Assembly: GCF_000473895.1 (NCBI RefSeq)
Contig: NZ_ASSJ01000049.1
Coordinates: 124,001-188,000 of the forward strand
Length of the DNA stretch: 64,000 bases
DNA from: Rubidibacter lacunae KORDI 51-2
GTDB taxonomy: Bacteria > Cyanobacteriota > Cyanobacteriia > Cyanobacteriales > Rubidibacteraceae
Direction of reading: 5' to 3'
In this document: piece by piece, positions 1 through 64,000 of the stretch
Layout of the letters: every line of letters begins with the position of its first letter
How positions within the stretch are numbered: the first letter of the stretch is position 1
Notes under the pieces: generated by a model
What the model saw: only the letters and a program-made list of their open reading frames with translations
Told to the model about the DNA's origin: nothing
The model's database searches: none
Program-made: the position numbers and the translations under genes

Positions 1-1810
1 ACGACCAACTTAAGGATGTCGCAGCTTGATAGCGGGTGAGCGTGATGCGATCGTTTTCGCGGTCGTCATCGAGCAGATCGTCGCGATCGGTATCGGCATT
101 AACCCGCTGAACGCCACCTTGGTAGCTAAGACGCAGACCGGTGTTGCCAAATACAAATACTGGCGATGATAACACCGCCCCGAAACTCGACCGCACTGTC
201 TTCAGTCCCAGCGATCCGTTGAACAGCCGATCGCGGAAACTTGCCTGTAAATTGAGGTTGTGCGGTCGTGTCAACGGGCCAATACTCTGCTGCAGACGCA
301 AATTAGCTCGGACTTCCTCGGGAATGTCCTCGGTATCCAAACTATTAAAAATGGCGCGACCGATAAGACTCGTTCGCGGTCCGGCAGACCAGCCCAATCG
401 GGATCTCACCCCAAAAGCCGCGCCGTTGAGAGCTCCAACCTCGGTAAACGCACGCTGGACGTTGTATTGCGGCGAGATTTCCAGATTGAATCTTGGTCGG
501 TCGATCGCGTCGAAGGGACGTTCGATAAAGACGCCGCCGCGATCGCCGTCATCGAAGCCGATGTTGAACAAACCCGGATCGCGGTCGCGGCGGTCGAGGA
601 CGACGCGGTTGCGAAACGTCGGTATGGCAATACCATCGTCAAAAACAATGCGCGATCGCGTCGTTAGGACTTCGTCGCGCTCGGGATCGATACTCCGGAA
701 AATGGCGGTATCCGCGCGCAGCTCTAGCTCGGGTGGCGAGAACGGATCGTTGGTCAGACGCACCTCCCTTGCCTGCCAACCGTCGGCATCAAAATCTACG
801 CGATCGGCGCTGAAGCGAATGCGACCGATCGTGCCGGCCCGTTCGCCGCTAAAGCCCCCGGCTAAGTTGATTCCATCGTCGTCATCGTCATCACCGCCAA
901 TGCCCAGACCTCTGACTTCCAGTCCAAAACCGACATTGCCGGTCTGAATAACATCTTGAAGCGGGCTCTCTGAAGCTGTCGGCGCGCTTGCATCGTTCGG
1001 CAAGCTACTCGACAAGGTGAGGTCGCGTCCCGTGGTCGGCTGGTATACCACCCCGTTAGCGTTGTAGATCGTCCCGCTATTGCGGACGAAGTAGTAAACA
1101 AAGCGCTCCCCACGCAAAACCTGCTCGCCCCGTTGCAAAGACACGTTCCCTTCGGCAACGGCAATCCGATCGCCGACGTTAATCTGCAAGCGATCGGCTT
1201 CCATGACGCCGTTCGTGAAGCGGACGACAACGTTCCCCACAGCCGTGGCAACATTGGCCTCGCGATCGTATTCTTGGCGATCGGCCGTCACTTCGAGAAT
1301 GCGGACGGTGAGTTCGGCAGATGTATCAGGGTCGGGAGCTGGCTCGGTGAGCGTTGGCTCTCTGACAGGAGAGGTTTCCCCGTCGGCTGCTTGTGCAAGC
1401 GTCCCAGGCACCACGAGCAAGACTGGTGGGGCAGACCCATTGCGTTCTCGCAATTGAATGCGAGCGGTCTTAGATGATTCCGATACTTTTTCGCTGCCTT
1501 TTTCGCCGTCCTTTTCGCTGTCCTTTGCTTGACCATACGATGCGTCCGCGATCGCGTTATCGCTGGCATGCGGAGTACCCAACAGCGCAGCATCCGTACT
1601 GGCAGACCGAGCGAGTTCGCGAGTTGTAATAACGGGGGCGAGATCGTCATTAGTCAGCGGTGGACTCGCTCGCACAAACTCTACTGCCCCATCTGCCACC
1701 GGCGCGATCGCTGCTGGTGGAGATGGCGATTGGCGAGGGGCAACATCGGAAGCAGCCGAAACAATCGGCGCAGCAGGGGGTGCAGGCGGCGGAACGTAAG
1801 GCAGGGTCAT
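1..1810 (-). CDS. LptD-like outer-membrane protein (DUF3769 type), 5' part; runs off the left edge
   Basis: About 603 codons are visible from an ATG at 1810; the C-terminus lies outside the window. The N-terminus is rich in Pro and Ala (begins MTLPYVPPPAPPAAP). Around residues 165-250 there is an LptA/OstA-like stretch with motifs such as TADRQEYD, EADRLQI and AEGNVSLQRG, followed by a beta-barrel-like region of alternating polar and hydrophobic residues (for example FGNTGLRLSYQGG). This arrangement fits the cyanobacterial DUF3769 proteins, which are thought to do the job of LptD, inserting lipopolysaccharide in the outer membrane. An in-frame TGA about 70 bases upstream limits the start. No classic signal peptide follows the chosen ATG, so the true start or the export route is uncertain. 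The family call is from recognition of the OstA-like pattern; transport of LPS is inferred. Confidence 0.75.
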   Translation of the reverse strand, partial: MTLPYVPPPAPPAAPIVSAASDVAPRQSPSPPAAIAPVADGAVEFVRASPPLTNDDLAPVITTRELARSASTDAALLGTPHASDNAIADASYGQAKDSEKDGEKGSEKVSESSKTARIQLRERNGSAPPVLLVVPGTLAQAADGETSPVREPTLTEPAPDPDTSAELTVRILEVTADRQEYDREANVATAVGNVVVRFTNGVMEADRLQINVGDRIAVAEGNVSLQRGEQVLRGERFVYYFVRNSGTIYNANGVVYQPTTGRDLTLSSSLPNDASAPTASESPLQDVIQTGNVGFGLEVRGLGIGGDDDDDDGINLAGGFSGERAGTIGRIRFSADRVDFDADGWQAREVRLTNDPFSPPELELRADTAIFRSIDPERDEVLTTRSRIVFDDGIAIPTFRNRVVLDRRDRDPGLFNIGFDDGDRGGVFIERPFDAIDRPRFNLEISPQYNVQRAFTEVGALNGAAFGVRSRLGWSAGPRTSLIGRAIFNSLDTEDIPEEVRANLRLQQSIGPLTRPHNLNLQASFRDRLFNGSLGLKTVRSSFGAVLSSPVFVFGNTGLRLSYQGGVQRVNADTDRDDLLDDDRENDRITLTRYQAATSLSWS

Positions 1811-1995
1811 CGCAGCAAAAATGGTGCTCGGGCAGCAGTTACCCGGTGAAGCAGGGTCGGGCTCGCGACAGCAAATCAGCTGCAACCGGCAATCCCTAGG
1901 GATGCGATCGCTGCCACCTGCTGCCGTCATCGCTGGAGAACCTTACCACAACACGCAAAAACCGCGAGCGGTAGGGATGAACATTTGGGCAGGTC

Positions 1996-2028
1996 AAAAA
2001 CGGAGTGGGGCGAGTGCGCACTCGCCCC
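1996..2028 (-). terminator. Rho-independent-like terminator of psbI
   Basis: A perfect inverted repeat at 2007-2028 (GGGGCGAGTGC with its complement, no spacer) is followed on the minus strand, after six bases, by a run of five T (A1996-2000). It lies 28 bases beyond the psbI stop and should separate psbI from the LptD-like gene. Confidence 0.7.
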
Positions 2029-2055
2029 GCAGTTGCGTCAGCGACCTTGCAGCCG

Positions 2056-2172
2056 TTAGTCGAGATCGCGGCGGTTCGGGTTCCGAGACGGGTCGTTAGA
2101 CAGGAAGCCGAACACGAACAGGGCGATAAAAAAGGTAACGACGATGTAAACCGCAATTTTGAGGGTAGCCAT
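2056..2172 (-). CDS. psbI: Photosystem II reaction centre protein I
   Basis: A 38-codon gene starting at ATG 2172 and stopping at TAA 2058-2056. The peptide begins [19 protein letters not shown] and ends NPNRRDLD, which matches the PsbI family over its whole usual length (36-38 residues): a single membrane helix (about residues 4-24), then a short basic tail with the conserved SNDP and NPNR motifs. PsbI is a thylakoid subunit bound near D1 and helps early PSII assembly. The gene is transcribed alone, toward a strong terminator at 1996-2028. Confidence 0.95.
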
Positions 2173-2324
2173 AATGCGCTCGGACGCTAGTGCTCTAAGT
2201 GACTCAGAAAATCATATCGCTTCGTGGGGATCGCTGCTGCTCCCGATCGCTTGCTCGATCCGCACGCTTTAAGATGTAGAGAGCTTTAGCTTCCTAAAGT
2301 TTTACAACGAATTCCTGATAAACC

Positions 2325-3248
2325 GTGACCGCATCACTCACACCCCACCACCCTGCCAGGGCGATCGCGTCGCACGAATGGACTTGGCAAGGCGAACGCA
2401 TTGCCTATTTCGATGCCGGGAGCGGCCGGCCGCTCGTATTGATCCACGGCTTTGGCGCGTCGTCAGGGCACTGGCGCAAGAACGTACCTGCACTGACAGC
2501 GGCAGGCTACCGCGTATTGGCGATCGACCTTTTGGGCTTTGGTGCATCGGAAAAACCCGATCGCGCGGATTACTCGGTGGAGTTGTGGGAGCAGTTGCTG
2601 GTCGATTTCTGGCGCGATTGCGTTGGCGAACCGGCAGTTTTCGTGGGCAACTCCATCGGCGGGTTGCTGAGCCTGGCAGTCTGCGCGCACCATCCCGAAC
2701 TAGCTGCCGGATGCGTGCTGATAAACAGCGCGGGCGGGCTCAATCACCGACCGGAAGAGCTGGTTTGGCCGCTGGGCGCGATCCTCGCCAGCTTCGCACG
2801 CCTGGCCGGCGCGCCAATCGTCGGTCCGCTGCTCTTCAACCGCGTCAGCCAACGCGGGCAGATTCGCCGTACGCTCCGCCAGGTCTACTGCGATGCTGCA
2901 GCGGTGACGGATGAGTTGGTCGATCTAATTCACCAACCCGCGCGCGATCGTGGCGCGCAAAAGGTGTTCGCTCGCGTCTTGAACGCACCGCCAGGACCGC
3001 GTCCGTCGGAGCTGTTGCCGCACGTGTGCTGTCCGCTGTTGGTGCTTTGGGGGGAAAAGGATCCTTGGACGCCCATTAGCGGCGCGACCGTCTATCAAGA
3101 CCTCAGCCGCGATCGCGAAGACGTAGAGTTCTACGCCATTGGCGAAGCCGGTCACTGCGCCCACGACGAAAAACCTGAAGCGGTGAACGATCGTCTCTGC
3201 ACGTGGGTGCGCTCTGCAGTCTGGACGCAATCGTCGGCAACAATTTGA
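2325..3248 (+). CDS. Alpha/beta hydrolase, chlorophyll dephytylase/pheophytinase-like
   Basis: 307 residues from a GTG start. The alpha/beta-hydrolase signature elements are in order: oxyanion loop LIHGFGASSGHW (about residue 39), nucleophile elbow GNSIGG (Ser, about 108), acid in LWGEKDPW (about 245) and catalytic His in AGHCAHDE (about 275). The GFGASSGHWRKN and LLGFGASEKP patterns are typical of the plant/cyanobacterial group containing chlorophyll dephytylase and pheophytinase, which release phytol from chlorophyll pigments. A second member with the same signatures sits at 52549-53472. Substrate specificity cannot be read from the sequence, so another ester or haloalkane is possible. It is divergent from psbI with a 152-base gap that should hold both promoters. 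Confidence 0.75.
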   Translation: MTASLTPHHPARAIASHEWTWQGERIAYFDAGSGRPLVLIHGFGASSGHWRKNVPALTAAGYRVLAIDLLGFGASEKPDRADYSVELWEQLLVDFWRDCVGEPAVFVGNSIGGLLSLAVCAHHPELAAGCVLINSAGGLNHRPEELVWPLGAILASFARLAGAPIVGPLLFNRVSQRGQIRRTLRQVYCDAAAVTDELVDLIHQPARDRGAQKVFARVLNAPPGPRPSELLPHVCCPLLVLWGEKDPWTPISGATVYQDLSRDREDVEFYAIGEAGHCAHDEKPEAVNDRLCTWVRSAVWTQSSATI

Positions 3249-3781
3249 CCTACCCGTGGCTGGACCTCTGACTTCCGCAACCGCTGGTTTGCTTGCAAGG
3301 TCTTGAGCCGGTTTGGTAACGCTCGTGGGGGCGTTGCCGGCCATCTTGCCTATCAAAATTACGCGGCGAGTCCAGTGGGCATGCTCGGGTTTGGCGGCGG
3401 GGTAATACCAATTTGTATAAGGTCTACGACAGATGAGGTAAACAATCCCGATCCGCCATCTGTCGCAGCAGTTCCTAGATTTGGTATAAGGTTTGCCGTG
3501 GCAGCGTTCTCGCTTGAAATAATGAAGCGCAGCGACTACGAAATAATTGATAGTTTTGGCAATGCTGCCCCTTTGAGAGTCTGTTGGTTTGCGGAAAGAT
3601 GTGTGGATCCAACCCATTGATAATGAGTCGCGCTCGTTCCAGCAAGCTGCGTTTCCCTGCCGCGCAGTTGCGCCTTGACGATCTGTTACCGACCGTGCAG
3701 TTTTATTGCGCTCTGGAAAAGTCGATGCATCGAGGTCGGCGATCGCGCGGATAATCGGGGCGGTTGCATGGGGGTCGTGCG
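3249..3781. other. Intergenic region without a recognised gene
   Basis: No reading frame here looks like a known protein. The long minus-strand frame covering 2925-3617 runs antisense into the hydrolase and is rejected. Two short ATACCAA-containing segments in opposite orientation (near 3405 and 3485) are the only repeat-like trace, too weak to call a MITE. Confidence 0.4.
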
Positions 3782-5647
3782 ATGGTGGTTACTAGGATCG
3801 AAGAGAAGTTCCCGCTCCGCCTGGCAGACGTAGACTTGACTCCGCGCGGACGGGTCCATCCCAGTCCCCAGAGCTGGCGCGACCAGTTTCTCTATCAACT
3901 GCTACCCGATCGCTTTAGTGACGGGCGCGAATCCAGCCGACCACTATACGATAGCGATCGTCCGGAGATCCATCGCACGCGTGACAAGACACGCTGGATG
4001 AATGCCGGCCGGCAATTTATGGGCGGCACCATCCGAGGCATTCAGAGCAAGTTGGACTACCTGCAAAACCTCGGAGTGACGGCTTTGTGGCTCAATCCAC
4101 CATGGCGGCAACGAGCCGAGCAAAAAACCTATCACGGCTACGGCATCCAAAACTTCCTCGATATCGATCCTCGCTTTGGTACGCGTCAAGACCTGAGAAA
4201 TTTAGTAGACGCGGCCCACGATCGCGGTATGTACGTCATCCTGGACGTCATCTACAACCACAGCGGCAGCAACTGGTTTTATCGCGATGAGTCTACTGGC
4301 GAACCTTGCACGATGTTGCCGTATCGGGGCTGGCCGCCCTATGCCATTCACGGCTATCGCACTACCGAAGGCAAGAGTATTGCCCAACCCGTCAACCTCG
4401 ACGATGGAGTTTGGCCCGAAGAGTTTCAAAACCCCGATTGGTATACTCGCGCCGGGCAAATCGTCAACTGGGACCGTCCGGGCTGGGAAGACCCGATGTC
4501 TCCAATGGCAGAATACCGACGGGGTGATTTCTTCGAACTGCGGGACCTCAACCTAGAAAATCCCGAGGCGATCGCCGGGCTGATCGAGGTCTATCAATAC
4601 TGGATTGCAGTCAGCGACTGCGATGGGTTCCGCGTCGATGCAGTCAAGCACGTCTCTCCACAAGATTCCTATCGGTTTTGTTTGGCAATCCACGAGTACG
4701 CTCAATACATTGGCAAAGATAATTTTTTGCTGACTGGTGAAATCACCGATCTAAGCATGGTAGCTGGCTACATGGATATGTTCGGGCGCAACCTAGATGC
4801 AGTCCTGGATATTATCGTCGCTCCCAATGCACTGACGAGTACGGTCAAGGGACTGGACCATCCCTCTTCATTTTTCGATTTATTCGATGCCACCAAACGG
4901 GGAGGAACCTACCGTCAGATCGGCTTTTATCATGTCTCCGTTTTGGACGATCACGACATGTCGTCCCGCCCGCGCAAAGATCGCTTTGCCGCCCACGGCG
5001 ATAGCCTGCCCAACCGGTATCAACAAGTTGCACACGCTGTGGGGGTGCAGCTCACCATGCCCGGTATCCCCTCGCTCTATTACGGCACGGAACAAGCATT
5101 CGACGGCTCGGAAGACTATCACGATTACAGCATCGAACCCGAACATGCCTATATCGATCGCTATATCCGAGAGTCCATGTTCGGCAGCGAGTTCGGGGCG
5201 TTTGGCACGGAAGGCTGTCATTTCTTCAACCCGGACCATCCGACTTATCTGCGCATTGCCGCGATCGCCAAGCTGCGCAACGGCGACGATCGCGTGGGCA
5301 AGGCGTTGCGGCGCGGGCATCACTATCTGCGCGAAACCTCATTTGCCGGATACCCCTTCGGTATTCCCGGTGCTGGCGAACTACTGGCCTGGTCGCAGAT
5401 TTTGTTCGACATCGAAGTCATCGTCGTCCTGAACACCCACGGGCTCGAATCCCGAGGTGCAGCTGTCACGGTTGATAGCACTCTGCATCCAGTCGGTAGC
5501 GACCTGACGGTTCTGTATCGCGGCGACTGGAGTGACACTCGGTTGCGCAATCCGATCGCATCGGAAACGTTAACGGTCGAGACCGCGGCCGGTCGCGCCA
5601 TCATTCGCGCCGAATTGCCTCCCTCGGGAATGTTGATTGCAAGTTGA
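3782..5647 (+). CDS. Alpha-amylase family (GH13) glycoside hydrolase
   Basis: 621 residues from ATG 3782; a TTG 18 bases upstream is possible, but the ATG has a purine-rich GGGGGTCG ahead of it. The GH13 conserved regions are visible: VILDVIYNHSG (region I), GFRVDAVKH (region II, nucleophile Asp), LLTGEIT (region III, acid/base Glu) and VLDDHD (region IV, normally NHD). The N-terminal FLYQLLPDRFSDG and the C-terminal all-beta domain (last ~90 residues) complete a typical layout. It acts on alpha-glucans or related oligosaccharides; hydrolysis versus transglycosylation (trehalose or sucrose type) cannot be decided. No signal peptide is seen, so it is probably cytoplasmic. It converges on the sbcC operon. 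Confidence 0.85.
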   Translation: MVVTRIEEKFPLRLADVDLTPRGRVHPSPQSWRDQFLYQLLPDRFSDGRESSRPLYDSDRPEIHRTRDKTRWMNAGRQFMGGTIRGIQSKLDYLQNLGVTALWLNPPWRQRAEQKTYHGYGIQNFLDIDPRFGTRQDLRNLVDAAHDRGMYVILDVIYNHSGSNWFYRDESTGEPCTMLPYRGWPPYAIHGYRTTEGKSIAQPVNLDDGVWPEEFQNPDWYTRAGQIVNWDRPGWEDPMSPMAEYRRGDFFELRDLNLENPEAIAGLIEVYQYWIAVSDCDGFRVDAVKHVSPQDSYRFCLAIHEYAQYIGKDNFLLTGEITDLSMVAGYMDMFGRNLDAVLDIIVAPNALTSTVKGLDHPSSFFDLFDATKRGGTYRQIGFYHVSVLDDHDMSSRPRKDRFAAHGDSLPNRYQQVAHAVGVQLTMPGIPSLYYGTEQAFDGSEDYHDYSIEPEHAYIDRYIRESMFGSEFGAFGTEGCHFFNPDHPTYLRIAAIAKLRNGDDRVGKALRRGHHYLRETSFAGYPFGIPGAGELLAWSQILFDIEVIVVLNTHGLESRGAAVTVDSTLHPVGSDLTVLYRGDWSDTRLRNPIASETLTVETAAGRAIIRAELPPSGMLIAS

Positions 5648-5690
5648 CCGATCTCGGCAGTTTGATCGGTCGTAGCGCGCGATCGCGCGC
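5647..5690. terminator. Paired hairpins between convergent genes
   Basis: Between the amylase stop and the sbcC stop there is a 7-bp stem ACCGATC/GATCGGT (5647-5653 with 5664-5670) followed by a 16-base palindrome GCGCGCGATCGCGCGC (5675-5690) built on a HIP1-like core. No long T-run follows on either strand, so termination is inferred from position only. Confidence 0.4.
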
Positions 5691-5695
5691 GATCG

Positions 5696-8600
5696 TCAAA
5701 GCACCCGCACTCGCGAACCGTCGGGAGACTTGGTGACTTCGATCTGAGCGGGCAGGCGATCGGCGAGCTCGCGAACATGGGTGATCAATCCAACAATGCG
5801 GTGCGATCGCCGTAGGGTTTCTAGGGCTTGGATCGCGCTTTCGAGGGTTTCCGGATCGAGCGTACCGAAGCCTTCATCCAAGAAGAGGCTGCCGACTTCT
5901 GCAGAGCCAGCCAGCAGTTCCGACAGTGCGAGTCCGACCGAGAGGGATGCCACGAACGTTTCCCCACCCGAGAGGGTCTGCACCGGTCGCGTTTCGCCGC
6001 CATTCCAGCCATCTTCGACGACGTATTTGTCGCCGTCGAGGGCGAGCGTGTAACGTCGCGTGAGATCTTGCAGGTAACGGCTGCCTTGTAAGGCCAGGTC
6101 TTGCTCGAAAGCCTCGAGAATATAGCCCTGGAATTGGTTTGACTGGAGTTGCTGCGCGATCGCGTGCAAGGCATCGACTTGTTTTTGCAGTTCGTCGTGT
6201 TTGGCTTGAAGTTTCGCGACGTCTCGGGCCAGACGCTGCTGCTCGCTCAGCCAGACGGTAATGCGCTCGCGTTCGGACTGCAGCTCGTCGCCGCGATCGC
6301 GTGCGTTATCTAGCGCTTGCTCCAACGCTACGATCGCCTCGGCATCGGCAGCGCGACCGCCGATTTCTGTTTGCAAGTTCGCCACGCGCACGGTCAGCTC
6401 GAGGTGCTGTTTTTCGTAGGTTTGTTTCTGCTCGTGCCAGGCTTGTTGCTGTTGTGGCGTCGCGCGGGCGGTCAAAAACTCCGCCTCGGTGCAGCCGAGA
6501 TCCTGACAAGCAACAGTCCAGGAGCGATCGCGCTCTTGCTGAAGCGTGTGGGCGGTTGTCAGTTCCCGCGCGGCACTCTCGGCCGCAGTTTCGGCACGAA
6601 TGAGCTCGGCGGCGCCGGTGTCGCGGGCGCTGGTGGCGGTTTGGACGGCACGATCGCAATCGTCTCGCTGCTGCTTCAGGATGCGGGCGAGGTCGGCATA
6701 GGGCTGCTTGCCGAGTTCGGTGTAGAGGCGTTTGAGGGCTTCTGTCAGGTCGGTTTCGGCGTTTTGGAGCTGCGTCTGGCGGCGATCGCTGTCGTCAACC
6801 GCGCGGTCGCGTTCCCGGTTGGCAGCGGCGCACGCCTGTTCGGCGGCCTGCAGCTGGGAGCGCGTGCGAATGCACCGGTCGCGAATGGCGTCGAGTTGCG
6901 CTCGTGCTTCCTGGTAGCGACGATCGCGGTCTTCAAGGGTTTGCAATTCTGTTTGCAAGGCTGCCGAATCCCATTCGCAATGGCCGAGCAAGTCGCGCAA
7001 TTGCCGAGAACGTTCGCTTAAATCGCCCTCGCGATCGGCAAGCAGCTGGCGGGCATTGTCGGCTTGCTGTTGCTGGCGCGCGCCTTCCAGCCGCGCGTCA
7101 TTGAAGTCCTGGCGGGCGCGCTCGGACTCGCCGCATGCCTCCGCGTGCTGGGCTTCCCAGAGCTCGACCTTAGAGTCGGGCAAATCCGGCACGGCCGTTG
7201 TCCCCGGATACGGACTGTTACAGACCGGACAAGTTTCACCGTCGTGCAGCCGCTCGCGCAACATAGCAATCGCATTGTCGTCGCGGGCCTGCTGGAGTCG
7301 GTTGGTAACGGCTTGCAAGACGGTTTCGGCTTCTGCAAGCGCTGCACTGGCCTGGCGCTCGGCAGCTGCCGTTGCAGAGGTGGCTGACGTCGCAGTTTCG
7401 AGGTTCATAGCAGCTTGGTGACGGCGAGCGTGCGCCCGTTCCCAAGGTTCGAGCAAAGGCAACACTTGCCGTAACACCTGCAGGCGATCGCCGGTGGGTG
7501 CGGAATTTTCAACAACTGCCTTTGCCTGACTCTCTTCGGTTTCAGCCTGCTGCAGCCCGGTATGTGCAACCGCAAGTTCGGATGCCGCGCGTTCGTAAGC
7601 GTCTTGACGCTGGCGCTGCAAGTTGCGGGCACGCTCGACCTCCTCAGCACAGCGAGCGCGAGTCGTTTCAAAACTTGCAGCAGCTTGCAACACCGCCTCG
7701 CGCCCTTGTAGTTCGCGCTCGCGATCGATTGCTGCGGTAAAAGCAACTTCGCTGCGTTCGGCGATCGCGCGGGCTGCAACGAAGGCAGCATCTTCAGATT
7801 CACTCCGTTCCGTTGCTGCCTGCAGGCGCGATCGCGCGTCTTCCACGAGCCGCCAATCTCCTTCAAGCTGGGCGGCAATTTGCGCCTGCGCCAGTTTGGC
7901 AGTTATGTCTTGAATAACGTTTTCTCGAGCGAGCAAATCGGTCAATTCCGCCCGCGCTCGGGTTAGTTGTTGCTGCCGTTCGAGCAAACGCTCGGTGTCG
8001 TTGAGTTCCTGCTGCAGCTGCTCGATGTGCCCTGTGGTAGTGGCAATCCGGGAGCAAACCTCTCGTTTTTGAAGTTCTGCTGCAGCAATCTCTTCTGTTG
8101 TCGGCAAAGAGCGCTCGGCAAGCTGTGTGGCGATCGCGTTGAGTTCGCCCGCTGCCAGCTTTTCGCGCTCGACGGCTTTTTGACGCATCAGCTCGAAGAC
8201 TTGCAGCTCGGGAATAAGCTGGCGCAGGATCTCGCGGCGATGGCGCGGTGTGCCTTTCAAGAAGCGATCGAACTCGCCTTGCGGTAACAGAATGACGCGC
8301 GTGAAAGTGTCGTAGTCGATGCCCAGAATTGAGGCGATCGCGCCATCTACATCCCGCTGCTGCTCTTTTTCGCGCTCCCACTTGGCACCATCGAAGCGAT
8401 CCAGCACGATCGCATTCGTCGCGGTTTTGCGCGAGAAGTCGTACGTCCGCACCGCACGATACGTTTCCCCGCGCGACGTGAAATGCAGCTCGACCTTGAG
8501 TTGCTTTGCACCTTGCGTGACCAAATCGGCAGGGTTGAGTTTGCGTGCGACTTTCCCATATAGGGCAAACGTAATTGCATCGAGCAGCGATGTTTTGCCG

Positions 8601-8710
8601 GCACCCGTTGGACCTGTAATCACGAACAGGTTGTCTAACGCATCGAAGTCGATTTCCTGTCGCGTGCGAAAGCTCGTGAATCCTTCCAAAATCAACTTAA
8701 TCGGGCGCAC
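5696..8710 (-). CDS. sbcC: SbcC/Rad50-type SMC ATPase, exonuclease subunit C
   Basis: 1004 residues. GTG 8710 is chosen because an AGGAGG sits seven bases upstream; a longer frame to 8830 is antisense-like and lacks a ribosome site. Features in order: Walker A GPTGAGKTS (residues 33-41), a long Glu/Gln/Ala-rich coiled coil, a zinc hook CPVC (about 494-497), the returning coiled coil, the ABC signature LSGGETF and Walker B LFLDEGFGTLD near the C-terminus. With SbcD it forms the bacterial Mre11-Rad50 complex that opens hairpins and trims blocked DNA ends. The start overlaps the sbcD stop by 14 bases, so the two are translationally linked, and the genes upstream encode HerA and NurA. Confidence 0.95.
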   Translation of the reverse strand: MRPIKLILEGFTSFRTRQEIDFDALDNLFVITGPTGAGKTSLLDAITFALYGKVARKLNPADLVTQGAKQLKVELHFTSRGETYRAVRTYDFSRKTATNAIVLDRFDGAKWEREKEQQRDVDGAIASILGIDYDTFTRVILLPQGEFDRFLKGTPRHRREILRQLIPELQVFELMRQKAVEREKLAAGELNAIATQLAERSLPTTEEIAAAELQKREVCSRIATTTGHIEQLQQELNDTERLLERQQQLTRARAELTDLLARENVIQDITAKLAQAQIAAQLEGDWRLVEDARSRLQAATERSESEDAAFVAARAIAERSEVAFTAAIDRERELQGREAVLQAAASFETTRARCAEEVERARNLQRQRQDAYERAASELAVAHTGLQQAETEESQAKAVVENSAPTGDRLQVLRQVLPLLEPWERAHARRHQAAMNLETATSATSATAAAERQASAALAEAETVLQAVTNRLQQARDDNAIAMLRERLHDGETCPVCNSPYPGTTAVPDLPDSKVELWEAQHAEACGESERARQDFNDARLEGARQQQQADNARQLLADREGDLSERSRQLRDLLGHCEWDSAALQTELQTLEDRDRRYQEARAQLDAIRDRCIRTRSQLQAAEQACAAANRERDRAVDDSDRRQTQLQNAETDLTEALKRLYTELGKQPYADLARILKQQRDDCDRAVQTATSARDTGAAELIRAETAAESAARELTTAHTLQQERDRSWTVACQDLGCTEAEFLTARATPQQQQAWHEQKQTYEKQHLELTVRVANLQTEIGGRAADAEAIVALEQALDNARDRGDELQSERERITVWLSEQQRLARDVAKLQAKHDELQKQVDALHAIAQQLQSNQFQGYILEAFEQDLALQGSRYLQDLTRRYTLALDGDKYVVEDGWNGGETRPVQTLSGGETFVASLSVGLALSELLAGSAEVGSLFLDEGFGTLDPETLESAIQALETLRRSHRIVGLITHVRELADRLPAQIEVTKSPDGSRVRVL

Positions 8711-9884
8711 GCCGTTCCTCCTGCACTTCCCGATACAAGTCTTCGAAGATCGCCAGCACCGCCGGGGATGGCTCCGTCCCCCCTTTGCGATCGCGGTAGT
8801 AACTCCGGAAGCGATCGCGTGCCCCTTCAACCGATCGCAACTGCTGCGGTTCTACACGCTGTTGGGCTTTATCCGACCGCCGATAGCGGGCTTCCACGTG
8901 GAGCGTTTGCGGGCAAACTTGCTTGACGCGTTCGGCGAGATGCGATCGGGGCTCGTCCAACTCGACAATAACTTTCAACCAGCCCGGATGGTTGCGATGT
9001 GCTTCGAGTTCGCTATCGAGATCGTCCGCCTTACAGCGAATTTCCCGCAGCGGTTTCGGGCAGGGCAGCGTTACAAATTCAACCTTGGCCAGTTTGCCCG
9101 GCTCGACCGTCACCAGGTTAAACCCTTTGTCTTCATTGCATTCGCCAAAATCGACTTGGATGAGCGATCCGGAATAATAAGTCGGGGCGACAGCGTTGGC
9201 GATCTTTTGCTGCTTGTGGATGTGCCCAAGCGCAATGTATTGAGCGTCAGGCAGCGTTTGTTCCGAGAGCGAATAGGCTCCCGTTGTCTCGAATTCGCGC
9301 TCGGAATGAGATAACTGGGCCCCTGCGATCGCCAGATGCGCCATCAAGATGTTGACGCTACCCGCGCGAAACTCCTTAGCCAACAAACCTAACAATTTGC
9401 TGACGCGATCGCGATAATTCTGCAAGCGCTCGCCACCGGTTTTCTCCCACAAATACTCGTCCGATAGGAAGCGCCGCTCGGAGGCAAATGGCATGGCTGC
9501 CACGCAAAGATTCCCGCTCGCGGTCTCAACGCGAACGATACCCCCATCGTCCGGTCGGCGTGGTTTTCCCAATGCGGTGACATTTGCCAACGACAGAATA
9601 TGCGCGACGCTATCGATGCGAAAGGCCGAGTCGTGGTTGCCCGCGATCGCGACGGCCGGAATGTTTGCGTGCTGCAGGCTGGCGAAGAACTGGTACGCTA
9701 CGCGTTCGGCCTCGGTGGACGGATTGGCGTGATCGAAAATGTCACCCGCCACCAGGACGGCATCGACTTCGTGACCGATCGCGTATGCGGTTAGTGCCTG
9801 CAGTTGCAACTCGATTTCTGGCGTACGATCGCGTCCTTTCAACTTGCGACCGAGATGCCAATCTGCCGTGTGGATAATTCGCAT
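8697..9884 (-). CDS. sbcD: SbcD/Mre11-type nuclease, exonuclease subunit D
   Basis: 395 residues from ATG 9884 (a TTG four codons upstream is less likely). The metallophosphoesterase motifs are all present: HTADWHLG (residues 4-11), VAGDIFDHANPS, AGNHDSAF and LGHIHKQQ. These bind the two Mn2+ ions of the Mre11 active site. The protein is the nuclease partner of SbcC, encoded immediately downstream and overlapping. herA ends 71 bases upstream on the same strand. Confidence 0.95.
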   Translation of the reverse strand: MRIIHTADWHLGRKLKGRDRTPEIELQLQALTAYAIGHEVDAVLVAGDIFDHANPSTEAERVAYQFFASLQHANIPAVAIAGNHDSAFRIDSVAHILSLANVTALGKPRRPDDGGIVRVETASGNLCVAAMPFASERRFLSDEYLWEKTGGERLQNYRDRVSKLLGLLAKEFRAGSVNILMAHLAIAGAQLSHSEREFETTGAYSLSEQTLPDAQYIALGHIHKQQKIANAVAPTYYSGSLIQVDFGECNEDKGFNLVTVEPGKLAKVEFVTLPCPKPLREIRCKADDLDSELEAHRNHPGWLKVIVELDEPRSHLAERVKQVCPQTLHVEARYRRSDKAQQRVEPQQLRSVEGARDRFRSYYRDRKGGTEPSPAVLAIFEDLYREVQEERRAPD

Positions 9885-9955
9885 CGCGCGTCTCAAAACA
9901 GGTCGAATAATAATCGCTTGCTGTGGTTCGAATGCTGTGGTTCGAAGCCGATTTC

Positions 9956-11707
9956 TCAGAATAAGTCGAAGTCGGCAGCGATCGCCGCTTCCTCGGTTTG
10001 AGAATAGTCCACTTCCGAGCGTCGCGTTGCATAGGGTGGAAACGGAAAACTAACCATCAGCGGAGCGGGAACTTCCGGTTGTTGCACGAACATCGTTCCC
10101 GATTTCACAAACAAGGCACGTTGCTTGCACGACGCGCTCAAGAAATTATATTCCGGACGTTCGGCTTCTGCGGCATCCAGACGCCCGACGACGCGAATCG
10201 CAGCTTGGCCGACCACGCGCCGTTCCACTTCCGACGCCGTCTGCTGGGCCCCGATCAAAATAATGCCCAGCGATCGCCCGCGTTCGGCAATTTCCACGAG
10301 CAAATCCGCAATTGGGCTGCGTCCGTCGCGCGGTGCGTATTTGTTGAGTTCGTCGAGCACGATGAAGACTGTTGGGTATTGACCGCGTTTTTCCTTCTCC
10401 AAAAACAGCTTCCGCAAAGTGACGCCGACGACAAACATTTGCGCTTTTGCCCCGAGGCGGTTGATGTCGGCTACAGTCAGCAGGCGATCTTGGGCGATCG
10501 GCTCGAGGCGATATTGCTCGACTTCGCGTTCTGTCAGATCGCCGCGAATCAAATGCGCGACTTCCTCGCGGACGCCCCACAAGCGCCGGATCAGCGCCAT
10601 CGCCGTACCGGGTTGGTTGCGCACGAGCCAACGTTGATCGGGTTCTTCGCCAATCAGCTTGTCTTCAAGAAACTGAATCAGATCGGTGAAAGTGCGGATT
10701 TGCAGCTTGCGATCTTCACCGTAGGGCTCGTCAACGTGAAGATAGCTTTGCTTCGGATTCTGCTTGTCGTTGTCTACAGCCAGTCGTGCTAGGCGATCCT
10801 CAACATTGGCAACAAGATAAACCAAATTGCCGCGTTCGAGGTCTTCTCCGACAAATAGGAACCGAAACAAGCGATCGCGACACAGTTCGCGCAAACTCCA
10901 CATGTATGCCGTCACGCCTTCAGTGCGCTGGTCGATGTTCGGCACCACATCCGGCAGCAGATTTTTCTTGGCAGGCGCGCAGAATTTGACGTCGGTAAAA
11001 GGCATCGCTGGAAGCCCGAGCGTATCGAGGCGATCGCCCGGATTGTTCCCGAGCTTTGCTTCGTACTCGGGGCGTTTGAGATTGGATTTGTCGAGGAAGA
11101 ACAAATCCTCGCCTTTGACATTAAAGATCACAGCCTTTTTTGTGTTAGCGCTGCCCGAATCCGTGGTGGAATGGAAGATCGCGTGCAACAAAAACAGCGC
11201 GTAGGATGTCTTCGTCGCTACGCCTGAAATACCGGAGATATTGACGTGCGCGCCTTTCTCGCCATTGATAAACGAATAATTTAAATAAGCCGGGCTGCCA
11301 TTACGCATCAACCCCGCCGGGATACGACTGTCCATCGTATCGAAATGCAAGGCGCGCTTGAGACTGTCTTCTGCGGCTCGATAAACGGCATCTCCCGGGA
11401 GCGGTGGCAAGTATTCTTCCGGTTCCAACCGCGTGACTTGGACGTGGGCCGCGTAGGACAAACTGACCGGAAAATTGCCATCGCGGACCAGAAACGTATC
11501 CGTGTCGAACTCCGTGCCTTCGTGCAACGTTCGGACGCGATCGACGACGCCATAAAACTGCACGCTTCCGCTGCCGTCGGGTTTCCGCGTCTCGACCCGC
11601 AGCACGTCATCCAGGCGCACGACTTGCTCGTCGGCTACGGCAACCCAAAACTCTAGCGGGGTTGCTTCCTTAGTTCCCAACACGCATCCGATCGCGCGAT
11701 CTTCCAT
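9956..11707 (-). CDS. herA: HerA-type DNA translocase ATPase (DUF87)
   Basis: 583 residues from ATG 11707, eight bases after a GAGGAG. An N-terminal HAS-barrel-like beta domain (residues 1-100, ending LSYAAHVQVTRLEPEEYLPP) precedes the RecA-like core. The P-loop is the variant GISGVATKTS (about 159-168), one residue longer than the usual GxxGxGKT; Walker B is FIVLDELNK (about 448-456), followed by the IAERGRSLGI and IGAQQTASEV segments that couple ATP hydrolysis to DNA. HerA hexamers pump DNA into the NurA nuclease. The gene starts 35 bases after the stop of the NurA-like gene and is followed by sbcD, reproducing the archaeal end-resection gene set. Confidence 0.85.
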   Translation of the reverse strand: MEDRAIGCVLGTKEATPLEFWVAVADEQVVRLDDVLRVETRKPDGSGSVQFYGVVDRVRTLHEGTEFDTDTFLVRDGNFPVSLSYAAHVQVTRLEPEEYLPPLPGDAVYRAAEDSLKRALHFDTMDSRIPAGLMRNGSPAYLNYSFINGEKGAHVNISGISGVATKTSYALFLLHAIFHSTTDSGSANTKKAVIFNVKGEDLFFLDKSNLKRPEYEAKLGNNPGDRLDTLGLPAMPFTDVKFCAPAKKNLLPDVVPNIDQRTEGVTAYMWSLRELCRDRLFRFLFVGEDLERGNLVYLVANVEDRLARLAVDNDKQNPKQSYLHVDEPYGEDRKLQIRTFTDLIQFLEDKLIGEEPDQRWLVRNQPGTAMALIRRLWGVREEVAHLIRGDLTEREVEQYRLEPIAQDRLLTVADINRLGAKAQMFVVGVTLRKLFLEKEKRGQYPTVFIVLDELNKYAPRDGRSPIADLLVEIAERGRSLGIILIGAQQTASEVERRVVGQAAIRVVGRLDAAEAERPEYNFLSASCKQRALFVKSGTMFVQQPEVPAPLMVSFPFPPYATRRSEVDYSQTEEAAIAADFDLF

Positions 11708-11742
11708 CGTCCACACTCCTCTTCAACCATCTGCCGCAGCAG

Positions 11743-12750
11743 CTAAGACCGAGCGGCTAAAAACGCTTGGATGCAGCGCCGCACCAGCTTGCGATCGCCC
11801 ATCGAACGCCCCAAATGTTTCTCCAGCGCGCCGATCGGCATGAGGTTTTGCGGCGCGCGCGGGTCGCGCAACGGCTGCGAGGCATAACGCGGAATCAACT
11901 CGCAACTCCAATCGGCAATCTCGATCGCGCGCTCGCGAGCCACATTGGTTGCCAACAATTCCAGCCGCACGACCCCGTGCAACCCCCGGTAGGCGCGACC
12001 GGCAAAAACGTCACCCGAGCGCAAATACCAGCTCCAGCGTCGATTGGGCGACGTGTCGCGACCGAGTGCAAAGACAGGGGTGCGCTCGCCCGACTGCAGC
12101 TGCCACAAAATCTCCGCACGCTCGCCGGCCAGATAGGCTTTGTGCAGCGTTTTAACATAGCCGAGAATCGCCTGGGACTGCTGCATGGAGACTAAGTTAC
12201 CGTCCTGGATCGCTAATGTATCGGGCTCCCGGGCCCACCGCCCGGCTAACTCGATTTCCAACGTCCGCATCGCGTTCAAAACGAGCTTTTGCGGTCGGTC
12301 GGGGTCGTTGTGTTGGCGATCGCTCAAACGCAGGTCGTACACCACGGGGTTGTGCATTCCTGGCAAGGCAGGCAGCCGCGTTACGGGCGGTTTCTCCCCG
12401 CAAAAGGCGATCGCGCGGCGGACGATCGGGGGTTCGGGATAAACGGCGGCTCCACGGGTTCGATCGATCGCCACGGCTCCGATCGCGATCGTGGCAAAGG
12501 CCCCATAAACCGGCACGTTCCCCTGCCGTCCGACAAACGGCGCGTCAACGCGCAAGCGTCCGTCGATCAGGATAATGCGATCGGGCAACGCGGGTCGGAT
12601 TTGCGGGCAATACGGTTCCCAAGCACGCGCTTCCGCGTGGAAGTCGATCGCGTCGTTACCGGCTGCATCCGGCTCGCCCATCGCGACGGGCAAGTCGTAA
12701 TCCGCACCCCAAGGACTGAATTGGATGCTATTGGCTTGCCAGAAGTTCAT
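11743..12750 (-). CDS. nurA: NurA-like 5'-3' nuclease, partner of HerA
   Basis: 335 residues from ATG 12750; the frame continues upstream to 12822 with a weaker start. NurA hallmarks are the acidic motif IILIDGRLRVD (about residue 80), a conserved central region, and ILGYVKTLHKAYL (about residue 200), which matches the G-(Y/V)-VK motif of the family. NurA is an RNase H-like nuclease that resects DNA ends after HerA. The call rests on these motifs together with the position directly ahead of herA; sequence similarity within this family is low, so the motif reading alone would be moderate. It is the first gene of the nurA-herA-sbcD-sbcC run. Confidence 0.7.
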   Translation of the reverse strand: MNFWQANSIQFSPWGADYDLPVAMGEPDAAGNDAIDFHAEARAWEPYCPQIRPALPDRIILIDGRLRVDAPFVGRQGNVPVYGAFATIAIGAVAIDRTRGAAVYPEPPIVRRAIAFCGEKPPVTRLPALPGMHNPVVYDLRLSDRQHNDPDRPQKLVLNAMRTLEIELAGRWAREPDTLAIQDGNLVSMQQSQAILGYVKTLHKAYLAGERAEILWQLQSGERTPVFALGRDTSPNRRWSWYLRSGDVFAGRAYRGLHGVVRLELLATNVARERAIEIADWSCELIPRYASQPLRDPRAPQNLMPIGALEKHLGRSMGDRKLVRRCIQAFLAARS

Positions 12751-12866
12751 GCGTACTAAAATATCCGATGGACCTGGATCTGGCAAGACCGCCTCCCACG
12801 CGATTGCCTTTCCCCAACCCAATTTGCAAGCTCAATTCTCCAACAGCGATCGCGCGTTCGCACCGG

Positions 12867-13523
12867 CTATGCTGCCTTACCGGCGCGTTGTTTTAGATAA
12901 GCGAAGACGGATTTATCGCCGATATCCGATGGAATTGGCTGCACGCATTTACGCAGAGCAAAAATTAAAAAAAGTACGCTCCAGGCTACGAGCAATCCGC
13001 GCTCAGCAGCAAGCGGCAACAGCCCGCTCACGTGTCCGAGTAGCAGTAACGGGACCAGCGGTGTCAAAAACTTGGTCTCGAAGCGATCGAAACAGAAGGC
13101 TTCTTTGAAGAAGATTCCAGTTAGAGCGGCAAACGCAAACCCGAGTCCGATTAGTGCGATCGGCCGTTCGTAAGCAGCCTGCAAAAGCGGTAAATCGCTG
13201 CGCCAGCTCACCGCGATCGCTGCGATCGTCCCGATTGCCCAAAACACTTGCAGCAAGCGGTGCAGCGGAACTAAGTAGATATGAATGGTCAGCAAGCTGA
13301 CCCCCAATCCGAGTGAGAACAGTGCATAAAGCACCGTCAGCCACGCCAACACGGACGGGGTCGCACCGAGATAGAGCACGGCAGACGTCGCGATCGCGAA
13401 ACTGGCTGCCGCGATCGTCAATCCGGCACGGTAAACGACAACCCCGCGGCGATCGGTTGCCGTAATGGTAAATTCGCCGAACTGACCCTGATAGATTGCG
13501 GTTTCTGCCTTCGATGCGTTCAC
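12867..13523 (-). CDS. DUF2301-type integral membrane protein
   Basis: 218 residues when started at GTG 13523, which follows a strong GGGAGGA ribosome site; a longer frame to 13580 overlaps the upstream gene. After a short soluble N-terminus (YQGQFGEFTITATDRRG) there are about seven hydrophobic helices with small loops. The pattern, including the FFKEAFCF and loop-rich centre, is that of the DUF2301 membrane proteins common in cyanobacteria. The function is unknown. The stop of the YyaL-like gene lies 54 bases upstream, so the two may be co-transcribed. Confidence 0.7.
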   Translation of the reverse strand: MNASKAETAIYQGQFGEFTITATDRRGVVVYRAGLTIAAASFAIATSAVLYLGATPSVLAWLTVLYALFSLGLGVSLLTIHIYLVPLHRLLQVFWAIGTIAAIAVSWRSDLPLLQAAYERPIALIGLGFAFAALTGIFFKEAFCFDRFETKFLTPLVPLLLLGHVSGLLPLAAERGLLVAWSVLFLIFALRKCVQPIPSDIGDKSVFAYLKQRAGKAA

Positions 13524-13576
13524 GGTCGTTCCTCCCAATCGATCTGCATGTAAGGTTGCTTCAACTACGGGTTGCT

Positions 13577-15658
13577 TCAACTACGGGCTTGAGTTTGCTG
13601 GATTTGAGCGCGCAGTTGGTTGCGATCGCGCGCGGGTTTCAAGCAGCTCAACCCGCGACAGACAAGTCCGACGACGTCCTCAGGAATCTCTGTATCGAGG
13701 CGATAGACGCAGGTCGGCGCGTAATGCGGCATGAGTTCTTGCAATTGATTGGAGCGCGATCGCACGAGCGTGGCATTGCGGAACCAGTCGAGTGCGGAGA
13801 ACAGGCTCGGGCACATGCCCGCAGCTTTTTGCATGATGGCACCGAAGGCGGTTAACAGGTGCTCGGCGCGATCGAAATACGTTAGGTCTTCTGTCAGCAA
13901 ATACAGTCGCACCAAATTCGCCGCAGCAATTCCGTTGGCAGCTGGTGTTGCGTTGTCGGTGTAACTCCGCTCGCGCAACAACAGCTCGCTGCTGGCGTCG
14001 TCGGCTGCATTAAAGTAACCCCCGGGTTCAGAACTCCACAGGTGCGCGTCGAATTCGGACTGGACGCGCACGGCTTGTTGCAGCCACTGAGTTTGCTCCG
14101 GATAACAGGCGTGGAGGTCGAGCAATGCTTTTACAAACAGCGCGTAATCCTCGGATTGGGCGGGAACGGCTGCTCGCCCGTCATAGTTCAGGCGGTGGAA
14201 GCGATCGCCAACCCACTGATTCTCCAACAAAAATGTTGCAGCCCGCACAGCACAATTCCCATAAGTTTCCTCGCCAAAGACAGCATATGCGCGTGCCAAA
14301 CCCGAGATAGCAAGGCTATTCCACGCCACGATCGCCTTCGTATCGGTGACGGGTGGAATGCGTCCGGGCCAAGCCTCCGTTTTGGCGTCCCGATTGTCGC
14401 GAGCGGGCGGGAAAATCGCTAGGTCGGCGGCCGGCGTCCCGTAACGAGCGGTGAAGAGTTTCTGCAAGGCCGCTTCGGCCGCTGCAGACAGTTCGGCGGT
14501 TTTCCCCATCTCGCCGAGCAGCTCGTCAGCCGGACGGCGCTGGAGGACGTTGCGTCCCTCGAAGTTGCCTGTCGGCGATACCGTAAACTCGGTTTCCAGT
14601 GCATGCAGTTCCTCAGCCGCAAGCAGCTTCTGAAGGTCGGTATAGCTCCAAACGTAAAACGCACCTTCCTCGGGTTCGGTATCGTCGGTGCCGCTGAAAC
14701 TGTCGGCATCTTGGGCAGCATAAAAATAGCCTTCCGGTGCCGTCATCTCGCGCTGCAGCCACTGCACCGTCCCCGCGATCGCCTGCCGGAACGACGGCTC
14801 CCGGATGCCCGCGCTCCACAAATTTGCCAGGAATTCGAGGATTTGCCCGTTGTCGTAGAGCATTTTCTCGAAGTGCGGCACCGTCCAAGTGGCATCGACC
14901 GTGTAACGATGGAAGCCGCCACCCGCATGGTCGTTAATTCCGCCGAGTGCTAGATCGAGACCGCGTTGGGTGCAAACTTTTAACGCATCGTAAGGCGAGT
15001 CATCGGATTGGCGGCGCGTCGCGCGCAAAGCCGCTTCGGCATAGGGCATCATCGGAAAACTCGGCGCGCCATGGGAACTGGCAATACCAACTGCAGCGTT
15101 TAACCCATCCGATAGCAAGGTTTCCGGTAGAGGCTGGTCGATCTGTGGGAGGACGACGGATTGCTGCAGCATGCCCATCATCTCGGTCTTCATTTCCTGG
15201 AGCTTACTTTTTTTTCGATCGTAGAACACACGTACAGATTGCAACACGTCCAGAAATGGCGGTTGTCCGAAGCGCGCCACAATCGGGAAGTAAGTGCCCC
15301 CGTAGAACGGGACGCGATCGCCGGGGGTCAGGAAGATGTTGAGCGGCCAGCCGCCGCGTCCAGTCATGAGCTGCAGCGCTTGCATGTAGATGCTGTCGAG
15401 GTCGGGGCGCTCCTCGCGATCGATTTTCACTGGCACGAAGTGCGCGTTGAGATACTCTGCGATCGCAGCATTAGAAAAGGCCTCGCCTTCCATGACCGTG
15501 CACCAGTGGCAGCTCGAGTAACCCACAGATAGGAAAATCGGCTTATCCTCAGCTGCAGCTTTCTCGAGAGCTTCATCGCACCAAGGCCACCAATCGACGG
15601 GGTTGTCGGCGTGCTTGCGAAGGTAAAGGCTTTGAGCAGAGGCAAGGCGATTGGGCAT
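13577..15658 (-). CDS. YyaL/SSP411-like protein, thioredoxin-fold plus six-hairpin domain (DUF255)
   Basis: 693 residues, the usual length of the family. The N-terminal DUF255 domain carries NPVDWWPW and a thioredoxin-like SSCHWCTVME (Cys-His-Trp-Cys near residue 50). KIDREERPDLD and GRGGWPLNIFLTP follow, and the C-terminal two thirds is helical with DGRAAVPAQSEDYA, as in (alpha/alpha)6-barrel sugar-active enzymes. The fold resembles N-acylglucosamine epimerases. Reported roles differ between organisms (mammalian spermatogenesis protein SPATA20, bacterial YyaL), and no reaction is established. No signal peptide is present, so it is cytoplasmic. Confidence 0.85.
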   Translation of the reverse strand: MPNRLASAQSLYLRKHADNPVDWWPWCDEALEKAAAEDKPIFLSVGYSSCHWCTVMEGEAFSNAAIAEYLNAHFVPVKIDREERPDLDSIYMQALQLMTGRGGWPLNIFLTPGDRVPFYGGTYFPIVARFGQPPFLDVLQSVRVFYDRKKSKLQEMKTEMMGMLQQSVVLPQIDQPLPETLLSDGLNAAVGIASSHGAPSFPMMPYAEAALRATRRQSDDSPYDALKVCTQRGLDLALGGINDHAGGGFHRYTVDATWTVPHFEKMLYDNGQILEFLANLWSAGIREPSFRQAIAGTVQWLQREMTAPEGYFYAAQDADSFSGTDDTEPEEGAFYVWSYTDLQKLLAAEELHALETEFTVSPTGNFEGRNVLQRRPADELLGEMGKTAELSAAAEAALQKLFTARYGTPAADLAIFPPARDNRDAKTEAWPGRIPPVTDTKAIVAWNSLAISGLARAYAVFGEETYGNCAVRAATFLLENQWVGDRFHRLNYDGRAAVPAQSEDYALFVKALLDLHACYPEQTQWLQQAVRVQSEFDAHLWSSEPGGYFNAADDASSELLLRERSYTDNATPAANGIAAANLVRLYLLTEDLTYFDRAEHLLTAFGAIMQKAAGMCPSLFSALDWFRNATLVRSRSNQLQELMPHYAPTCVYRLDTEIPEDVVGLVCRGLSCLKPARDRNQLRAQIQQTQARS

Positions 15659-16106
15659 GGTGGCAAGAGTCGGGTGTCGCGCGGGAATTTGCTGACAGTC
15701 TATCGCGCCCTTTCCACGAGCAATCCGCGCGCGATCGCGCTTATTTCGATTCAGCCCGAAAGTCGGGTGCGGCTGGAATCGATGGGACGATCTTCCAAGC
15801 CCCTATAGAGTTGAGCATCGACTGCGGCTGTCAAATTACTCCGCGTAATGAGACCTATCGCCCTTTCGTGTTAATGCTTGTTGGTACTGCACCAGTCCTA
15901 GTTGCCCGCTCGGAACCAAACAACCAAAGCAAAAAAATCCAGCGATCGCGAGTCGTGATGTCCAAATAGGTGCGAAATTCAGGGCTGGCAAAGCATCTGC
16001 AGGATAGCCGTTGAAAGATTTAGGTCGAATAGCCAGCGAGGCGATGCGGCTGCCGAGCAATCATCTAAGGCGCAAGAAAATCCAGCAGAGATAAACTTCA
16101 GCAGAA

Positions 16107-16145
16107 AGGGGGCCGACGACTTGCCGTGTTTCGTCTCGACCCCCT
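16107..16145 (-). terminator. Candidate terminator downstream of the DALR-domain gene; rest of 15659-16257 shows no gene
   Basis: On the minus strand an AGGGGGTCGA arm (16145-16136) pairs with the TCGGCCCCCT arm with one mismatch, and the second arm ends in CCCCCTTTC. It lies about 115 bases past the DALR-domain stop. The remaining bases of this 600-base gap hold no frame I can recognise. Confidence 0.4.
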
Positions 16146-16257
16146 AACTTGTTCGCTCCCCACACGAATTTAATATTACACGCATTTTCTCCACTGCACA
16201 ACTCCCAAATATTTATTTCAGACACTTGACAGATCCGAATTCAATTGCGTGAAAAAG

Positions 16258-17100
16258 TCACGCCGATTGTCTGCCTGGGAGCAGTTTCCCAGCTTCATCC
16301 GGACGCCAAAGGAGAGCATTTAGCAGTTGGTAGGCGATCGCGAGGCATCCCAAGCGAATACGCGCGTGCGCCAATTCGACGTCACCCCACATGCGGCAAT
16401 ACCGGTGCAAGTTCAGGGCGGCCGTCCCCAGTGTCAGCGCCAATTGCTCCCAATTTGCGAACTCTGCCGACTCCAATGCATCGATTGCGTCCAGCAGCTG
16501 ACCGAGCAACTGCCGCTCGGCCGGGGCATGCAAGTTCAACCGGGCTGGCTCGCTCCCCACTATCAACCACGGCATTGGATGCGGTTGCTGCCAGTGCAAG
16601 TTACCAGCTGCATCCCATTTCAGAGCAATTGCACCCGCGCGCGCGCCCATCTCAAGCAGCGAACGGCACCGATCGCGCGCGTATTGCGTGGCAACGATAC
16701 TCCTTGGTAAGTCCACCGCGGCTTGTGGAGAAGCGAGCGTTACGTCGAGAGACTGGGACGGCACCGGCACCCCTACCAGGACAGGAGCACGCAAACACCT
16801 TTGCAACCACGTTGAGATCGCCCGATCGCTAGGCGAGCAGACGATCTCGGCCGTTGGGAGCGCGGAGGCGTAGCAATCGACCGGCCATTCGGGTCGGGAT
16901 AGTACGGATGCGGTCAGCGCTCGCGCAATCTCTGAAGCTGGGTACCCCGTTTGGGCGGCGAGGACGTGGGCGATCGCCGTGCGGTAAATAATCGACGTGT
17001 CGTGGCGGCAACGACGTAAGGAGATTCGCTTAGGGGCAAGTTCGACAGTGGCTACTTGTACCTGCAGACAATTTTGTATGAACTCCCAAGCTGTTGCCAA
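16258..17100 (-). CDS. DALR anticodon-binding-domain-like protein (ArgRS C-terminal relative)
   Basis: 280 residues from a TTG start. There is no HIGH or KMSKS motif, so this is not a tRNA synthetase. The C-terminal part (about residues 180-270: LNLHAPAERQLLGQLLDAID, then WEQLALTLGTAALNLHRYC and LGCLAIAYQLLNALL) resembles the helical anticodon-binding DALR domain of arginyl-tRNA synthetase, and the central YARDRCRSLLEMG resembles the ArgRS segment before it. Stand-alone DALR proteins of this kind occur in cyanobacteria with no assigned role. Domain identity is inferred by eye. It is divergent from the Crp/Fnr-type gene across a 193-base gap. Confidence 0.55.
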   Translation of the reverse strand: MATAWEFIQNCLQVQVATVELAPKRISLRRCRHDTSIIYRTAIAHVLAAQTGYPASEIARALTASVLSRPEWPVDCYASALPTAEIVCSPSDRAISTWLQRCLRAPVLVGVPVPSQSLDVTLASPQAAVDLPRSIVATQYARDRCRSLLEMGARAGAIALKWDAAGNLHWQQPHPMPWLIVGSEPARLNLHAPAERQLLGQLLDAIDALESAEFANWEQLALTLGTAALNLHRYCRMWGDVELAHARIRLGCLAIAYQLLNALLWRPDEAGKLLPGRQSA

Positions 17101-17293
17101 AAGCGCTTGCTGGAAGCCGACCAGAAAAGATGTCGGAGTTTGTAGTTCGCTTGACGAAATTGCTTTAACGTATGTATATTTTGCTACTTAGCATCCAATG
17201 TAAGATTATCTTAGTCGATATCGAGCGATTGCACTAACCCTTCAATCGGGCGATGCGACTTGTCGACCCCGCTGCTCTGCTGCAATCGCGCCT

Positions 17294-18085
17294 ATGTACG
17301 GCTCAACAACGACTTCTACGAACGAAGCCTCGCGACCTTTCGTGACTTGGCAGCGTATTCTCGATTGGGCACAGACACATTACCGCGAGCGCACCTTTAC
17401 CAAGGACGAGCGCATTCCAGCGCGACCCGGGCTGCTGTATCTATTACACCGTGGAGCCGTACGTTTGGTCGGCTCGGCCCGGGAATCGGCAGCGTCTCCC
17501 GCTTCACTGCCAGATGGCAACGAGGAGACCTTTTTAGGGTTTGTGGGTGCCGGTCAGCCGTTCGAGATCGTGGCGCAGTCTCCGTTTACGCTTCAAGCTT
17601 TTGCTCATGTCGAGCAGACATCTGTTGTATGGATGTACTGGCACGATTTGGATAACTGGCCGCACTTTCGCTGGGAAATTCTCGATGCCTTCCGGAGACA
17701 GCACCAGCGCAAACTGATTTGGCTGAGCACGCTCGGGCAGCGCCAGACAATCGATCGCTTGTTAGGATTTATCACGCTGTTAGTTGAAGAGCATGGCGAA
17801 CCCTCTGAGGGCGGCTACTATCTGCCGTTCCCGCTGACCCACGCCCAAATTGGTAGCGCGATCGGCTCGACCCGCGTTACGGTCACGCGCTTGATGGGCA
17901 AGCTCCGCCAGCGCGGCGAAATTTCCATTGTCGGCGACAATCTTATTTGCTTGCCAACCCCTAACGGTCAACTGCGCTCGTCGGTTGCCGAGCTCCAATT
18001 GCTCTCGGAAGATGACCCGGACGACGATGCAGATTTAGCAGATTTAGATAGTGATGCAGATGTCGACAGGGATGTCGACAGTTAG
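17294..18085 (+). CDS. Crp/Fnr-family transcriptional regulator
   Basis: 263 residues. An N-terminal cyclic-nucleotide-binding-like beta domain (residues 30-125: LLYLLHRGAVRLVG, ETFLGFVGAGQPFEIV) leads through a long dimerisation helix to a winged helix-turn-helix with PLTHAQIGSAIGSTRVTVTRLMGKLR, which matches the HTH_CRP signature. The residues that bind the cAMP phosphate in true CRPs (RxxAxx in the R-S-A context) are not evident, so the effector is unknown. An unusual tail of about 30 residues is almost entirely Asp, Leu, Ala and Val. The tRNA-Leu gene follows on the same strand. Confidence 0.85.
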   Translation: MYGSTTTSTNEASRPFVTWQRILDWAQTHYRERTFTKDERIPARPGLLYLLHRGAVRLVGSARESAASPASLPDGNEETFLGFVGAGQPFEIVAQSPFTLQAFAHVEQTSVVWMYWHDLDNWPHFRWEILDAFRRQHQRKLIWLSTLGQRQTIDRLLGFITLLVEEHGEPSEGGYYLPFPLTHAQIGSAIGSTRVTVTRLMGKLRQRGEISIVGDNLICLPTPNGQLRSSVAELQLLSEDDPDDDADLADLDSDADVDRDVDS

Positions 18086-18170
18086 GTAAATCGAGGACTC
18101 AGTTTTGCCTGTTTTAACTCAGTTGCAATCTAGTTGCTACTATAGTTAAGCGCTTCTGGGCGGCGCTTTT

Positions 18171-18252
18171 GCGGACGTGGCGGAATTGGTAGACGCGCTA
18201 GATTTAGGTTCTAGTGTCGCAAGGCGTGAGAGTTCGAGTCTCTCCGTCCGCA
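18171..18252 (+). tRNA. tRNA-Leu (anticodon UAG)
   Basis: An 82-base class II tRNA. The acceptor stem GCGGACG pairs with CGTCCGC and is followed by discriminator A; the D-arm contains AATTGGTAGA; the anticodon stem CTAGA/TCTAG encloses TTTAGGT with anticodon TAG; a variable arm and the T-arm GTTCGAGTC follow. CCA is not encoded. A TATAGT -10-like box lies about 30 bases upstream. Confidence 0.95.
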
Positions 18253-19424
18253 TTTTCAGCGAAAGAAATTAATGATTTGAGACTCTGGTCTGTGAAATGC
18301 CCAATCTGGCAGATGCGTTTGGACTACACGTACAGCTCCAGCTCTAAAGCTCGTGAAGCAGACAATGACGCAATTGGACGGTACTTTAATCGGACGGTGT
18401 GGCGATCGCGCAGAATAATCGAACTTTGCCGAGATCGAGATGATTTCTAGCCTGGATCGATTGTGTCGCCCCCAGCAACCAATGTTCGGATGAATGTCGG
18501 CGAGGACAAACGACCGGCAGCGTCGATACTCCTAGTAAGCTCATGTCTTTGTCTTGGCACGTTGGAACAGATTTTCCATATGCCAAAGAGCGTACCTGTT
18601 CGCGAACCATAAAGACAGTCAACCCGAACATGCGTGAAGCACGTTCACGTGGAGGGTTCCCAACGTCGTTTTTCTAGGCAGCTGTCGAGCCATATCAACG
18701 CGTCGAGCTTCGTAACGCGATCGCCCGCAGTCTTGTCCCACCATTCGGTTGAGCTGCCGACAACGACCCCTATAGATATTCTTAAGATTGGTAATGCTTA
18801 TCGAATTTATTCATTCTACTTTGTGATGCAACGGTCTCGGCTCCTTTGCTAGTGCGGGGCAGGGCTTACGCTTCATCGGAAACTCGGCTCAATTTTCCCC
18901 ACAAGTGCGGATAGATTTGAGTTCGTCGAACAACGTAAAGCCAGTTCTAGTGCTCCAGATCGCTGACACACTTGTCCATTCGTGAAGTAGAAATTTAGCA
19001 AGAGTTTGCCATGAGTGCTGAGTAGGCTTTTCGCTTAGTACGCAACTAACGAATTGTCATATCTGCCTCTCTAGCGCTACTGGAGTCAACTCAAACACCT
19101 TAGCGGCCATGAAACTGCTCTATAAACGCACCCGCCCCATACCAACCGCTAACCTGTCGCAATCGCGGTCGGTTTCCCATTGAGATACCGCAATTGCCGC
19201 CACTCGGGCACCGCAAGTGGTTTCAGGTGCAACCGAAGCAACAATCGGCGATCGCAAGGGCAGCCTGCCAGATGGAGCGACTGAGAGGAACGCGCAGCGA
19301 GAGCAATCTCACAGCGCTGAGGAGCAGAGCTAAAGGGTCGAAACGCCGGTCAACAATCGAGAATGCTAATCGAACCGGATTTCCAGTCAATAGGGCTAGC
19401 GCCAGTTCCAGGAAAAAGCGGCAA
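18253..19424. other. Long intergenic region without recognisable genes
   Basis: About 1.2 kb. Short open frames occur on both strands but none has a family motif, ribosome site and consistent composition together. I see no RNA gene, repeat array or transposase remnant. Confidence 0.35.
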
Positions 19425-19619
19425 TTATTGGAGTGGAACGGATTGGATGCGACCGGCATCCATCTCCGACATCAGCAACTCGAGTGCTTCAAAGTCAGTC
19501 TCTGGTATATGACCTAGACGCGTCAGCTCGGCATTAATGCCAAACTCGATCTCCGGCGTCAGCTTGCGGACGTAGAGAGCTTTCTCGACTAACTTGCGGA
19601 TTGCGTGCGTGCTATACAC
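19425..19619 (-). CDS. Small conserved cyanobacterial protein
   Basis: 64 residues from GTG 19619, preceded by GGTGGGAG at good spacing. The sequence (begins MYSTHAIRKLVEKALY, ends EMDAGRIQSVPLQ) is strongly amphipathic and acidic, with TPEIEFGIN and the DFEALELLMSEMD segment forming predicted helices. I recognise this as a pattern recurring in small cyanobacterial hypothetical proteins, but no function is known. No membrane segment or signal peptide. It stands alone between two gene-poor stretches. Confidence 0.65.
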   Translation of the reverse strand: MYSTHAIRKLVEKALYVRKLTPEIEFGINAELTRLGHIPETDFEALELLMSEMDAGRIQSVPLQ

Positions 19620-20081
19620 TTTCGAACTCCCACCTCTTACCGGTCCGAATCGACCGGCATTTTCGCAACGAAAACTGAAACTCCACTAAGCAGATCTGGG
19701 GAAAACCATGAAAAAAATATAGATTCTTTTAACTAAGTTTCCGACTTCCGCACGATGCGGAGCTGAAATCTCCATTTCATGAACTTGCACACCCGTGCAA
19801 GAATACGCTGCATTTAAACTCCAACTATTCTTATTAAACACCACTTCTGCTCTTGTTTGTTTAGGAAAATTGTGTTTCCTGATTCAGGAAAACCGATGCT
19901 TCCATTCGGAAATTCCCATTGTTTTTCAGAGCCTTGTGCCAGTTTTTGAGGCGAACGCATCAATCGGTCCTCGAGAAAGGTTGCACTGCGCTGTCTGCAA
20001 CTGCCCTGCGGTAGCCTAGGAGCAGAACGTCCGGGAAATCTCGCACGATTTAACAGCAGGACTGCTTCACAAACGCCCGCA
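19620..20081. other. AT-richer intergenic region with a small hairpin
   Basis: No gene recognised. A clean 7-bp hairpin CTTGCAC-accc-GTGCAAG lies at 19784-19801, and the surrounding 300 bases are more AT-rich than the neighbouring genes, consistent with the promoter and leader of the radical SAM gene. Confidence 0.35.
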
Positions 20082-22703
20082 ATGACTGCCACGATTCATT
20101 CGTTACTAACGCCCGAGATTACGAAACCCGCCCGCTATCTCGGTAACGAGTTGGGTGCGCGACACAAGCCTTGGGAGAGCGCCGATGTGCGCTGGGTGCT
20201 GACCTATCCCGAGGTTTACGAGGTCGGTGCGTCCAATCTGGGACACATCATTCTCTATAACGTCCTAAACGCTCAGCCGCACCAACTGTGCGATCGTGCG
20301 TACCTACCTGCACCAGACTTAGCGGCAAAACTTCGGGCGACGGAGACGCCGCTATTTGCCTTGGAGTCGCGGCGATCGCTGACGGAATTCGACATTCTAG
20401 GCTTTAGCCTCAGCTACGAGCTGGGCGCGACGAACGTTCTCGAGATGCTGGACTTAGCAGGCATTGCATTGGTCTGGCAGGAGCGCGCTGAAGAGGCCCC
20501 TCTGATATTTGCCGGCGGTCAGACAGCAACTTCAAACCCCGAGCCCTATGCTGACTTCTTCGATTTCCTCGCTCTCGGCGACGGCGAGGAACTGCTGCCA
20601 GAGATTGGATTGATTTTGTCAGATGGCAAAGCAGCCGGACTGTCGCGAGAGGCACTTTTATTGGATCTGGCTCAGGTGCCGGGCGTTTATGTGCCGCGGT
20701 TCTATGCCGTATCCGATGACGGCGCCGTGCACCCGACGCGATCGGATGTCCCACCACGGGTCCTGCGGCGAGTAGCTCGACCGCTCCCTGCCTATTCGAC
20801 CGGATTGGTGCCCTTTGTGGAGACGGTCCACGATCGCCTGACGGTGGAGATCCGGCGGGGGTGCACGCGGGGCTGTCGCTTCTGCCAGCCGGGAATGCTG
20901 ACGCGACCGGCACACGATGTGGAACCCGAGCAAGTGGTCGACGCGATCGAGCGCGGGATGCGGGCAACTGGATATAACGAGTTTTCACTGCTGTCGCTGA
21001 GCTGCTCGGATTACTTAGCGCTGCCGGCAGTAGGGATGGACATCAAAAACCGCCTTAAGGACGAAAATATTTCCCTGTCCTTACCCAGCCAGCGGGTCGA
21101 TCGCTTCGATGAGAATATCGCTCACATCATCGGGGGCATCCGTAAAAGCGGTCTGACCTTCGCGCCGGAAGCGGGAACGCAGCGGATGCGAGACGTAATC
21201 AACAAAGGGTTGACCAATGAAGAGTTATTGCGCGGCATCAAGACGGCCGTCGAGCAGGGTTGGGATAAAGTCAAACTCTATTTCATGATCGGGTTGCCGG
21301 GTGAGACAGATGCAGATGTGATTGGCATTGCCGAGACCATTCGCTGGTTGCGTCGCGAGTGTCGCGCCCCCAAGCGCCGCCGCCTAGATTTCAACGTCAC
21401 GATTTCAAATTTCACTCCCAAACCGCATACGCCGTTCCAGTGGCACTCGGTTTCAACGGCGGAATTTCTGCGCAAACAAGCGTTGCTGCGCGCTGAGTTC
21501 CAAATGATGCGGGGTGTCAAGGTCAATTTCACCGACGTCCGCATTTCGGCAATGGAAGATTTTGTCGGTCGTGGCGATCGCCGCTTGGCACCGGTGGTAC
21601 GGCGCGCGTGGGAGCTGGGAGCCGGTATGGATTCCTGGTGGGAAAGCTTGGACAAAGCCTTCGGAGCCTGGGAGCAGGCAATTGGCGAAGCGGGCTTGGA
21701 CTGGAAATACCGCCAAGTAGATGCAGGCGAGTGGGACGTTACAGCCGCGCTGGCAGCGGACGGCGATCGCGAGCGGCTGTTGGATGCCCCGCTGCCGTGG
21801 GACCACATCGACTCGGGCGTAGACAAAGGCTGGCTCAAAGCCGATTTGCAGAGAGCCTTGGAGGCCGCTACGGTGCCGGATTGTTCATACGAAGGCTGCT
21901 CCCAATGCGGGGTTTGTGGGCTGGACTTCGGGCACAACATCGTCGTTGAGCCGCCGCCGATCCCGACATTTGCCGGACACTCTCGATCGGACTGCCCGCG
22001 CGTGCAGCGGTTGCGGATGCGGTTTGGCAAAGTCGGTGCGATGCGGCTGATCAGTCATCTGGACTTGGTGCGCCTGTTCGATCGGGCGGTGCGGCGGGCA
22101 AGTTTGCCGATCGCGTTTACCAACGGCTACCATCCAGGGCCGCGCATTTCCATTGCCAATGCGCTGTCGTTGGGAGCAACGGGGAGCGGCGAGATCGTCG
22201 ACTTCGACCTAAAAAACCGAATGGAGCCCGAGCAATTCCGCCAGCAGCTGGCCGCACAGCTTCCGCCCGAAATTCCACTCCACAACATTGAGGAAGTCAG
22301 TCTCAAGGCATCGGCCACGAGTTTGCTGGAGCGCGCCGAATACCAGGTCGCGATCGCGGCAGCTGACGTCAAGCAATCTGCTGCTGCCGAACAATGGCTA
22401 GCGTGGGTGCGCGCGATCGTCGAGCGAGCGGACATTCCCTGGGAGAAAACCGCTAAGTCAGGCAAAGTCAGGGAGGTTAATTTACGCGATCGCCTCTACG
22501 ACCTCGAATTGTTGTCAGTCGTAGAAGGCGTCGCGACGCTGCGTTACATTGGCAGCTGTCGCAATGACGGCACCTTGCTGCAGCCGGACCACCTGACGAT
22601 TATGTTTGAGCGCGTCGGCGATCGCGAGTTCCAGCTCCAACACGCCCACCGCCACCAGCTGTTTTTGCGAGCCGATTCGGAAGAGCCGTCAACAGATTCC
22701 TAG
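20082..22703 (+). CDS. B12-binding-like/radical SAM protein with C-terminal DUF2344 domain
   Basis: 873 residues. The N-terminal ~200 residues form a cobalamin-binding-like domain (VRWVLTYPEVYEVGASNLG; DILGFSLSYE). The radical SAM core has the cluster motif RRGCTRGCRFCQPG (Cys-x3-Cys-x2-Cys, about residues 261-268) and FAPEAGTQRMRDVINKG. Around residue 610 there is a second Cys-rich motif, CSYEGCSQCGVCG, and the last 230 residues are the DUF2344 domain (MRFGKVGAMRLISHLDLVRLFDRA). This two-domain fusion matches the paired TIGR03960 and TIGR03936 families, found near ribosome or RNase E/G genes in many bacteria and implicated in RNA modification by inference only. trmB follows 213 bases downstream. 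Confidence 0.85.
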   Translation: MTATIHSLLTPEITKPARYLGNELGARHKPWESADVRWVLTYPEVYEVGASNLGHIILYNVLNAQPHQLCDRAYLPAPDLAAKLRATETPLFALESRRSLTEFDILGFSLSYELGATNVLEMLDLAGIALVWQERAEEAPLIFAGGQTATSNPEPYADFFDFLALGDGEELLPEIGLILSDGKAAGLSREALLLDLAQVPGVYVPRFYAVSDDGAVHPTRSDVPPRVLRRVARPLPAYSTGLVPFVETVHDRLTVEIRRGCTRGCRFCQPGMLTRPAHDVEPEQVVDAIERGMRATGYNEFSLLSLSCSDYLALPAVGMDIKNRLKDENISLSLPSQRVDRFDENIAHIIGGIRKSGLTFAPEAGTQRMRDVINKGLTNEELLRGIKTAVEQGWDKVKLYFMIGLPGETDADVIGIAETIRWLRRECRAPKRRRLDFNVTISNFTPKPHTPFQWHSVSTAEFLRKQALLRAEFQMMRGVKVNFTDVRISAMEDFVGRGDRRLAPVVRRAWELGAGMDSWWESLDKAFGAWEQAIGEAGLDWKYRQVDAGEWDVTAALAADGDRERLLDAPLPWDHIDSGVDKGWLKADLQRALEAATVPDCSYEGCSQCGVCGLDFGHNIVVEPPPIPTFAGHSRSDCPRVQRLRMRFGKVGAMRLISHLDLVRLFDRAVRRASLPIAFTNGYHPGPRISIANALSLGATGSGEIVDFDLKNRMEPEQFRQQLAAQLPPEIPLHNIEEVSLKASATSLLERAEYQVAIAAADVKQSAAAEQWLAWVRAIVERADIPWEKTAKSGKVREVNLRDRLYDLELLSVVEGVATLRYIGSCRNDGTLLQPDHLTIMFERVGDREFQLQHAHRHQLFLRADSEEPSTDS

Positions 22704-22916
22704 AGATCTCTTATGAACCTGCTGGCAAGTGCCCGCATTGGGTTCGGTTGGCTCGAGCAGGACTGCAACCATCATCAGGTAGAGAGAGAACGGGCGTGGT
22801 GTCCGAGGGTGGCGGCGATCGCGACCTCCACTTCGCACTTCGCCGCCCCGGTTGGCACAATGCGATTGTGATGTACGAGCCAATCAGATTCGGTCGCCAG
22901 TTCCAAGGAGAGATCT

Positions 22917-23588
22917 TTGATCTACAGCCGCGATAAAAAGCTGCGCGTGCGCCAGCACGTGAACCCGCTCGCTCAAAAGTACCAAACGTCTTTCGAACCG
23001 CCTGACTGGAGTGCAATCTATCCAGCCAGTCACCAACCGCTGTTTCTCGACATCGGCAGCGCTCGGGGATGGTTTCTGTTGGAGATGGCGCAGCGATCGC
23101 CCGACTGGAACTACCTCGGTTTAGAGATTCGCCAACCCCTGGTTGATGAAGCCAACCGCCGCAAGACTAACCTCGAGTCGAGCAATCTGCATTATTTGTT
23201 TTGCAACGCTAACATCGCTCTGCCCGCTCTGTTGGCATCGCTCCCGCCGGGTGCGTTGAACTACGTTGCGATTCAGTTTCCCGATCCCTGGTTCAAGAAC
23301 CGCCACGCGAAGCGCCGAGTCGTGCAACCCGACCTCGTTACTTCCCTGGCCATGTATATGAGCGACGGCGGAACTGTTTTCTTACAATCCGACGTGCGCT
23401 GCGTTGCCGAAGAGATGCGCGATCGCTTTGCAGCCAGTCCTCACTTTCAGCCGACCAGTGCTAGCTGGCTGCCGGAAAATCCGTTAGAAATTGTCACCGA
23501 GCGCGAGCGCTCTTGCCAGGATCGCTGTTTGCCGATTTACCGCCTGCTGCTGCGTAAATGTCGTATTGGGGTGCCGGGATCGGCCTAG
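22917..23588 (+). CDS. trmB: tRNA (guanine-N7-)-methyltransferase
   Basis: 223 residues from a TTG start six bases after AAGGAG. It carries the SAM-binding motif FLDIGSARGWFLLEMA (about residue 43), GLEIRQPLVDEANRR, and the diagnostic QFPDPWFKNRHAKRRVV motif that positions the substrate G46. TrmB makes m7G46 in the variable loop of tRNAs in the cytoplasm. The gene lies between a radical SAM gene and the carotenoid genes with no obvious operon link. Confidence 0.92.
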   Translation: MIYSRDKKLRVRQHVNPLAQKYQTSFEPPDWSAIYPASHQPLFLDIGSARGWFLLEMAQRSPDWNYLGLEIRQPLVDEANRRKTNLESSNLHYLFCNANIALPALLASLPPGALNYVAIQFPDPWFKNRHAKRRVVQPDLVTSLAMYMSDGGTVFLQSDVRCVAEEMRDRFAASPHFQPTSASWLPENPLEIVTERERSCQDRCLPIYRLLLRKCRIGVPGSA

Positions 23589-23716
23589 CCCTTTCAACAA
23601 TCGCCTAACGCTCGGCTAGCGATCGCGACCGAACCCGTCGCTTGCCGGAGGGTTGTCCGGCTTGTGTAACGGAATGCAAAGTATAATAAATTGCGGTTGT
23701 GGCTCATGGGTGGTAA

Positions 23717-25147
<1,431 letters not shown>

Positions 25148-25336
25148 GCGAGCACCCGATCCTGCCTCGCAAGTCGCCCCTGCTCGACTCGAAGGCCCCG
25201 ATGTTTGTTCGAAAAATTACGCTCGGACCTTACCTCGGACGTCGCTAAGCGTCGAAATAATGGGAGAATCTTTGAGTGGCTTTCTGAAGGCATCTAGCTA
25301 TGGTGTAGCTGCTCGTCCCTCAACCGCCCGCGATGA

Positions 25337-26260
25337 ATGCTGCAATTGACAAGACTCCAGCCGCCCCGATCGCTAGCCTCTACTTCTGATGCCTACGAAT
25401 ACTGTCGTCGGGTCACGGCGGAGTACTCAAAAACGTTTTACCTCGGCACCATGCTAATGCCGCCGGAAAAGCGTCGGGCCATTTGGGCTATATACGTATG
25501 GTGTCGGCGGACGGATGAGTTAGTTGACGGCCCCAATGCTAGCCAGACGACGCCGGAAACGCTCGACTGCTGGGAAGAGCATCTCAACTCGATTTTTGCC
25601 GGCCGTCCGATTGACGCTCCGGACGTCGCTCTCGTAGACGCGCTCGAACGGTTCCCGATCGAGATCCAGCCGTTTCGCGACATGATCGACGGCCAGCGGA
25701 TGGATCTCTACCGCAGCCGCTACGAAACCTTCGAAGAACTGCGCCTGTACTGCTATCGCGTGGCAGGTACAGTTGGGCTGATGTCCAATGCCGTGCTGGG
25801 TTTCGACGATTGCCTGCGCACCGCACCATGGGCAACAGCAACACCAGAGCCAACCGACGAGGCGATCGCGCTGGGAATTGCCAATCAGCTGACAAACATC
25901 CTGCGCGACGTGGGCGAGGACGCGCAACGCGGGCGCATTTATCTGCCCCTTGAAGACCTAGCGCTGTTTGACTATAGCGAAGGCGACCTCTTGACCGGTA
26001 TCAATGACGAACGTTGGCAAGGGTTGATGCAATTCCAGATCCGGCGAGCGCGGAAGTTTTACGCTGAAGCCCAGAGAGGGATTAGCAAGCTCAGTGCCGA
26101 CGCTCGCTGGCCGGTGTGGGCGGCGCTGATGCTATATCAGGGTATTTTGGGCGTGATCGAGCGTAACAATTACGACGTGTTCTCGCAGCGGGCTTACGTG
26201 GCGCAGTCGAAGAAATTCTTATATTTGCCGATCGCCTGGTTGCGAGCGCAAGCTCTGTAA
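25337..26260 (+). CDS. crtB: Phytoene synthase
   Basis: 307 residues. The two Asp-rich prenyl-binding motifs are present: RRTDELVDGPNA (DELVD, about residues 57-61) and LTNILRDVGEDAQRGRIYLP (DxxxD, about residues 186-190). SKTFYLGTMLMPPEKR and YCYRVAGTVGLMS are also typical of squalene/phytoene synthases. It condenses two geranylgeranyl diphosphates to phytoene, feeding CrtP encoded just upstream. The products supply the carotenoids needed by the OCP encoded at 48.7 kb. Confidence 0.95.
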   Translation: MLQLTRLQPPRSLASTSDAYEYCRRVTAEYSKTFYLGTMLMPPEKRRAIWAIYVWCRRTDELVDGPNASQTTPETLDCWEEHLNSIFAGRPIDAPDVALVDALERFPIEIQPFRDMIDGQRMDLYRSRYETFEELRLYCYRVAGTVGLMSNAVLGFDDCLRTAPWATATPEPTDEAIALGIANQLTNILRDVGEDAQRGRIYLPLEDLALFDYSEGDLLTGINDERWQGLMQFQIRRARKFYAEAQRGISKLSADARWPVWAALMLYQGILGVIERNNYDVFSQRAYVAQSKKFLYLPIAWLRAQAL

Positions 26261-26359
26261 CTTGGGGCAGCTCTGGCACGGTGCTCGGTGAGAGTGCGTT
26301 CGCTAGAGTGTGAGAGAATCGGGCGGGCTTGCGAGCAGCAGTTGCGTGGGAGGGAAACG

Positions 26360-27967
26360 GTGCGCTTGTTTAAAACCGTTGCCGGGCTGCGCTGCGAATT
26401 GGCGCGCGTGCGGCAACAAGGAGATACAGTCGGATTCGTACCGACGATGGGTGCGCTTCACGCTGGCCACGATTGCCTCATCGAGCGCGCGATCGCCGAA
26501 ACGGATTGCACTGTCGTTAGTATTTTTGTCAATCCGTTGCAATTTGAGCCCGGTTCGGATTTCGAACGCTATCCGCGCGATTTGGTCGCCGACTGTTGTC
26601 ATTGCGAGCACTTGGGCGCGCGCATTATCTTCGCGCCGGAGGCCGGAGAACTTTACGGGAACAATGCCGACGGCTTCGGTTGCGAGGCAGGGGGGGCAAC
26701 TCGCAATCCGACTCGCGTGCTGCCTCCACCAGAGATGTTACGCGTGCTATGCGCGCCCTATCGACCGGGGCACTTTGAAGGCGTTGCTGATGCAGTTATT
26801 CGGCTCTTAAACATCGTGCAACCAGACACAGCGTATTTTGGCGAAAAGGATGCTCAGCAGCTAGCAATTGTGCGGTTGTTGGCATCGGATTTAAAAGTAC
26901 CGGTAGATATCCGCTCGGTCGAGACGGTGCGCGAACCGTCGGGGCTGGCATGTAGCTCGCGCAATCGTTACTTAACGTCGGGACAGCGGGCGGCGGCGGC
27001 GGCGATCGCCTACAGTCTCAATAAAGCCTGCCATGCCTTCGGAGCTGGGGAACGCAACAGTAATGTCCTCGCGTCCCTCGTCAAGCGCGAACTCGCCACG
27101 GTTCCAGAGTTGCGCGTGGAATATGTGGAGCTGGTCCACCCGCAGACGCTTGCGCCCCTGGCGGAGATCGCCGATCGCGGCTTGTTGGCAACGGCCGTGT
27201 ATTTAGGGGATACGCGCTTGATCGACAACGTATTGCTGCGGCAGCGCCGTCCGGTGGTGGCGATCGACGGTCCGGCCGGCGCGGGGAAATCCACCGTGAC
27301 GCGGCGAGTGGCGAGCAAGTTGGGCTTGCTGCATTTGGATACGGGGGCGATGTACCGTGCGGTAACGTGGTTGGTACTCGAAACTGGTGTCGCCCTCGAC
27401 GATGAAGCGCGGGTTGTCGAAACGATCGCTCCAGCAGCCATCGAACTAGTTCCGGCCGCGACGCCCGACGAGCCCGCCCGCACTTACATCAACGGCAAGG
27501 ACGTCACCGAGGCGATTCGCACGACGCACGTGACTCAGCACGTGTCGCAGGTGTCGGCGCTGCCGGCCGTAAGGCGCATGCTGGTGGCGCGGCAGCAGCG
27601 CTACGGCGATCGGGGCGGGATCGTTGCCGAGGGGCGCGACATCGGTACCCACGTGTTCCCGGATGCCGAGCTGAAAATTTTCCTGACAGCCTCCCTGCCA
27701 GAGCGCGCCCGCCGTCGTGCCCGGGATCTAGAGCAGCAGGGTCGCGCGCCGGTCGACCTCGCCCAACTCGAAGGCGAGATCGCCCGCCGCGACGACTACG
27801 ATCGCTCCCGCGCCGTGGCACCCCTGACCAAAGCCGACGACGCGATCGAATTGCTGACCGACAACCTCAGCCTGGTGGCCGTCGTCGATCGCATTGCCCA
27901 ACTCTACCGCCAGCACCTCGTACCGCCAAGTTCGTCCGAGCAGCGTTCGCACCGATATCGGGAATAG
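26360..27967 (+). CDS. panC-cmk: Bifunctional pantothenate synthetase/cytidylate kinase
   Basis: 535 residues. GTG 26360 is chosen because GGGAGGGAAACG precedes it and homologues begin at (M)RLFKTV; the frame extends further upstream without a ribosome site. The PanC half (residues 1-290) has VPTMGALHAGH, VFVNPLQF, GEKDAQQL and SSRNRYL. The Cmk half (about 295-525) has the P-loop AIDGPAGAGKSTVTRR, LDTGAMYRAVTW and AEGRDIGTHVFPDAE. The enzyme joins pantoate to beta-alanine for CoA synthesis and phosphorylates CMP/dCMP. The fusion is a known cyanobacterial trait and both active sites look intact. Confidence 0.95.
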   Translation: MRLFKTVAGLRCELARVRQQGDTVGFVPTMGALHAGHDCLIERAIAETDCTVVSIFVNPLQFEPGSDFERYPRDLVADCCHCEHLGARIIFAPEAGELYGNNADGFGCEAGGATRNPTRVLPPPEMLRVLCAPYRPGHFEGVADAVIRLLNIVQPDTAYFGEKDAQQLAIVRLLASDLKVPVDIRSVETVREPSGLACSSRNRYLTSGQRAAAAAIAYSLNKACHAFGAGERNSNVLASLVKRELATVPELRVEYVELVHPQTLAPLAEIADRGLLATAVYLGDTRLIDNVLLRQRRPVVAIDGPAGAGKSTVTRRVASKLGLLHLDTGAMYRAVTWLVLETGVALDDEARVVETIAPAAIELVPAATPDEPARTYINGKDVTEAIRTTHVTQHVSQVSALPAVRRMLVARQQRYGDRGGIVAEGRDIGTHVFPDAELKIFLTASLPERARRRARDLEQQGRAPVDLAQLEGEIARRDDYDRSRAVAPLTKADDAIELLTDNLSLVAVVDRIAQLYRQHLVPPSSSEQRSHRYRE

Positions 27968-28638
27968 AGTCCCTCGCTCTGCCAAAGCGCCTCCGAACGC
28001 GCGTACGGAAATAGAGAACAGGCGATCGCGACCGACTTGCTCCAGTCGCGCGGCCGAAGCGCGATCGCCGCTGCCACCGTCAGACTTGCTAGCGACGCAC
28101 TCCAACCTAGCCCGCGTCCCAGGAGCTGGGCGATCTTGCGATCCGATGAAAATACCGGACTGAGGCGTTTGCGTCGGTCGGCGGTAAGCTGGCACATGGG
28201 GAATCGATCTTCGGTCAAGGGCGCGATCGATGCCGTAGCTGACGGAGTACCTAAAGGCTCCAACCAACTGCAAGCAGTTTGTCTGCGTTCAGATTGCTCG
28301 AATAGCAGTGGACGAATTGCACGCAAACGCTGCTTTCACCGGCGCACGAGGCCGCTCGCTTGACCGATCCGTGTCGGACGACGCCGAAGGCGAAGATGCC
28401 CGGCACGCTGGTTACCTGCAATAGTCGGATTGCGGGCGAGCGTACAGCCGGAAATGTGTCCAGTCTCTGGATCGTGCAGGTCGCCGACCGTGAAGTGAAA
28501 CCGCGCTCTTCGCGGCGGCTCGAGTCGCACAGCCCACTCGGGATGGGGGAAGACAAAAAGGCAAGTTAAATGGTTGTGGTAGCATGCTTTGCGGCTCGAT
28601 CGATTAAATGCTCGGCTTGGTTGCTCGGATGAAGACTT
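27968..28638. other. Intergenic region without recognisable genes
   Basis: Overlapping frames on both strands are open only because the DNA is GC-rich. None carries a family motif. No strong terminator is visible after panC-cmk. Confidence 0.35.
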
Positions 28639-29952
28639 ATGGGTGCGACCTTTGTCAACCACCACGTGAGAAGCGATCGCCGCGAGCCCGTGGAGCAGGC
28701 CGTGCAAACCCTCTCTGAGGCGGGGGCATACCTCTCGACAGCTCGACAGGGTTGGGTTTCCATCTTCGACCAAGCTGTGGAAGAGCAGTTTGACGAGAGT
28801 GGGGTCGAGCAGTTTACCCGACAGCTCTCGGCTCAACTTGAGTCCATCGCAATTGGAGTTGTTGTTAGCGATAGCGACTCGATTTTGCTATGGATCTACG
28901 GCCGCGATCGCCAACAGCTCCATTACGTTCTGGAACCCTCCCACAAGTCACACGACAGCAAAGCTCTTTGCACGGCATTGCAACATTGCAGTAGCACCGG
29001 GGCATCGTTCGAAGACTTCGCTGCCGTTTGCCGTCGCCAATACGAGTTTGCGGAGGATTGCTGGGGCGACCTGGCCGAACTTCTGGGTATTCCGCGTGCC
29101 TTTGCGGATCTGGACTACACTTCCATCGCGGATGGGGAATTTGATGAAGTGGGGCTCGTGGCGAGTGACCTCCTCGCCGTTGGTGAGATTGAGTCGTCAG
29201 GGGGTCGTGCACTCCCGGCAGGTCTCTCTAGTGTTGGCGAACAGTATCTGCTCGCAGTTCAACAGCAGCGGGGATTGTCGCCGGCTCCAGGCGGGCAGCT
29301 TCCCAATGAGTCCCCGCTCGTCGAAGCTGTCCGATCGGGAAATGTCGCTCGGGTACGATCGCAGCTAGCTGCAGGAGCGAATGTCGAGACCACCAACTGG
29401 GAGCAATCGGCAACTTTGCTAGCGATCGCGGCTGGAGAAGGTCATCTCGAACTCGTCGATCTACTACTGGCAAGCGGAGCCCAAATCAACTTTGAGTACG
29501 ATCCCTGGAGTCTTCAACCACAGAGACCCCTAGCATCTCCCCTAGAATGTGCGGCTAGAGGCGGGCACGAAGCCATTGTTGCGCGCTTGCTTGCCGCCGG
29601 AGCAGAGCTTGGAGCCGGCCGCAGTGCTCTGTACGCCGCTGTTGTTGGTGATTGCGCCCCTCTGGTCCGCATGTTGCTGGCAGCCGGAGCCGACCCCAAC
29701 GGAGACGACCCCAAAATGCCACTCGGAATGGGCATGACATTGTTGATGAGTGCAGCTCAGCTGGGCGCAGTCGAAGTCGCGATCGCCCTCCTCGAAGCAG
29801 GCGCAGACCCCAACCGTCGCGATGAGGAAGGCTGGACTGCTCGCTGCCATGCCCAGCGTTACGGGCAAGTGCAGTCTTGCAACTGCTGGACAGGCACTCT
29901 CAAACTCCACCCAAGCGGTAACCTTATGCGGCAAGAACTGACGCGGAACTGA
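28639..29952 (+). CDS. Ankyrin-repeat protein
   Basis: 437 residues. The N-terminal ~220 residues are acidic and of no family I recognise (SIAIGVVVSDSDSILLWIYG; FAEDCWGDLAELLGIP). From about residue 230 there are four to five ankyrin repeats: SPLVEAVRSGNVARVRSQLAAGA, SATLLAIAAGEGHLELVDLLLAS, SPLECAARGGHEAIVARLLA, SALYAAVVGDCAPLVRMLLAAGADP, TLLMSAAQLGAVEVAIALLE. The final helix pair is degenerate and ends in a short unrelated tail (CNCWTGTLKLHPS), which suggests a late frameshift or a naturally divergent end. It should be a cytoplasmic protein-binding scaffold; its partner is unknown. Confidence 0.8.
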   Translation: MGATFVNHHVRSDRREPVEQAVQTLSEAGAYLSTARQGWVSIFDQAVEEQFDESGVEQFTRQLSAQLESIAIGVVVSDSDSILLWIYGRDRQQLHYVLEPSHKSHDSKALCTALQHCSSTGASFEDFAAVCRRQYEFAEDCWGDLAELLGIPRAFADLDYTSIADGEFDEVGLVASDLLAVGEIESSGGRALPAGLSSVGEQYLLAVQQQRGLSPAPGGQLPNESPLVEAVRSGNVARVRSQLAAGANVETTNWEQSATLLAIAAGEGHLELVDLLLASGAQINFEYDPWSLQPQRPLASPLECAARGGHEAIVARLLAAGAELGAGRSALYAAVVGDCAPLVRMLLAAGADPNGDDPKMPLGMGMTLLMSAAQLGAVEVAIALLEAGADPNRRDEEGWTARCHAQRYGQVQSCNCWTGTLKLHPSGNLMRQELTRN

Positions 29953-30328
29953 ATATTAGGGGCGTGGCGGAGCGATTGCACTACCGCCGTCGCCACGCCC
30001 ATAGCGTTACGCTCCCCGCTGCAAACACAACGAGTTCAGTTGACGTGAGTTCGACAGTGCGTGATGGCGGGATCCCTACTGGAAAAGGCTTTTCGAGATC
30101 GCAATGTGATTGCTTTTTCTCAATAGTTTCTATTGCATGCGAAATGCTACCCCTATTCTCAACTAAAGAGTTTGCTGCGACTAAACTACGACTACTTTGA
30201 TATTCGATCCCCTCTTGGCAAGGGTTTCAGCAGTCGGTTCTATCGAACTTACATCAGTTGTCAATGCCCCCGACAACCTCGCTAGCATGACTCGTTAGCA
30301 TGATAGGCGTCCCCAATTCCCCGCTGTA
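29953..30328. other. Intergenic region upstream of uvrC
   Basis: AT-rich toward 30100-30300. No gene, hairpin with T-run, or repeat is evident; it presumably holds the uvrC promoter. Confidence 0.35.
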
Positions 30329-32224
30329 ATGGTATCCACGCCTGCTGAAGCTAAGCCGCTTTTGCAAGATCGCGATCGCCTCGAAGAACGCTTGCGGGAA
30401 ATCCCCCTGCAACCGGGCATTTACCTGATGCGCGATAAAACCGGGCATATCCTCTATATCGGCAAGTCCAAGAAGCTGCGATCGCGGGTGCGTTCGTACT
30501 TCCGCAAGTCCGGCGACCTCAGCGAATCGAAGCAACTGATGTTGCGTCAAGTGGTCGACATCGAATTTGTCGTCACCGACACCGAAGCTGAAGCCCTCGC
30601 TCTCGAAGCCAATCTCGTCAAGCAGCACCAACCTCACTTCAACGTGCTGCTCAAAGACGACAAGCGCTATCCCTACCTCTGCATCACTTGGTCCGAAGAA
30701 TACCCGCGTATCTTTATCACCCGCCGCCGCCGGCTCGGGCGCCAAAAAGATAAATACTACGGTCCCTACGTCGACGCGCGCGCGCTGCGCATGACCTTAC
30801 GGCTCGTGCGGCGGATTTTTCCCCAGCGCCAGCGCCCCCGCCCCCTGTTCAAAGATCGGCCCTGCATCAACTACCACCTCGGTCGCTGCCCCGGTGTCTG
30901 CCAGGGAATGATTTCCTCGGAAGACTATCGCAAGACCATTCAGAAAATAGCCATGGTGTTTGAAGGGCGATCGGTCGAGCTGGCAAAGGCTTTGGCACAG
31001 CGCATGGAAGTTGCCGCCGAGGAACTTAACTTCGAGCTGGCCGCTCGCCTGCGCGATCGAATCGCAGCGCTAAACGCCCTCACTGCCGATCAAAAAGTCT
31101 CGCTGCCAGACGACACGGTTTCGCGCGACGCGATCGCTCTCGTGGCCGACGCACAACACGCCTGCATCCAGTTGTTTCAAACTCGCGCCGGCAAACTCGT
31201 CGGGCGATTGGGCTTCTTCGCCGACATTGCCGTCCACCGCGCGGGCAACGATCCCGGCGCGATTCTACAGCGGGTCCTGGAAGAACACTATGCGCGTGCC
31301 GACCCGATCGAAATTCCCAGCGAAGTCATTGTCCAGCACGACTTGCCCGATCGCGAATTCGTTGCCGATTGGTTGAGCGGATTGCGCGGGCGCAAGGTTT
31401 CGATCGTTGTGCCGCAGCGCCAAGCCAAAGCCGAACTGATCGAGATGGTAGAGCGTAACGCCCGCTATGAACTCGAACGCACACAGCGCGTTGCCGATCG
31501 CAATGCCCAAGCCCTGCAGGACCTCGCCACGATCTTGGATTTGCCCGAGCCGCCCAAACGCATCGAAGGCTATGACATCTCCCACATCCAAGGTGCCAAT
31601 GCCGTTGGCTCGCAAGTGGTGTTTGTAGACGGCATCCCCGCCAAGCAGCATTACCGCCACTACAAGATCAAAAATCCCGCCGTTCGTTCCGGGCGATCGG
31701 ATGACTTTGCCAGCCTTGCAGAGATCGTTCGACGCCGCTTCCGTAAGTTCGCCGAAAACCCAGACCTAGATCGGCAAGGCAATCCCGACTTCCCCGATCT
31801 AGTCGTCATCGACGGTGGGAAAGGTCAGCTGTCATCGGTGGTAGCCGTACTGCAGACCATGAACCTCCTGCAAGACGTTGCAGCGATCGGTTTGGCCAAA
31901 CGGCGCGAAGAGATTTTCTTGCCCGGCGAGTCGCAACCGCTACCCACGAACCCCGAGCAGCCGGGCGTGCAGGTGTTGCGGCGCTTGCGCGACGAAGCCC
32001 ACCGCTTTGCCATCAATTTTCACCGCCGCCAGCGGACAAACCAACAGCGGCGATCGCGCCTCAACGACATTCCCGGTTTGGGTCACCACCGCCAAAAGGA
32101 ACTACTCGCCCACTTCCGCTCCATCGACTACATCCGCGAAGCCTCGCCCGAGCAGATTGCCGAAGTCCCGGGCATCGGTCCCCGCTTGGCTCGGCAGATC
32201 TACAACTACTTCCACCCGGCGTAA
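30329..32224 (+). CDS. uvrC: Excinuclease ABC subunit C
   Basis: 631 residues. Domains in order: GIY-YIG nuclease ([19 protein letters not shown], about residues 29-47), the Cys-rich [15 protein letters not shown] (about 182-196), the UVR UvrB-binding helix pair ([23 protein letters not shown], about 225-250), the RNase H-like 5'-incision domain ([19 protein letters not shown] and [10 protein letters not shown]), and C-terminal helix-hairpin-helix motifs ([19 protein letters not shown]). It makes both cuts in nucleotide excision repair with UvrAB. The gene is complete and convergent with the antiporter gene 47 bases on. Confidence 0.96.
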
Positions 32225-32271
32225 CCGCGACGCTACCCAAGATGATTTTTTTGGGGATATTTGACTCAATT

Positions 32272-33366
32272 CTAGACCCCCGTCACCTCAGGATAGAAAA
32301 AGAAGGCGAGCGCGAGCGTCGCGTAAGTTGCCAATAATAAGCAGCCTTCCAACCAGTTCGACTTGCCATCGGAGCTAATAGAATTAGCAATCAGCACTGC
32401 CACCGCCACCGCCACGAGTTCGAAGGGGCTGAAATTCAAATCCATTGGCTGACCGATGATCCACCCGACGATGACGAGGATCGGACCTACAAATAGGGCA
32501 ATCTGCAGCGTCGAACCGACCGTGACCGACACCGATAAGTCCATCTTGTTCTTCATCGCCACCGTCACTGCCGTCACGTGCTCCGCGGAGTTACCGATAA
32601 TGGGCAGCAAGATCACCCCCGTAAACAGCGCCGACAACCCCAACGTGGCAGTCGCTTCTTCCAGCGATGTCACGAGAAATTCTGATTCGACCCCCACAAC
32701 CACCGTCACTACCAACAACACGACGATCCAAAGCGTCAGGTTGACGTCCTCGGGCGGCTCGCGATCGCCTTCGGGATCCACCTGTGCTTTGCCCACGTCG
32801 TGGAGATAGGCATGCGTCTTCATGGAGAAGAACAGGGTCAACCCATATACGACGATCGCCACGACGGATACTGCCACCGACAATCGCTGCAGCCGCAGCT
32901 CGCTGATGCCGCTTGAGTTAAGGTTCAACGCCGTCGGCAGCAAAATTGCGATCACGGCCAGGTTCATCGCCGAAGCATTGACGCGCGCAATCTCCGGCTG
33001 AAACACCTGTTCCTTAAATCGAATGCCGCCGAGCAACATCGCAAACCCCGATACCAGCAGCAAGTTGCCGACAATCGAGCCGGTAATTGAGGCCTTAACC
33101 ACGCTCACGAGTCCGCTCCGCAGTGCCAGGAGCGCGATGATCAGCTCCGTTGCGTTGCCGAACGTGGCGTTCATCAATCCCCCCAGCGTCGGACCTGCCA
33201 CGATCGCGATCTCCTCAGTTGCCGTGCCCATGAAGGCTGCCAGCGGCACGATCGCCAACGCCGACAGGATAAAAACCGTTGCCGCACCCCAATCGAGAAA
33301 CTCGGCAGCTAGAGACATCGGTACGAACAGCAGCATTATGAGAAAAAACTTGTTCTTATTGCTCAT
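32272..33366 (-). CDS. cax: Ca2+/H+ antiporter (CaCA family, Cax type)
   Basis: 364 residues with about eleven membrane helices in two inverted halves. The two alpha-repeat motifs are clear: GLMNATFGNATELIIALLAL in the first half and LLPIIGNSAEHVTAVTVAMK in the second (the GNxxE Glu residues bind Ca2+). A charged cytoplasmic loop (KAQVDPEGDREPPEDV) separates the halves. It exports Ca2+ across the plasma membrane using the proton gradient. The gene is complete and stands alone. Confidence 0.92.
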   Translation of the reverse strand: MSNKNKFFLIMLLFVPMSLAAEFLDWGAATVFILSALAIVPLAAFMGTATEEIAIVAGPTLGGLMNATFGNATELIIALLALRSGLVSVVKASITGSIVGNLLLVSGFAMLLGGIRFKEQVFQPEIARVNASAMNLAVIAILLPTALNLNSSGISELRLQRLSVAVSVVAIVVYGLTLFFSMKTHAYLHDVGKAQVDPEGDREPPEDVNLTLWIVVLLVVTVVVGVESEFLVTSLEEATATLGLSALFTGVILLPIIGNSAEHVTAVTVAMKNKMDLSVSVTVGSTLQIALFVGPILVIVGWIIGQPMDLNFSPFELVAVAVAVLIANSISSDGKSNWLEGCLLLATYATLALAFFFYPEVTGV

Positions 33367-33650
33367 CGCGTTGCAAATACCTCACGCCCCCAGATTACCC
33401 GACTGTTCGTTGAAGGCAACCGTCGCACATCCGCAGCTGAAACGCGAGGTATGACGAGCGCGCCGCCAGTCCCGAGCCTACCCCATCGCACCAGCAGCGC
33501 TCGTGCTAGTGCGGCCGCAGACGGCTGCTGCACCCAGGCGATCGCCAATGAGTCCGACGCGAGTACCCGTATGAATCTAGCGCAGCGTGCGGGCGCGGGC
33601 AGTGCGGTGCGCGCGGGTTGCAGCCGGGCTAGCCGGACTAGAAATTTGTT

Positions 33651-34715
33651 TTACTTCCACTCGGGGTGCTGCTCGGCAGTATGGTGGATATCGAGATCGT
33701 TGAGATGGCGGATGAGTTGATAGAGCCGACCGAGGTCGCGCTGGTTGAAATCGAACACCAAACGAGGTAATCCGGCCAACTCCCCGTTTTCTTCGGGCAA
33801 GGCGTCGCGCTGGAGAATCGCGCCACCGCGCAAGATATCGCCGAACTCCTCATTGAGCTGCCTGAGTTGCAGTTGCGAGATCGCCGCATTCAAGCGCATC
33901 ACGAACCACCGACCCGCATAGCGGCTGGAGTGATAGAGGCGGTAAAACTTCTGAATCGCCGCACACGCTACGTCCAAGTCGTCGGTCAAGGTGTAGATTT
34001 CTGCATCCTCGGGGCTGACCAGCCCGTTGCCAATAAGGTGCTCGCACACGTATTCGTGCCACGCGCGCCAATAATTGCCACCGGGTTTGTCCACCAACAC
34101 TAGCGGTACGGGTCCGTGACGTCCGGTTTGGCAAAGAGTCAGACATTCGAATGCTTCATCCTGGGTACCGTAACCACCGGGGAACAGGGCAATTGCGTCG
34201 CTCTCTTTAAGAAAAAACAGCTTGCGCGTGAAAAAATACTTAAAGTCAATAGCTTTGGGATCGCCGGCAATGTAAGGATTTGAATCTTGCTCGAACGGTA
34301 GCTGAATATTCAGCCCGAAGGAGCGCTCGGCTCCAGCTCCCTCGTTGCCAGCTTGCATGATCCCCCCGCCGCCGCCGGTCATCACGGCAAATCCCTGCTG
34401 AACCAGACAGCGCGCGAAGTCTCGCGCCATTGCATATTCCGGCGTATCGGTCGCAATGCGGGCCGAGCCAAAGATTGCGACTTTGCGCGTGTGGGTGTGG
34501 GTGCGAAAAACTCGGAAACCGAGCTGCATGTCCTGTAGGGCACCTGTGAGGATCTTCCAATCAAGGCGCTCTAAATCTTCCCCAGCAATGCCTACCAGCA
34601 GGTCGAACGCGCGTTGGATGAGGTCGCCGTTCTGCTTGGTTGGCGCTCGCTCAATGAGGTTGCCCAGCCGCTCTTGAAGCGAATAGCGGCGGTCCTCGGC
34701 GTGAAATGAACCCAT
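33651..34715 (-). CDS. LOG-family (lysine decarboxylase-like) protein
   Basis: 354 residues from ATG 34715 (GAGGTG upstream); the longer frame to 34826 runs through the trxA terminator and is rejected. The Rossmann core has VAIFGSARI, the phosphate-binding VMTGGGGGIMQAGNEGA and the LOG signature LFPGGYGTQDEAFE. LOG enzymes are nucleotide 5'-monophosphate phosphoribohydrolases that free cytokinin-type bases in plants and some bacteria. This copy has an extra N-terminal helical region (~80 residues) and a C-terminal extension of about 90 residues, so its substrate may differ. Confidence 0.85.
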   Translation of the reverse strand: MGSFHAEDRRYSLQERLGNLIERAPTKQNGDLIQRAFDLLVGIAGEDLERLDWKILTGALQDMQLGFRVFRTHTHTRKVAIFGSARIATDTPEYAMARDFARCLVQQGFAVMTGGGGGIMQAGNEGAGAERSFGLNIQLPFEQDSNPYIAGDPKAIDFKYFFTRKLFFLKESDAIALFPGGYGTQDEAFECLTLCQTGRHGPVPLVLVDKPGGNYWRAWHEYVCEHLIGNGLVSPEDAEIYTLTDDLDVACAAIQKFYRLYHSSRYAGRWFVMRLNAAISQLQLRQLNEEFGDILRGGAILQRDALPEENGELAGLPRLVFDFNQRDLGRLYQLIRHLNDLDIHHTAEQHPEWK

Positions 34716-34824
34716 ATAGCACCTCGCTGCAAGGCTCGCCGCCAACCGTGCTTGCAAAGGGAGCCCTGGAGCGATCCTATCGCGACAGGGTGCCCGTAAT
34801 TGGAATGACTGAGAAATTCCTGTC

Positions 34825-34849
34825 AAAAAAGCACCCCGACGAACGGGGT
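34825..34849 (-). terminator. Rho-independent terminator of trxA
   Basis: Minus-strand ACCCCG-ttcgt-CGGGGT (34849-34833) followed by GC and six T (34830-34825). It lies 90 bases beyond the trxA stop and within the upstream region of the LOG-family gene. Confidence 0.85.
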
Positions 34850-34938
34850 ACTAGACATAACAGGAGCGGGCCCGGTGCTTCTCGCCCATAAATTCAAGAC
34901 GCCAGCGCCAGGGCAACTCTAAACCTTTTAAGCGGAAC

Positions 34939-35262
<324 letters not shown>

Positions 35263-35505
35263 GCCCAGAATTCCTTACTCGTCGGGGTCTTAATATACTA
35301 GGCGATTTTACCACAGCCGCCGAATGCCCTCCGCGCACAGCTTTCGCCGTAGCTGAGCAGTCTACCACCGAGCTGCCAGCCCGCGATCGCCACTTTCGGA
35401 CTGTTGCTCCGTCGTAGTCAACAGATGTAGATATCTTTCGAAATATTATCGATATGTTAGGCAACTGCAAGTCGCGATCGCGCGGAATCCCCCCAGGATT
35501 CCATG

Positions 35506-35574
35506 AAAAAACCGCCTAAAGAAACTTCAGGCGGGGTGTGGTGTGAGGAGTGAACGGAAATCTTACTTTCCGTC
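35506..35574 (-). ncRNA. yfr1: Yfr1 small regulatory RNA
   Basis: About 69 bases on the minus strand. A 5' hairpin ACGGAAA-gtaaga-TTTCCGT is followed by a single-stranded stretch containing the Yfr1 ultraconserved core ACTCCTCACAC (35551-35541) and then CACACC. The 3' terminator hairpin CCGCCT-gaagtttcttt-AGGCGG ends in six T. This architecture and the position upstream of trxA are the known hallmarks of Yfr1, a short abundant RNA that blocks translation of targets by pairing its unpaired core with ribosome-binding regions (porin mRNAs in Prochlorococcus). The end coordinates are estimates. Confidence 0.92.
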
Positions 35575-35581
35575 ACATTCC

Positions 35582-35587
35582 ATTCTA
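35582..35587 (-). promoter_or_regulatory. Probable -10 box of yfr1
   Basis: TAGAAT on the minus strand, seven bases before the expected 5' end of Yfr1. No good -35 box is evident at standard spacing. Confidence 0.5.
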
Positions 35588-35728
35588 GTCTAGGTAAGCG
35601 CGCCCGACTCGGGTGGATTTTACTCGTACGTACGTTCGGTCGAATGTTGGAAAAAAGCGTCCACCATCCTAATAACATTACAAGTATCAATGCTGTCTAA
35701 ATACCCCCTGTCGCTCAACGGGTATGCA

Positions 35729-35754
35729 GATCGGCAATAATGCCGCTGCCGATC
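35729..35754 (+). repeat. Overlapping alternative hairpins before the DUF2079 gene
   Basis: GATCGGCA (35729-35736) can pair with TGCCGATC (35747-35754), or its CGGCA part can pair with the nearer TGCCG (35741-35745). The two stems exclude each other. They lie about 50 bases ahead of the start at 35802. Confidence 0.4.
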
Positions 35755-35801
35755 GCCGTCGGCGCGCAGGGCGCATTTACGGGAAGAGAAACAAACGATA
35801 A

Positions 35802-37460
35802 ATGTTACAAAAGTTCGAGGAACGGGCGGGCCTGCGGTTGGCTATCGGCGGCGCGATCGTGTTTGGGGCGATCGCGCTGGCGTTAGTCCTGCACCGGCAT
35901 TTCACGTTTTACTCGTCTTACGACCAGGGCATTTTCAATCAGGTGTTCTGGAATGGGATCCACGGGCGATTTTTCCAGAGTTCCTTGTCCTCACAGCTTT
36001 CAACGAATGTGGTGCATGCGGGCGAGGTGCCGGCCGTCAACTATCACCGCTTGGGGCAACACTTCACGCCCGCTCTATTGTTATGGCATCCCCTCTACGC
36101 GCTGGTACCGCATCCGGCAACGCTGTCGGTGTTGATGGTGGGATTGGTGACGGCAGCGGGTTTCGTGCTGTACGCCCTGGCAAGGCTGTACGTGGAACCA
36201 AGGGTAGCCGGACTAATTGTCCTCAGCTACTACAGCGCCAATGCCATCTTGGGACCGACACTGGCTAATTTCCATGACGTCTGCCAGATGCCGCTTTTCA
36301 TATTCGGGCTGCTGCTGTCGATGGAGAAACGTTGGTGGGGGTGGTTTGGGGTGTTGGCTGTGCTAACGCTCGCCGTGCGCGAAGATAGCGGCATTGCCCT
36401 GTTTGGGGTGGGCGCCTACATGGTTTTGAGCCGGCGGTTTCCGCGCATCGGACTGGCAACGTGCTGTGCGAGCTTCATTTACATGGTGGCCTTGACCAAT
36501 GCGATCATGCCGCTGTTTTCCGACGACATCTCCAAGCGGTTCATGTTGGAGCGTTTCGGGCAGTACGTGGACGGCGATGAAGCCACGACCCTTGATGTCA
36601 TCCGGGCGATGCTGACGCAGCCCTGGTTGCTTGTAGCGGAGCTGGTCACGCCGGTGGGTCGGACGTTGTCGTACCTGTTCGGTCAGCTCTTGCCCTTTGC
36701 GTTCGTTCCGATCGCATCGCCGGGTGCCTGGGCGATCGCGGGATTTCCGCTGCTGAAGTTGCTGTTGGGTCGGGGCGATTCCGTATTGGCGATTTCAATT
36801 CGCTACGCGATGAACGTGGTGCCGGGATTGTGTTATGGGGTAATTTTGTGGTGGGCAGGTCAAGGCTGGCGGACGTTCGGACAGTCCCTGGAACGCTGTC
36901 GACCGCGCGTGCTAACGCCACGTTTGCGCCGCGCGTGGGTTGGTTGCATCTGCCTGTCGCTATTGCTCACGGTGGTGGCAAATCCCAACCGGACGCTGTA
37001 CTTCCTAGTACCGGACTCGATCGAACCGTGGGTGCACATTTCGCTGGCAGAACAATGGCCGCGATCGCGCCAGATGCACGCACTGCTGGCCGAGATCCCT
37101 TCAGAGGCAAGCGTCGCGGCAACAACTTATTTCATCCCCCATCTATCAGGCCGGCGCGAGATCGTTCGCTTTCCGACATTGGAGTTGCTCGATGATAGTG
37201 GAACAGTACAGCGCGTCGAGTACGCGATTGCCGATTTATGGCGGCTGGAGCGCTACCAGGTGGCGTTTAAGCACGATCGTGCCCTCCTGCGTTCCGCAGT
37301 GGCAACAATCGACGAGCGGACGGCTAGCGACGAGTACGGCATCGTGCGCTGCATCGATGGCGTGGTGCTGCTGCAACGGGGCGTTGCCTCGGATGCAGAG
37401 GCTGTTGCGAATTGGCAAGCCTATCGACAGCAGATCGCGCCAACTTTGACCGCAGCCTAG
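35802..37460 (+). CDS. DUF2079-type multi-pass membrane protein
   Basis: 552 residues with roughly ten membrane helices and a soluble C-terminal region (~130 residues). The N-terminal SSYDQGIFNQVFWNGIHGRF and the following YHRLGQHFTPALLLWHPLY and LREDSGIALFGVGAY-like segments are the typical DUF2079 signatures, which resemble GT-C glycosyltransferases (an acidic loop after the first helix: YDQG). A role in cell-surface glycan transfer is plausible but unproven. It is complete and followed 70 bases on by the TonB-like gene, which may be co-transcribed. Confidence 0.8.
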   Translation: MLQKFEERAGLRLAIGGAIVFGAIALALVLHRHFTFYSSYDQGIFNQVFWNGIHGRFFQSSLSSQLSTNVVHAGEVPAVNYHRLGQHFTPALLLWHPLYALVPHPATLSVLMVGLVTAAGFVLYALARLYVEPRVAGLIVLSYYSANAILGPTLANFHDVCQMPLFIFGLLLSMEKRWWGWFGVLAVLTLAVREDSGIALFGVGAYMVLSRRFPRIGLATCCASFIYMVALTNAIMPLFSDDISKRFMLERFGQYVDGDEATTLDVIRAMLTQPWLLVAELVTPVGRTLSYLFGQLLPFAFVPIASPGAWAIAGFPLLKLLLGRGDSVLAISIRYAMNVVPGLCYGVILWWAGQGWRTFGQSLERCRPRVLTPRLRRAWVGCICLSLLLTVVANPNRTLYFLVPDSIEPWVHISLAEQWPRSRQMHALLAEIPSEASVAATTYFIPHLSGRREIVRFPTLELLDDSGTVQRVEYAIADLWRLERYQVAFKHDRALLRSAVATIDERTASDEYGIVRCIDGVVLLQRGVASDAEAVANWQAYRQQIAPTLTAA

Positions 37461-37530
37461 CGCGATCGGCTAGGTTGGGAACGGCTTCGATCGTCAGACG
37501 TTCGTTCGCGTAGGTTGGCGCGATCGCCTT

Positions 37531-38862
37531 ATGATTCCCCATCGGTCTAGGCCAGAGTCTGCGCGACTGCCATCGGGACGGCTACCCTCTCGGGGTTTAC
37601 CTCGGAAGAACCGTCATTTGCGTCCGGGACAGTGGCTGTTGTTTTTGGGAGCGTCGATCCTGCTGCACGCGATCGCGTTTTGGACGTGGGAGTGGCAGGA
37701 AAAACACCGATCGAGCGAGGCGATCGCGCCACCGGAGTTCGAGCCGATCGAGTTCGTAACCGTACCGAACACAACAACAGACCCGCCGCCAGACACCGAG
37801 CGCATCGCCGCAGCAAATGCCGTGGAGAGCGGCCGCACCGAGCGGGAACCGTTGCCCCCAACCGCTGCCGCCGTGGCACCAACGGCGCCAGCACCCCAGG
37901 TCAGCGCGTCGTCACCATCGTCCTCGAGTGCCCCGCCGGTGAGTCCTCCACCGCCAGAGCCACCAGCACCAACGCCACTGCCAGTCGAGCGGACCTCCCG
38001 TCCCGAACCGCAACCATCGACGCGCCAACGTCCGGAACCCACCTCCCCGCCTGTCGCAGGAGTGCCCGCAACCCTCCGGCAACCCGAGCGCGTAACGCAA
38101 CCGCAGCCCGAACCAACACCCGAACCAGCGCTCGAGCCACAACCGCCGTTGCGGTCGCGCCCGACTGTTCGCCCCGAGCCGTTGCCGTCCGCGCGACCGG
38201 CAGTTCCGACACCAGTGCCCGAGCCGTCCCGGCAACAACCGCAGCCCGCACCGGAACGACCCGCACCTCAGATCGCCCGCCCGCCCGTACCCACAGCACC
38301 CGCAACCGAATTACCAGCGGCGGCACTCACACCTCAGCCGCTGGTAAGGGAAGCGCCAGCAGCAACATCACCCGCGACCGAGTCGCCCGCTACACCTCTC
38401 GCTGAAACTCCCGAGAGCTCGAATGGATTGCTGGGCGGACCGATCGCACGCAGCCTCGACGAAGAGGGCACTAGCGAGTTTTTTAATCCGCCCGCCGGGA
38501 GCGATCGCGCCGCCGAGACGCCTCAAAGCACGGCCGCTCGCCAAGATATCGACCTCGGCCCCTATCTAAGCGAACTGCAGCGGCGCGTGCGGCGGAATTG
38601 GCAGCCGAGCAGTCCCCGACGCGATCGCCAAACGCTGATCCAATTTCAAATCGCTCGGAACGGACAGATCCGCAACCTGCGGGTCGTTCAAACCTCGGGA
38701 TCGCCGATTGTCGATCGCGAAACCCTGGAAGCGATTGAGCGGGCGGCACCCTTTCCACCGCTACCTAGCGGGTTTCACCAGGAAGCGTTGAATGTTAACT
38801 TTAGTTTCAACATTCACATCACGGAAAACGACCGGCCCTCTTTACGATTGGGACCGTCGTAA
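37531..38862 (+). CDS. TonB-like energy-transducer protein
   Basis: 443 residues. One N-terminal membrane helix (WLLFLGASILLHAIAFWTW, about residues 33-51) precedes a very Pro-rich spacer of about 230 residues (PEPTPEPALEPQPP-type repeats). The C-terminal TonB domain (about 350-435) has LGPYLSELQRRVRRNWQPS, NGQIRNLRVVQTSGSP and ALEAIERAAPFPPLP-like motifs. Such proteins span the periplasm and contact outer-membrane receptors, or act in envelope assembly as in TolA. No exbB/exbD genes are next to it. Antisense frames over the Pro-rich spacer are compositional artefacts. Confidence 0.85.
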   Translation: MIPHRSRPESARLPSGRLPSRGLPRKNRHLRPGQWLLFLGASILLHAIAFWTWEWQEKHRSSEAIAPPEFEPIEFVTVPNTTTDPPPDTERIAAANAVESGRTEREPLPPTAAAVAPTAPAPQVSASSPSSSSAPPVSPPPPEPPAPTPLPVERTSRPEPQPSTRQRPEPTSPPVAGVPATLRQPERVTQPQPEPTPEPALEPQPPLRSRPTVRPEPLPSARPAVPTPVPEPSRQQPQPAPERPAPQIARPPVPTAPATELPAAALTPQPLVREAPAATSPATESPATPLAETPESSNGLLGGPIARSLDEEGTSEFFNPPAGSDRAAETPQSTAARQDIDLGPYLSELQRRVRRNWQPSSPRRDRQTLIQFQIARNGQIRNLRVVQTSGSPIVDRETLEAIERAAPFPPLPSGFHQEALNVNFSFNIHITENDRPSLRLGPS

Positions 38863-39037
38863 TAATCATGATGTTGGGCGAGCGCGATCCTTAGTCGGAC
38901 TCGGCAAGTAATGGCAACTCTCTACAGGCAACGAATACGGATAGTCCCTAAAGACAATTGGCGCGCCGAACAGATTGTGAACTAACGGCGGTAAGGTCAC
39001 TGTGGGCAGTGCTTGAGCTGCTTAGCTCTCGTGCATT

Positions 39038-39307
39038 TTGTCTGCGAGCGCGCGCTCTTTTCGGTGCGAATCGCCGGCGCCATCAAGCGATGGCGCGCAA
39101 TATTGTCGCTATCAATTTCCAACCCTCGACCGCGATAGCCTGCAAGCCAACTTGGGGCGGCGATTGCTGCGGACAATGCAGCAGGGGACAATCGCGCAAG
39201 CTGATACTGAGACCATCCACGACTACGTGGGGGCAGCAATGGATTGGTTGCGTCAGTTACCCGGAGTGAGTCTGACGATCGCTGCCGATCCACCCAGAGA
39301 GAACTAG
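39038..39307 (+). CDS. Small hypothetical protein
   Basis: 89 residues from a TTG; the true start may be further in. The second half (YQFPTLDRDSLQANLGRRLL, then AQADTETIHDYVGAAMDWLR) has the balance of charged and hydrophobic residues of a helical protein, unlike the shadow frames around it. I do not recognise a family. It is convergent with the nuclease gene, 13 bases away. Confidence 0.4.
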   Translation: MSASARSFRCESPAPSSDGAQYCRYQFPTLDRDSLQANLGRRLLRTMQQGTIAQADTETIHDYVGAAMDWLRQLPGVSLTIAADPPREN

Positions 39308-39320
39308 CTGGGCGCGATCG

Positions 39321-40121
39321 CTACAGCGCCACTTCATCGACCCGGGCGAGCGCCTCGCGCCAGTCCGACGCCAGCTCCGACACTGCGGGCGACTGGCGTT
39401 GGCAGCGGCTGGCGAAGGCGCAGGTGGCACAAAGGCTGCTCGACTCCGGCACCTGCGGAAACAATGTCCCGTGGCTGTCGTAGGCTTGCTGCCATTGCGT
39501 CAAATTGGTTAACAGCTCGGTTAATTCCCGCTGGGTGGTGGCGTGCTGCTCGCGGTTGTAGGCGATCGCGAACTGTTGCGGCGTTGCTGGTGGCTTGACA
39601 AACCAATAAACAAACTCGATTTGCTCCGGAGCATATTCGCAGGTTTCCGCCAACACGAACAGGTATAGCCGTGTTTGCCAACTTTCAACGAGCTGTTGCC
39701 GCCGACTGCTCGGCGGTTGCAAGTAAGTTTTCCAGTCCAGTATTCGCGCGCGCTCGCGGCTGGCAAGCAATAAGTCAAACACGACCGTCAGTAAATATCC
39801 GGCAAACTCCAGCGTTCGCAAGTGCTCTGCTGCCCGCCACGTTCCCGACTGGGTCGACAGCAGCTCCGAGGCGGACTCGGTCAAGGCTGCAATTGCTGCC
39901 CCGAACTCGTCGTCCTCTGGTAGCACCGACGCGATCGGCAAGCCCAACTCGCGCTGTTGCATCAGCAGGTGAAACCGTTTGCCCCAGGCCAGGCGATCGC
40001 TCTGAACTAAGTTTGCCGGGGCTTGCAAACGATCGAGGTAGGCATGTTGGAACTTGCGCGGGCAAGCTGCCAGCAAGTTCAAATGACCTTGCGACAAACG
40101 CGGGAGCACTACTTCAGACAC
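39321..40121 (-). CDS. PD-(D/E)XK nuclease-family protein (RecB/Cas4-like)
   Basis: 266 residues. Motifs: LSQGHLNLLAACPRKFQHAYL at the N-terminus (first Cys, residue 20), LAWGKRFHLLMQQ (the conserved His), ILDWKTYLQ (the D-x-K catalytic pair, about residues 128-130), WQTRLYLFVLAE (the QxxxY helix) and CATCAFASRCQ near the C-terminus. The one-plus-three Cys arrangement is that of an iron-sulfur cluster as in AddB and Cas4. No cas genes are nearby, so a general DNA-repair role is more likely than adaptation. The gene is complete. Confidence 0.8.
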   Translation of the reverse strand: MSEVVLPRLSQGHLNLLAACPRKFQHAYLDRLQAPANLVQSDRLAWGKRFHLLMQQRELGLPIASVLPEDDEFGAAIAALTESASELLSTQSGTWRAAEHLRTLEFAGYLLTVVFDLLLASRERARILDWKTYLQPPSSRRQQLVESWQTRLYLFVLAETCEYAPEQIEFVYWFVKPPATPQQFAIAYNREQHATTQRELTELLTNLTQWQQAYDSHGTLFPQVPESSSLCATCAFASRCQRQSPAVSELASDWREALARVDEVAL

Positions 40122-40217
40122 GACCTAAACCACAGCGAGCGGGCAAATAAGCGATCGCCGCATCTAACCGCGCCAATCCCGAGCGAGCGCGATGCTGGCG
40201 ACGCCAACTCAAACAAC

Positions 40218-40835
40218 TCAGCGCTTTTCCTTTTCTTTGGTTAACACGAAGAGACTGCCGTTGTTGCCGCGCCCGATCCGCAAGTCCTCGTCGAGGTAGG
40301 TAATTTCCAGCCAACCTTGGCGATCGCGATCCTCGATCGGAAAGTCGAACGGCGGAAAGTGCTTACCTGTCTCTAACTGCCGGACGAATTCCTGTGGGTT
40401 GCGGTAGCTGACGAGCCGTTGCAGTCCGACTATCGAGCGTTGAAACTTCACGTTGACGCGTCGCTCTGATAAGGGCGAGTACGTTGCTACCACGGTCACC
40501 AGACTTTCTAAAAACGGTACGCCGACAATTTCTGCAATGTTATAAATGCGCGCGTTGTTGCTATGAATGCATTGGTAAATCTGTCCCGGCTGCAGCAGCG
40601 GCAGGCGATCGAACCCCAGCAAGTCTTTACTTGTGGTGTAGAGCAAGCGCCAGTTCCCTGCGAGCAAATCAGGCCGCGCCAGTGGTTGCGGCGTCGGATT
40701 GAGATCTTCGAGCTGCGCGATCGACGCAAGAAGCGCCACTTTCTCAAGCTCATTCGCAAGCAAGCCGCGATTTTTCCCTGCAAGGGCGCCAAGCAATTCC
40801 GCTTTCTTCGAGATAGCTGGAGCAGATTCGGGCAT
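40218..40835 (-). CDS. PAP/fibrillin-family (plastoglobulin) protein
   Basis: 205 residues. The family core is visible: GNWRLLYTTSKDLLGFDRLPLLQPGQIYQCI (split here by family convention into the lipocalin-like entry strand), VVATYSPLSERRVNVKFQRS, and the C-terminal GWLEITYLDEDLRIGRGNNGSLFVLTK with the conserved Asp-x-x-Arg-Gly pattern. Fibrillins are lipid-associated proteins of thylakoids and plastoglobules linked to photoprotection. There is no signal peptide. It is separated by 96 bases from the nuclease gene on the same strand. Confidence 0.88.
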   Translation of the reverse strand: MPESAPAISKKAELLGALAGKNRGLLANELEKVALLASIAQLEDLNPTPQPLARPDLLAGNWRLLYTTSKDLLGFDRLPLLQPGQIYQCIHSNNARIYNIAEIVGVPFLESLVTVVATYSPLSERRVNVKFQRSIVGLQRLVSYRNPQEFVRQLETGKHFPPFDFPIEDRDRQGWLEITYLDEDLRIGRGNNGSLFVLTKEKEKR

Positions 40836-41087
40836 GGATTAACAACGAAATGGGAACAATTGAGCCATAACAGCGATGCGGCAAGAAACAACTTTCTGCA
40901 ACATCGATATCGATTCTGAGTGCGATCGGGCCAATGCAGTTCGGACTGAACAAGCAGTCGATACAAGCAGTCGAACTTTTTCTAAGTTGGCACGTTCGCC
41001 CGAACCTTGTGGGATAAGTTTTCTAAAGTCCCGGACGTGCCGATCGCATTGGATCGAACGTGCTACCAACGTCTGGCAGAGACTGGC

Positions 41088-41357
41088 ATGCAAACTTTCA
41101 AAGTTCTCCCGGCCTTTATCCTTTGGGCTGTCATGGCCAGCGAAACGTTCGCTCGCGCGACCCCGGCAGCGAGCGAGGCGGTCAGCCCCGACTGCCTCGT
41201 CGACGATCCAGACGGCAGTGTCCGCGAGGATCGTGCCCTCACACGCGCCGAATTTGCTGCTGGCTTAGATGCTTGCCTGCAATGGTTGGAAGAACGGGTC
41301 GGCCAACCCAGCAACGCGGGGGTCACGCGCGCAGATCTTGAAGACGTGCAACGGTAA
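41088..41357 (+). pseudogene. SLH/porin-like N-terminal fragment
   Basis: From ATG 41088 there is a signal peptide (MQTFKVLPAFILWAVMASETFARA), then LTRAEFAAGLDACLQWLEE and VTRADLEDVQR, which match the region after the S-layer homology domain of cyanobacterial OprB-like porins. The SLH domain itself and the porin barrel are missing. Translation stops at TAA 41355-41357, yet the same frame stays open for another 27 codons with a matching coiled-coil character (QLRECLGDTNAVVQELQ) to a TGA at 41437-41439. It could be a remnant of a porin gene or a short secreted protein. Confidence 0.5.
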
Positions 41358-41587
41358 CTGGAGCAGTTGCGCGAGTGCTTGGGGGACACGAACGCTGTTG
41401 TGCAGGAACTGCAACCTCAGCAAGACCCACACCCTTGACGAACCGCACATCGATCCGCAGGTAATAGCTCTGCAGGTATTATCTGCAGGTAGTAGCAGTC
41501 AACTGCCGGAGCAAACGCGATCGCCTCGCACTCGGTCTCGCCCGACCGCGATCGCGCACCGACCGCACTCGCTTGTCCCAACCAACC

Positions 41588-42121
41588 ATGCCCGACCGTG
41601 CCCAACCCGTCGACCTTTATTTCATTCGCCACGGAATCGCTGCCGATCGTGCCGACTACACTCGCGATGCCGACCGCCCCTTAACCAATCGCGGTCGCGA
41701 GCGCACGACGCGCGTTGCTAGTCGCCTCTTGGAGCTTGACATCCACTTCGATCGCCTGCTGACCAGCCCGCTCGTCCGCGCCCGACAAACTGCCGACATC
41801 TTAAAGGACCTCGGGTTGGGCACGACCGTCGAAATCCATCCCGCCCTGGCTCCCGGCGGCGCGATCGCCGACTGGCTGACCTGGTGGGAGCAGCGGCCGT
41901 CTGGCTCGAATACTGCTGCTCCGGCGATCGCTCTCGTCGGTCACCAACCGGACCTCGGGGAGTGGGCCGAGACAATGGTTTGGGGTACCGCGTGCGGGAA
42001 GCTGCCGATTAAGAAAGCTGGCATCGTTTGCATCCGCATTCCGGCGGCAGCCGACCCGCGTGGCCGCGGTGAATTGCTCTTGGCAGTTGGTCCGAAGTGG
42101 ATACTGCCCAGCCCGCTCTGA
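41588..42121 (+). CDS. sixA: Phosphohistidine phosphatase SixA-type
   Basis: 177 residues from ATG 41588 (a TTG five codons upstream is possible). The histidine-phosphatase signature is YFIRHGIAADRADY (catalytic His in RHG), with PLTNRGRERTTRVA, LTSPLVRARQTADIL and the second active-site His in LVGHQPDLGEW. SixA-type enzymes remove phosphate from histidine in phosphorelay proteins. Target unknown. gltA follows 131 bases downstream. Confidence 0.88.
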   Translation: MPDRAQPVDLYFIRHGIAADRADYTRDADRPLTNRGRERTTRVASRLLELDIHFDRLLTSPLVRARQTADILKDLGLGTTVEIHPALAPGGAIADWLTWWEQRPSGSNTAAPAIALVGHQPDLGEWAETMVWGTACGKLPIKKAGIVCIRIPAAADPRGRGELLLAVGPKWILPSPL

Positions 42122-42252
42122 AGCGCGCAACTACTCTGAAGTCCACAACTACCCGTCGCGCGGTATGTCTTAACGACAACGGCCGCAACGTTATGCTGTA
42201 AGTTGTCTTCAAACCCACATTTTCATCACTGCCATCAATCTGGGACGCGCCC

Positions 42253-43410
42253 ATGACTGTCAGCTCCATCAACGCCTGCGAGTACATGCCCGGTTTGGAA
42301 GGCATTCCGGCCGCGCGATCTAAAATCAGCTTTGTTGATGGCAAGCAAGGCATCTTGGAATACCGCGGCATCCCTGTCGAAGAAATTGCCAAAGCACCTT
42401 CTACGACGTTCCTCGAGACCGCTTATTTACTGATTTGGGGCAAGCTACCCACTCGCGTCGAACTCCACGAATTCGAATCTGACATTCGCTACCACCGCCG
42501 CGTCAAATACCGCATCCGGGACATGATGAAATGCTTCCCGGAATCGGGACACCCGATGGACGCATTGCAAGCTTCCGCGGCTGCCCTGGGATTGTTCTAT
42601 TCACGCCGTGCCCTTGACGATCCGCAGTACATCCGTCAGGCGGTCGTGCGCTTATTAGCTAAAATCCCAACGATGGTAGCGGCGTTTCAACTTATCCGCG
42701 AAGGCAACGACCCCATCCAGCCTAACGACGATCTCGATTACTCCACTAATTTTCTCTACATGCTGACCGAGCGCATCCCCGATCCGCTTGCCGCTCGCAT
42801 CTTTGATATCTGCTTGACTCTGCACGCCGAACATACGATTAACGCCTCTACGTTCTCGGCAATGGTAACTGCATCAACCCTTACCGATCCCTATGCTGTT
42901 GTTGCATCTGCCGTCGGCACCTTGGCTGGTCCCCTGCACGGTGGTGCCAACGAAGAAGTAATTGCCATGCTTGAAGACATGGGTTCGCCAGAAAACATTC
43001 GCCCCTACATCGATCGCTGCTTGGCAGAAAAGAAACGCATTATGGGCTTCGGGCACCGCGTTTACAAGGTCAAAGACCCACGCGCTAGTATTTTGCAAGG
43101 TCTTGCCGAACAACTCTTCAATAAAATCGGTCACGATCGCCTTTATGACATCGCCGTCGAGATGGAGCATGTCGTCGAAGAGAAGCTCGGACATAAGGGC
43201 ATTTACGCCAACGTTGATTTTTACTCCGGTCTGGTTTATCGACGGCTGGGCATCCCCACCGATCTCTTCACGCCGATCTTCGCGATCGCGCGCGTCGCCG
43301 GTTGGTTGGCGCACTGGAAAGAGCAACTGGCCGTTAACCGTATATTCCGCCCGACCCAGCAGTATATCGGCCAGCACGGGTTGCCCTACGTGCCCGTCAC
43401 AGAACGCTAG
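42253..43410 (+). CDS. gltA: Citrate synthase
   Basis: 385 residues. The active-site residues are in place: the first His in LTLHAEHTINASTF, the second in GFGHRVYKVKDPR and the Asp in NVDFYSGLVYRRLG; the substrate-contact Arg lies in FRPTQQYIG. It condenses acetyl-CoA and oxaloacetate at the entry to the cyanobacterial (modified) TCA cycle. A -10-like TTATGCT lies at about 42190. The ndhA-I-G-E genes follow on the same strand, a common cyanobacterial order. Confidence 0.96.
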   Translation: MTVSSINACEYMPGLEGIPAARSKISFVDGKQGILEYRGIPVEEIAKAPSTTFLETAYLLIWGKLPTRVELHEFESDIRYHRRVKYRIRDMMKCFPESGHPMDALQASAAALGLFYSRRALDDPQYIRQAVVRLLAKIPTMVAAFQLIREGNDPIQPNDDLDYSTNFLYMLTERIPDPLAARIFDICLTLHAEHTINASTFSAMVTASTLTDPYAVVASAVGTLAGPLHGGANEEVIAMLEDMGSPENIRPYIDRCLAEKKRIMGFGHRVYKVKDPRASILQGLAEQLFNKIGHDRLYDIAVEMEHVVEEKLGHKGIYANVDFYSGLVYRRLGIPTDLFTPIFAIARVAGWLAHWKEQLAVNRIFRPTQQYIGQHGLPYVPVTER

Positions 43411-43667
43411 ACAATCGCGCGGCGCAACTGTTGAAGTCACTCTATTCTGTCAATTAACAGAAACCCCGGCAGGCGCGTCGCTGCGGGAACAGAGGACGAT
43501 ATACTTAACCTGGTGCGGTCGGTAAAGAAACATTACGCGCCCTAACTGTAGCGGGTTGCTGCGCGCACCCGACGCGGCGCCAGCTGCGGCGATATCGGTG
43601 CCGCCGTTTGATTGACTACCGCGAATTTGAGTATCCATCGCGAGCGCGAACAGCAAGCGGAACGTTT

Positions 43668-44786
43668 ATGACTTCTGGAATCGACCTTCAAGGAAGCTTT
43701 ATCGACTCGTTGCGGGCAGTCGGACTGCCACCAGGGGCTGCTAAGGCTCTGTGGATGCCACTGCCAATGGCCTTGGCGATCGTGATCGCGATCGTGGGCG
43801 TACTGGTGGTGGTTTGGCTGGAGCGCAAGATTTCTGCCGCCGTGCAACAGCGTATCGGTCCGGAGTACGCCGGTCCGCTGGGAGTTCTGCAACCCGTTGC
43901 CGACGGCATCAAACTCGTCTTCAAAGAAGACATCGTTCCGGCGAAAGCCGACCCATGGCTGTTCACCCTCGGGCCCGTCTTGGTGGTCGTACCGGTTTTC
44001 TTCGTGTATGCGATCGTGCCCTTTGGTCAGAACTTGGTTGTCACCAACCTAACCATCGGTATCTTCGTATGGGTGTCCCTCTCTAGCCTCGCACCCATTG
44101 GCCTGCTGATGTCAGGCTATGCCTCGAACAACAAGTACGCATTACTTGGGGGATTGCGGGCAGCAGCGCAGTCGATCAGCTACGAGATTCCCCTGGCACT
44201 AGCCGTGTTGGCGATCGCGCTGATGTCCAACAGTCTCAGCACTGTTGATATCGTCCAGCAGCAAGCCGGTGTCGGCATCCTCGGTTGGAATATTTGGCGG
44301 CAGCCGATCGGCTTCCTCATTTTTTGGATCGCTGCCCTTGCCGAGTGCGAACGCTTGCCGTTCGACCTGCCAGAAGCTGAAGAAGAGTTGGTCGCCGGTT
44401 ATCAAACCGAATATTCGGGCATTCGCTTCGCCCTGTTCTATCTCGGCTCCTACGTAAACCTGGTCCTCTCTGCCCTGCTGTTCGCGGTTCTCTATCTGGG
44501 TGGCTGGGAATTTCCTTTACCGCTGGACCGATTCGCCGACTGGTTTGGCGTTAGCCCGGAGACCTCCTTCATCCAGTTTGTAACGGCAGCATTGGGCATC
44601 CTGATGACGCTGTTCAAGGCTTACCTGCTGATTTTCCTGGCCGTGTTACTGCGTTGGACCGTACCCCGCGTCCGCATCGACCAGTTGCTGGACTTGGGTT
44701 GGAAATTCCTTTTGCCGGTCTCGCTCGTCAACCTACTGCTGACGGCAGCGCTCAAGCTATCATTCCCAGCATATTTTGGCGGCTAG
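43668..44786 (+). CDS. ndhA: NDH-1 subunit A (NAD(P)H-quinone oxidoreductase, H subunit type)
   Basis: 372 residues from ATG 43668, the start that matches family N-termini ([15 protein letters not shown]). Eight membrane helices are apparent. Key motifs include [40 protein letters not shown] and the quinone-site EFPFDL-like segment ([25 protein letters not shown]). NdhA anchors the membrane arm of the photosynthetic NDH-1 complex next to the quinone pocket. It is the first gene of ndhAIGE. Confidence 0.96.
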
Positions 44787-44859
44787 CGACGCATTCGCCA
44801 TCTCTACCAACCTGCACTCACCTGCGCCCACACCATCGGCTTACGGACACCTGACAATC

Positions 44860-45501
44860 ATGTTTAACCTGCTCAAGCAAGTCGGCGACTACGCTAAAGG
44901 CACGTTTCAAGCCGCCAAGTACATCGGTCAGGGGCTTGCGGTCACCTTCGACCACATGAGCCGCCGTCCGGTAACAGTGCAGTATCCGTACGAAAAGTTA
45001 ATTCCATCCGAGCGCTATCGCGGGCGCATTCACTTCGAGTTCGATAAGTGCATTGCCTGCGAGGTCTGCGTTCGCGTCTGCCCGATCAACTTACCCGTCG
45101 TCGATTGGGTTTTCGATAAGCAATCTAAAAAGAAGAAGCTCGATCACTACAGCATTGACTTTGGCGTTTGTATCTTCTGCGGTAACTGCGTCGAGTACTG
45201 CCCGACCAACTGCCTCTCGATGACTGAAGAGTACGAGCTGGCTGCGTACGATCGCCACGAGTTGAACTACGATAATGTCGCGCTCAGTCGTCTCCCATAC
45301 AAGGTCACTCAAGACCCTGCCGTAACGCCACTGCGCGAATTTGCATACCTGCCGGCTGGGGTTGTCGACCCCCACGACTTGCCAGCTGGCAGCCAGCGAG
45401 CGGGTCGGCACCCACAGGATCTCGTTGCCGAACTGAAGGCGCAGCCGGCTACTTCACCGTCGGGACCCGAAACACCAGAGGCACCCAACAACAAGGAGTA
45501 A
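44860..45501 (+). CDS. ndhI: NDH-1 subunit I, 2x[4Fe-4S] protein
   Basis: 213 residues from ATG 44860. Two ferredoxin-type cluster motifs are present: [16 protein letters not shown] (about residues 64-79) and [15 protein letters not shown] (about 103-117). The C-terminal ~40 residues are Pro-rich and less conserved. NdhI passes electrons to the quinone site in NDH-1. It begins 73 bases after ndhA. Confidence 0.96.
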
Positions 45502-45625
45502 TCTCCACGCGGCATTGCAAGCGTTCTTGCTTGCGATGTCGTACCGATCGCGTTCCGAGCGCTTAAACTCAGATGAGCGTGGGGACAACTACCGACAAAC
45601 TCGATCCGGAGGAAAAGGCAAGGCA

Positions 45626-46243
45626 GTGAACTTAGCAGAAGGCGTCCAACTCGTAACGTTCTTTATCTTGGCAGTGCTGATGGTCGTCACGGCTATGGGC
45701 GTAGTATTGCTGCAGAACATTGTCTATTCTGCATTTTTGCTCGGCGGCGTATTCGTCAGCATCTCCGGGTTGTACCTGCTCTTGAACGCAGACTTCGTTG
45801 CGGCAGCGCAGATTTTGATCTACGTCGGGGCAGTGAACGTCCTAATTTTGTTTGCGATCATGCTCGTGAACAAGCGCGAAGAATTTCCAGCTACGACGCG
45901 CAGCTGGGTTCGACGCGGAGCGACCGCATTGGTCTGTGCTGGACTGTTTGCGTTGCTGAGCGCGATGATCCTGACGACACCGTGGTCGACAGCAGGCGGT
46001 TTTGCTGCCGAGGGTTCGATCGTCGCCATTGGGCAGCACTTCTTCAGCGATTACTTACTGCCTTTTGAGTTGGCGTCGGTGTTGCTGTTGATGGCAATGG
46101 TTGGCGCGATCGTTCTCGCTCGCCGCGACTTGATCCCAGATGTGCCGGCTGAGGGCATGCAGCCAAAAGCTTTCACGCTACAGGAACGCCCGCGCGAGTT
46201 GATCGGGGTTGGTAATAATACGCCGTCCGTTCCCGAAGAATAA
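45626..46243 (+). CDS. ndhG: NDH-1 subunit G
   Basis: 205 residues from GTG 45626, with GGAGG about 12 bases upstream; a longer frame from 45515 lacks homology at its N-terminus. Five membrane helices include [31 protein letters not shown] split around the conserved Gly and Asn of the subunit (NuoJ type). It is a proton-channel element of the membrane arm. It lies 124 bases after ndhI. Confidence 0.95.
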
Positions 46244-46320
46244 CTATTCCGTATTCCGATCGCGCTAACTGCAGCAGCTACGTTGAATTTGCCAATAGAA
46301 AGCACCATTCCACAAGCATC

Positions 46321-46647
46321 ATGCAAAATATCGAAGGCATCCTTCACCTGGAATACTTCCTATTGCTGGCAGCAGCGCTGTTCTGCATCGGCATCTACGG
46401 ACTCGTAACCAGCCGAAACGTCGTACGGGTTTTGATGTCGGTCGAACTGTTGCTCAATGCTGTCAACATCAACTTGATGGGGTTTTCGAACTTCATCGAT
46501 CCTGTTGGTATCAGGGGGCAGGTCTTTGCCGTGTTCGTGATTACGGTGGCAGCCGCAGAGGCAGCAGTCGGGCTGGCGATCGTGCTGGCAATATATCGCA
46601 ACCGCAACACGGTTGATATGGAACAGTTCAACTTACTAAAGTGGTAG
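46321..46647 (+). CDS. ndhE: NDH-1 subunit E
   Basis: 108 residues, three membrane helices. The NuoK-like motifs are [20 protein letters not shown] (membrane Glu) and [21 protein letters not shown] (second membrane Glu). It completes the ndhAIGE run, 77 bases after ndhG. NDH-1 supports cyclic electron flow, respiration and CO2 uptake in the thylakoid. Confidence 0.96.
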
Positions 46648-46760
46648 CGCCGCCTAGTCAGCGGTTGCTGGCTGCATCTCCAGCCAAGCAGCTTTCGCAA
46701 TTTCGCGCGATCGCTGGCTGGGGCTAAACTGAACGGGTCAGCTCGGAGCATGAGGTCGCG

Positions 46761-47063
46761 ATGCAACTTTCCCCGCAAGAGAAGGACAAGTTGATGATTT
46801 TTACCGCCGCGTTATTGGCAGAGCGGCGAAAAGCGCGGGGCTTGAAGCTCAATCACCCCGAAGCAGTTGCGTACGTAACGGCAGCGATTTTAGAAGGCGC
46901 GCGCGACGGACAGACGGTTGCCGAGCTGATGAGCTATGGCACGACACTACTAACGCGAGCAGACGTCATGGATGGCGTTGCCGAGATGGTCGAGGACGTG
47001 CAAGTCGAGGCGACATTTCCCGACGGAACGAAACTTGTAACCGTTCACAATCCAATTCAGTAG
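46761..47063 (+). CDS. ureA: Urease gamma subunit
   Basis: 100 residues, the usual length. It begins [21 protein letters not shown] and has [23 protein letters not shown] and the C-terminal [14 protein letters not shown], all diagnostic of UreA. It is a structural subunit of the cytosolic nickel urease. The ureB, ureC and accessory genes are not in the window, as in many cyanobacteria where urease genes are scattered. Confidence 0.95.
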
Positions 47064-47102
47064 CTCGATTCCCAACAACCCAGCAGGGGCGCGGAAAACA
47101 TC

Positions 47103-47852
47103 GTGTCGGATTGGAAGCCCTTGGAGTCGACGCGAGCGCATGGCGCTCGGCTGCTGAGCGATTGCGGTTGGCAACCCGAACCTCCAGACGCGATCGCAGC
47201 CGTGGAGGCACATCGTCAGGCATAGCGGCCAGAACGCGTCAAAGTGTTGCTCTTGGGCGAGTCGCACATCTACACCTCCGCTGACGACTTGCGCTGGCAC
47301 GTGCGACGCGATCGCCTGCCGCTGGGAGCACAAGGTACTCCACCAGTCTTTGCACGTCTCGTTTATTGCCTTGGTTACGGCGAAACAGCTTTGCTTGACG
47401 GTTTACCGCACCAGCGCAATTCAGGAACCCGGCAATTCTGGGACCTGTTCGGACGGTTAGCTGGTACCGGGCGATCGCCGCGCCGACGAGAGCACCCCAT
47501 TCTGGAAGCGCGGTTGCAGTGGAAGATCCGAACCCTAGAGATCTTGAGGAACTTGGGAGTTTGGGTTACTGATGCATCACTACATGCCATGTACGCTCCG
47601 GGTGGGAAACGGGTGGGCAGTCGCTTGTGCCAGGCGCTGCATCAATCTTGGTGGGAAGGCTACGGAGCGCAGCAGCTTAGCAATCTCGGTCCCCAGAAAG
47701 TTTGGATTATCGGTAAAACCGTCGCCGATGTCTGCGATCGCCTGGCAATTCCTTACGACGGATGGATATATCAACCTGGTGCCGGTCGGAGCCCGACGCG
47801 CGATCTCACTCGCGGCTGGAAGGAACTACTGGAAGACGTTAGCGCTTTTTAG
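47103..47852 (+). pseudogene. Hypothetical protein gene interrupted by an amber codon
   Basis: Reading from GTG 47103, one frame gives MSDWKPLESTRAHGARLLSDCGWQ and so on, reaches TAG at 47223-47225, and then continues RPERVKVLLLGESHIYTSADD to the stop at 47852 without a frameshift. The protein character is equally good on both sides of the TAG, so it looks like a 249-residue gene with one nonsense codon, perhaps Trp TGG changed to TAG. The remaining part could still be made from GTG 47244 (202 residues). The family is not known to me; LLLGESHIYTS and VWIIGKTVADVCDRLAIP suggest a Rossmann-like or uracil-glycosylase-like fold at most. It follows ureA by 39 bases. Confidence 0.6.
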
Positions 47853-48509
47853 CAGAGTTGGGAGGCAATGTTCCTTGCACATTCGCGACCTATAAATAGC
47901 GACCTATGTATCGGGCTAGGAGACTGAAGCAATTGGCATCGATAACTTGCTGACGGGCTAGGAGAATTCCATCTCAAACGGACGAGCGGCGTCCGAAAGC
48001 TCAACATCGGACGGTACATTTCAAATCTCGACAGATTGTATGGCATTCAAGGAGCTGCTACGGACAGTTCAAGTCTACACCGAGGGTGGATCGGGACTTC
48101 CATCCTCGGGGGTTGTCCTGACCAACCTTTCCTTTGCCGTATAAAGATACTTGCTAGTTCGCGGTGCCTCAATAAGCGGTTCTTTGTAACGTTAAGGGCT
48201 GTATCAAAAACGTTACTACTAGGGGTTTTGAACTCGGCTCGTACTGCTGTGGATTCTGTTCCGGCATCGCAGACCCAGAGTCAATGAATCCTAAACCTAA
48301 ATTTAGCGTTCCAGTGACTTGAAATCATCCCAAAGGCATATTTATTGAGAATTCAGTTATTAAACTAGGTTTTACTTACAACGCTGCGAACCTCGCACAA
48401 CTTGGCTACAAACATCCATAACGTATCAAGAATAAACACATCTAGCATCTAGCAAAGAAAGGGAGCGTCCGGACAACTTCCAGAGTGGGATATCCACTAA
48501 ACGTCCATT
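47853..48509. other. Intergenic region before the OCP locus
   Basis: AT-rich from about 48290 onward. No frame with family features was found; a plus-strand frame at 48036-48287 has no motif or ribosome site. Confidence 0.35.
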
Positions 48510-48668
48510 TCAGGCTTGAAGTGTTCGAACTAGTGACTCAACTTCTTTAAACTTCGCAAGCTTTTCTACCATCGGGTAGACTTTCCAATCAGCTTCCGCT
48601 GCGAGAATGCAAGATACAGGTTTGATAACTGCCTGTAAAACATCATTGCACTCCGCAAAGAGGTAGAT
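48510..48668 (-). pseudogene. Possible C-terminal coding remnant antisense to the OCP leader
   Basis: On the minus strand a frame ending at TGA 48512-48510 reads YLFAECNDVLQAVIKPV, then ILAAEADWKVYPMVEKLAKF and ends SLVRTLQA. The mix of charged and aromatic residues looks like real protein, but no start codon precedes it before it enters the ocp gene on the other strand. It may be the end of a gene cut off by rearrangement, or chance. Confidence 0.3.
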
Positions 48669-49631
48669 ATGCCATTTACGATCGAGACGGCCCGTTCTAT
48701 CTTCCCAAACACTCTATCTGCCGATGCAGTTCCAGCAACGATCGCGCGCTTTAATCAGCTGAGTGCAGAAGATCAGCTCGCTCTCATCTGGTTTGCCTAC
48801 CTCGAAATGGGCAAATCGATTACAATCGCTGCCCCGGGAGCGGCGAGCATGCAGTTTGCCGAACGTACGCTGAACGAAATTCGGGAGATGTCTTTCCAAG
48901 ACCAGTCCCAAATGATGTGCGATCTAGCCAACCGTTCCGACACGCCGATTTGTCGGACCTACGCCGTGTGGTCGCCCAATATCAAACTTGGATTTTGGTT
49001 TCAACTTGGCGAGTGGATGGAGAACGGAATCGTTGCTCCAATTCCTGAAGGCTACAAGCTTTCGGCTAATGCATCAGCGGTACTTGCTGCGATACGAACC
49101 CTCGAATCCGGTCAGCAAATCACGGTGTTGCGCAACATTGTGGTGGACATGGGATACGATCCGAGTAAACTCGGTAGCTACAAAACCGTGTCGGAGCCGG
49201 TTGTTCCTCCGACAAGCATTGCTCAACGCACGAAGGTTGCAATTGAGGGAGTCGCGAATGCAACCGTCCTTAACTACATGAACAACATGAATGCAAATGA
49301 CTTTGACGCGTTGATCGAGTTATTCGCGGATGATGGCGGACTGCAAGCTCCTTTCAACAGACCGATTGTGGGTAAAGCGGCGGTCTTGAAGTTCTTCCGA
49401 GAAGAGTGTCAAAACCTCAGACTTACACCCGAGCGGGGCGTAACCGAATCCGCAGAAGAATCCGGGTTTACCCAAGTCAAGGTGACAGGTAAAGTGCAAA
49501 CACCTTGGTTCGGTGCCAGCGTGGGCATGAACATTGCGTGGCGCTTTTTGTTGGATCCCAACAATAAGATCTTCTTCGTGGCGATCGACCTGTTAGCCTC
49601 TCCCCGAGAGTTGATGAATCTAGCGCGCTAA
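48669..49631 (+). CDS. ocp: Orange carotenoid protein (OCP1-like)
   Basis: 320 residues. The all-helical N-terminal domain (1-165) and the NTF2-like C-terminal domain (about 195-318) are both complete. Residues that matter in the Synechocystis protein are present: Tyr44, Trp110 and Arg155 in the N-domain, and, shifted by 2-3 positions, Tyr203 and Trp291, the pair that holds the keto-carotenoid. OCP senses strong blue-green light and quenches phycobilisome energy. Together with FRP downstream, this indicates an OCP1-type system, since FRP acts on OCP1. No crtW ketolase gene lies nearby to provide echinenone. A perfect terminator follows at 49701. Confidence 0.97.
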   Translation: MPFTIETARSIFPNTLSADAVPATIARFNQLSAEDQLALIWFAYLEMGKSITIAAPGAASMQFAERTLNEIREMSFQDQSQMMCDLANRSDTPICRTYAVWSPNIKLGFWFQLGEWMENGIVAPIPEGYKLSANASAVLAAIRTLESGQQITVLRNIVVDMGYDPSKLGSYKTVSEPVVPPTSIAQRTKVAIEGVANATVLNYMNNMNANDFDALIELFADDGGLQAPFNRPIVGKAAVLKFFREECQNLRLTPERGVTESAEESGFTQVKVTGKVQTPWFGASVGMNIAWRFLLDPNNKIFFVAIDLLASPRELMNLAR

Positions 49632-49700
49632 GCCCGCCGTTCGATTCTCTAAAAACCGGAGCAACTGTCCGAGCACGGTCGAGGCGACTGGATTTGCTCT

Positions 49701-49732
49701 GCGCTCTGAGGCTGTATCCTCAGAGCGCTTTT
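49701..49732 (+). terminator. Rho-independent terminator of ocp
   Basis: A perfect 11-bp stem GCGCTCTGAGG/CCTCAGAGCGC (49701-49711 with 49718-49728), loop CTGTAT, then four T. It lies 70 bases after the ocp stop and separates ocp from frp transcription. Confidence 0.9.
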
Positions 49733-49997
49733 AAGTCTGGGAAAACTCAGACAATTCAGGTTTCGAGCTTTCCATTGTGCTCCCAGCAACTCGAGCAAAT
49801 AACTTAGCAAGCACTGCTGGAGTAGGTTCTTGTCACAACCAGTGACGCTAACGCCGAACTCACCTCGGAGTTGAGCAAATGACACTCGGCCCCAAAGATA
49901 CAGTACCGCCTTGCAGGACAGGCAGCTGGATTTGCCACTCCGCCATCATATTGTTAAGCTATTTTAATAAAAACATTCCAAATCTCTCATTTACAGA

Positions 49998-50324
49998 ATG
50001 CTAGATAGTTGTTCGCGGTGGACTCACGCAGAAGAGCAGGTAGCACGGACGGCATTCGACCAGGCCTACCAGCGCGAAACTAAATCCTTGATCGAGGTCG
50101 TGCGCGAGCGGGCTGGTGCGATCGCCGAGTTAGATGACATCTGGGCTCTTCACGATTTCCTCAGTGCCAGAAGATTTGACATCGATGGCAAATACGATCG
50201 CGAGCAGCCGGGATTGCTCTTTTCTCTCGCTCAGCTTGTGAAGGAGGGATGGTTGCAGCTAGACGACTTACAGGAGCTGGATCCGAATAAGCGTGCCAAA
50301 GTGTCTGCCCTGGCCAATATGTAG
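49998..50324 (+). CDS. frp: Fluorescence recovery protein
   Basis: 108 residues, the usual length. The conserved core is LDDIWALHDFLSARRFDIDGKYD (Trp49, His52, Asp53, Arg59 by position), corresponding to the residues that in Synechocystis FRP contact the OCP C-terminal domain; QLVKEGWLQLDDLQEL follows. FRP speeds relaxation of the red, active OCP to the orange form and detaches it from the phycobilisome. It lies 366 bases after ocp, past a terminator, so it probably has its own promoter in the AT-rich bases 49940-49990. Confidence 0.93.
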   Translation: MLDSCSRWTHAEEQVARTAFDQAYQRETKSLIEVVRERAGAIAELDDIWALHDFLSARRFDIDGKYDREQPGLLFSLAQLVKEGWLQLDDLQELDPNKRAKVSALANM

Positions 50325-51206
50325 GCAAGCAGTCTGAAAAAAACCCTGTCGATAGAGACCGCGGCGCTTTGAGCAATCTCATGTGAGTAGTTTGCCCTAA
50401 ACCTCGAGCGAGCTCCACCATTTCGGTATACTCCGTCATTACCTTTTTGAGCGTGAAACTGTGGTGCGGCGTTTGCGGGCTCCAATGCAGCTCGAACCCC
50501 AGATATCTGCACGGGTGGTTGCTATCCTTTTCAAAGAATGCCTTCAGCCTTATCAGAGTCCGCAGTCCGCGCGTCGGGGTGGTTCCTGACGTGTTGGTTA
50601 TCGGTGTCAAGATCGTAGTTTCGGTCGTCGCGTTGGCGGCGCAGGCGGCCCATTGGAACGGGGATGATGGTGTTGAGGAGCGAGAGCGCTATGCAGGCGG
50701 GGACGTCAGGCTTCGGGTGGGACCGGACGAACGGCTGCCCGACGCATCACTGGAGGAGCGGGACGGGCGGCTCCGGTTGAAGGAGCCGCAAGGCGATCGC
50801 ATGCGACTGGTCTTTGCTCAAGCAGCGCGCCCAAAATCCAAGTGTCAGGAGCGCTCGTGAAGGAAACAACCGTCGAGTTTGCTTGCTTGGGTCGAGTTAG
50901 CTCGCTAGAAAGGATGCCGCCGCCGCGATCTAGTAGTGCGATCGCCGCTTACCCGCCATGTCTCAGGACGTTCTTGATGGGATATCTTCACCAAAACCCT
51001 TAACATTCGCAACCTGCATCTGACGGCCCTTAATGCCACCCCGATGCCAGTGCGATCGCCTCGCTCGATCTGGGTCAACGCGCTCTATCTATAGAATTAA
51101 GCAGACATGATGCATGCTGATGCGTCCGATTTGGCACGCGGTTCTAGGTATTTTTTCGGTAACGAACACCATGTTATTGAGCCAAAGTACCCTGCAAGAG
51201 CGCGGC
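50325..51206. other. Intergenic region with no recognised gene
   Basis: About 880 bases. A plus-strand frame (50447-50860) and an overlapping minus-strand frame (50161-50610) each contain some protein-like stretches but no motif; either could be a decayed gene. No terminator with a T-run is seen after frp. Confidence 0.3.
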
Positions 51207-52145
51207 TTAGTTCATCATCTCAAGAATTTCGTCATCGAGAGAGAAGTCGATGTCTTCAGCGTCACGACCGCTAGCAAGATAGTCATTTTGGAATGAATCT
51301 CTTAAACCAGAAAATAAATCATACTCCGGTTGCCAATCGAGGAGTGTTTTTGCTTTAGAGATGCTGGTGAAGAAATGGCGAACGCGCAGTGGAAAGGCTT
51401 TGCGCTTGCCAAAATCAAACCGTTTGGGATCGTAATGCACGAGTTCGAGTTCCTCAGGATCCTTGCCGGCTGCAACGGCACATGCACGCGCCAGTCCGTC
51501 AAATGTAACCGTACGTTCGCCAGAGATATTAAAAATGTCGCCAACCGCTCGCGGGTTGTCGAGTATGGCAACCATTGCCTGGACCAAATCGGAAACATGA
51601 CCGAACTGCGTCAAATGCAATCCATTGCCGGGAATGGGCAGCGGGCGATCACGGACAATGCGGTCGAAGAACCAAGCTTCCAGATCGTTATAGTTCTGGG
51701 GTCCGTAGATATAAACCGGGCGCACGGAGGACCAGGGAAGATCCGATTCTGCAAGGAGTGACTCAGTTTCGTACTTGCCGCGGTGGCGGCTTTTGGGATC
51801 GACTGCATCGCCTTCAATATGGGGCATTGTGTCCGACGGTAGGTAGACTCCCGCAGAACTGACATAAATGAAGTGACGGAGGCGATCGCCAAACAGCTCC
51901 ACAAGCGGTTGCGTATCGACTGCTTCTCGACCGTTGTTGTCAAAAACCGCGTCAAATTCTTTGCCAGCTAACGCTTCTTTGAGTTGCCGAACGTCTTTGC
52001 GATCGCCGCGTACCGTTTCGACACCGGCCACAGGAGTGGGCTTGTTCCCGCGGTTAAACAGCGTTACGTCATCGCCGCGCTCGACGAGCAACTTTGTGAG
52101 ATAAACGCCAATAAACCGAGTTCCACCCATAACTAGAACGCGCAT
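51207..52145 (-). CDS. NAD-dependent epimerase/dehydratase-family protein, CSP41-like
   Basis: 312 residues. The Rossmann glycine motif is VMGGTRFIGVYL (residues 5-16), with DNNGREAVDT and FIYVSSAGVYLPSDTMPH in the middle. The YxxxK catalytic pair of active epimerases is replaced by KYETE, as in CSP41 (chloroplast stem-loop binding) proteins, whose cyanobacterial homologues bind or cleave RNA. GNGLHLTQFGHVSDLVQAM and FNISGERTVTFDG are typical of this subgroup. The RNA role is inferred from the family. Confidence 0.85.
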   Translation of the reverse strand: MRVLVMGGTRFIGVYLTKLLVERGDDVTLFNRGNKPTPVAGVETVRGDRKDVRQLKEALAGKEFDAVFDNNGREAVDTQPLVELFGDRLRHFIYVSSAGVYLPSDTMPHIEGDAVDPKSRHRGKYETESLLAESDLPWSSVRPVYIYGPQNYNDLEAWFFDRIVRDRPLPIPGNGLHLTQFGHVSDLVQAMVAILDNPRAVGDIFNISGERTVTFDGLARACAVAAGKDPEELELVHYDPKRFDFGKRKAFPLRVRHFFTSISKAKTLLDWQPEYDLFSGLRDSFQNDYLASGRDAEDIDFSLDDEILEMMN

Positions 52146-52548
52146 GATCCCTCCCTAGTGGTCCGATCCCTACTCTTGCGTACAGGCTATCCTCGCAGAA
52201 GAGCAGCATTAAGAGCAAGCACGTCTGATTCTGCAAACAATTGCACGTGGGACCGAGAAGATAACCGAAAGAACTGGTGTCGCGCCATGATGCAAACAAA
52301 TGCCCAAGAGACCGGGTAAGGCAGAGTCAGTTTGCTGGCACTATCCAAGTCAGCTTCAAGGCGTGGTATGGAACTACCTGGTTGACGTTATGACGAGCGC
52401 GCGACCGTAAACGTCAAGCGTGCCAACATGTAGCTATCCTTGACAGAAATGCAAATGCCAAATCTAGAGCGATAAACTGTCTGATAACTCTACTGCCACA
52501 ATTGTCACTAGTACTCCCTGCGACAGAATCATTATCGAGGTGAAGGTC
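52146..52548. other. Intergenic region
   Basis: No recognised gene or hairpin terminator; contains the promoter side of the CSP41-like gene and the 3' flank of the hydrolase gene. Confidence 0.35.
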
Positions 52549-53472
52549 TCAAGCGATCGCAGCTGTCCGCTCGTCAATCCATGTTTGCAGAATTGGATTG
52601 ACGATGTCTGGGGCTTCATCCTGCGGACAGTGACCGAGTCCTGCAAGGGAAACAAAGCGCTCGACTGTCGGCGAGCCCTCAACCACCGCGCGTCCGAGGG
52701 CAATCGGTTCCCATGGATCGTTTTCGCCCCACAACACGATTGTCGGACAGGATAACTCGGGTAATAAATCCTCGGGCAACGGTCCCTGGGAATAACGAAC
52801 AAACGAGAGGAAAACGTCTGCTGCGCCGGGGGTTCGAGCGGGTTCGAGAATCAATTCAACCAACTCGTCTGTGACTGCGTCCGGACGCCCGTAGGCTTCG
52901 AGCAGCAAACGCCGGACGACGGCAGGACGTGCGATGCGCTGAAAAAAGAAATGCCCGATCGGTTTACTAGCCAAGAGCTTTTGGACGATTGGTGCGCCGA
53001 AGCTGCGATACCACGGCAATGTCGCGCGTTTGCGATCGTGCAATAAGCGCAGCGAGACGTTCAGCATTGCAACCCCGCGCGCAAGGTCCGGTGCATCTAC
53101 AGCCGCTTGCATCGCAGCAATGCAACCAATCGAATTGCCAATCAGAAAGGCCGGTTCGCCGACAACGTCGCGACAAAAATCGACGATTTGCTGCCCCCAG
53201 GTCTCAAATGTGTAGGCAACATCGCCACCGGGCTGCGGTTTATCCGACGCGCCAAAGCCGAGCAAGTCGATTGCGTAGCAGCGGCAAGTGACTCCCAACA
53301 CGGGCAGGTTTTTACGCCAGTGCCCCGACGACGCACCAAATCCGTGAACGCACACTACTGCTGGACCGCGATCGCCGCAAACCCGATAGCCAATTTTCAT
53401 CCCGCGCCAGGTCCAGATAGCTCTTTCTATCGACTCCGTGGCATCCGATGCCCTTGCTAAATTTGCATTCAC
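52549..53472 (-). CDS. Alpha/beta hydrolase, chlorophyll dephytylase/pheophytinase-like (second copy)
   Basis: 307 residues from GTG 53472, chosen because it matches the start of the related gene at 2325; a frame extension to 53565 is unlikely. It has CVHGFGASSGHWRKNLPVLG, the nucleophile elbow GNSIGC, the acid in LWGENDPWEP and the His in GLGHCPQDEAP. It shares with the first copy the GFGAS(D/E)KP, VTDELVELI and ILEPAR segments, so the two are paralogues. Likely acts on a chlorophyll-type or related hydrophobic ester; substrate not shown. Confidence 0.8.
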   Translation of the reverse strand: MNANLARASDATESIERAIWTWRGMKIGYRVCGDRGPAVVCVHGFGASSGHWRKNLPVLGVTCRCYAIDLLGFGASDKPQPGGDVAYTFETWGQQIVDFCRDVVGEPAFLIGNSIGCIAAMQAAVDAPDLARGVAMLNVSLRLLHDRKRATLPWYRSFGAPIVQKLLASKPIGHFFFQRIARPAVVRRLLLEAYGRPDAVTDELVELILEPARTPGAADVFLSFVRYSQGPLPEDLLPELSCPTIVLWGENDPWEPIALGRAVVEGSPTVERFVSLAGLGHCPQDEAPDIVNPILQTWIDERTAAIA

Positions 53473-54378
53473 GGTGATTGCCTGCGTGCGGATTTTACAC
53501 TTCTTTACATTAACGTCCCCGATCGACTCTGGTGTCGAAATGGAGCTCTGAGAGCGCCAAAACAAACGAGTTGAACTGCCCGCATGCTTTCACAAGCTGC
53601 CGAGCCAAACGCCGCCGCCTCGATCTTTTGCAGGAGGTTGCAGATTGCAACTCCCGCTGTATTTGCTCGCTATCCGAGCAGCTTGCGACTGCAATGACGA
53701 GAAAGATCTGTTCGGTCCAGCACTCCATGCCACACCTTCATGCTCCTTGCCATCGCGAATCCGGGCAATACGGTCGCGCGTTCGAGGTTTTCGGTCAATC
53801 GATTCGGCCGCGCTTTGGCTGTCCAATAGAGACGATCTACTACTGTTTGGCTCGGGCAGGTGCATTGAGAACCGCTGAAAATAGGTCGCTTGAGCACCTG
53901 TTTGGAATCGTTGCTAGAGAGTATCTGTAAACGAAGGATTAAGCCAGGAGTCGAGTCAGAATTACCAGCAACATTGATAGGGAATTGTCATTAGACGAGC
54001 GGGGTAAACACAATAGCAATCAGGCTCTGAAGATTGCTCGCTTGCTGCGTCACCAGACTGATGGCGTAAATCCCGTGCTCTTAACTGTCGCTCGCAGGCT
54101 TGCGCGCTTTCTCGGATGTAGTTGTTCGGATTAGTGGAAAAATAAGGAAGATTCAGTAATTACGCTTAGTCTCCCCCGACACTCGCGCGAATCAATTATC
54201 ATTTCTGTATTAGAGCTGTCAAGCTCACACGGGCTGGCACTTCCAGACAGCGATCGCTTCCTCGTCGTCGGGTTGCCCCGGCACAAGTGGAACTCGCCCT
54301 GCAAGGTGCTCCGTTGGAACACCTTGCTATCTTCTCCGCGATCGTGCAGACTCAGCATGCAGCGTCTATCCCATAGTC
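53473..54378. other. Intergenic region without recognised genes
   Basis: About 900 bases. Overlapping frames on both strands between 53510 and 53930 have no family motifs. No repeats or RNA genes seen. Confidence 0.35.
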
Positions 54379-56082
54379 ATGGTCGAGCGAGTTGTCGGCG
54401 GACACTACAAAATCGTACAAGAACTCGGGCGCGGGGCATTTGGGCAGACGTTTTTGGCACAGGATTTAGAAAACCCCACCTATCCGCGCTGCGTTGTCAA
54501 AGAGCTCAAACCCTTAGCTGACGACGAGCTGACGTTGCGCGAAGCCAAGCGCTTGTTCGCGATCGAAGCACAGGTTCTGGCGAAGCTGGGCGACCACCCG
54601 CAGGTTCCCGAGCTACTGGCGTTCTACCAAGACGAGTTCTACCTCGTTCAGGAGTATATCGACGGCCACGATCTCAGCAAGGAGATTGAGTCCGGGCAGT
54701 CGATGTCTGAGGAAAATGTCGTCAAGCTCTTACGCGACATTTTGCCCGTCCTCGAATTTATCCACGACAAAAACGTAATCCATCGCGACCTCAAACCCTC
54801 GAATATCCGCCGCCGTAAGGACGGTCAAGTCGTCTTGATCGACTTTGGTGCGGTCAAAGAAATTAAGACTATCGTCTTGAGCGCGACTGGCCAACCCAAA
54901 CCCAGTATTGTTGCCGGTACCCAGGGATACATGCCGCCCGAGCAGCTGCGCGGTCGTCCCCGTCCGAACAGCGATTTATATGCACTCGGGTTAATTGCAA
55001 TTCAAGCTCTCACGGGCAAGTCGCCGATGCAGCTTGAGGAGGACTTGCACACGGGTGATATTGTCTGGCGGCATTACGCCCCTCAGGTGTCGGCTGGCTT
55101 GAGTGACGTCCTCGATCGCATGATTCGCTCCGACTTCACCGAGCGTTTTCAATGTGCCCGGGAGGTGCTCGACGAACTAGAAGCGAATATTCAAACTCGC
55201 GTCCTCCGCAAGCTCAAGCGCTCTGTCGTTGGTAAGAAGCGCCGGCGGCGGTGGTGGCCGACGATTGCCGCCGGTGCAGTTGTAGCAGCTGGCATTGGTC
55301 TTTTCCCATTCGGTCAGGCGATCGTGCGTTACAACCAAGCCAATGCGCTGGCACTGGACGGGAAATACCGAGAAGCGCTTGACGTTTACGACCGCGTGTT
55401 AGAGACCTTCCCGAATGCCGCGCGGGCATGGCTCAATAAAGGCTTTATGTACTCGCAGCTGAAGCTTTTTGAAGAGCAGCTCGACGCGTGCGAGCACGCG
55501 CTGGAAAGCGATCCGGAGATGGTCGAGGCATTTAACTGTAAGGGGCTTGCCCTGCAGCGTCTGGGGAAAAGTGAAGAAGCCGTCGCTATGTTCGTTCGCA
55601 CTGTCGAACTCGACTCCCAGTTCTATCAAGCCTGGAACAATAAGGGCGAGGCGCTCATGACCCTGGGCCGGCCACAAGAAGCTCTCGACGCATTCGATCG
55701 CGCGAAGCAGTACAATCCCGACTACCTATTTGCTTGGAACAACCGCGGAAATGCCCTGGTGCAGCTCGAACGCTACGCCGAGGCGGTCGCATCCTACAGT
55801 GCTGCCATCAAAATCGATGCGTCATATCCTTATGCCTGGAACGGCCGTGGCGTTGCTAAGCGCGAACAGCAGCGCTACGAAAGGGCGCTCGAGGATTTTA
55901 CAGAAGCGACTCGACTCGACCGAGGCTTCTACGAGGCTTGGTACAACCAAGGGCTAGCGCTACTCGCGCTCGAACGGTTGGAAGGGGCCCTCGATGCCCT
56001 CGACACAGCAATTGCGGTCAAGCCCGACTATCGAGCTGCCATTGTGCGCCGAGAGGAAGTCCTCGAACAACTCGGCCAATAG
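54379..56082 (+). CDS. Membrane-anchored Ser/Thr protein kinase with TPR repeats
   Basis: 567 residues. The kinase domain (about 7-280) has the Gly loop LGRGAFGQTF, catalytic loop VIHRDLKPSN, DFGA (activation-segment Asp) and GTQGYMPPEQ. A basic stretch KKRRRRWW is followed by one membrane helix (about 296-318). The C-terminal ~240 residues form about seven tetratricopeptide repeats with recurring AW(L/N)N(K/R)G and (E)ALDAFD patterns. It is a Pkn2-type signalling kinase with the kinase inside the cell; the TPRs would be on the far side of the membrane if the single helix is correct. Target unknown. Confidence 0.92.
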   Translation: MVERVVGGHYKIVQELGRGAFGQTFLAQDLENPTYPRCVVKELKPLADDELTLREAKRLFAIEAQVLAKLGDHPQVPELLAFYQDEFYLVQEYIDGHDLSKEIESGQSMSEENVVKLLRDILPVLEFIHDKNVIHRDLKPSNIRRRKDGQVVLIDFGAVKEIKTIVLSATGQPKPSIVAGTQGYMPPEQLRGRPRPNSDLYALGLIAIQALTGKSPMQLEEDLHTGDIVWRHYAPQVSAGLSDVLDRMIRSDFTERFQCAREVLDELEANIQTRVLRKLKRSVVGKKRRRRWWPTIAAGAVVAAGIGLFPFGQAIVRYNQANALALDGKYREALDVYDRVLETFPNAARAWLNKGFMYSQLKLFEEQLDACEHALESDPEMVEAFNCKGLALQRLGKSEEAVAMFVRTVELDSQFYQAWNNKGEALMTLGRPQEALDAFDRAKQYNPDYLFAWNNRGNALVQLERYAEAVASYSAAIKIDASYPYAWNGRGVAKREQQRYERALEDFTEATRLDRGFYEAWYNQGLALLALERLEGALDALDTAIAVKPDYRAAIVRREEVLEQLGQ

Positions 56083-56318
56083 CGATCGCCCTGACATCTG
56101 AATGCCGCTAGCTCTTCCCCAAGCCCTGGGAGTTTTCGGCGCAAGGGTTGCAAACGCGGTGTCTTGAGAAGACCTTGCCATCAACCGGTCATGTCTGGAA
56201 AGCTCGCGCCAGCCCTGCAGGCGTAATGGGTCGAATGCGAGCAGACCGGGTCCGAACCAACTGGCGACGGGGTACCCGCCAAGGGAACGAGCTCCTGCAG
56301 GCGGGAAAGACATCCAGC

Positions 56319-56324
56319 TATAAT
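56319..56324 (+). promoter_or_regulatory. Consensus -10 box upstream of the 40-residue membrane peptide gene
   Basis: A perfect TATAAT 33 bases before GTG 56357. The -35 position does not match TTGACA. Confidence 0.55.
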
Positions 56325-56356
56325 GCCCTGTGAATGGACGGGCAGAGGGATAAAAC

Positions 56357-56479
56357 GTGGACGTTAAGGTGATTTTGCTGGCACTTTCGCCGGTTTTTGT
56401 GCTTGCATGCCTGTTCTTTGGAACCAAGAACGGATTCTACGACTCGGATAACTACCACGGCAACGGCTCGGCGCACTAG
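56357..56479 (+). CDS. 40-residue single-helix membrane protein of unknown function
   Basis: From GTG 56357, preceded by GAGGGA, to TAG 56479. The peptide starts MDVKVILLALSPVFVLACLF and has a glycine/tyrosine/asparagine-rich tail ending GNGSAH. It has one membrane helix (about residues 4-22) and a polar tail with FYDSDNYHG. Its size and shape are those of the small thylakoid subunits, and the short N-terminus before the helix resembles PsbY-type proteins, but I cannot place it in a named family. Its own promoter and ribosome site support it being expressed. Confidence 0.7.
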   Translation: MDVKVILLALSPVFVLACLFFGTKNGFYDSDNYHGNGSAH

Positions 56480-56604
56480 TCAGTCGTCCGACCCGGGCAA
56501 AACGGTTCCATTCAGTGCCAAGCGCCGAGATTTGATGGCGGCTGCGTGTCAGGTGTATTCCTAACGGACTCCCCTCGCGGGTCCCATTTGCACGGCGATA
56601 ACGC

Positions 56605-58221
56605 ATGACTCGACGCTTCCATAACGCAGGTACCCTACCGACGCCTCTGGCCTGCTTGCCCTATGCAGTTGGGCGAGACGAAGAGGTTGGGTTTTGTCTG
56701 TTAGTGAAAATGGGTCCGCATCGAATTTTGCTTGACTGCGGCCTGTCCGACCCACTACGTTATTTCAACGGACCGCCAGCCGATTGGGTTCTCTGCACCC
56801 ATGCCCGACCAGAACGCGCGCGCGGTATGTTGGCGCTTCACGAAGCCTTTCCTTCTCTCCCGATTGCTGCTAGTGAAGCGACTGCCAGTCTCTTACCGCT
56901 AAACTGGCCCGAGCGCGATGCAATATCAGGATTTTGCCGGTCGCTGCCTTGGCAGGTGCCGATCGTCTGCAGCGACGATCTCAGCATTGAATTATTTCCT
57001 GCTGGTTTTCTCCCCGGTGCCGCTGCCATTTCCCTTACCTATACTGCACCGGACCGCCCGTACCGCTTTTTCTATACAAGCGACTTCTTTTTATCGAATT
57101 CGCGCTTGGCTGACGGGCTTTCAATCGAATCCGTACGCGGTTTAACGCCAGATGTCTTGGTTGTCGAAGGGTATTACGGAACCGCACGCCATCCCCACCG
57201 CCGCAAGCAGGAAAACCGCCTCGTCGAACAAATCGCCACTTGGCTGGAGAGCGGCCGGCGCGTGCTATTGCCCGTGGACACCTTCGGAAGTGCGCAAGAG
57301 TTGCTGTTCCTGCTGCGATCGCACCATCAGTTTACGGGTCGCGATCTCGATATCTATGCCGAAGAGGCGATCGCGCGGGTTTGCGACGCTTATTTAGAAG
57401 TGCTGCCCTTCTTACCGGTGACTGTTCAGAACTTCGCCCACCATCAGCCGCTGTTCTGGGACGAGCGGGTCGGCCCGCGCTTGCAGCGATTCCGCGACCG
57501 GCCGGTGGCAGGCGATCGCCGTCCCGATATTGTCCTCGTCGATCGGGCTGGTGACTGGCAGCGCTATTGCCGCAACTCTCCCGATGAATGGGTTGTGTTG
57601 CTCCCAGAGCAAGATCCAATTGCCCGTACCGTGTCGCCTACCTGGATAACCGCAACCTACCTGCTCGCCCAACACAGTGATGGCTTGGGGACGATGCAGC
57701 TTATTCACAACTTGCGCCCCCAGCACGTCGTCCTAATCGGCGGATCGGCGGCCAACCTCGCCGACCTGACAGCAGCGGAAGAGCTCCAAACTCGCTACCA
57801 CGTGCACTTGCCGCCTGCCGGGCAGCGCGTGGAGCTTCCCGTGGGGAAAACCTTCGTACAGCCAGCAGCCCCACCCGAGCGCAGCTATGAGGGTGAAGTC
57901 CGCGAAGGGAACAATCGCATCGGCATTGTCCTTCCTGCTGCGCTCGCCGACGACCCGCGCTGGCACAATTTTGCCGAAACGGGAATCGTTAGCGCCTGCT
58001 GGCAAGGGAATACCCTCGTCCTTCATGGGTTATCTCAACAAGACGTTCTCAATATAGACACGCCCGAGTATCCGCATATCGCCAGTACGCGCTCCTGTAA
58101 AACTTGCCGCTATTTCAATAATCGTCGCTGCCGCCAGCCGCGCTCGCCACTCTATACCCTACAGGTACCACCCGAGGGCTACTGCCTTGCCTACGCGCCT
58201 GCCCGCGCTGTAGATGCGTAA
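56605..58221 (+). CDS. Degenerate MBL-fold/beta-CASP-like protein with C-terminal four-Cys motif
   Basis: 538 residues. The fold of beta-CASP metallo-beta-lactamases is recognisable: ILLDCGLSDP, VLCTHARPERARGML (the usual THxHxDH site), FPAGFLPGAAAISLTY (usual AGHxxGS), LVVEGYYGTARH, and the RNA-binding-type motif VLLPVDTFGSAQELLFLL. Two His and the Asp of the first motif and the His of the second are replaced (HARPER; AGFLPG), so hydrolysis is unlikely. The last 60 residues contain CKTCRYFNNRRC and a fourth Cys in EGYC, a probable metal site. It could be a pseudo-nuclease that binds RNA or protein. Function unknown. Confidence 0.8.
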   Translation: MTRRFHNAGTLPTPLACLPYAVGRDEEVGFCLLVKMGPHRILLDCGLSDPLRYFNGPPADWVLCTHARPERARGMLALHEAFPSLPIAASEATASLLPLNWPERDAISGFCRSLPWQVPIVCSDDLSIELFPAGFLPGAAAISLTYTAPDRPYRFFYTSDFFLSNSRLADGLSIESVRGLTPDVLVVEGYYGTARHPHRRKQENRLVEQIATWLESGRRVLLPVDTFGSAQELLFLLRSHHQFTGRDLDIYAEEAIARVCDAYLEVLPFLPVTVQNFAHHQPLFWDERVGPRLQRFRDRPVAGDRRPDIVLVDRAGDWQRYCRNSPDEWVVLLPEQDPIARTVSPTWITATYLLAQHSDGLGTMQLIHNLRPQHVVLIGGSAANLADLTAAEELQTRYHVHLPPAGQRVELPVGKTFVQPAAPPERSYEGEVREGNNRIGIVLPAALADDPRWHNFAETGIVSACWQGNTLVLHGLSQQDVLNIDTPEYPHIASTRSCKTCRYFNNRRCRQPRSPLYTLQVPPEGYCLAYAPARAVDA

Positions 58222-58310
58222 GCAAGCCGGCACTGCCCCATAAACCCGAAGCATGGGCGTCCTGGTCCCACTATCGGACGATGCAACTTTTAAGCAAACG
58301 TATCTCGGCC

Positions 58311-58625
58311 TTACTCGGGAAGATTGCCGTCTGGGTAACGCGGTGGTAGCTGCTCGGCTTCGGGGCAGTCTTCAGACACGGGAAGGTCGTAGTCGCCGCG
58401 AAGCACCGAAGAAAGCTTCTGGGTAATCGAGCCAATGCTATCGAGGCGGATCAGCTCCTCCCAAGCACAAATTTCGTCGTCTTCTTCCGTTTCATAACGC
58501 ACTGTCACCAAGTCGCCTTCAAGATCGACGACGCGCGCGCACTCGATCCACCGCTGCTGGTCCCGCAAGAAGATGCTGATTTCTCGACCGTCCGCGTACA
58601 GTTGGTAGACCTTGCGGTCAAGCAT
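58311..58625 (-). CDS. Small conserved cyanobacterial protein (possibly DUF6679)
   Basis: 104 residues, very acidic. It begins MLDRKVYQLYADGREISIFL and has RDQQRWIECARVVDLEGDL, RYETEEDDEICAWEELIRLDS. The pattern RDQQRW and EGDLVTVRYETEEDDE is one I associate with a small cyanobacterial family of unknown function. No membrane segment. Convergent with the beta-CASP-like gene. Confidence 0.7.
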   Translation of the reverse strand: MLDRKVYQLYADGREISIFLRDQQRWIECARVVDLEGDLVTVRYETEEDDEICAWEELIRLDSIGSITQKLSSVLRGDYDLPVSEDCPEAEQLPPRYPDGNLPE

Positions 58626-58782
58626 GTGTTTCTCCTGGGTTCTGGTCCGTTTTGCAATCGCTAAGCTGCCGCGGAAGACCGGCCCGTTGACGGCTGACCC
58701 TGTTAGGCATCGGCAACCTTAGATTGTCTCCACTATTTTGACACAAGCAACTCGCGCGCTTGAGCCGATTTGGTTGAAGATT

Positions 58783-59643
58783 CTACCTGCCATCTCGTTC
58801 GGCCTGGTGGCAGTCGAGCAGGCGGCGCACGATTGCAACGACCGTATCGGGTTGTTCGACCATAGCCAGGTGACCGCAGTTGGGAATTGAAATCGTATTA
58901 TCTCCGCAGCATCCGAAGGATGAATGAAAACTTGCCAGATGGCGGACGTACTGCAGCTCCATGATTGCGTCCCGCTCGCCAGCCAGGAAGTAAGCCGGCT
59001 GCTCGAGCTGGGAAACTAACTGTGGCAGCAAGTGAACTTCGTTTTCGGTTGTTGAATCCAACAGCGCGCCCAATGCCGCTTGAGTATCTGCCTTCACAAA
59101 GTCCAGAAGACGCTGTCGTCCCCACCGCCGTGCAAGCGGACGCGCTACCATCGCCCGTGCAAATACCCGGTCGAGGAATGGCACATAAGGAAGCCAACGC
59201 GGCCGCCGTCGGACGAGTTGCTCGCCAGTCGACCGAAAGCGATCGAACTCTTCTTCAAGATAAATTCCGCCGCCTGCATTTACGCAGATGACCCCGGCTA
59301 CCCGCTCGGGGCAGGTCTTGGCTCCCCACAAGGCGATGCTGCCGCCTAGAGAGTGGCCGATCAGCCACGCGCGATCGATCGCCAACTGTTGGAGGAGTTG
59401 CTTCAGGTCGCGGGCATAGTCGACGAGCGCGTAGCCACTTCCCGCTCCTACTGCCGAGTCGCCGAATCCGCGAAGGTCGTAGCTAAGACACTGGTAATCG
59501 GGCGAGAGACGCGCGATCGCGGGTTCCCAGTAAGAACGGCTGAGCAACCATCCATGGACGAAAACCAACACGGGCGCATTTGGATGCCGTGCCGGAGTTA
59601 GGGTGTAGGCGTGCGGGACCCCTGCAATCTCGATAGTTGCCAT
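58783..59643 (-). CDS. Alpha/beta hydrolase-fold protein
   Basis: 286 residues from ATG 59643; an ATG three codons earlier (59652) is equally possible. VFVHGWLLSRSYWEPAI (oxyanion loop), IGHSLGGSIALWG (Ser elbow), the acid near LAGERDAIMELQ, and the His in PNCGHLAMVEQP form the catalytic set. It belongs to the broad epoxide-hydrolase/lipase-like group and is less like the two dephytylase-like proteins in this window. Substrate unknown. Confidence 0.75.
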   Translation of the reverse strand: MATIEIAGVPHAYTLTPARHPNAPVLVFVHGWLLSRSYWEPAIARLSPDYQCLSYDLRGFGDSAVGAGSGYALVDYARDLKQLLQQLAIDRAWLIGHSLGGSIALWGAKTCPERVAGVICVNAGGGIYLEEEFDRFRSTGEQLVRRRPRWLPYVPFLDRVFARAMVARPLARRWGRQRLLDFVKADTQAALGALLDSTTENEVHLLPQLVSQLEQPAYFLAGERDAIMELQYVRHLASFHSSFGCCGDNTISIPNCGHLAMVEQPDTVVAIVRRLLDCHQAERDGR

Positions 59644-59679
59644 ACCTACCATCCTAGCCCTGTGGGCTGCATGGGTTGC

Positions 59680-60405
59680 TCAACCCAGCAAGCGTTGCTG
59701 AACGCTCTCGGCAATTTTTTGTCCGAGGTACTCCGGGATCTGGGTGGCGTTCGGCCCGAGTAGATGTAAAATCATGCGCGATTGCGAGCGCCAAACCTGA
59801 AGGTCGGCGTTAATGGCAATTAAGTCTTCCTGCCAAAGTGCGTGCGCGATTTTGTAGCAGAGCGCTGTTTGCTGCTCGGGGTCGTGCAAGCGGGCTTCAA
59901 TCGACAACGCGGGTAGGTGGAGGAGCGGGTCAATTGCAAATGTTGTGGAAACGCGATCGAGCTGGCCGTCGAGGGAGAACACAGGGCTGAACATCCCCTC
60001 GACTGAAAATTGAGCGTCAAGGGCACCGCGGAGCGCGTAGTCGAGACTCTCGGATGTTTGGGGCGATAGAGGCTGCCCCCGCTGGGAAAGCACCAATCGA
60101 GCAAACACCAACATCGGAGCGCGGATTCGACCGTGGAGGCTAAGGCCGAGCACGACGATGCGGTGGGCAGCCAGGACGCCAAAGATATCGTTGAGCAGGA
60201 AAGACTGGTTTCGATTGGCAAAAATCAGAACGGTATGTGGACCATCCATTTGCAGCTCAATGATGGCCCGTTTTTCCTGGTAAAGCTGATACGCCAGTTG
60301 GAAATTGGTGCGTTGGGCTCTGCTGCTAACAAATTGCTCGTAACCTTCTGAGAAGCCCTGGTTAAACCGCTTGACAAGCTTGGGATTTGGTGTTTCTAAG
60401 CCCAC
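59680..60405 (-). CDS. Conserved cyanobacterial protein, possibly ACT-domain-like
   Basis: 241 residues. A central segment (about residues 53-100: IIELQMDGPHTVLIFANRNQ, SFLLNDIFGVLAAHRIVVLG) reads like a beta-alpha-beta ACT domain, as found in GlnD and amino-acid-sensing enzymes, and a second such unit may follow at about 180-235. No catalytic motif is present. The gene lies 37 bases from the hydrolase gene on the same strand and may be co-transcribed. Regulatory ligand unknown. Confidence 0.6.
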   Translation of the reverse strand: MGLETPNPKLVKRFNQGFSEGYEQFVSSRAQRTNFQLAYQLYQEKRAIIELQMDGPHTVLIFANRNQSFLLNDIFGVLAAHRIVVLGLSLHGRIRAPMLVFARLVLSQRGQPLSPQTSESLDYALRGALDAQFSVEGMFSPVFSLDGQLDRVSTTFAIDPLLHLPALSIEARLHDPEQQTALCYKIAHALWQEDLIAINADLQVWRSQSRMILHLLGPNATQIPEYLGQKIAESVQQRLLG

Positions 60406-60823
60406 TACTGTCGTTGCTCCGAGGGGTCTAGACTCTACGCTGATAGCAGCAGCTCCGGAACGCTAACTCAGACGCTCTGCCCAATTGATGGCGCAAGCCA
60501 CAGCAATATTTCGTAAGGCGGGGAACAGATGCAGCACTTGCCGCATTTGGCAACGCTCGCCAGTGTACTCAAGTACGGGATATCAGTACCAATGAAACCG
60601 AATCGTTCGCCACCTCGCGGCCGAGCCAAACTCCCTATGGGTTGCCGGACAGCCCGAGCACGCTCGCGAAATGCGACAATAATGCTAATCGTATATTTAG
60701 CATAACTCGAGCGGATGCAAAACGCTGCCGGGACAGCGACACCGCGCGATGAACCGCACTGATGCCTGGCGCGTTAGCATCGCAGGCGGGAAGATGGATC
60801 GAGTACACGAGCTTTACGCGGGC

Positions 60824-61348
60824 ATGACGTTCTGGAAAAATTTGTTTGGCAACGGCGACACGGCAACGGCCGGGCAGGCAACGAGTCCGCAAGGCGAGAT
60901 GTTAGAAGCAGCAGGCGAACTCCCGGACGGCGGTCGCATCGTTTTTAGCACGACACGCGACATCGATCTATACGAGTTGGAGGAATTATGCGACGCAGTC
61001 GGTTGGGCGCGTCGCCCGATGCGTAAAGTAGGCAAAGCGATTCAGTACAGCTTTTTGGTCGTATCGATGTGGGAGCTGCAGGGGTCGCGGCGCCGGCTTG
61101 TTGGTTTTGCCCGAGCGACGTCGGACCATGCATTTAATGCAACAATTTGGGATGTGGTCGTACATCCAAAACTGCAGAGCAAGGGATTTGGAAAAGCGCT
61201 GATGAGGTACGCGATCGCTAAACTGCGTCGCGAAGACATCAGCAACATTACGCTTTTCGCCGATGCTCAAGTGGTTGATTTTTATCGCCGGCTCGGTTTC
61301 GTGCTCGACCCAGAGGGTATCAAAGGGATGTTCTGGTATCCCGATTGA
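60824..61348 (+). CDS. GNAT acetyltransferase (Ycf52-like)
   Basis: 174 residues from ATG 60824 (MTFWKNLFG); ATGs at 60794 and 60749 are alternatives. The GNAT core is clear: [23 protein letters not shown] (strands 2-4), the acetyl-CoA loop [10 protein letters not shown] (Q/RxxGxG/A) and the C-terminal [10 protein letters not shown]. Plastid-encoded or nuclear relatives (Ycf52, NSI-type) acetylate proteins, and the cyanobacterial group resembles them in [11 protein letters not shown]. Substrate unknown. Confidence 0.85.
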
Positions 61349-61864
61349 AAGGTCGGCACGCGCTCTCTCCCTAGCTAGAGCGGCGGCAGATTGTCAATTG
61401 AACGGTATGCTTCTGAAAATCAACACTATTTCGGATGGGTGCCTTTAGTCCGATGGATGCCTCGGAACGGTGGCTATGCTGCCGCATTCGTTCCTGTCAA
61501 ATCCCACCAACTTTCACATCGTTGGCTCATAACCTCTCGATAATCTTGTGCGCTCAGAGTTCATGCTGATGAGGGTGGAAATGTCCTCATATCGGTTCGA
61601 AGGCTGACCGGAATCCCTGGGTTTGACCAGAAGCTTTGAACTAACCCAGCGGACTTTTCCTCGCTCGGGCTGCTCGGTGGAGTTTCTCCGCTCGATTGTC
61701 AAGCCCATGTGCTGTTTTTACTCCCCTCTTTCTTGATGGTAGAAGGTGGTGGAGGCTCAAACTTTTACTTGTCCTACAATATATTATCCCTGCTCAAATA
61801 TTTGAAGTACAAAAAGATGGCAGTATTTTGCAAACCAATTGATACATCATCCTCATAGATACTG
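61349..61864. other. Intergenic region, start of the accessory segment
   Basis: Contains a weak 6-bp hairpin just after the GNAT stop (61361-61366 with 61377-61382). A 64-codon minus-strand frame at 61514-61708 has no recognisable family. AT-rich bases 61740-61860 resemble non-coding flank. Confidence 0.3.
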
Positions 61865-62191
61865 CTAAGACCGTTTCGATCTGTTTTCACGTTTGATGAC
61901 ATCTAGTTGGCTCGCCGCATCATAGGTGAACTCGACTCGATTGTTGATGACACTACTCCCACTCTGATCAATGCTCGCGACTCGATTGAGATCGTCGTAG
62001 GTTAACGACTCGACACCTCCTTCGTTGTCAGTAACGCTGGTGCGGTTGCCTGCTGAGTTGTAGCTATAGGTCAGGACAACATCGGGAACGTCGGGCGCTC
62101 CGGAGTTATCTACCTTGGTTAGCCGTCCGTTGCGATCGGAGGTGTAAGCGATGTATGGGGGTTGAACGTGGATTACGAATACCTGTCGGAG
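61865..62191 (-). pseudogene. RHS/YD-repeat protein fragment
   Basis: A minus-strand frame ending at TAG 61867-61865 reads YTSDRNGRLTKVDNSG, TYSYNSAGNRTSVTDNEGG, LTYDDLNRVASIDQSG and FTYDAASQLDVIKR: three YD repeats. An in-frame stop (TGA at 62194) precedes it and it lacks a start, so it is a decayed piece of an RHS gene. Its DNA at 61891-62037 is very similar to 63854-64000. Confidence 0.85.
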
Positions 62192-62713
62192 TCATCAGAG
62201 ACGATGATTCAAATCGCGACGATCCGCCTGGTGGTCAGACGGCTGGCGTAATTTGATACCACCCTGAACGTTTCAAATGGTTTCTAAAAAAGTAACCGAT
62301 CTTGAATCGATAGCCTTTCTGAAATGGGAAAAGGCGCAACGAGAGACTGACAATCGCAAAGGCGAGAAATTGGGCGAACAACTCGGTTGTGTGGCTGGAC
62401 GTGAATCGTGGAGAGAATTCCTGCTGCGGGCTCGCTTCGTTTCCCTTGACGAAGACCTTGCCGGTGTTGCCGTTGCTCTCGCTCAGCTTCCGGAAGCCGG
62501 ACAGTAACCCAGTGCTTCTTTCTCTGCCGATCCTCTTGCGTGAGGCTTTGTTGTCTCGCATAGTCTGCGGGCCGAACTGAGAGGACCCCAAATGTGCTAG
62601 CTCACGAAGAGAGGATCGCTGAGCGATCGCTGCCGTTAACACCTACGTTAAAGCGGTATGTAGAAGATGCAACCTGCTAACTCACTCTCATGACTGCACT
62701 CAACCACGAGCAG
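62192..62713. other. Spacer between RHS fragment and TA module
   Basis: Frames on both strands (for example 62235-62642 minus, 62277-62507 plus) have no motif that I can name. One may be the remains of an orphan RHS tip or immunity gene, but this is not shown. Confidence 0.3.
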
Positions 62714-62995
62714 TCAATCCGCGATCGCCTTCCCGATAGCAGCTGACTGCCTGACTTCAATGACGCCTGCCATCGGCAAGTCTTTTAAGAGGCGCTCGTA
62801 GGCGTAGCGCGTGATGGTTCGGACATTGTGGGTCAGCAATACGCGGTTTTCTGCTGCCGCCCACGCCAATATCGTTTGGTCATTAAGCCCGGATAGGCCG
62901 ACATCCTGGACGCGCACTAAATCAATCTCGGGTAAGCGTTGCCTGAGCCCTCTAGCGATCGCGTTGTCGAAGTTCTCATCGGCGAGAAATTTCAC
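62714..62995 (-). CDS. DUF5615 PIN-like toxin
   Basis: 93 residues from GTG 62995, which overlaps the antitoxin stop by four bases (GTGA). It has the N-terminal VKFLADENFDNAIARGLR (conserved Asp in ADENF), the middle LVRVQDVGLSGLNDQTILAWA and RVLLTHNVRT (the conserved TxD region replaced by THN). DUF5615 proteins are PIN-like and are paired with DUF433 antitoxins. RNase activity is inferred. Confidence 0.85.
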   Translation of the reverse strand: MKFLADENFDNAIARGLRQRLPEIDLVRVQDVGLSGLNDQTILAWAAAENRVLLTHNVRTITRYAYERLLKDLPMAGVIEVRQSAAIGKAIAD

Positions 62996-63321
62996 TGTCG
63001 GCCAGCACGGCGGGGCAAGCGATCGCGCCACGCCCTTTGCCCGAACCGCATCTCGTTTTCCTGGCGAATCGCCGCACCCACGTCGTCACGCTGCCGGAGA
63101 TATGCGGCCACCTCTTCGCGGTGGTTGAGGTAAAAGTGAATCGTTCCGTACACGTCAGCTAGCCGCAACGCTGGATAGCGCGTCGCGATTTCTTCTGCCG
63201 TTGCTCCCTGCTGGAAGGCAGTCACCACTGTATCGAGGGTGACGCGCGTGCCGCGGACCAGTACGACACCATCGGCATTACGGGCGAGGGGAGTTGGGTC
63301 GGTGGCAGGGGTCAGAACCAT
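62992..63321 (-). CDS. DUF433 antitoxin
   Basis: 109 residues. The DUF433 domain has VLVRGTRVTLDTVVTAFQQG and ATAEEIATRYPALRLADVY, a compact helix-turn-helix-like fold that would bind its own operator, followed by FYLNHREEVAAYLRQR. It precedes the PIN-like gene, with the usual antitoxin-first order and a four-base overlap. Confidence 0.88.
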   Translation of the reverse strand: MVLTPATDPTPLARNADGVVLVRGTRVTLDTVVTAFQQGATAEEIATRYPALRLADVYGTIHFYLNHREEVAAYLRQRDDVGAAIRQENEMRFGQRAWRDRLPRRAGRQ

Positions 63322-63354
63322 CGTTGGGCTAAGGCTCGAGAAGGAACCACACTA

Positions 63355-63384
63355 TATATAATTTCCCATACTTGGTCTCGACAA
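63355..63384 (-). promoter_or_regulatory. Candidate promoter of the TA operon
   Basis: Minus-strand TTGTCG (63384-63379) and TATATA (63360-63355) with an 18-base spacer, about 35 bases ahead of the antitoxin ATG. Confidence 0.5.
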
Positions 63385-63521
63385 TACCGAATAACTGCAG
63401 GATGAAGCAGGGCAAACGCATACACAAATCTGGGCTCAATTTTTGAGTAGTCCTGAAGTGTGATGCTCGAGCTGGGTTGTGAACATGGCTAGGTGTGGGT
63501 CCTGCACCGACTGGCACTGAC

Positions 63522-64000
63522 TTAATCGTACTCGTAGGTGTAGGTGCCATCGGAGAGCAGGCGCTTGTCGCCACCAGTCTCGTAACCGGTATTGGTGCGG
63601 TTGCCGTTGCTATGGTAGCTGTACCCCTCATCATCTTGGTAGCTGTAATTCGCTGAGGTCAGTTGGTCGGTTTGGTCGTATTTGTAGGTTGCCGTACCGT
63701 CTGGGGTGCTCAGTCTCGTTAGGCGATCGCCGGCGTCGTAGTCGAAGCTATATCTGGCAATGCTGCCGTGAGTCAGCTCGGTTAGGCGTCCTCTGTTGTC
63801 GAAGTCATAGTCGCTGGTGACGATTGACGAGCCGCCGCTCGAGCTGTTGAAGCGTTTGATGGTATCGAGCTGGCTTGCTGCGTCATAGGCGAACTCGACT
63901 CGCTTGTCGATGACACCACTCCCGCTCTGGGCAATGCTCGCGACTCGGTTGAGGTCGTCGAAGGTCCACGTTTCGACGCCTCCTACATTGTCACTGACGC
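63522..64000 (-). CDS. RHS/YD-repeat protein, C-terminal part; runs off the right edge
   Basis: 159 codons are visible from the right edge to TAA 63524-63522. They contain at least four YD repeats: WTFDDLNRVASIAQSG, EFAYDAASQLDTIKR, SFDYDAGDRLTRLSTPDG and TYKYDQTDQLTSANYSY, and end TYTYEYD. RHS proteins form a shell enclosing a toxic C-terminal tip; this frame stops directly after a YD repeat with no RHS core (DPxGxx) motif or toxin domain, so it is probably truncated. It continues outside the window. Confidence 0.85.
   Translation of the reverse strand, partial: VSDNVGGVETWTFDDLNRVASIAQSGSGVIDKRVEFAYDAASQLDTIKRFNSSSGGSSIVTSDYDFDNRGRLTELTHGSIARYSFDYDAGDRLTRLSTPDGTATYKYDQTDQLTSANYSYQDDEGYSYHSNGNRTNTGYETGGDKRLLSDGTYTYEYD

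Follow-up and report, generated by a model that had tools for sequence, protein, structure and literature searches.

In archaea, HerA, NurA, Mre11 and Rad50 are encoded in an operon that yields one transcript and is induced by UV. It is a matter of debate whether the joint task of HerA-NurA and Mre11-Rad50 is to repair DNA or to destroy foreign DNA (PMC12977600, PMC9960219). The NurA-HerA pair of Deinococcus radiodurans is described as lying apart from the Mre11 and Rad50 homologues of that bacterium (PMC8708640), so that SbcCD is not always the partner of such a pair. In the bacterium Oceanithermus profundus, a herA homologue, hepA, is followed by sbcD and sbcC according to the relevant passage of PMC5448004, and a bacterial precedent for the herA-sbcD-sbcC row is thus already in print. 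The tdtA operon of Thermus thermophilus, as described in PMC5365140, carries a type IIG restriction enzyme and a methylase, with no SbcCD in that description.

Here we analyzed a window of 64,000 nucleotides from the cyanobacterium Rubidibacter lacunae KORDI 51-2, in which nurA, herA, sbcD and sbcC follow one another as open frames, all on the minus strand, spanning positions 5696-12750. The first-pass annotation had reported four same-strand genes separated by 35 and 71 bases at two junctions and overlapping by 14 bases at the third, and this layout is exactly as written there: the gaps are between nurA2 and herA2 and between herA2 and sbcD2, respectively, and the overlap is between sbcD2 and sbcC2. 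The features of the locus are as follows.

12758..12786, minus strand: possible promoter TTGCCA-17-TATTTT upstream of nurA2, 9/12 match, not above chance
11743..12750, minus strand: nurA2, ATG start at 12750, 335 aa, predicted Deinococcus-type NurA nuclease
9956..11707, minus strand: herA2, ATG preceded by AGGAG, 583 aa, predicted Deinococcus-type HerA translocase
11207..11233, minus strand: HerA2 P-loop GISGVATKT, one residue longer than GxxGxGK[ST]
8697..9884, minus strand: sbcD2 (Mre11 homologue), ATG start, 395 aa
5696..8710, minus strand: sbcC2 (Rad50 homologue), GTG start, 1004 aa
7220..7231, minus strand: SbcC2 zinc hook CPVC, residues 494-497, found by pattern search

An alternative GTG start of herA2 at 11716 would give a protein of 586 aa. 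The promoter scan yielded 4 sites in the region against 2.6 expected, which is chance level, the 9/12 match being the only one of them upstream of nurA2; the terminator scan was likewise not above chance.

Identity of the four proteins

A profile of 9 NurA2 relatives matched the solved NurA proteins 7f6d_H (E 2.7e-35) and 1zup_A (E 2.7e-11), and the structural model of NurA2 matched 7f6d_G (E 7.9e-21; 29% identity in the fold match), 7f6d being the top match in both sequence and fold. NurA2 alone has no match in Pfam, NCBIfam or PADLOC. The earlier reading of the first gene as NurA-like holds up; the Pfam profile proposed for it, PF09376, finds nothing in the window protein and matches 3 of the 6 aligned relatives (best E 5.4e-4). 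Residues D63, E165, D183 and D296 are among those invariant across the 9 aligned relatives. The aspartate of the VVDG motif of D. radiodurans NurA aligns with D63 and would be the D53 mutated in PMC9960219, provided that 20 residues of the chain are a tag.

The HerA2 profile matched D. radiodurans HerA (PDB 7f6d_B) over its full length (profile 3-563 of 569; E 1.2e-174), and the structural model matched 7wrw_B (E 2.8e-42, 50% identity) and, at lower significance, the TdpAB structure 8wfd (E 7.8e-12). HerA2 has no match in Pfam; its matches to archaeal HerA are weak (NCBIfam, E 0.028; PADLOC, 7.1e-6, partial), and it scores 12.9 bits against the cut-off of 970 for NF040819. Judged by these comparisons, NurA2 and HerA2 are of the Deinococcus type and not of the archaeal type, the latter being ruled out by the NF040819 and PF09376 results and the D. 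radiodurans profile matches. The likening of the locus to the archaeal set has therefore to be narrowed: the genes were correctly named, their clustering is conserved and the parallel itself stands, whereas NurA and HerA belong to the Deinococcus branch.

The P-loop had been correctly read as the long variant GISGVATKT, and the pattern G..G..[TS]K[ST] is present in all 11 rows of HerA alignment A2 and in 17/17 proteins. However, the suggestion that it marks a HerA subfamily of its own is refuted by D. radiodurans HerA, in which the identical nine letters include K175. The equivalents of K175 and T176 are kept in HerA2; in the D. radiodurans structure as reported, K175 is located at the beta-phosphate and T176 at the magnesium (PMC9960219). 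The Walker B stretch LDELNKYAPR, with its DE, is common to both proteins. D. radiodurans HerA is reported to hold NurA via the acidic residues D78, E80 and D81 (PMC9960219), for which the HerA profile alignment gives D, F and L in HerA2, so that one of the three is kept.

SbcD2 exceeds the TIGR00619 cut-off (196 bits versus 77.65) and has the motifs DWHLG, GDIF, GNHD and GHIH. SbcC2 matches TIGR00618 over the full length, below the cut-off (295 versus 478.5 bits), and has Walker A, the zinc hook, LSGGE and Walker B.

A second set beside canonical genes

Canonical NurA, HerA, SbcC and SbcD are also encoded in the R. lacunae genome, each on another contig, and the cassette is therefore a second set. 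That the cell uses it for end resection, as had been proposed, does not follow from its presence beside these dispersed genes. The canonical SbcC (7) and SbcD (6) copies form clades with support of 1.0, and the cassette copies fall outside. The canonical set is near-universal, whereas the cassette is patchy and mobile. A cell that holds both sets in full, the dispersed and near-universal one and the clustered, patchy and often plasmid-borne one, would allow repair and the destruction of foreign DNA to be told apart by deletion of a single set.

The genome context shows the clustering to be conserved: the four genes adjoin at 16 loci, 5 of these on plasmid records, and the recurrence of the same adjacency indicates clustering beyond chance. 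Three Pseudanabaena-group genomes (G216, G303, G366) hold all four genes, but scattered. Among 386 cyanobacterial genomes, 10 have both herA2 and nurA2, 2 have herA2 only, none has nurA2 only and 374 have neither; Fisher's P for this co-occurrence takes no account of genome kinship. The count includes as herA2-positive genome G050, with a 26% relative of HerA2 adjoining other partners, and excludes herA matches with E of 2.8e-4 to 9e-4 (G128, G028, G225, G235, G064) and nurA fragments of about 1e-4 in G151. The distances of the four cassette proteins correlate across 12 cyanobacterial sets (r 0.73-0.92, without control for common descent). The scan of genome contigs reached close relatives only. 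Scanning of viral contigs with NurA alignment A1 gave 175 pattern matches and no relative, scanning with HerA alignment A2 gave 88 pattern matches and 4 relatives, and HerA2 occurs in 2 of 50,697 phage records, both partial.

The GC content of the four cassette genes, 0.556-0.621, is ordinary for the window (0.568, SD 0.035 per kb), so the window copy bears no sign of recent arrival, and the reading as a recent island is rejected. Of 9 family genomes, 8 have the DUF2301 gene that lies upstream of the cassette, R. lacunae itself among them; because its neighbours differ in the 7 others, no empty insertion site can be named.

Possible functions of the cassette

In other genomes, too, the four genes are found as a group, either next to one another or dispersed, and in several hosts they are carried on plasmids. 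Against a single end-processing cassette stand the change of two of the three acidic residues by which HerA would hold NurA, the presence of herA2 without a nurA2 match in genome G046, the location of the D. radiodurans pair away from the Mre11 and Rad50 homologues, and the ordinary GC content. On balance, we consider it probable that the cassette is one accessory DNA-end-processing unit that exists beside the canonical dispersed nurA, herA, sbcC and sbcD. By analogy with the archaeal set and with the complex solved from D. radiodurans, it is most likely an ATP-driven machine for processing DNA ends, in which SbcC2-SbcD2 would bind a DNA end and open or clean it, a HerA2 hexamer would load onto the duplex and pump the DNA with ATP into a NurA2 dimer, and this dimer would cut the strands on arrival. 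Its purpose may be to degrade or resect ends in only those conditions under which the host or the replicon needs this, and such a need would explain why the cassette is patchy and mobile.

A possible but doubtful alternative is chromosomal break repair, in which the cassette would resect ends for RecA and stand in for missing RecBCD/AddAB. The check for missing recBCD/addAB genes came out in favour of this in R. lacunae itself, which has no RecC match and in which PDDEXK_1 (RecB/AddAB-type) is confined to two small frames (267 and 232 aa). The absence is not tied to the cassette, however: searches of 14 genomes with the RecB/AddAB-type PDDEXK_1 model PF12705 and the RecC model PF04257 found no association, and replacement of missing RecBCD/AddAB by the cassette is rejected on these grounds. 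Genome G015 has neither the cassette nor RecBCD/AddAB, whereas three genomes combine the cassette with large PDDEXK_1 frames (G358, 880 aa; G326, 711 aa; G053, 1226 aa and also RecC). A repair role is consistent with the link of the archaeal set to repair, with the reported ATP-dependent trimming of 5' tails by D. radiodurans NurA-HerA in vitro (PMC8708640, PMC9960219) and with chromosomal copies, such as those of G358 and Scytonema. Against it count the canonical copies in the same genome, the patchiness of herA2 (12 of 386 genomes) and its frequent location on plasmids, and the report that D. radiodurans without the pair was about ten-fold more resistant to high UV and mitomycin (PMC9960219).

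Defence, with the cassette destroying the DNA of incoming phages or plasmids from the ends inwards, appears unlikely as well. Plasmid carriage and several neighbours point this way: Wadjet JetA/JetB near the Streptomyces copy, NERD-UvrD and NACHT near that of G053, NACHT in Sphaerospermopsis, TIR in Chlorohelix and type I restriction genes on the Nostoc plasmid. These neighbours were chosen by eye, without control loci, and the genes around the window copy and around several chromosomal ones are ordinary. Other HerA proteins act in defence, and an antiviral role has been suggested for Thermococcus kodakarensis HerA-NurA by the authors of PMC12977600, where both points are made. However, among the PADLOC 2.0 models, none of the families matches NurA2, and the best match of HerA2 is partial (7.1e-6), mad8 matching it weakly (1e-5; other MADS genes were outside the search). 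SbcD2 gave a partial best match (PDC-S10, 1.4e-7), and the matches of SbcC2 to LmuB (2.2e-30) and mad3 (1.6e-27) are taken as probable general Rad50-like similarity. Nor is there a sign of how self would be told from non-self. Upstream of nurA in the Chlorohelix and Aulosira plasmid copies lie a gene for an M78 peptidase and a sigma-like gene, the Chlorohelix peptidase being CapP-like (E 5.8e-20). It is tentatively conceivable, if improbable on present evidence, that the cassette is an unrecognised mobile system of defence or inter-replicon conflict, a Mre11-Rad50-HerA-NurA set apart from the repair set that would attack invading DNA ends and, in at least these two plasmid copies, be switched on by the two upstream proteins.

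Conjugation-like transfer, with HerA2-NurA2 pumping DNA out as Thermus TdtA and its NurA-like partner do, is quite unlikely. In its favour, a plasmid typed as conjugative carries one of the copies, relaxase genes (Mob_Pre) are near the G103 and Aulosira copies, ParA/ParB is near the G326 copy, and viral contig L120 is laid out like the tdtA operon described in PMC5365140, the pair there adjoining a type IIG restriction enzyme and a methylase. Against it, the Thermus operon as described in that paper has no SbcCD, and no transfer gene was recognised among the scanned neighbours of the window copy; the likeness to TdtA is one of operon layout.

Comparison with known systems

The accessory end-processing unit favoured here resembles the D. 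radiodurans NurA-HerA complex (PDB 7F6D, 7WRW, 7WRX) in the full length of HerA, in the P-loop and in the NurA fold. It differs in that the D. radiodurans pair lies apart from the Mre11/Rad50 homologues, whereas the cassette includes SbcCD, and in that HerA2 departs from D. radiodurans HerA at two of the three acidic NurA-binding residues. The defence complexes SIR2-HerA and DUF4297-HerA share a HerA ring joined to an effector, with structural matches to HerA2 at E of about 1e-14 to 1e-11, but their effectors are different, they lack SbcCD and their identity to HerA2 is 11-15%. Thermus TdtA with its NurA-like partner is, by description, also a mobile HerA-like and NurA-like pair, in which the type IIG restriction enzyme and methylase take the place of the SbcCD of the cassette; neither enzyme was recognised in the window operon or its scanned neighbours. 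The Oceanithermus hepA-sbcD-sbcC row has the same order as herA-sbcD-sbcC of the cassette, a likeness by description in a passage that does not state a nurA upstream and, unlike our case, mentions no second set or plasmids. The archaeal mre11-rad50-herA-nurA operon brings the same four kinds of protein into one row, although its HerA and NurA represent a different branch from HerA2 and NurA2. Since comparable rows occur on both plasmids and chromosomes of other bacteria, the cassette looks like a travelling machine for DNA ends, assembled from parts known in Deinococcus and archaea.

The four-gene cassette in the window

The four genes are placed and spaced as the first-pass annotation had claimed, the gaps of 35 and 71 bases being followed by an overlap of 14.

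Genes of the cassette in the window
12750-11743, minus strand, nurA
11707-9956, minus strand, herA
9884-8697, minus strand, sbcD
8710-5696, minus strand, sbcC

SbcD and SbcC were recognised by the family libraries and retain intact motifs (DWHLG, GDIF, GNHD and GHIH in SbcD; Walker A, the zinc hook CPVC, LSGGE and LFLDE in SbcC); in these libraries, NurA had no match and HerA next to none. The neighbours are ordinary: an amylase-type gene, a DUF2301 membrane protein and a thioredoxin-domain protein. The thioredoxin-domain (DUF255) and DUF2301 genes (window 12867-15658) overlap by 4 bases and share the strand of nurA and lie 116 bases upstream of it; in 7 genomes of the family, the DUF2301 gene is flanked by other genes. 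Elsewhere in the window, at 39399-40100 (G000:C49:163399-164100), a frame of 267 amino acids encodes a stand-alone RecB-type nuclease domain, the sole strong PDDEXK_1 match in this genome.

The cassette is a second set in this genome, whose canonical copies lie on contigs C81 (NurA), C36 (DUF87 HerA), C55 (SbcC) and C52 (SbcD), all apart from the window contig, C49. Among the 20 genomes searched, PF09376 NurA and a strong DUF87 protein were each found in 19, and at least one SbcD and at least one SbcC match in all 20, the SbcC match of G073 being merely 5.3e-4; G303 and G046 have no strong SbcC other than the cassette-type one. Trees were built with FastTree from 27 SbcC and 25 SbcD proteins; in these, the canonical SbcC (7) and SbcD (6) form clades with support of 1.0, and the cassette copies fall outside, those of Chlorohelix and Aulosira being the nearest to the canonical clade.

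Affinity of the NurA-HerA pair

By itself, the window NurA is too diverged for a Pfam match; the NurA homology previously proposed is present in profile search. A profile of nine NurA relatives, searched against the PDB with an E limit of 10, retrieved two proteins only, Deinococcus radiodurans NurA (7f6d_H, 2.7e-35) and a Thermotoga maritima nuclease (1zup, 2.7e-11), and the same two were the top matches of the AlphaFold model (mean pLDDT 66.7, with residues 1-52 under 50). The profile of 13 HerA relatives matched D. radiodurans HerA from end to end at 1.2e-174 (runner-up, 3.8e-9), to which the low-confidence HerA model (pLDDT 58.5) likewise points. Taken together, these profile and model matches identify the pair as being of the Deinococcus type.

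The long P-loop was originally taken as the sign of a separate subfamily, a reading that we abandon because the same GISGVATKT occurs in D. radiodurans HerA, where the lysine is residue 175 by alignment count. In the crystal structure, as described in the cited section, K175 is at the beta-phosphate and T176 at the magnesium (PMC9960219). The pattern G..G..[TS]K[ST] is present in all 17 HerA2 (cassette-type HerA) proteins examined and in all 11 rows of a HerA alignment, at identities down to 27%; the canonical HerA of the same genome (L102) has GKSGTGKS. The long P-loop is a hallmark of a known family. Of the three acidic residues with which D. radiodurans HerA grips NurA, two differ in the window HerA, so the HerA-NurA interface may differ here.

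Distribution, linkage and neighbours

With a threshold of E below 1e-20, 12 of 386 cyanobacterial genomes carry HerA2; NurA2 is found in 10, each of them one of these 12 (Fisher's P 4e-18, for related genomes and with weak rows left out). Among 40 near genomes, this one (G000) included, nurA2 turned up in 2, G000 and G031. Overall, we located 16 four-gene loci; G073, where nurA2-herA2 lies at a contig end, was left out.

Four-gene loci
The window
G031
G076, plasmid
G103
G326, same contig as L021
G358
L016, uncultured cyanobacterium
L019, Scytonema
L026, Mastigocoleus
L093, Sphaerospermopsis plasmid
L073 8042-15162, genome G053
L074 4877-11897, genome G053
L095, Streptomyces linear plasmid
L094, Nonomuraea
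L096, Chlorohelix plasmid
L097, Aulosira plasmid

The order nurA-herA-sbcD-sbcC holds at 14 of the 16; the Streptomyces and Nonomuraea loci have nurA after sbcC. A NurA profile (A1) matched the Streptomyces (6e-38), Chlorohelix (2.2e-18) and Aulosira (1.3e-11) proteins, and the Nonomuraea NurA was recognised by its likeness to that of Streptomyces. Besides its two diverged complete cassettes, genome G053 has one more SbcC and one more SbcD, as well as a canonical NurA.

A HerA2 scan of genome contigs yielded 23 loci, four with all four genes (the uncultured cyanobacterium L016, Scytonema L019, Rivularia L021 and Mastigocoleus L026) and 19 with herA2 lacking nurA2 or sbcD2 within the sequence examined, which was sometimes short. 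Fifteen of these 19 are named Pseudanabaena, the others being Phormidium tenue, an Oscillatoriales MAG and two uncultured cyanobacteria; at one (L022), sbcC2 lies one open frame beyond herA2. In three genomes of the Pseudanabaena genus group (G216, G303 and G366), nurA2 and herA2 are apart and sbcD2 and sbcC2 lie elsewhere, with all four present. Such retention after loss of linkage speaks for a joint function. Genome G046 has herA2 and no nurA2 match.

By tblastn, HerA2 matched 6 of 72,556 plasmid records. The cassette is present on five; the sixth, 'plasmid I' of Nonomuraea gerenzanensis (L094, NZ_LT559118.1, 11.85 Mb), is evidently a chromosome. Relaxase genes lie near the G103 and Aulosira copies, and ParA/ParB near that of G326. 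Other neighbours are JetA/JetB (Streptomyces), NERD-UvrD and NACHT (G053), NACHT (Sphaerospermopsis) and TIR (Chlorohelix), and a Nostoc plasmid with the cassette also carries type I restriction genes. These defence-type neighbours, from hand-picked proteins at cassette loci only, suggest a possible defence role. The Chlorohelix and Aulosira copies have genes for an M78 (ImmA/IrrE) peptidase and a sigma-like protein upstream on the same strand, the Aulosira sigma match being slightly below the Pfam cut-off. This plasmid variant (L096 5700-15014; L097 5615-14927), with sigma-like, small unknown and M78 genes directly upstream of the cassette, is hosted by Chloroflexota and a cyanobacterium, and its HerA is 27-29% identical to that of the window.

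Roles and known systems

The cassette is real and conserved. Homology, motifs and co-retention are established for the four genes; in the mechanism proposed from the solved D. radiodurans complex and the archaeal set, SbcCD would open the DNA end, HerA would pump the duplex and NurA would cut, in the service of what may be repair, defence or transfer. The cited section on D. radiodurans describes ATP-dependent cutting of the 5' tail by NurA-HerA and, without the pair, about ten-fold higher resistance to high UV and mitomycin (PMC9960219), a phenotype that fits poorly with a pure repair role. For Thermococcus kodakarensis, the authors doubt a resection role in the passage cited and suggest an antiviral one (PMC12977600).

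The pair also occurs without SbcCD. On a viral contig (L120 3139-10787), a type IIG restriction enzyme, NurA2, HerA2 and a type II methylase stand in one row, the layout of the Thermus tdtA transfer operon as outlined in PMC5365140. Three further viral contigs and genome G050 (L078) combine the pair with an HSP90-like ATPase and a radical-SAM-like protein, the latter a weak Pfam match in L121.

NurA2-like, HerA2-like, HSP90-like ATPase and radical-SAM-like cassettes
L121 6735-13142, viral contig, by Pfam
L122 6535-12868, viral contig, partner genes similar by eye
L123 5766-12535, viral contig, partner genes similar by eye
L078 4004-10373, genome G050, partner genes similar by eye

A wider profile matched NurA in the four viral contigs (1e-23 to 2.4e-17); the G050 NurA, with E 0.64 against the narrow profile, was assigned by eye. 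The NurA, ATPase and radical-SAM-like proteins of L121 had no PADLOC match, and this arrangement is possibly an undescribed conflict system. Marinitoga camini virus 1 also has a NurA-HerA pair.

Among open-licence PMC papers, we found none that describes a second set like this one or a set carried on plasmids. The literature already covers NurA and HerA of cyanobacteria (PMC8708640, in the part cited) and, in the cited part of PMC5448004, an Oceanithermus homologue of herA that has sbcD and sbcC downstream; what adds to the interest of the present cassette is that it duplicates the whole machine in mobile form.
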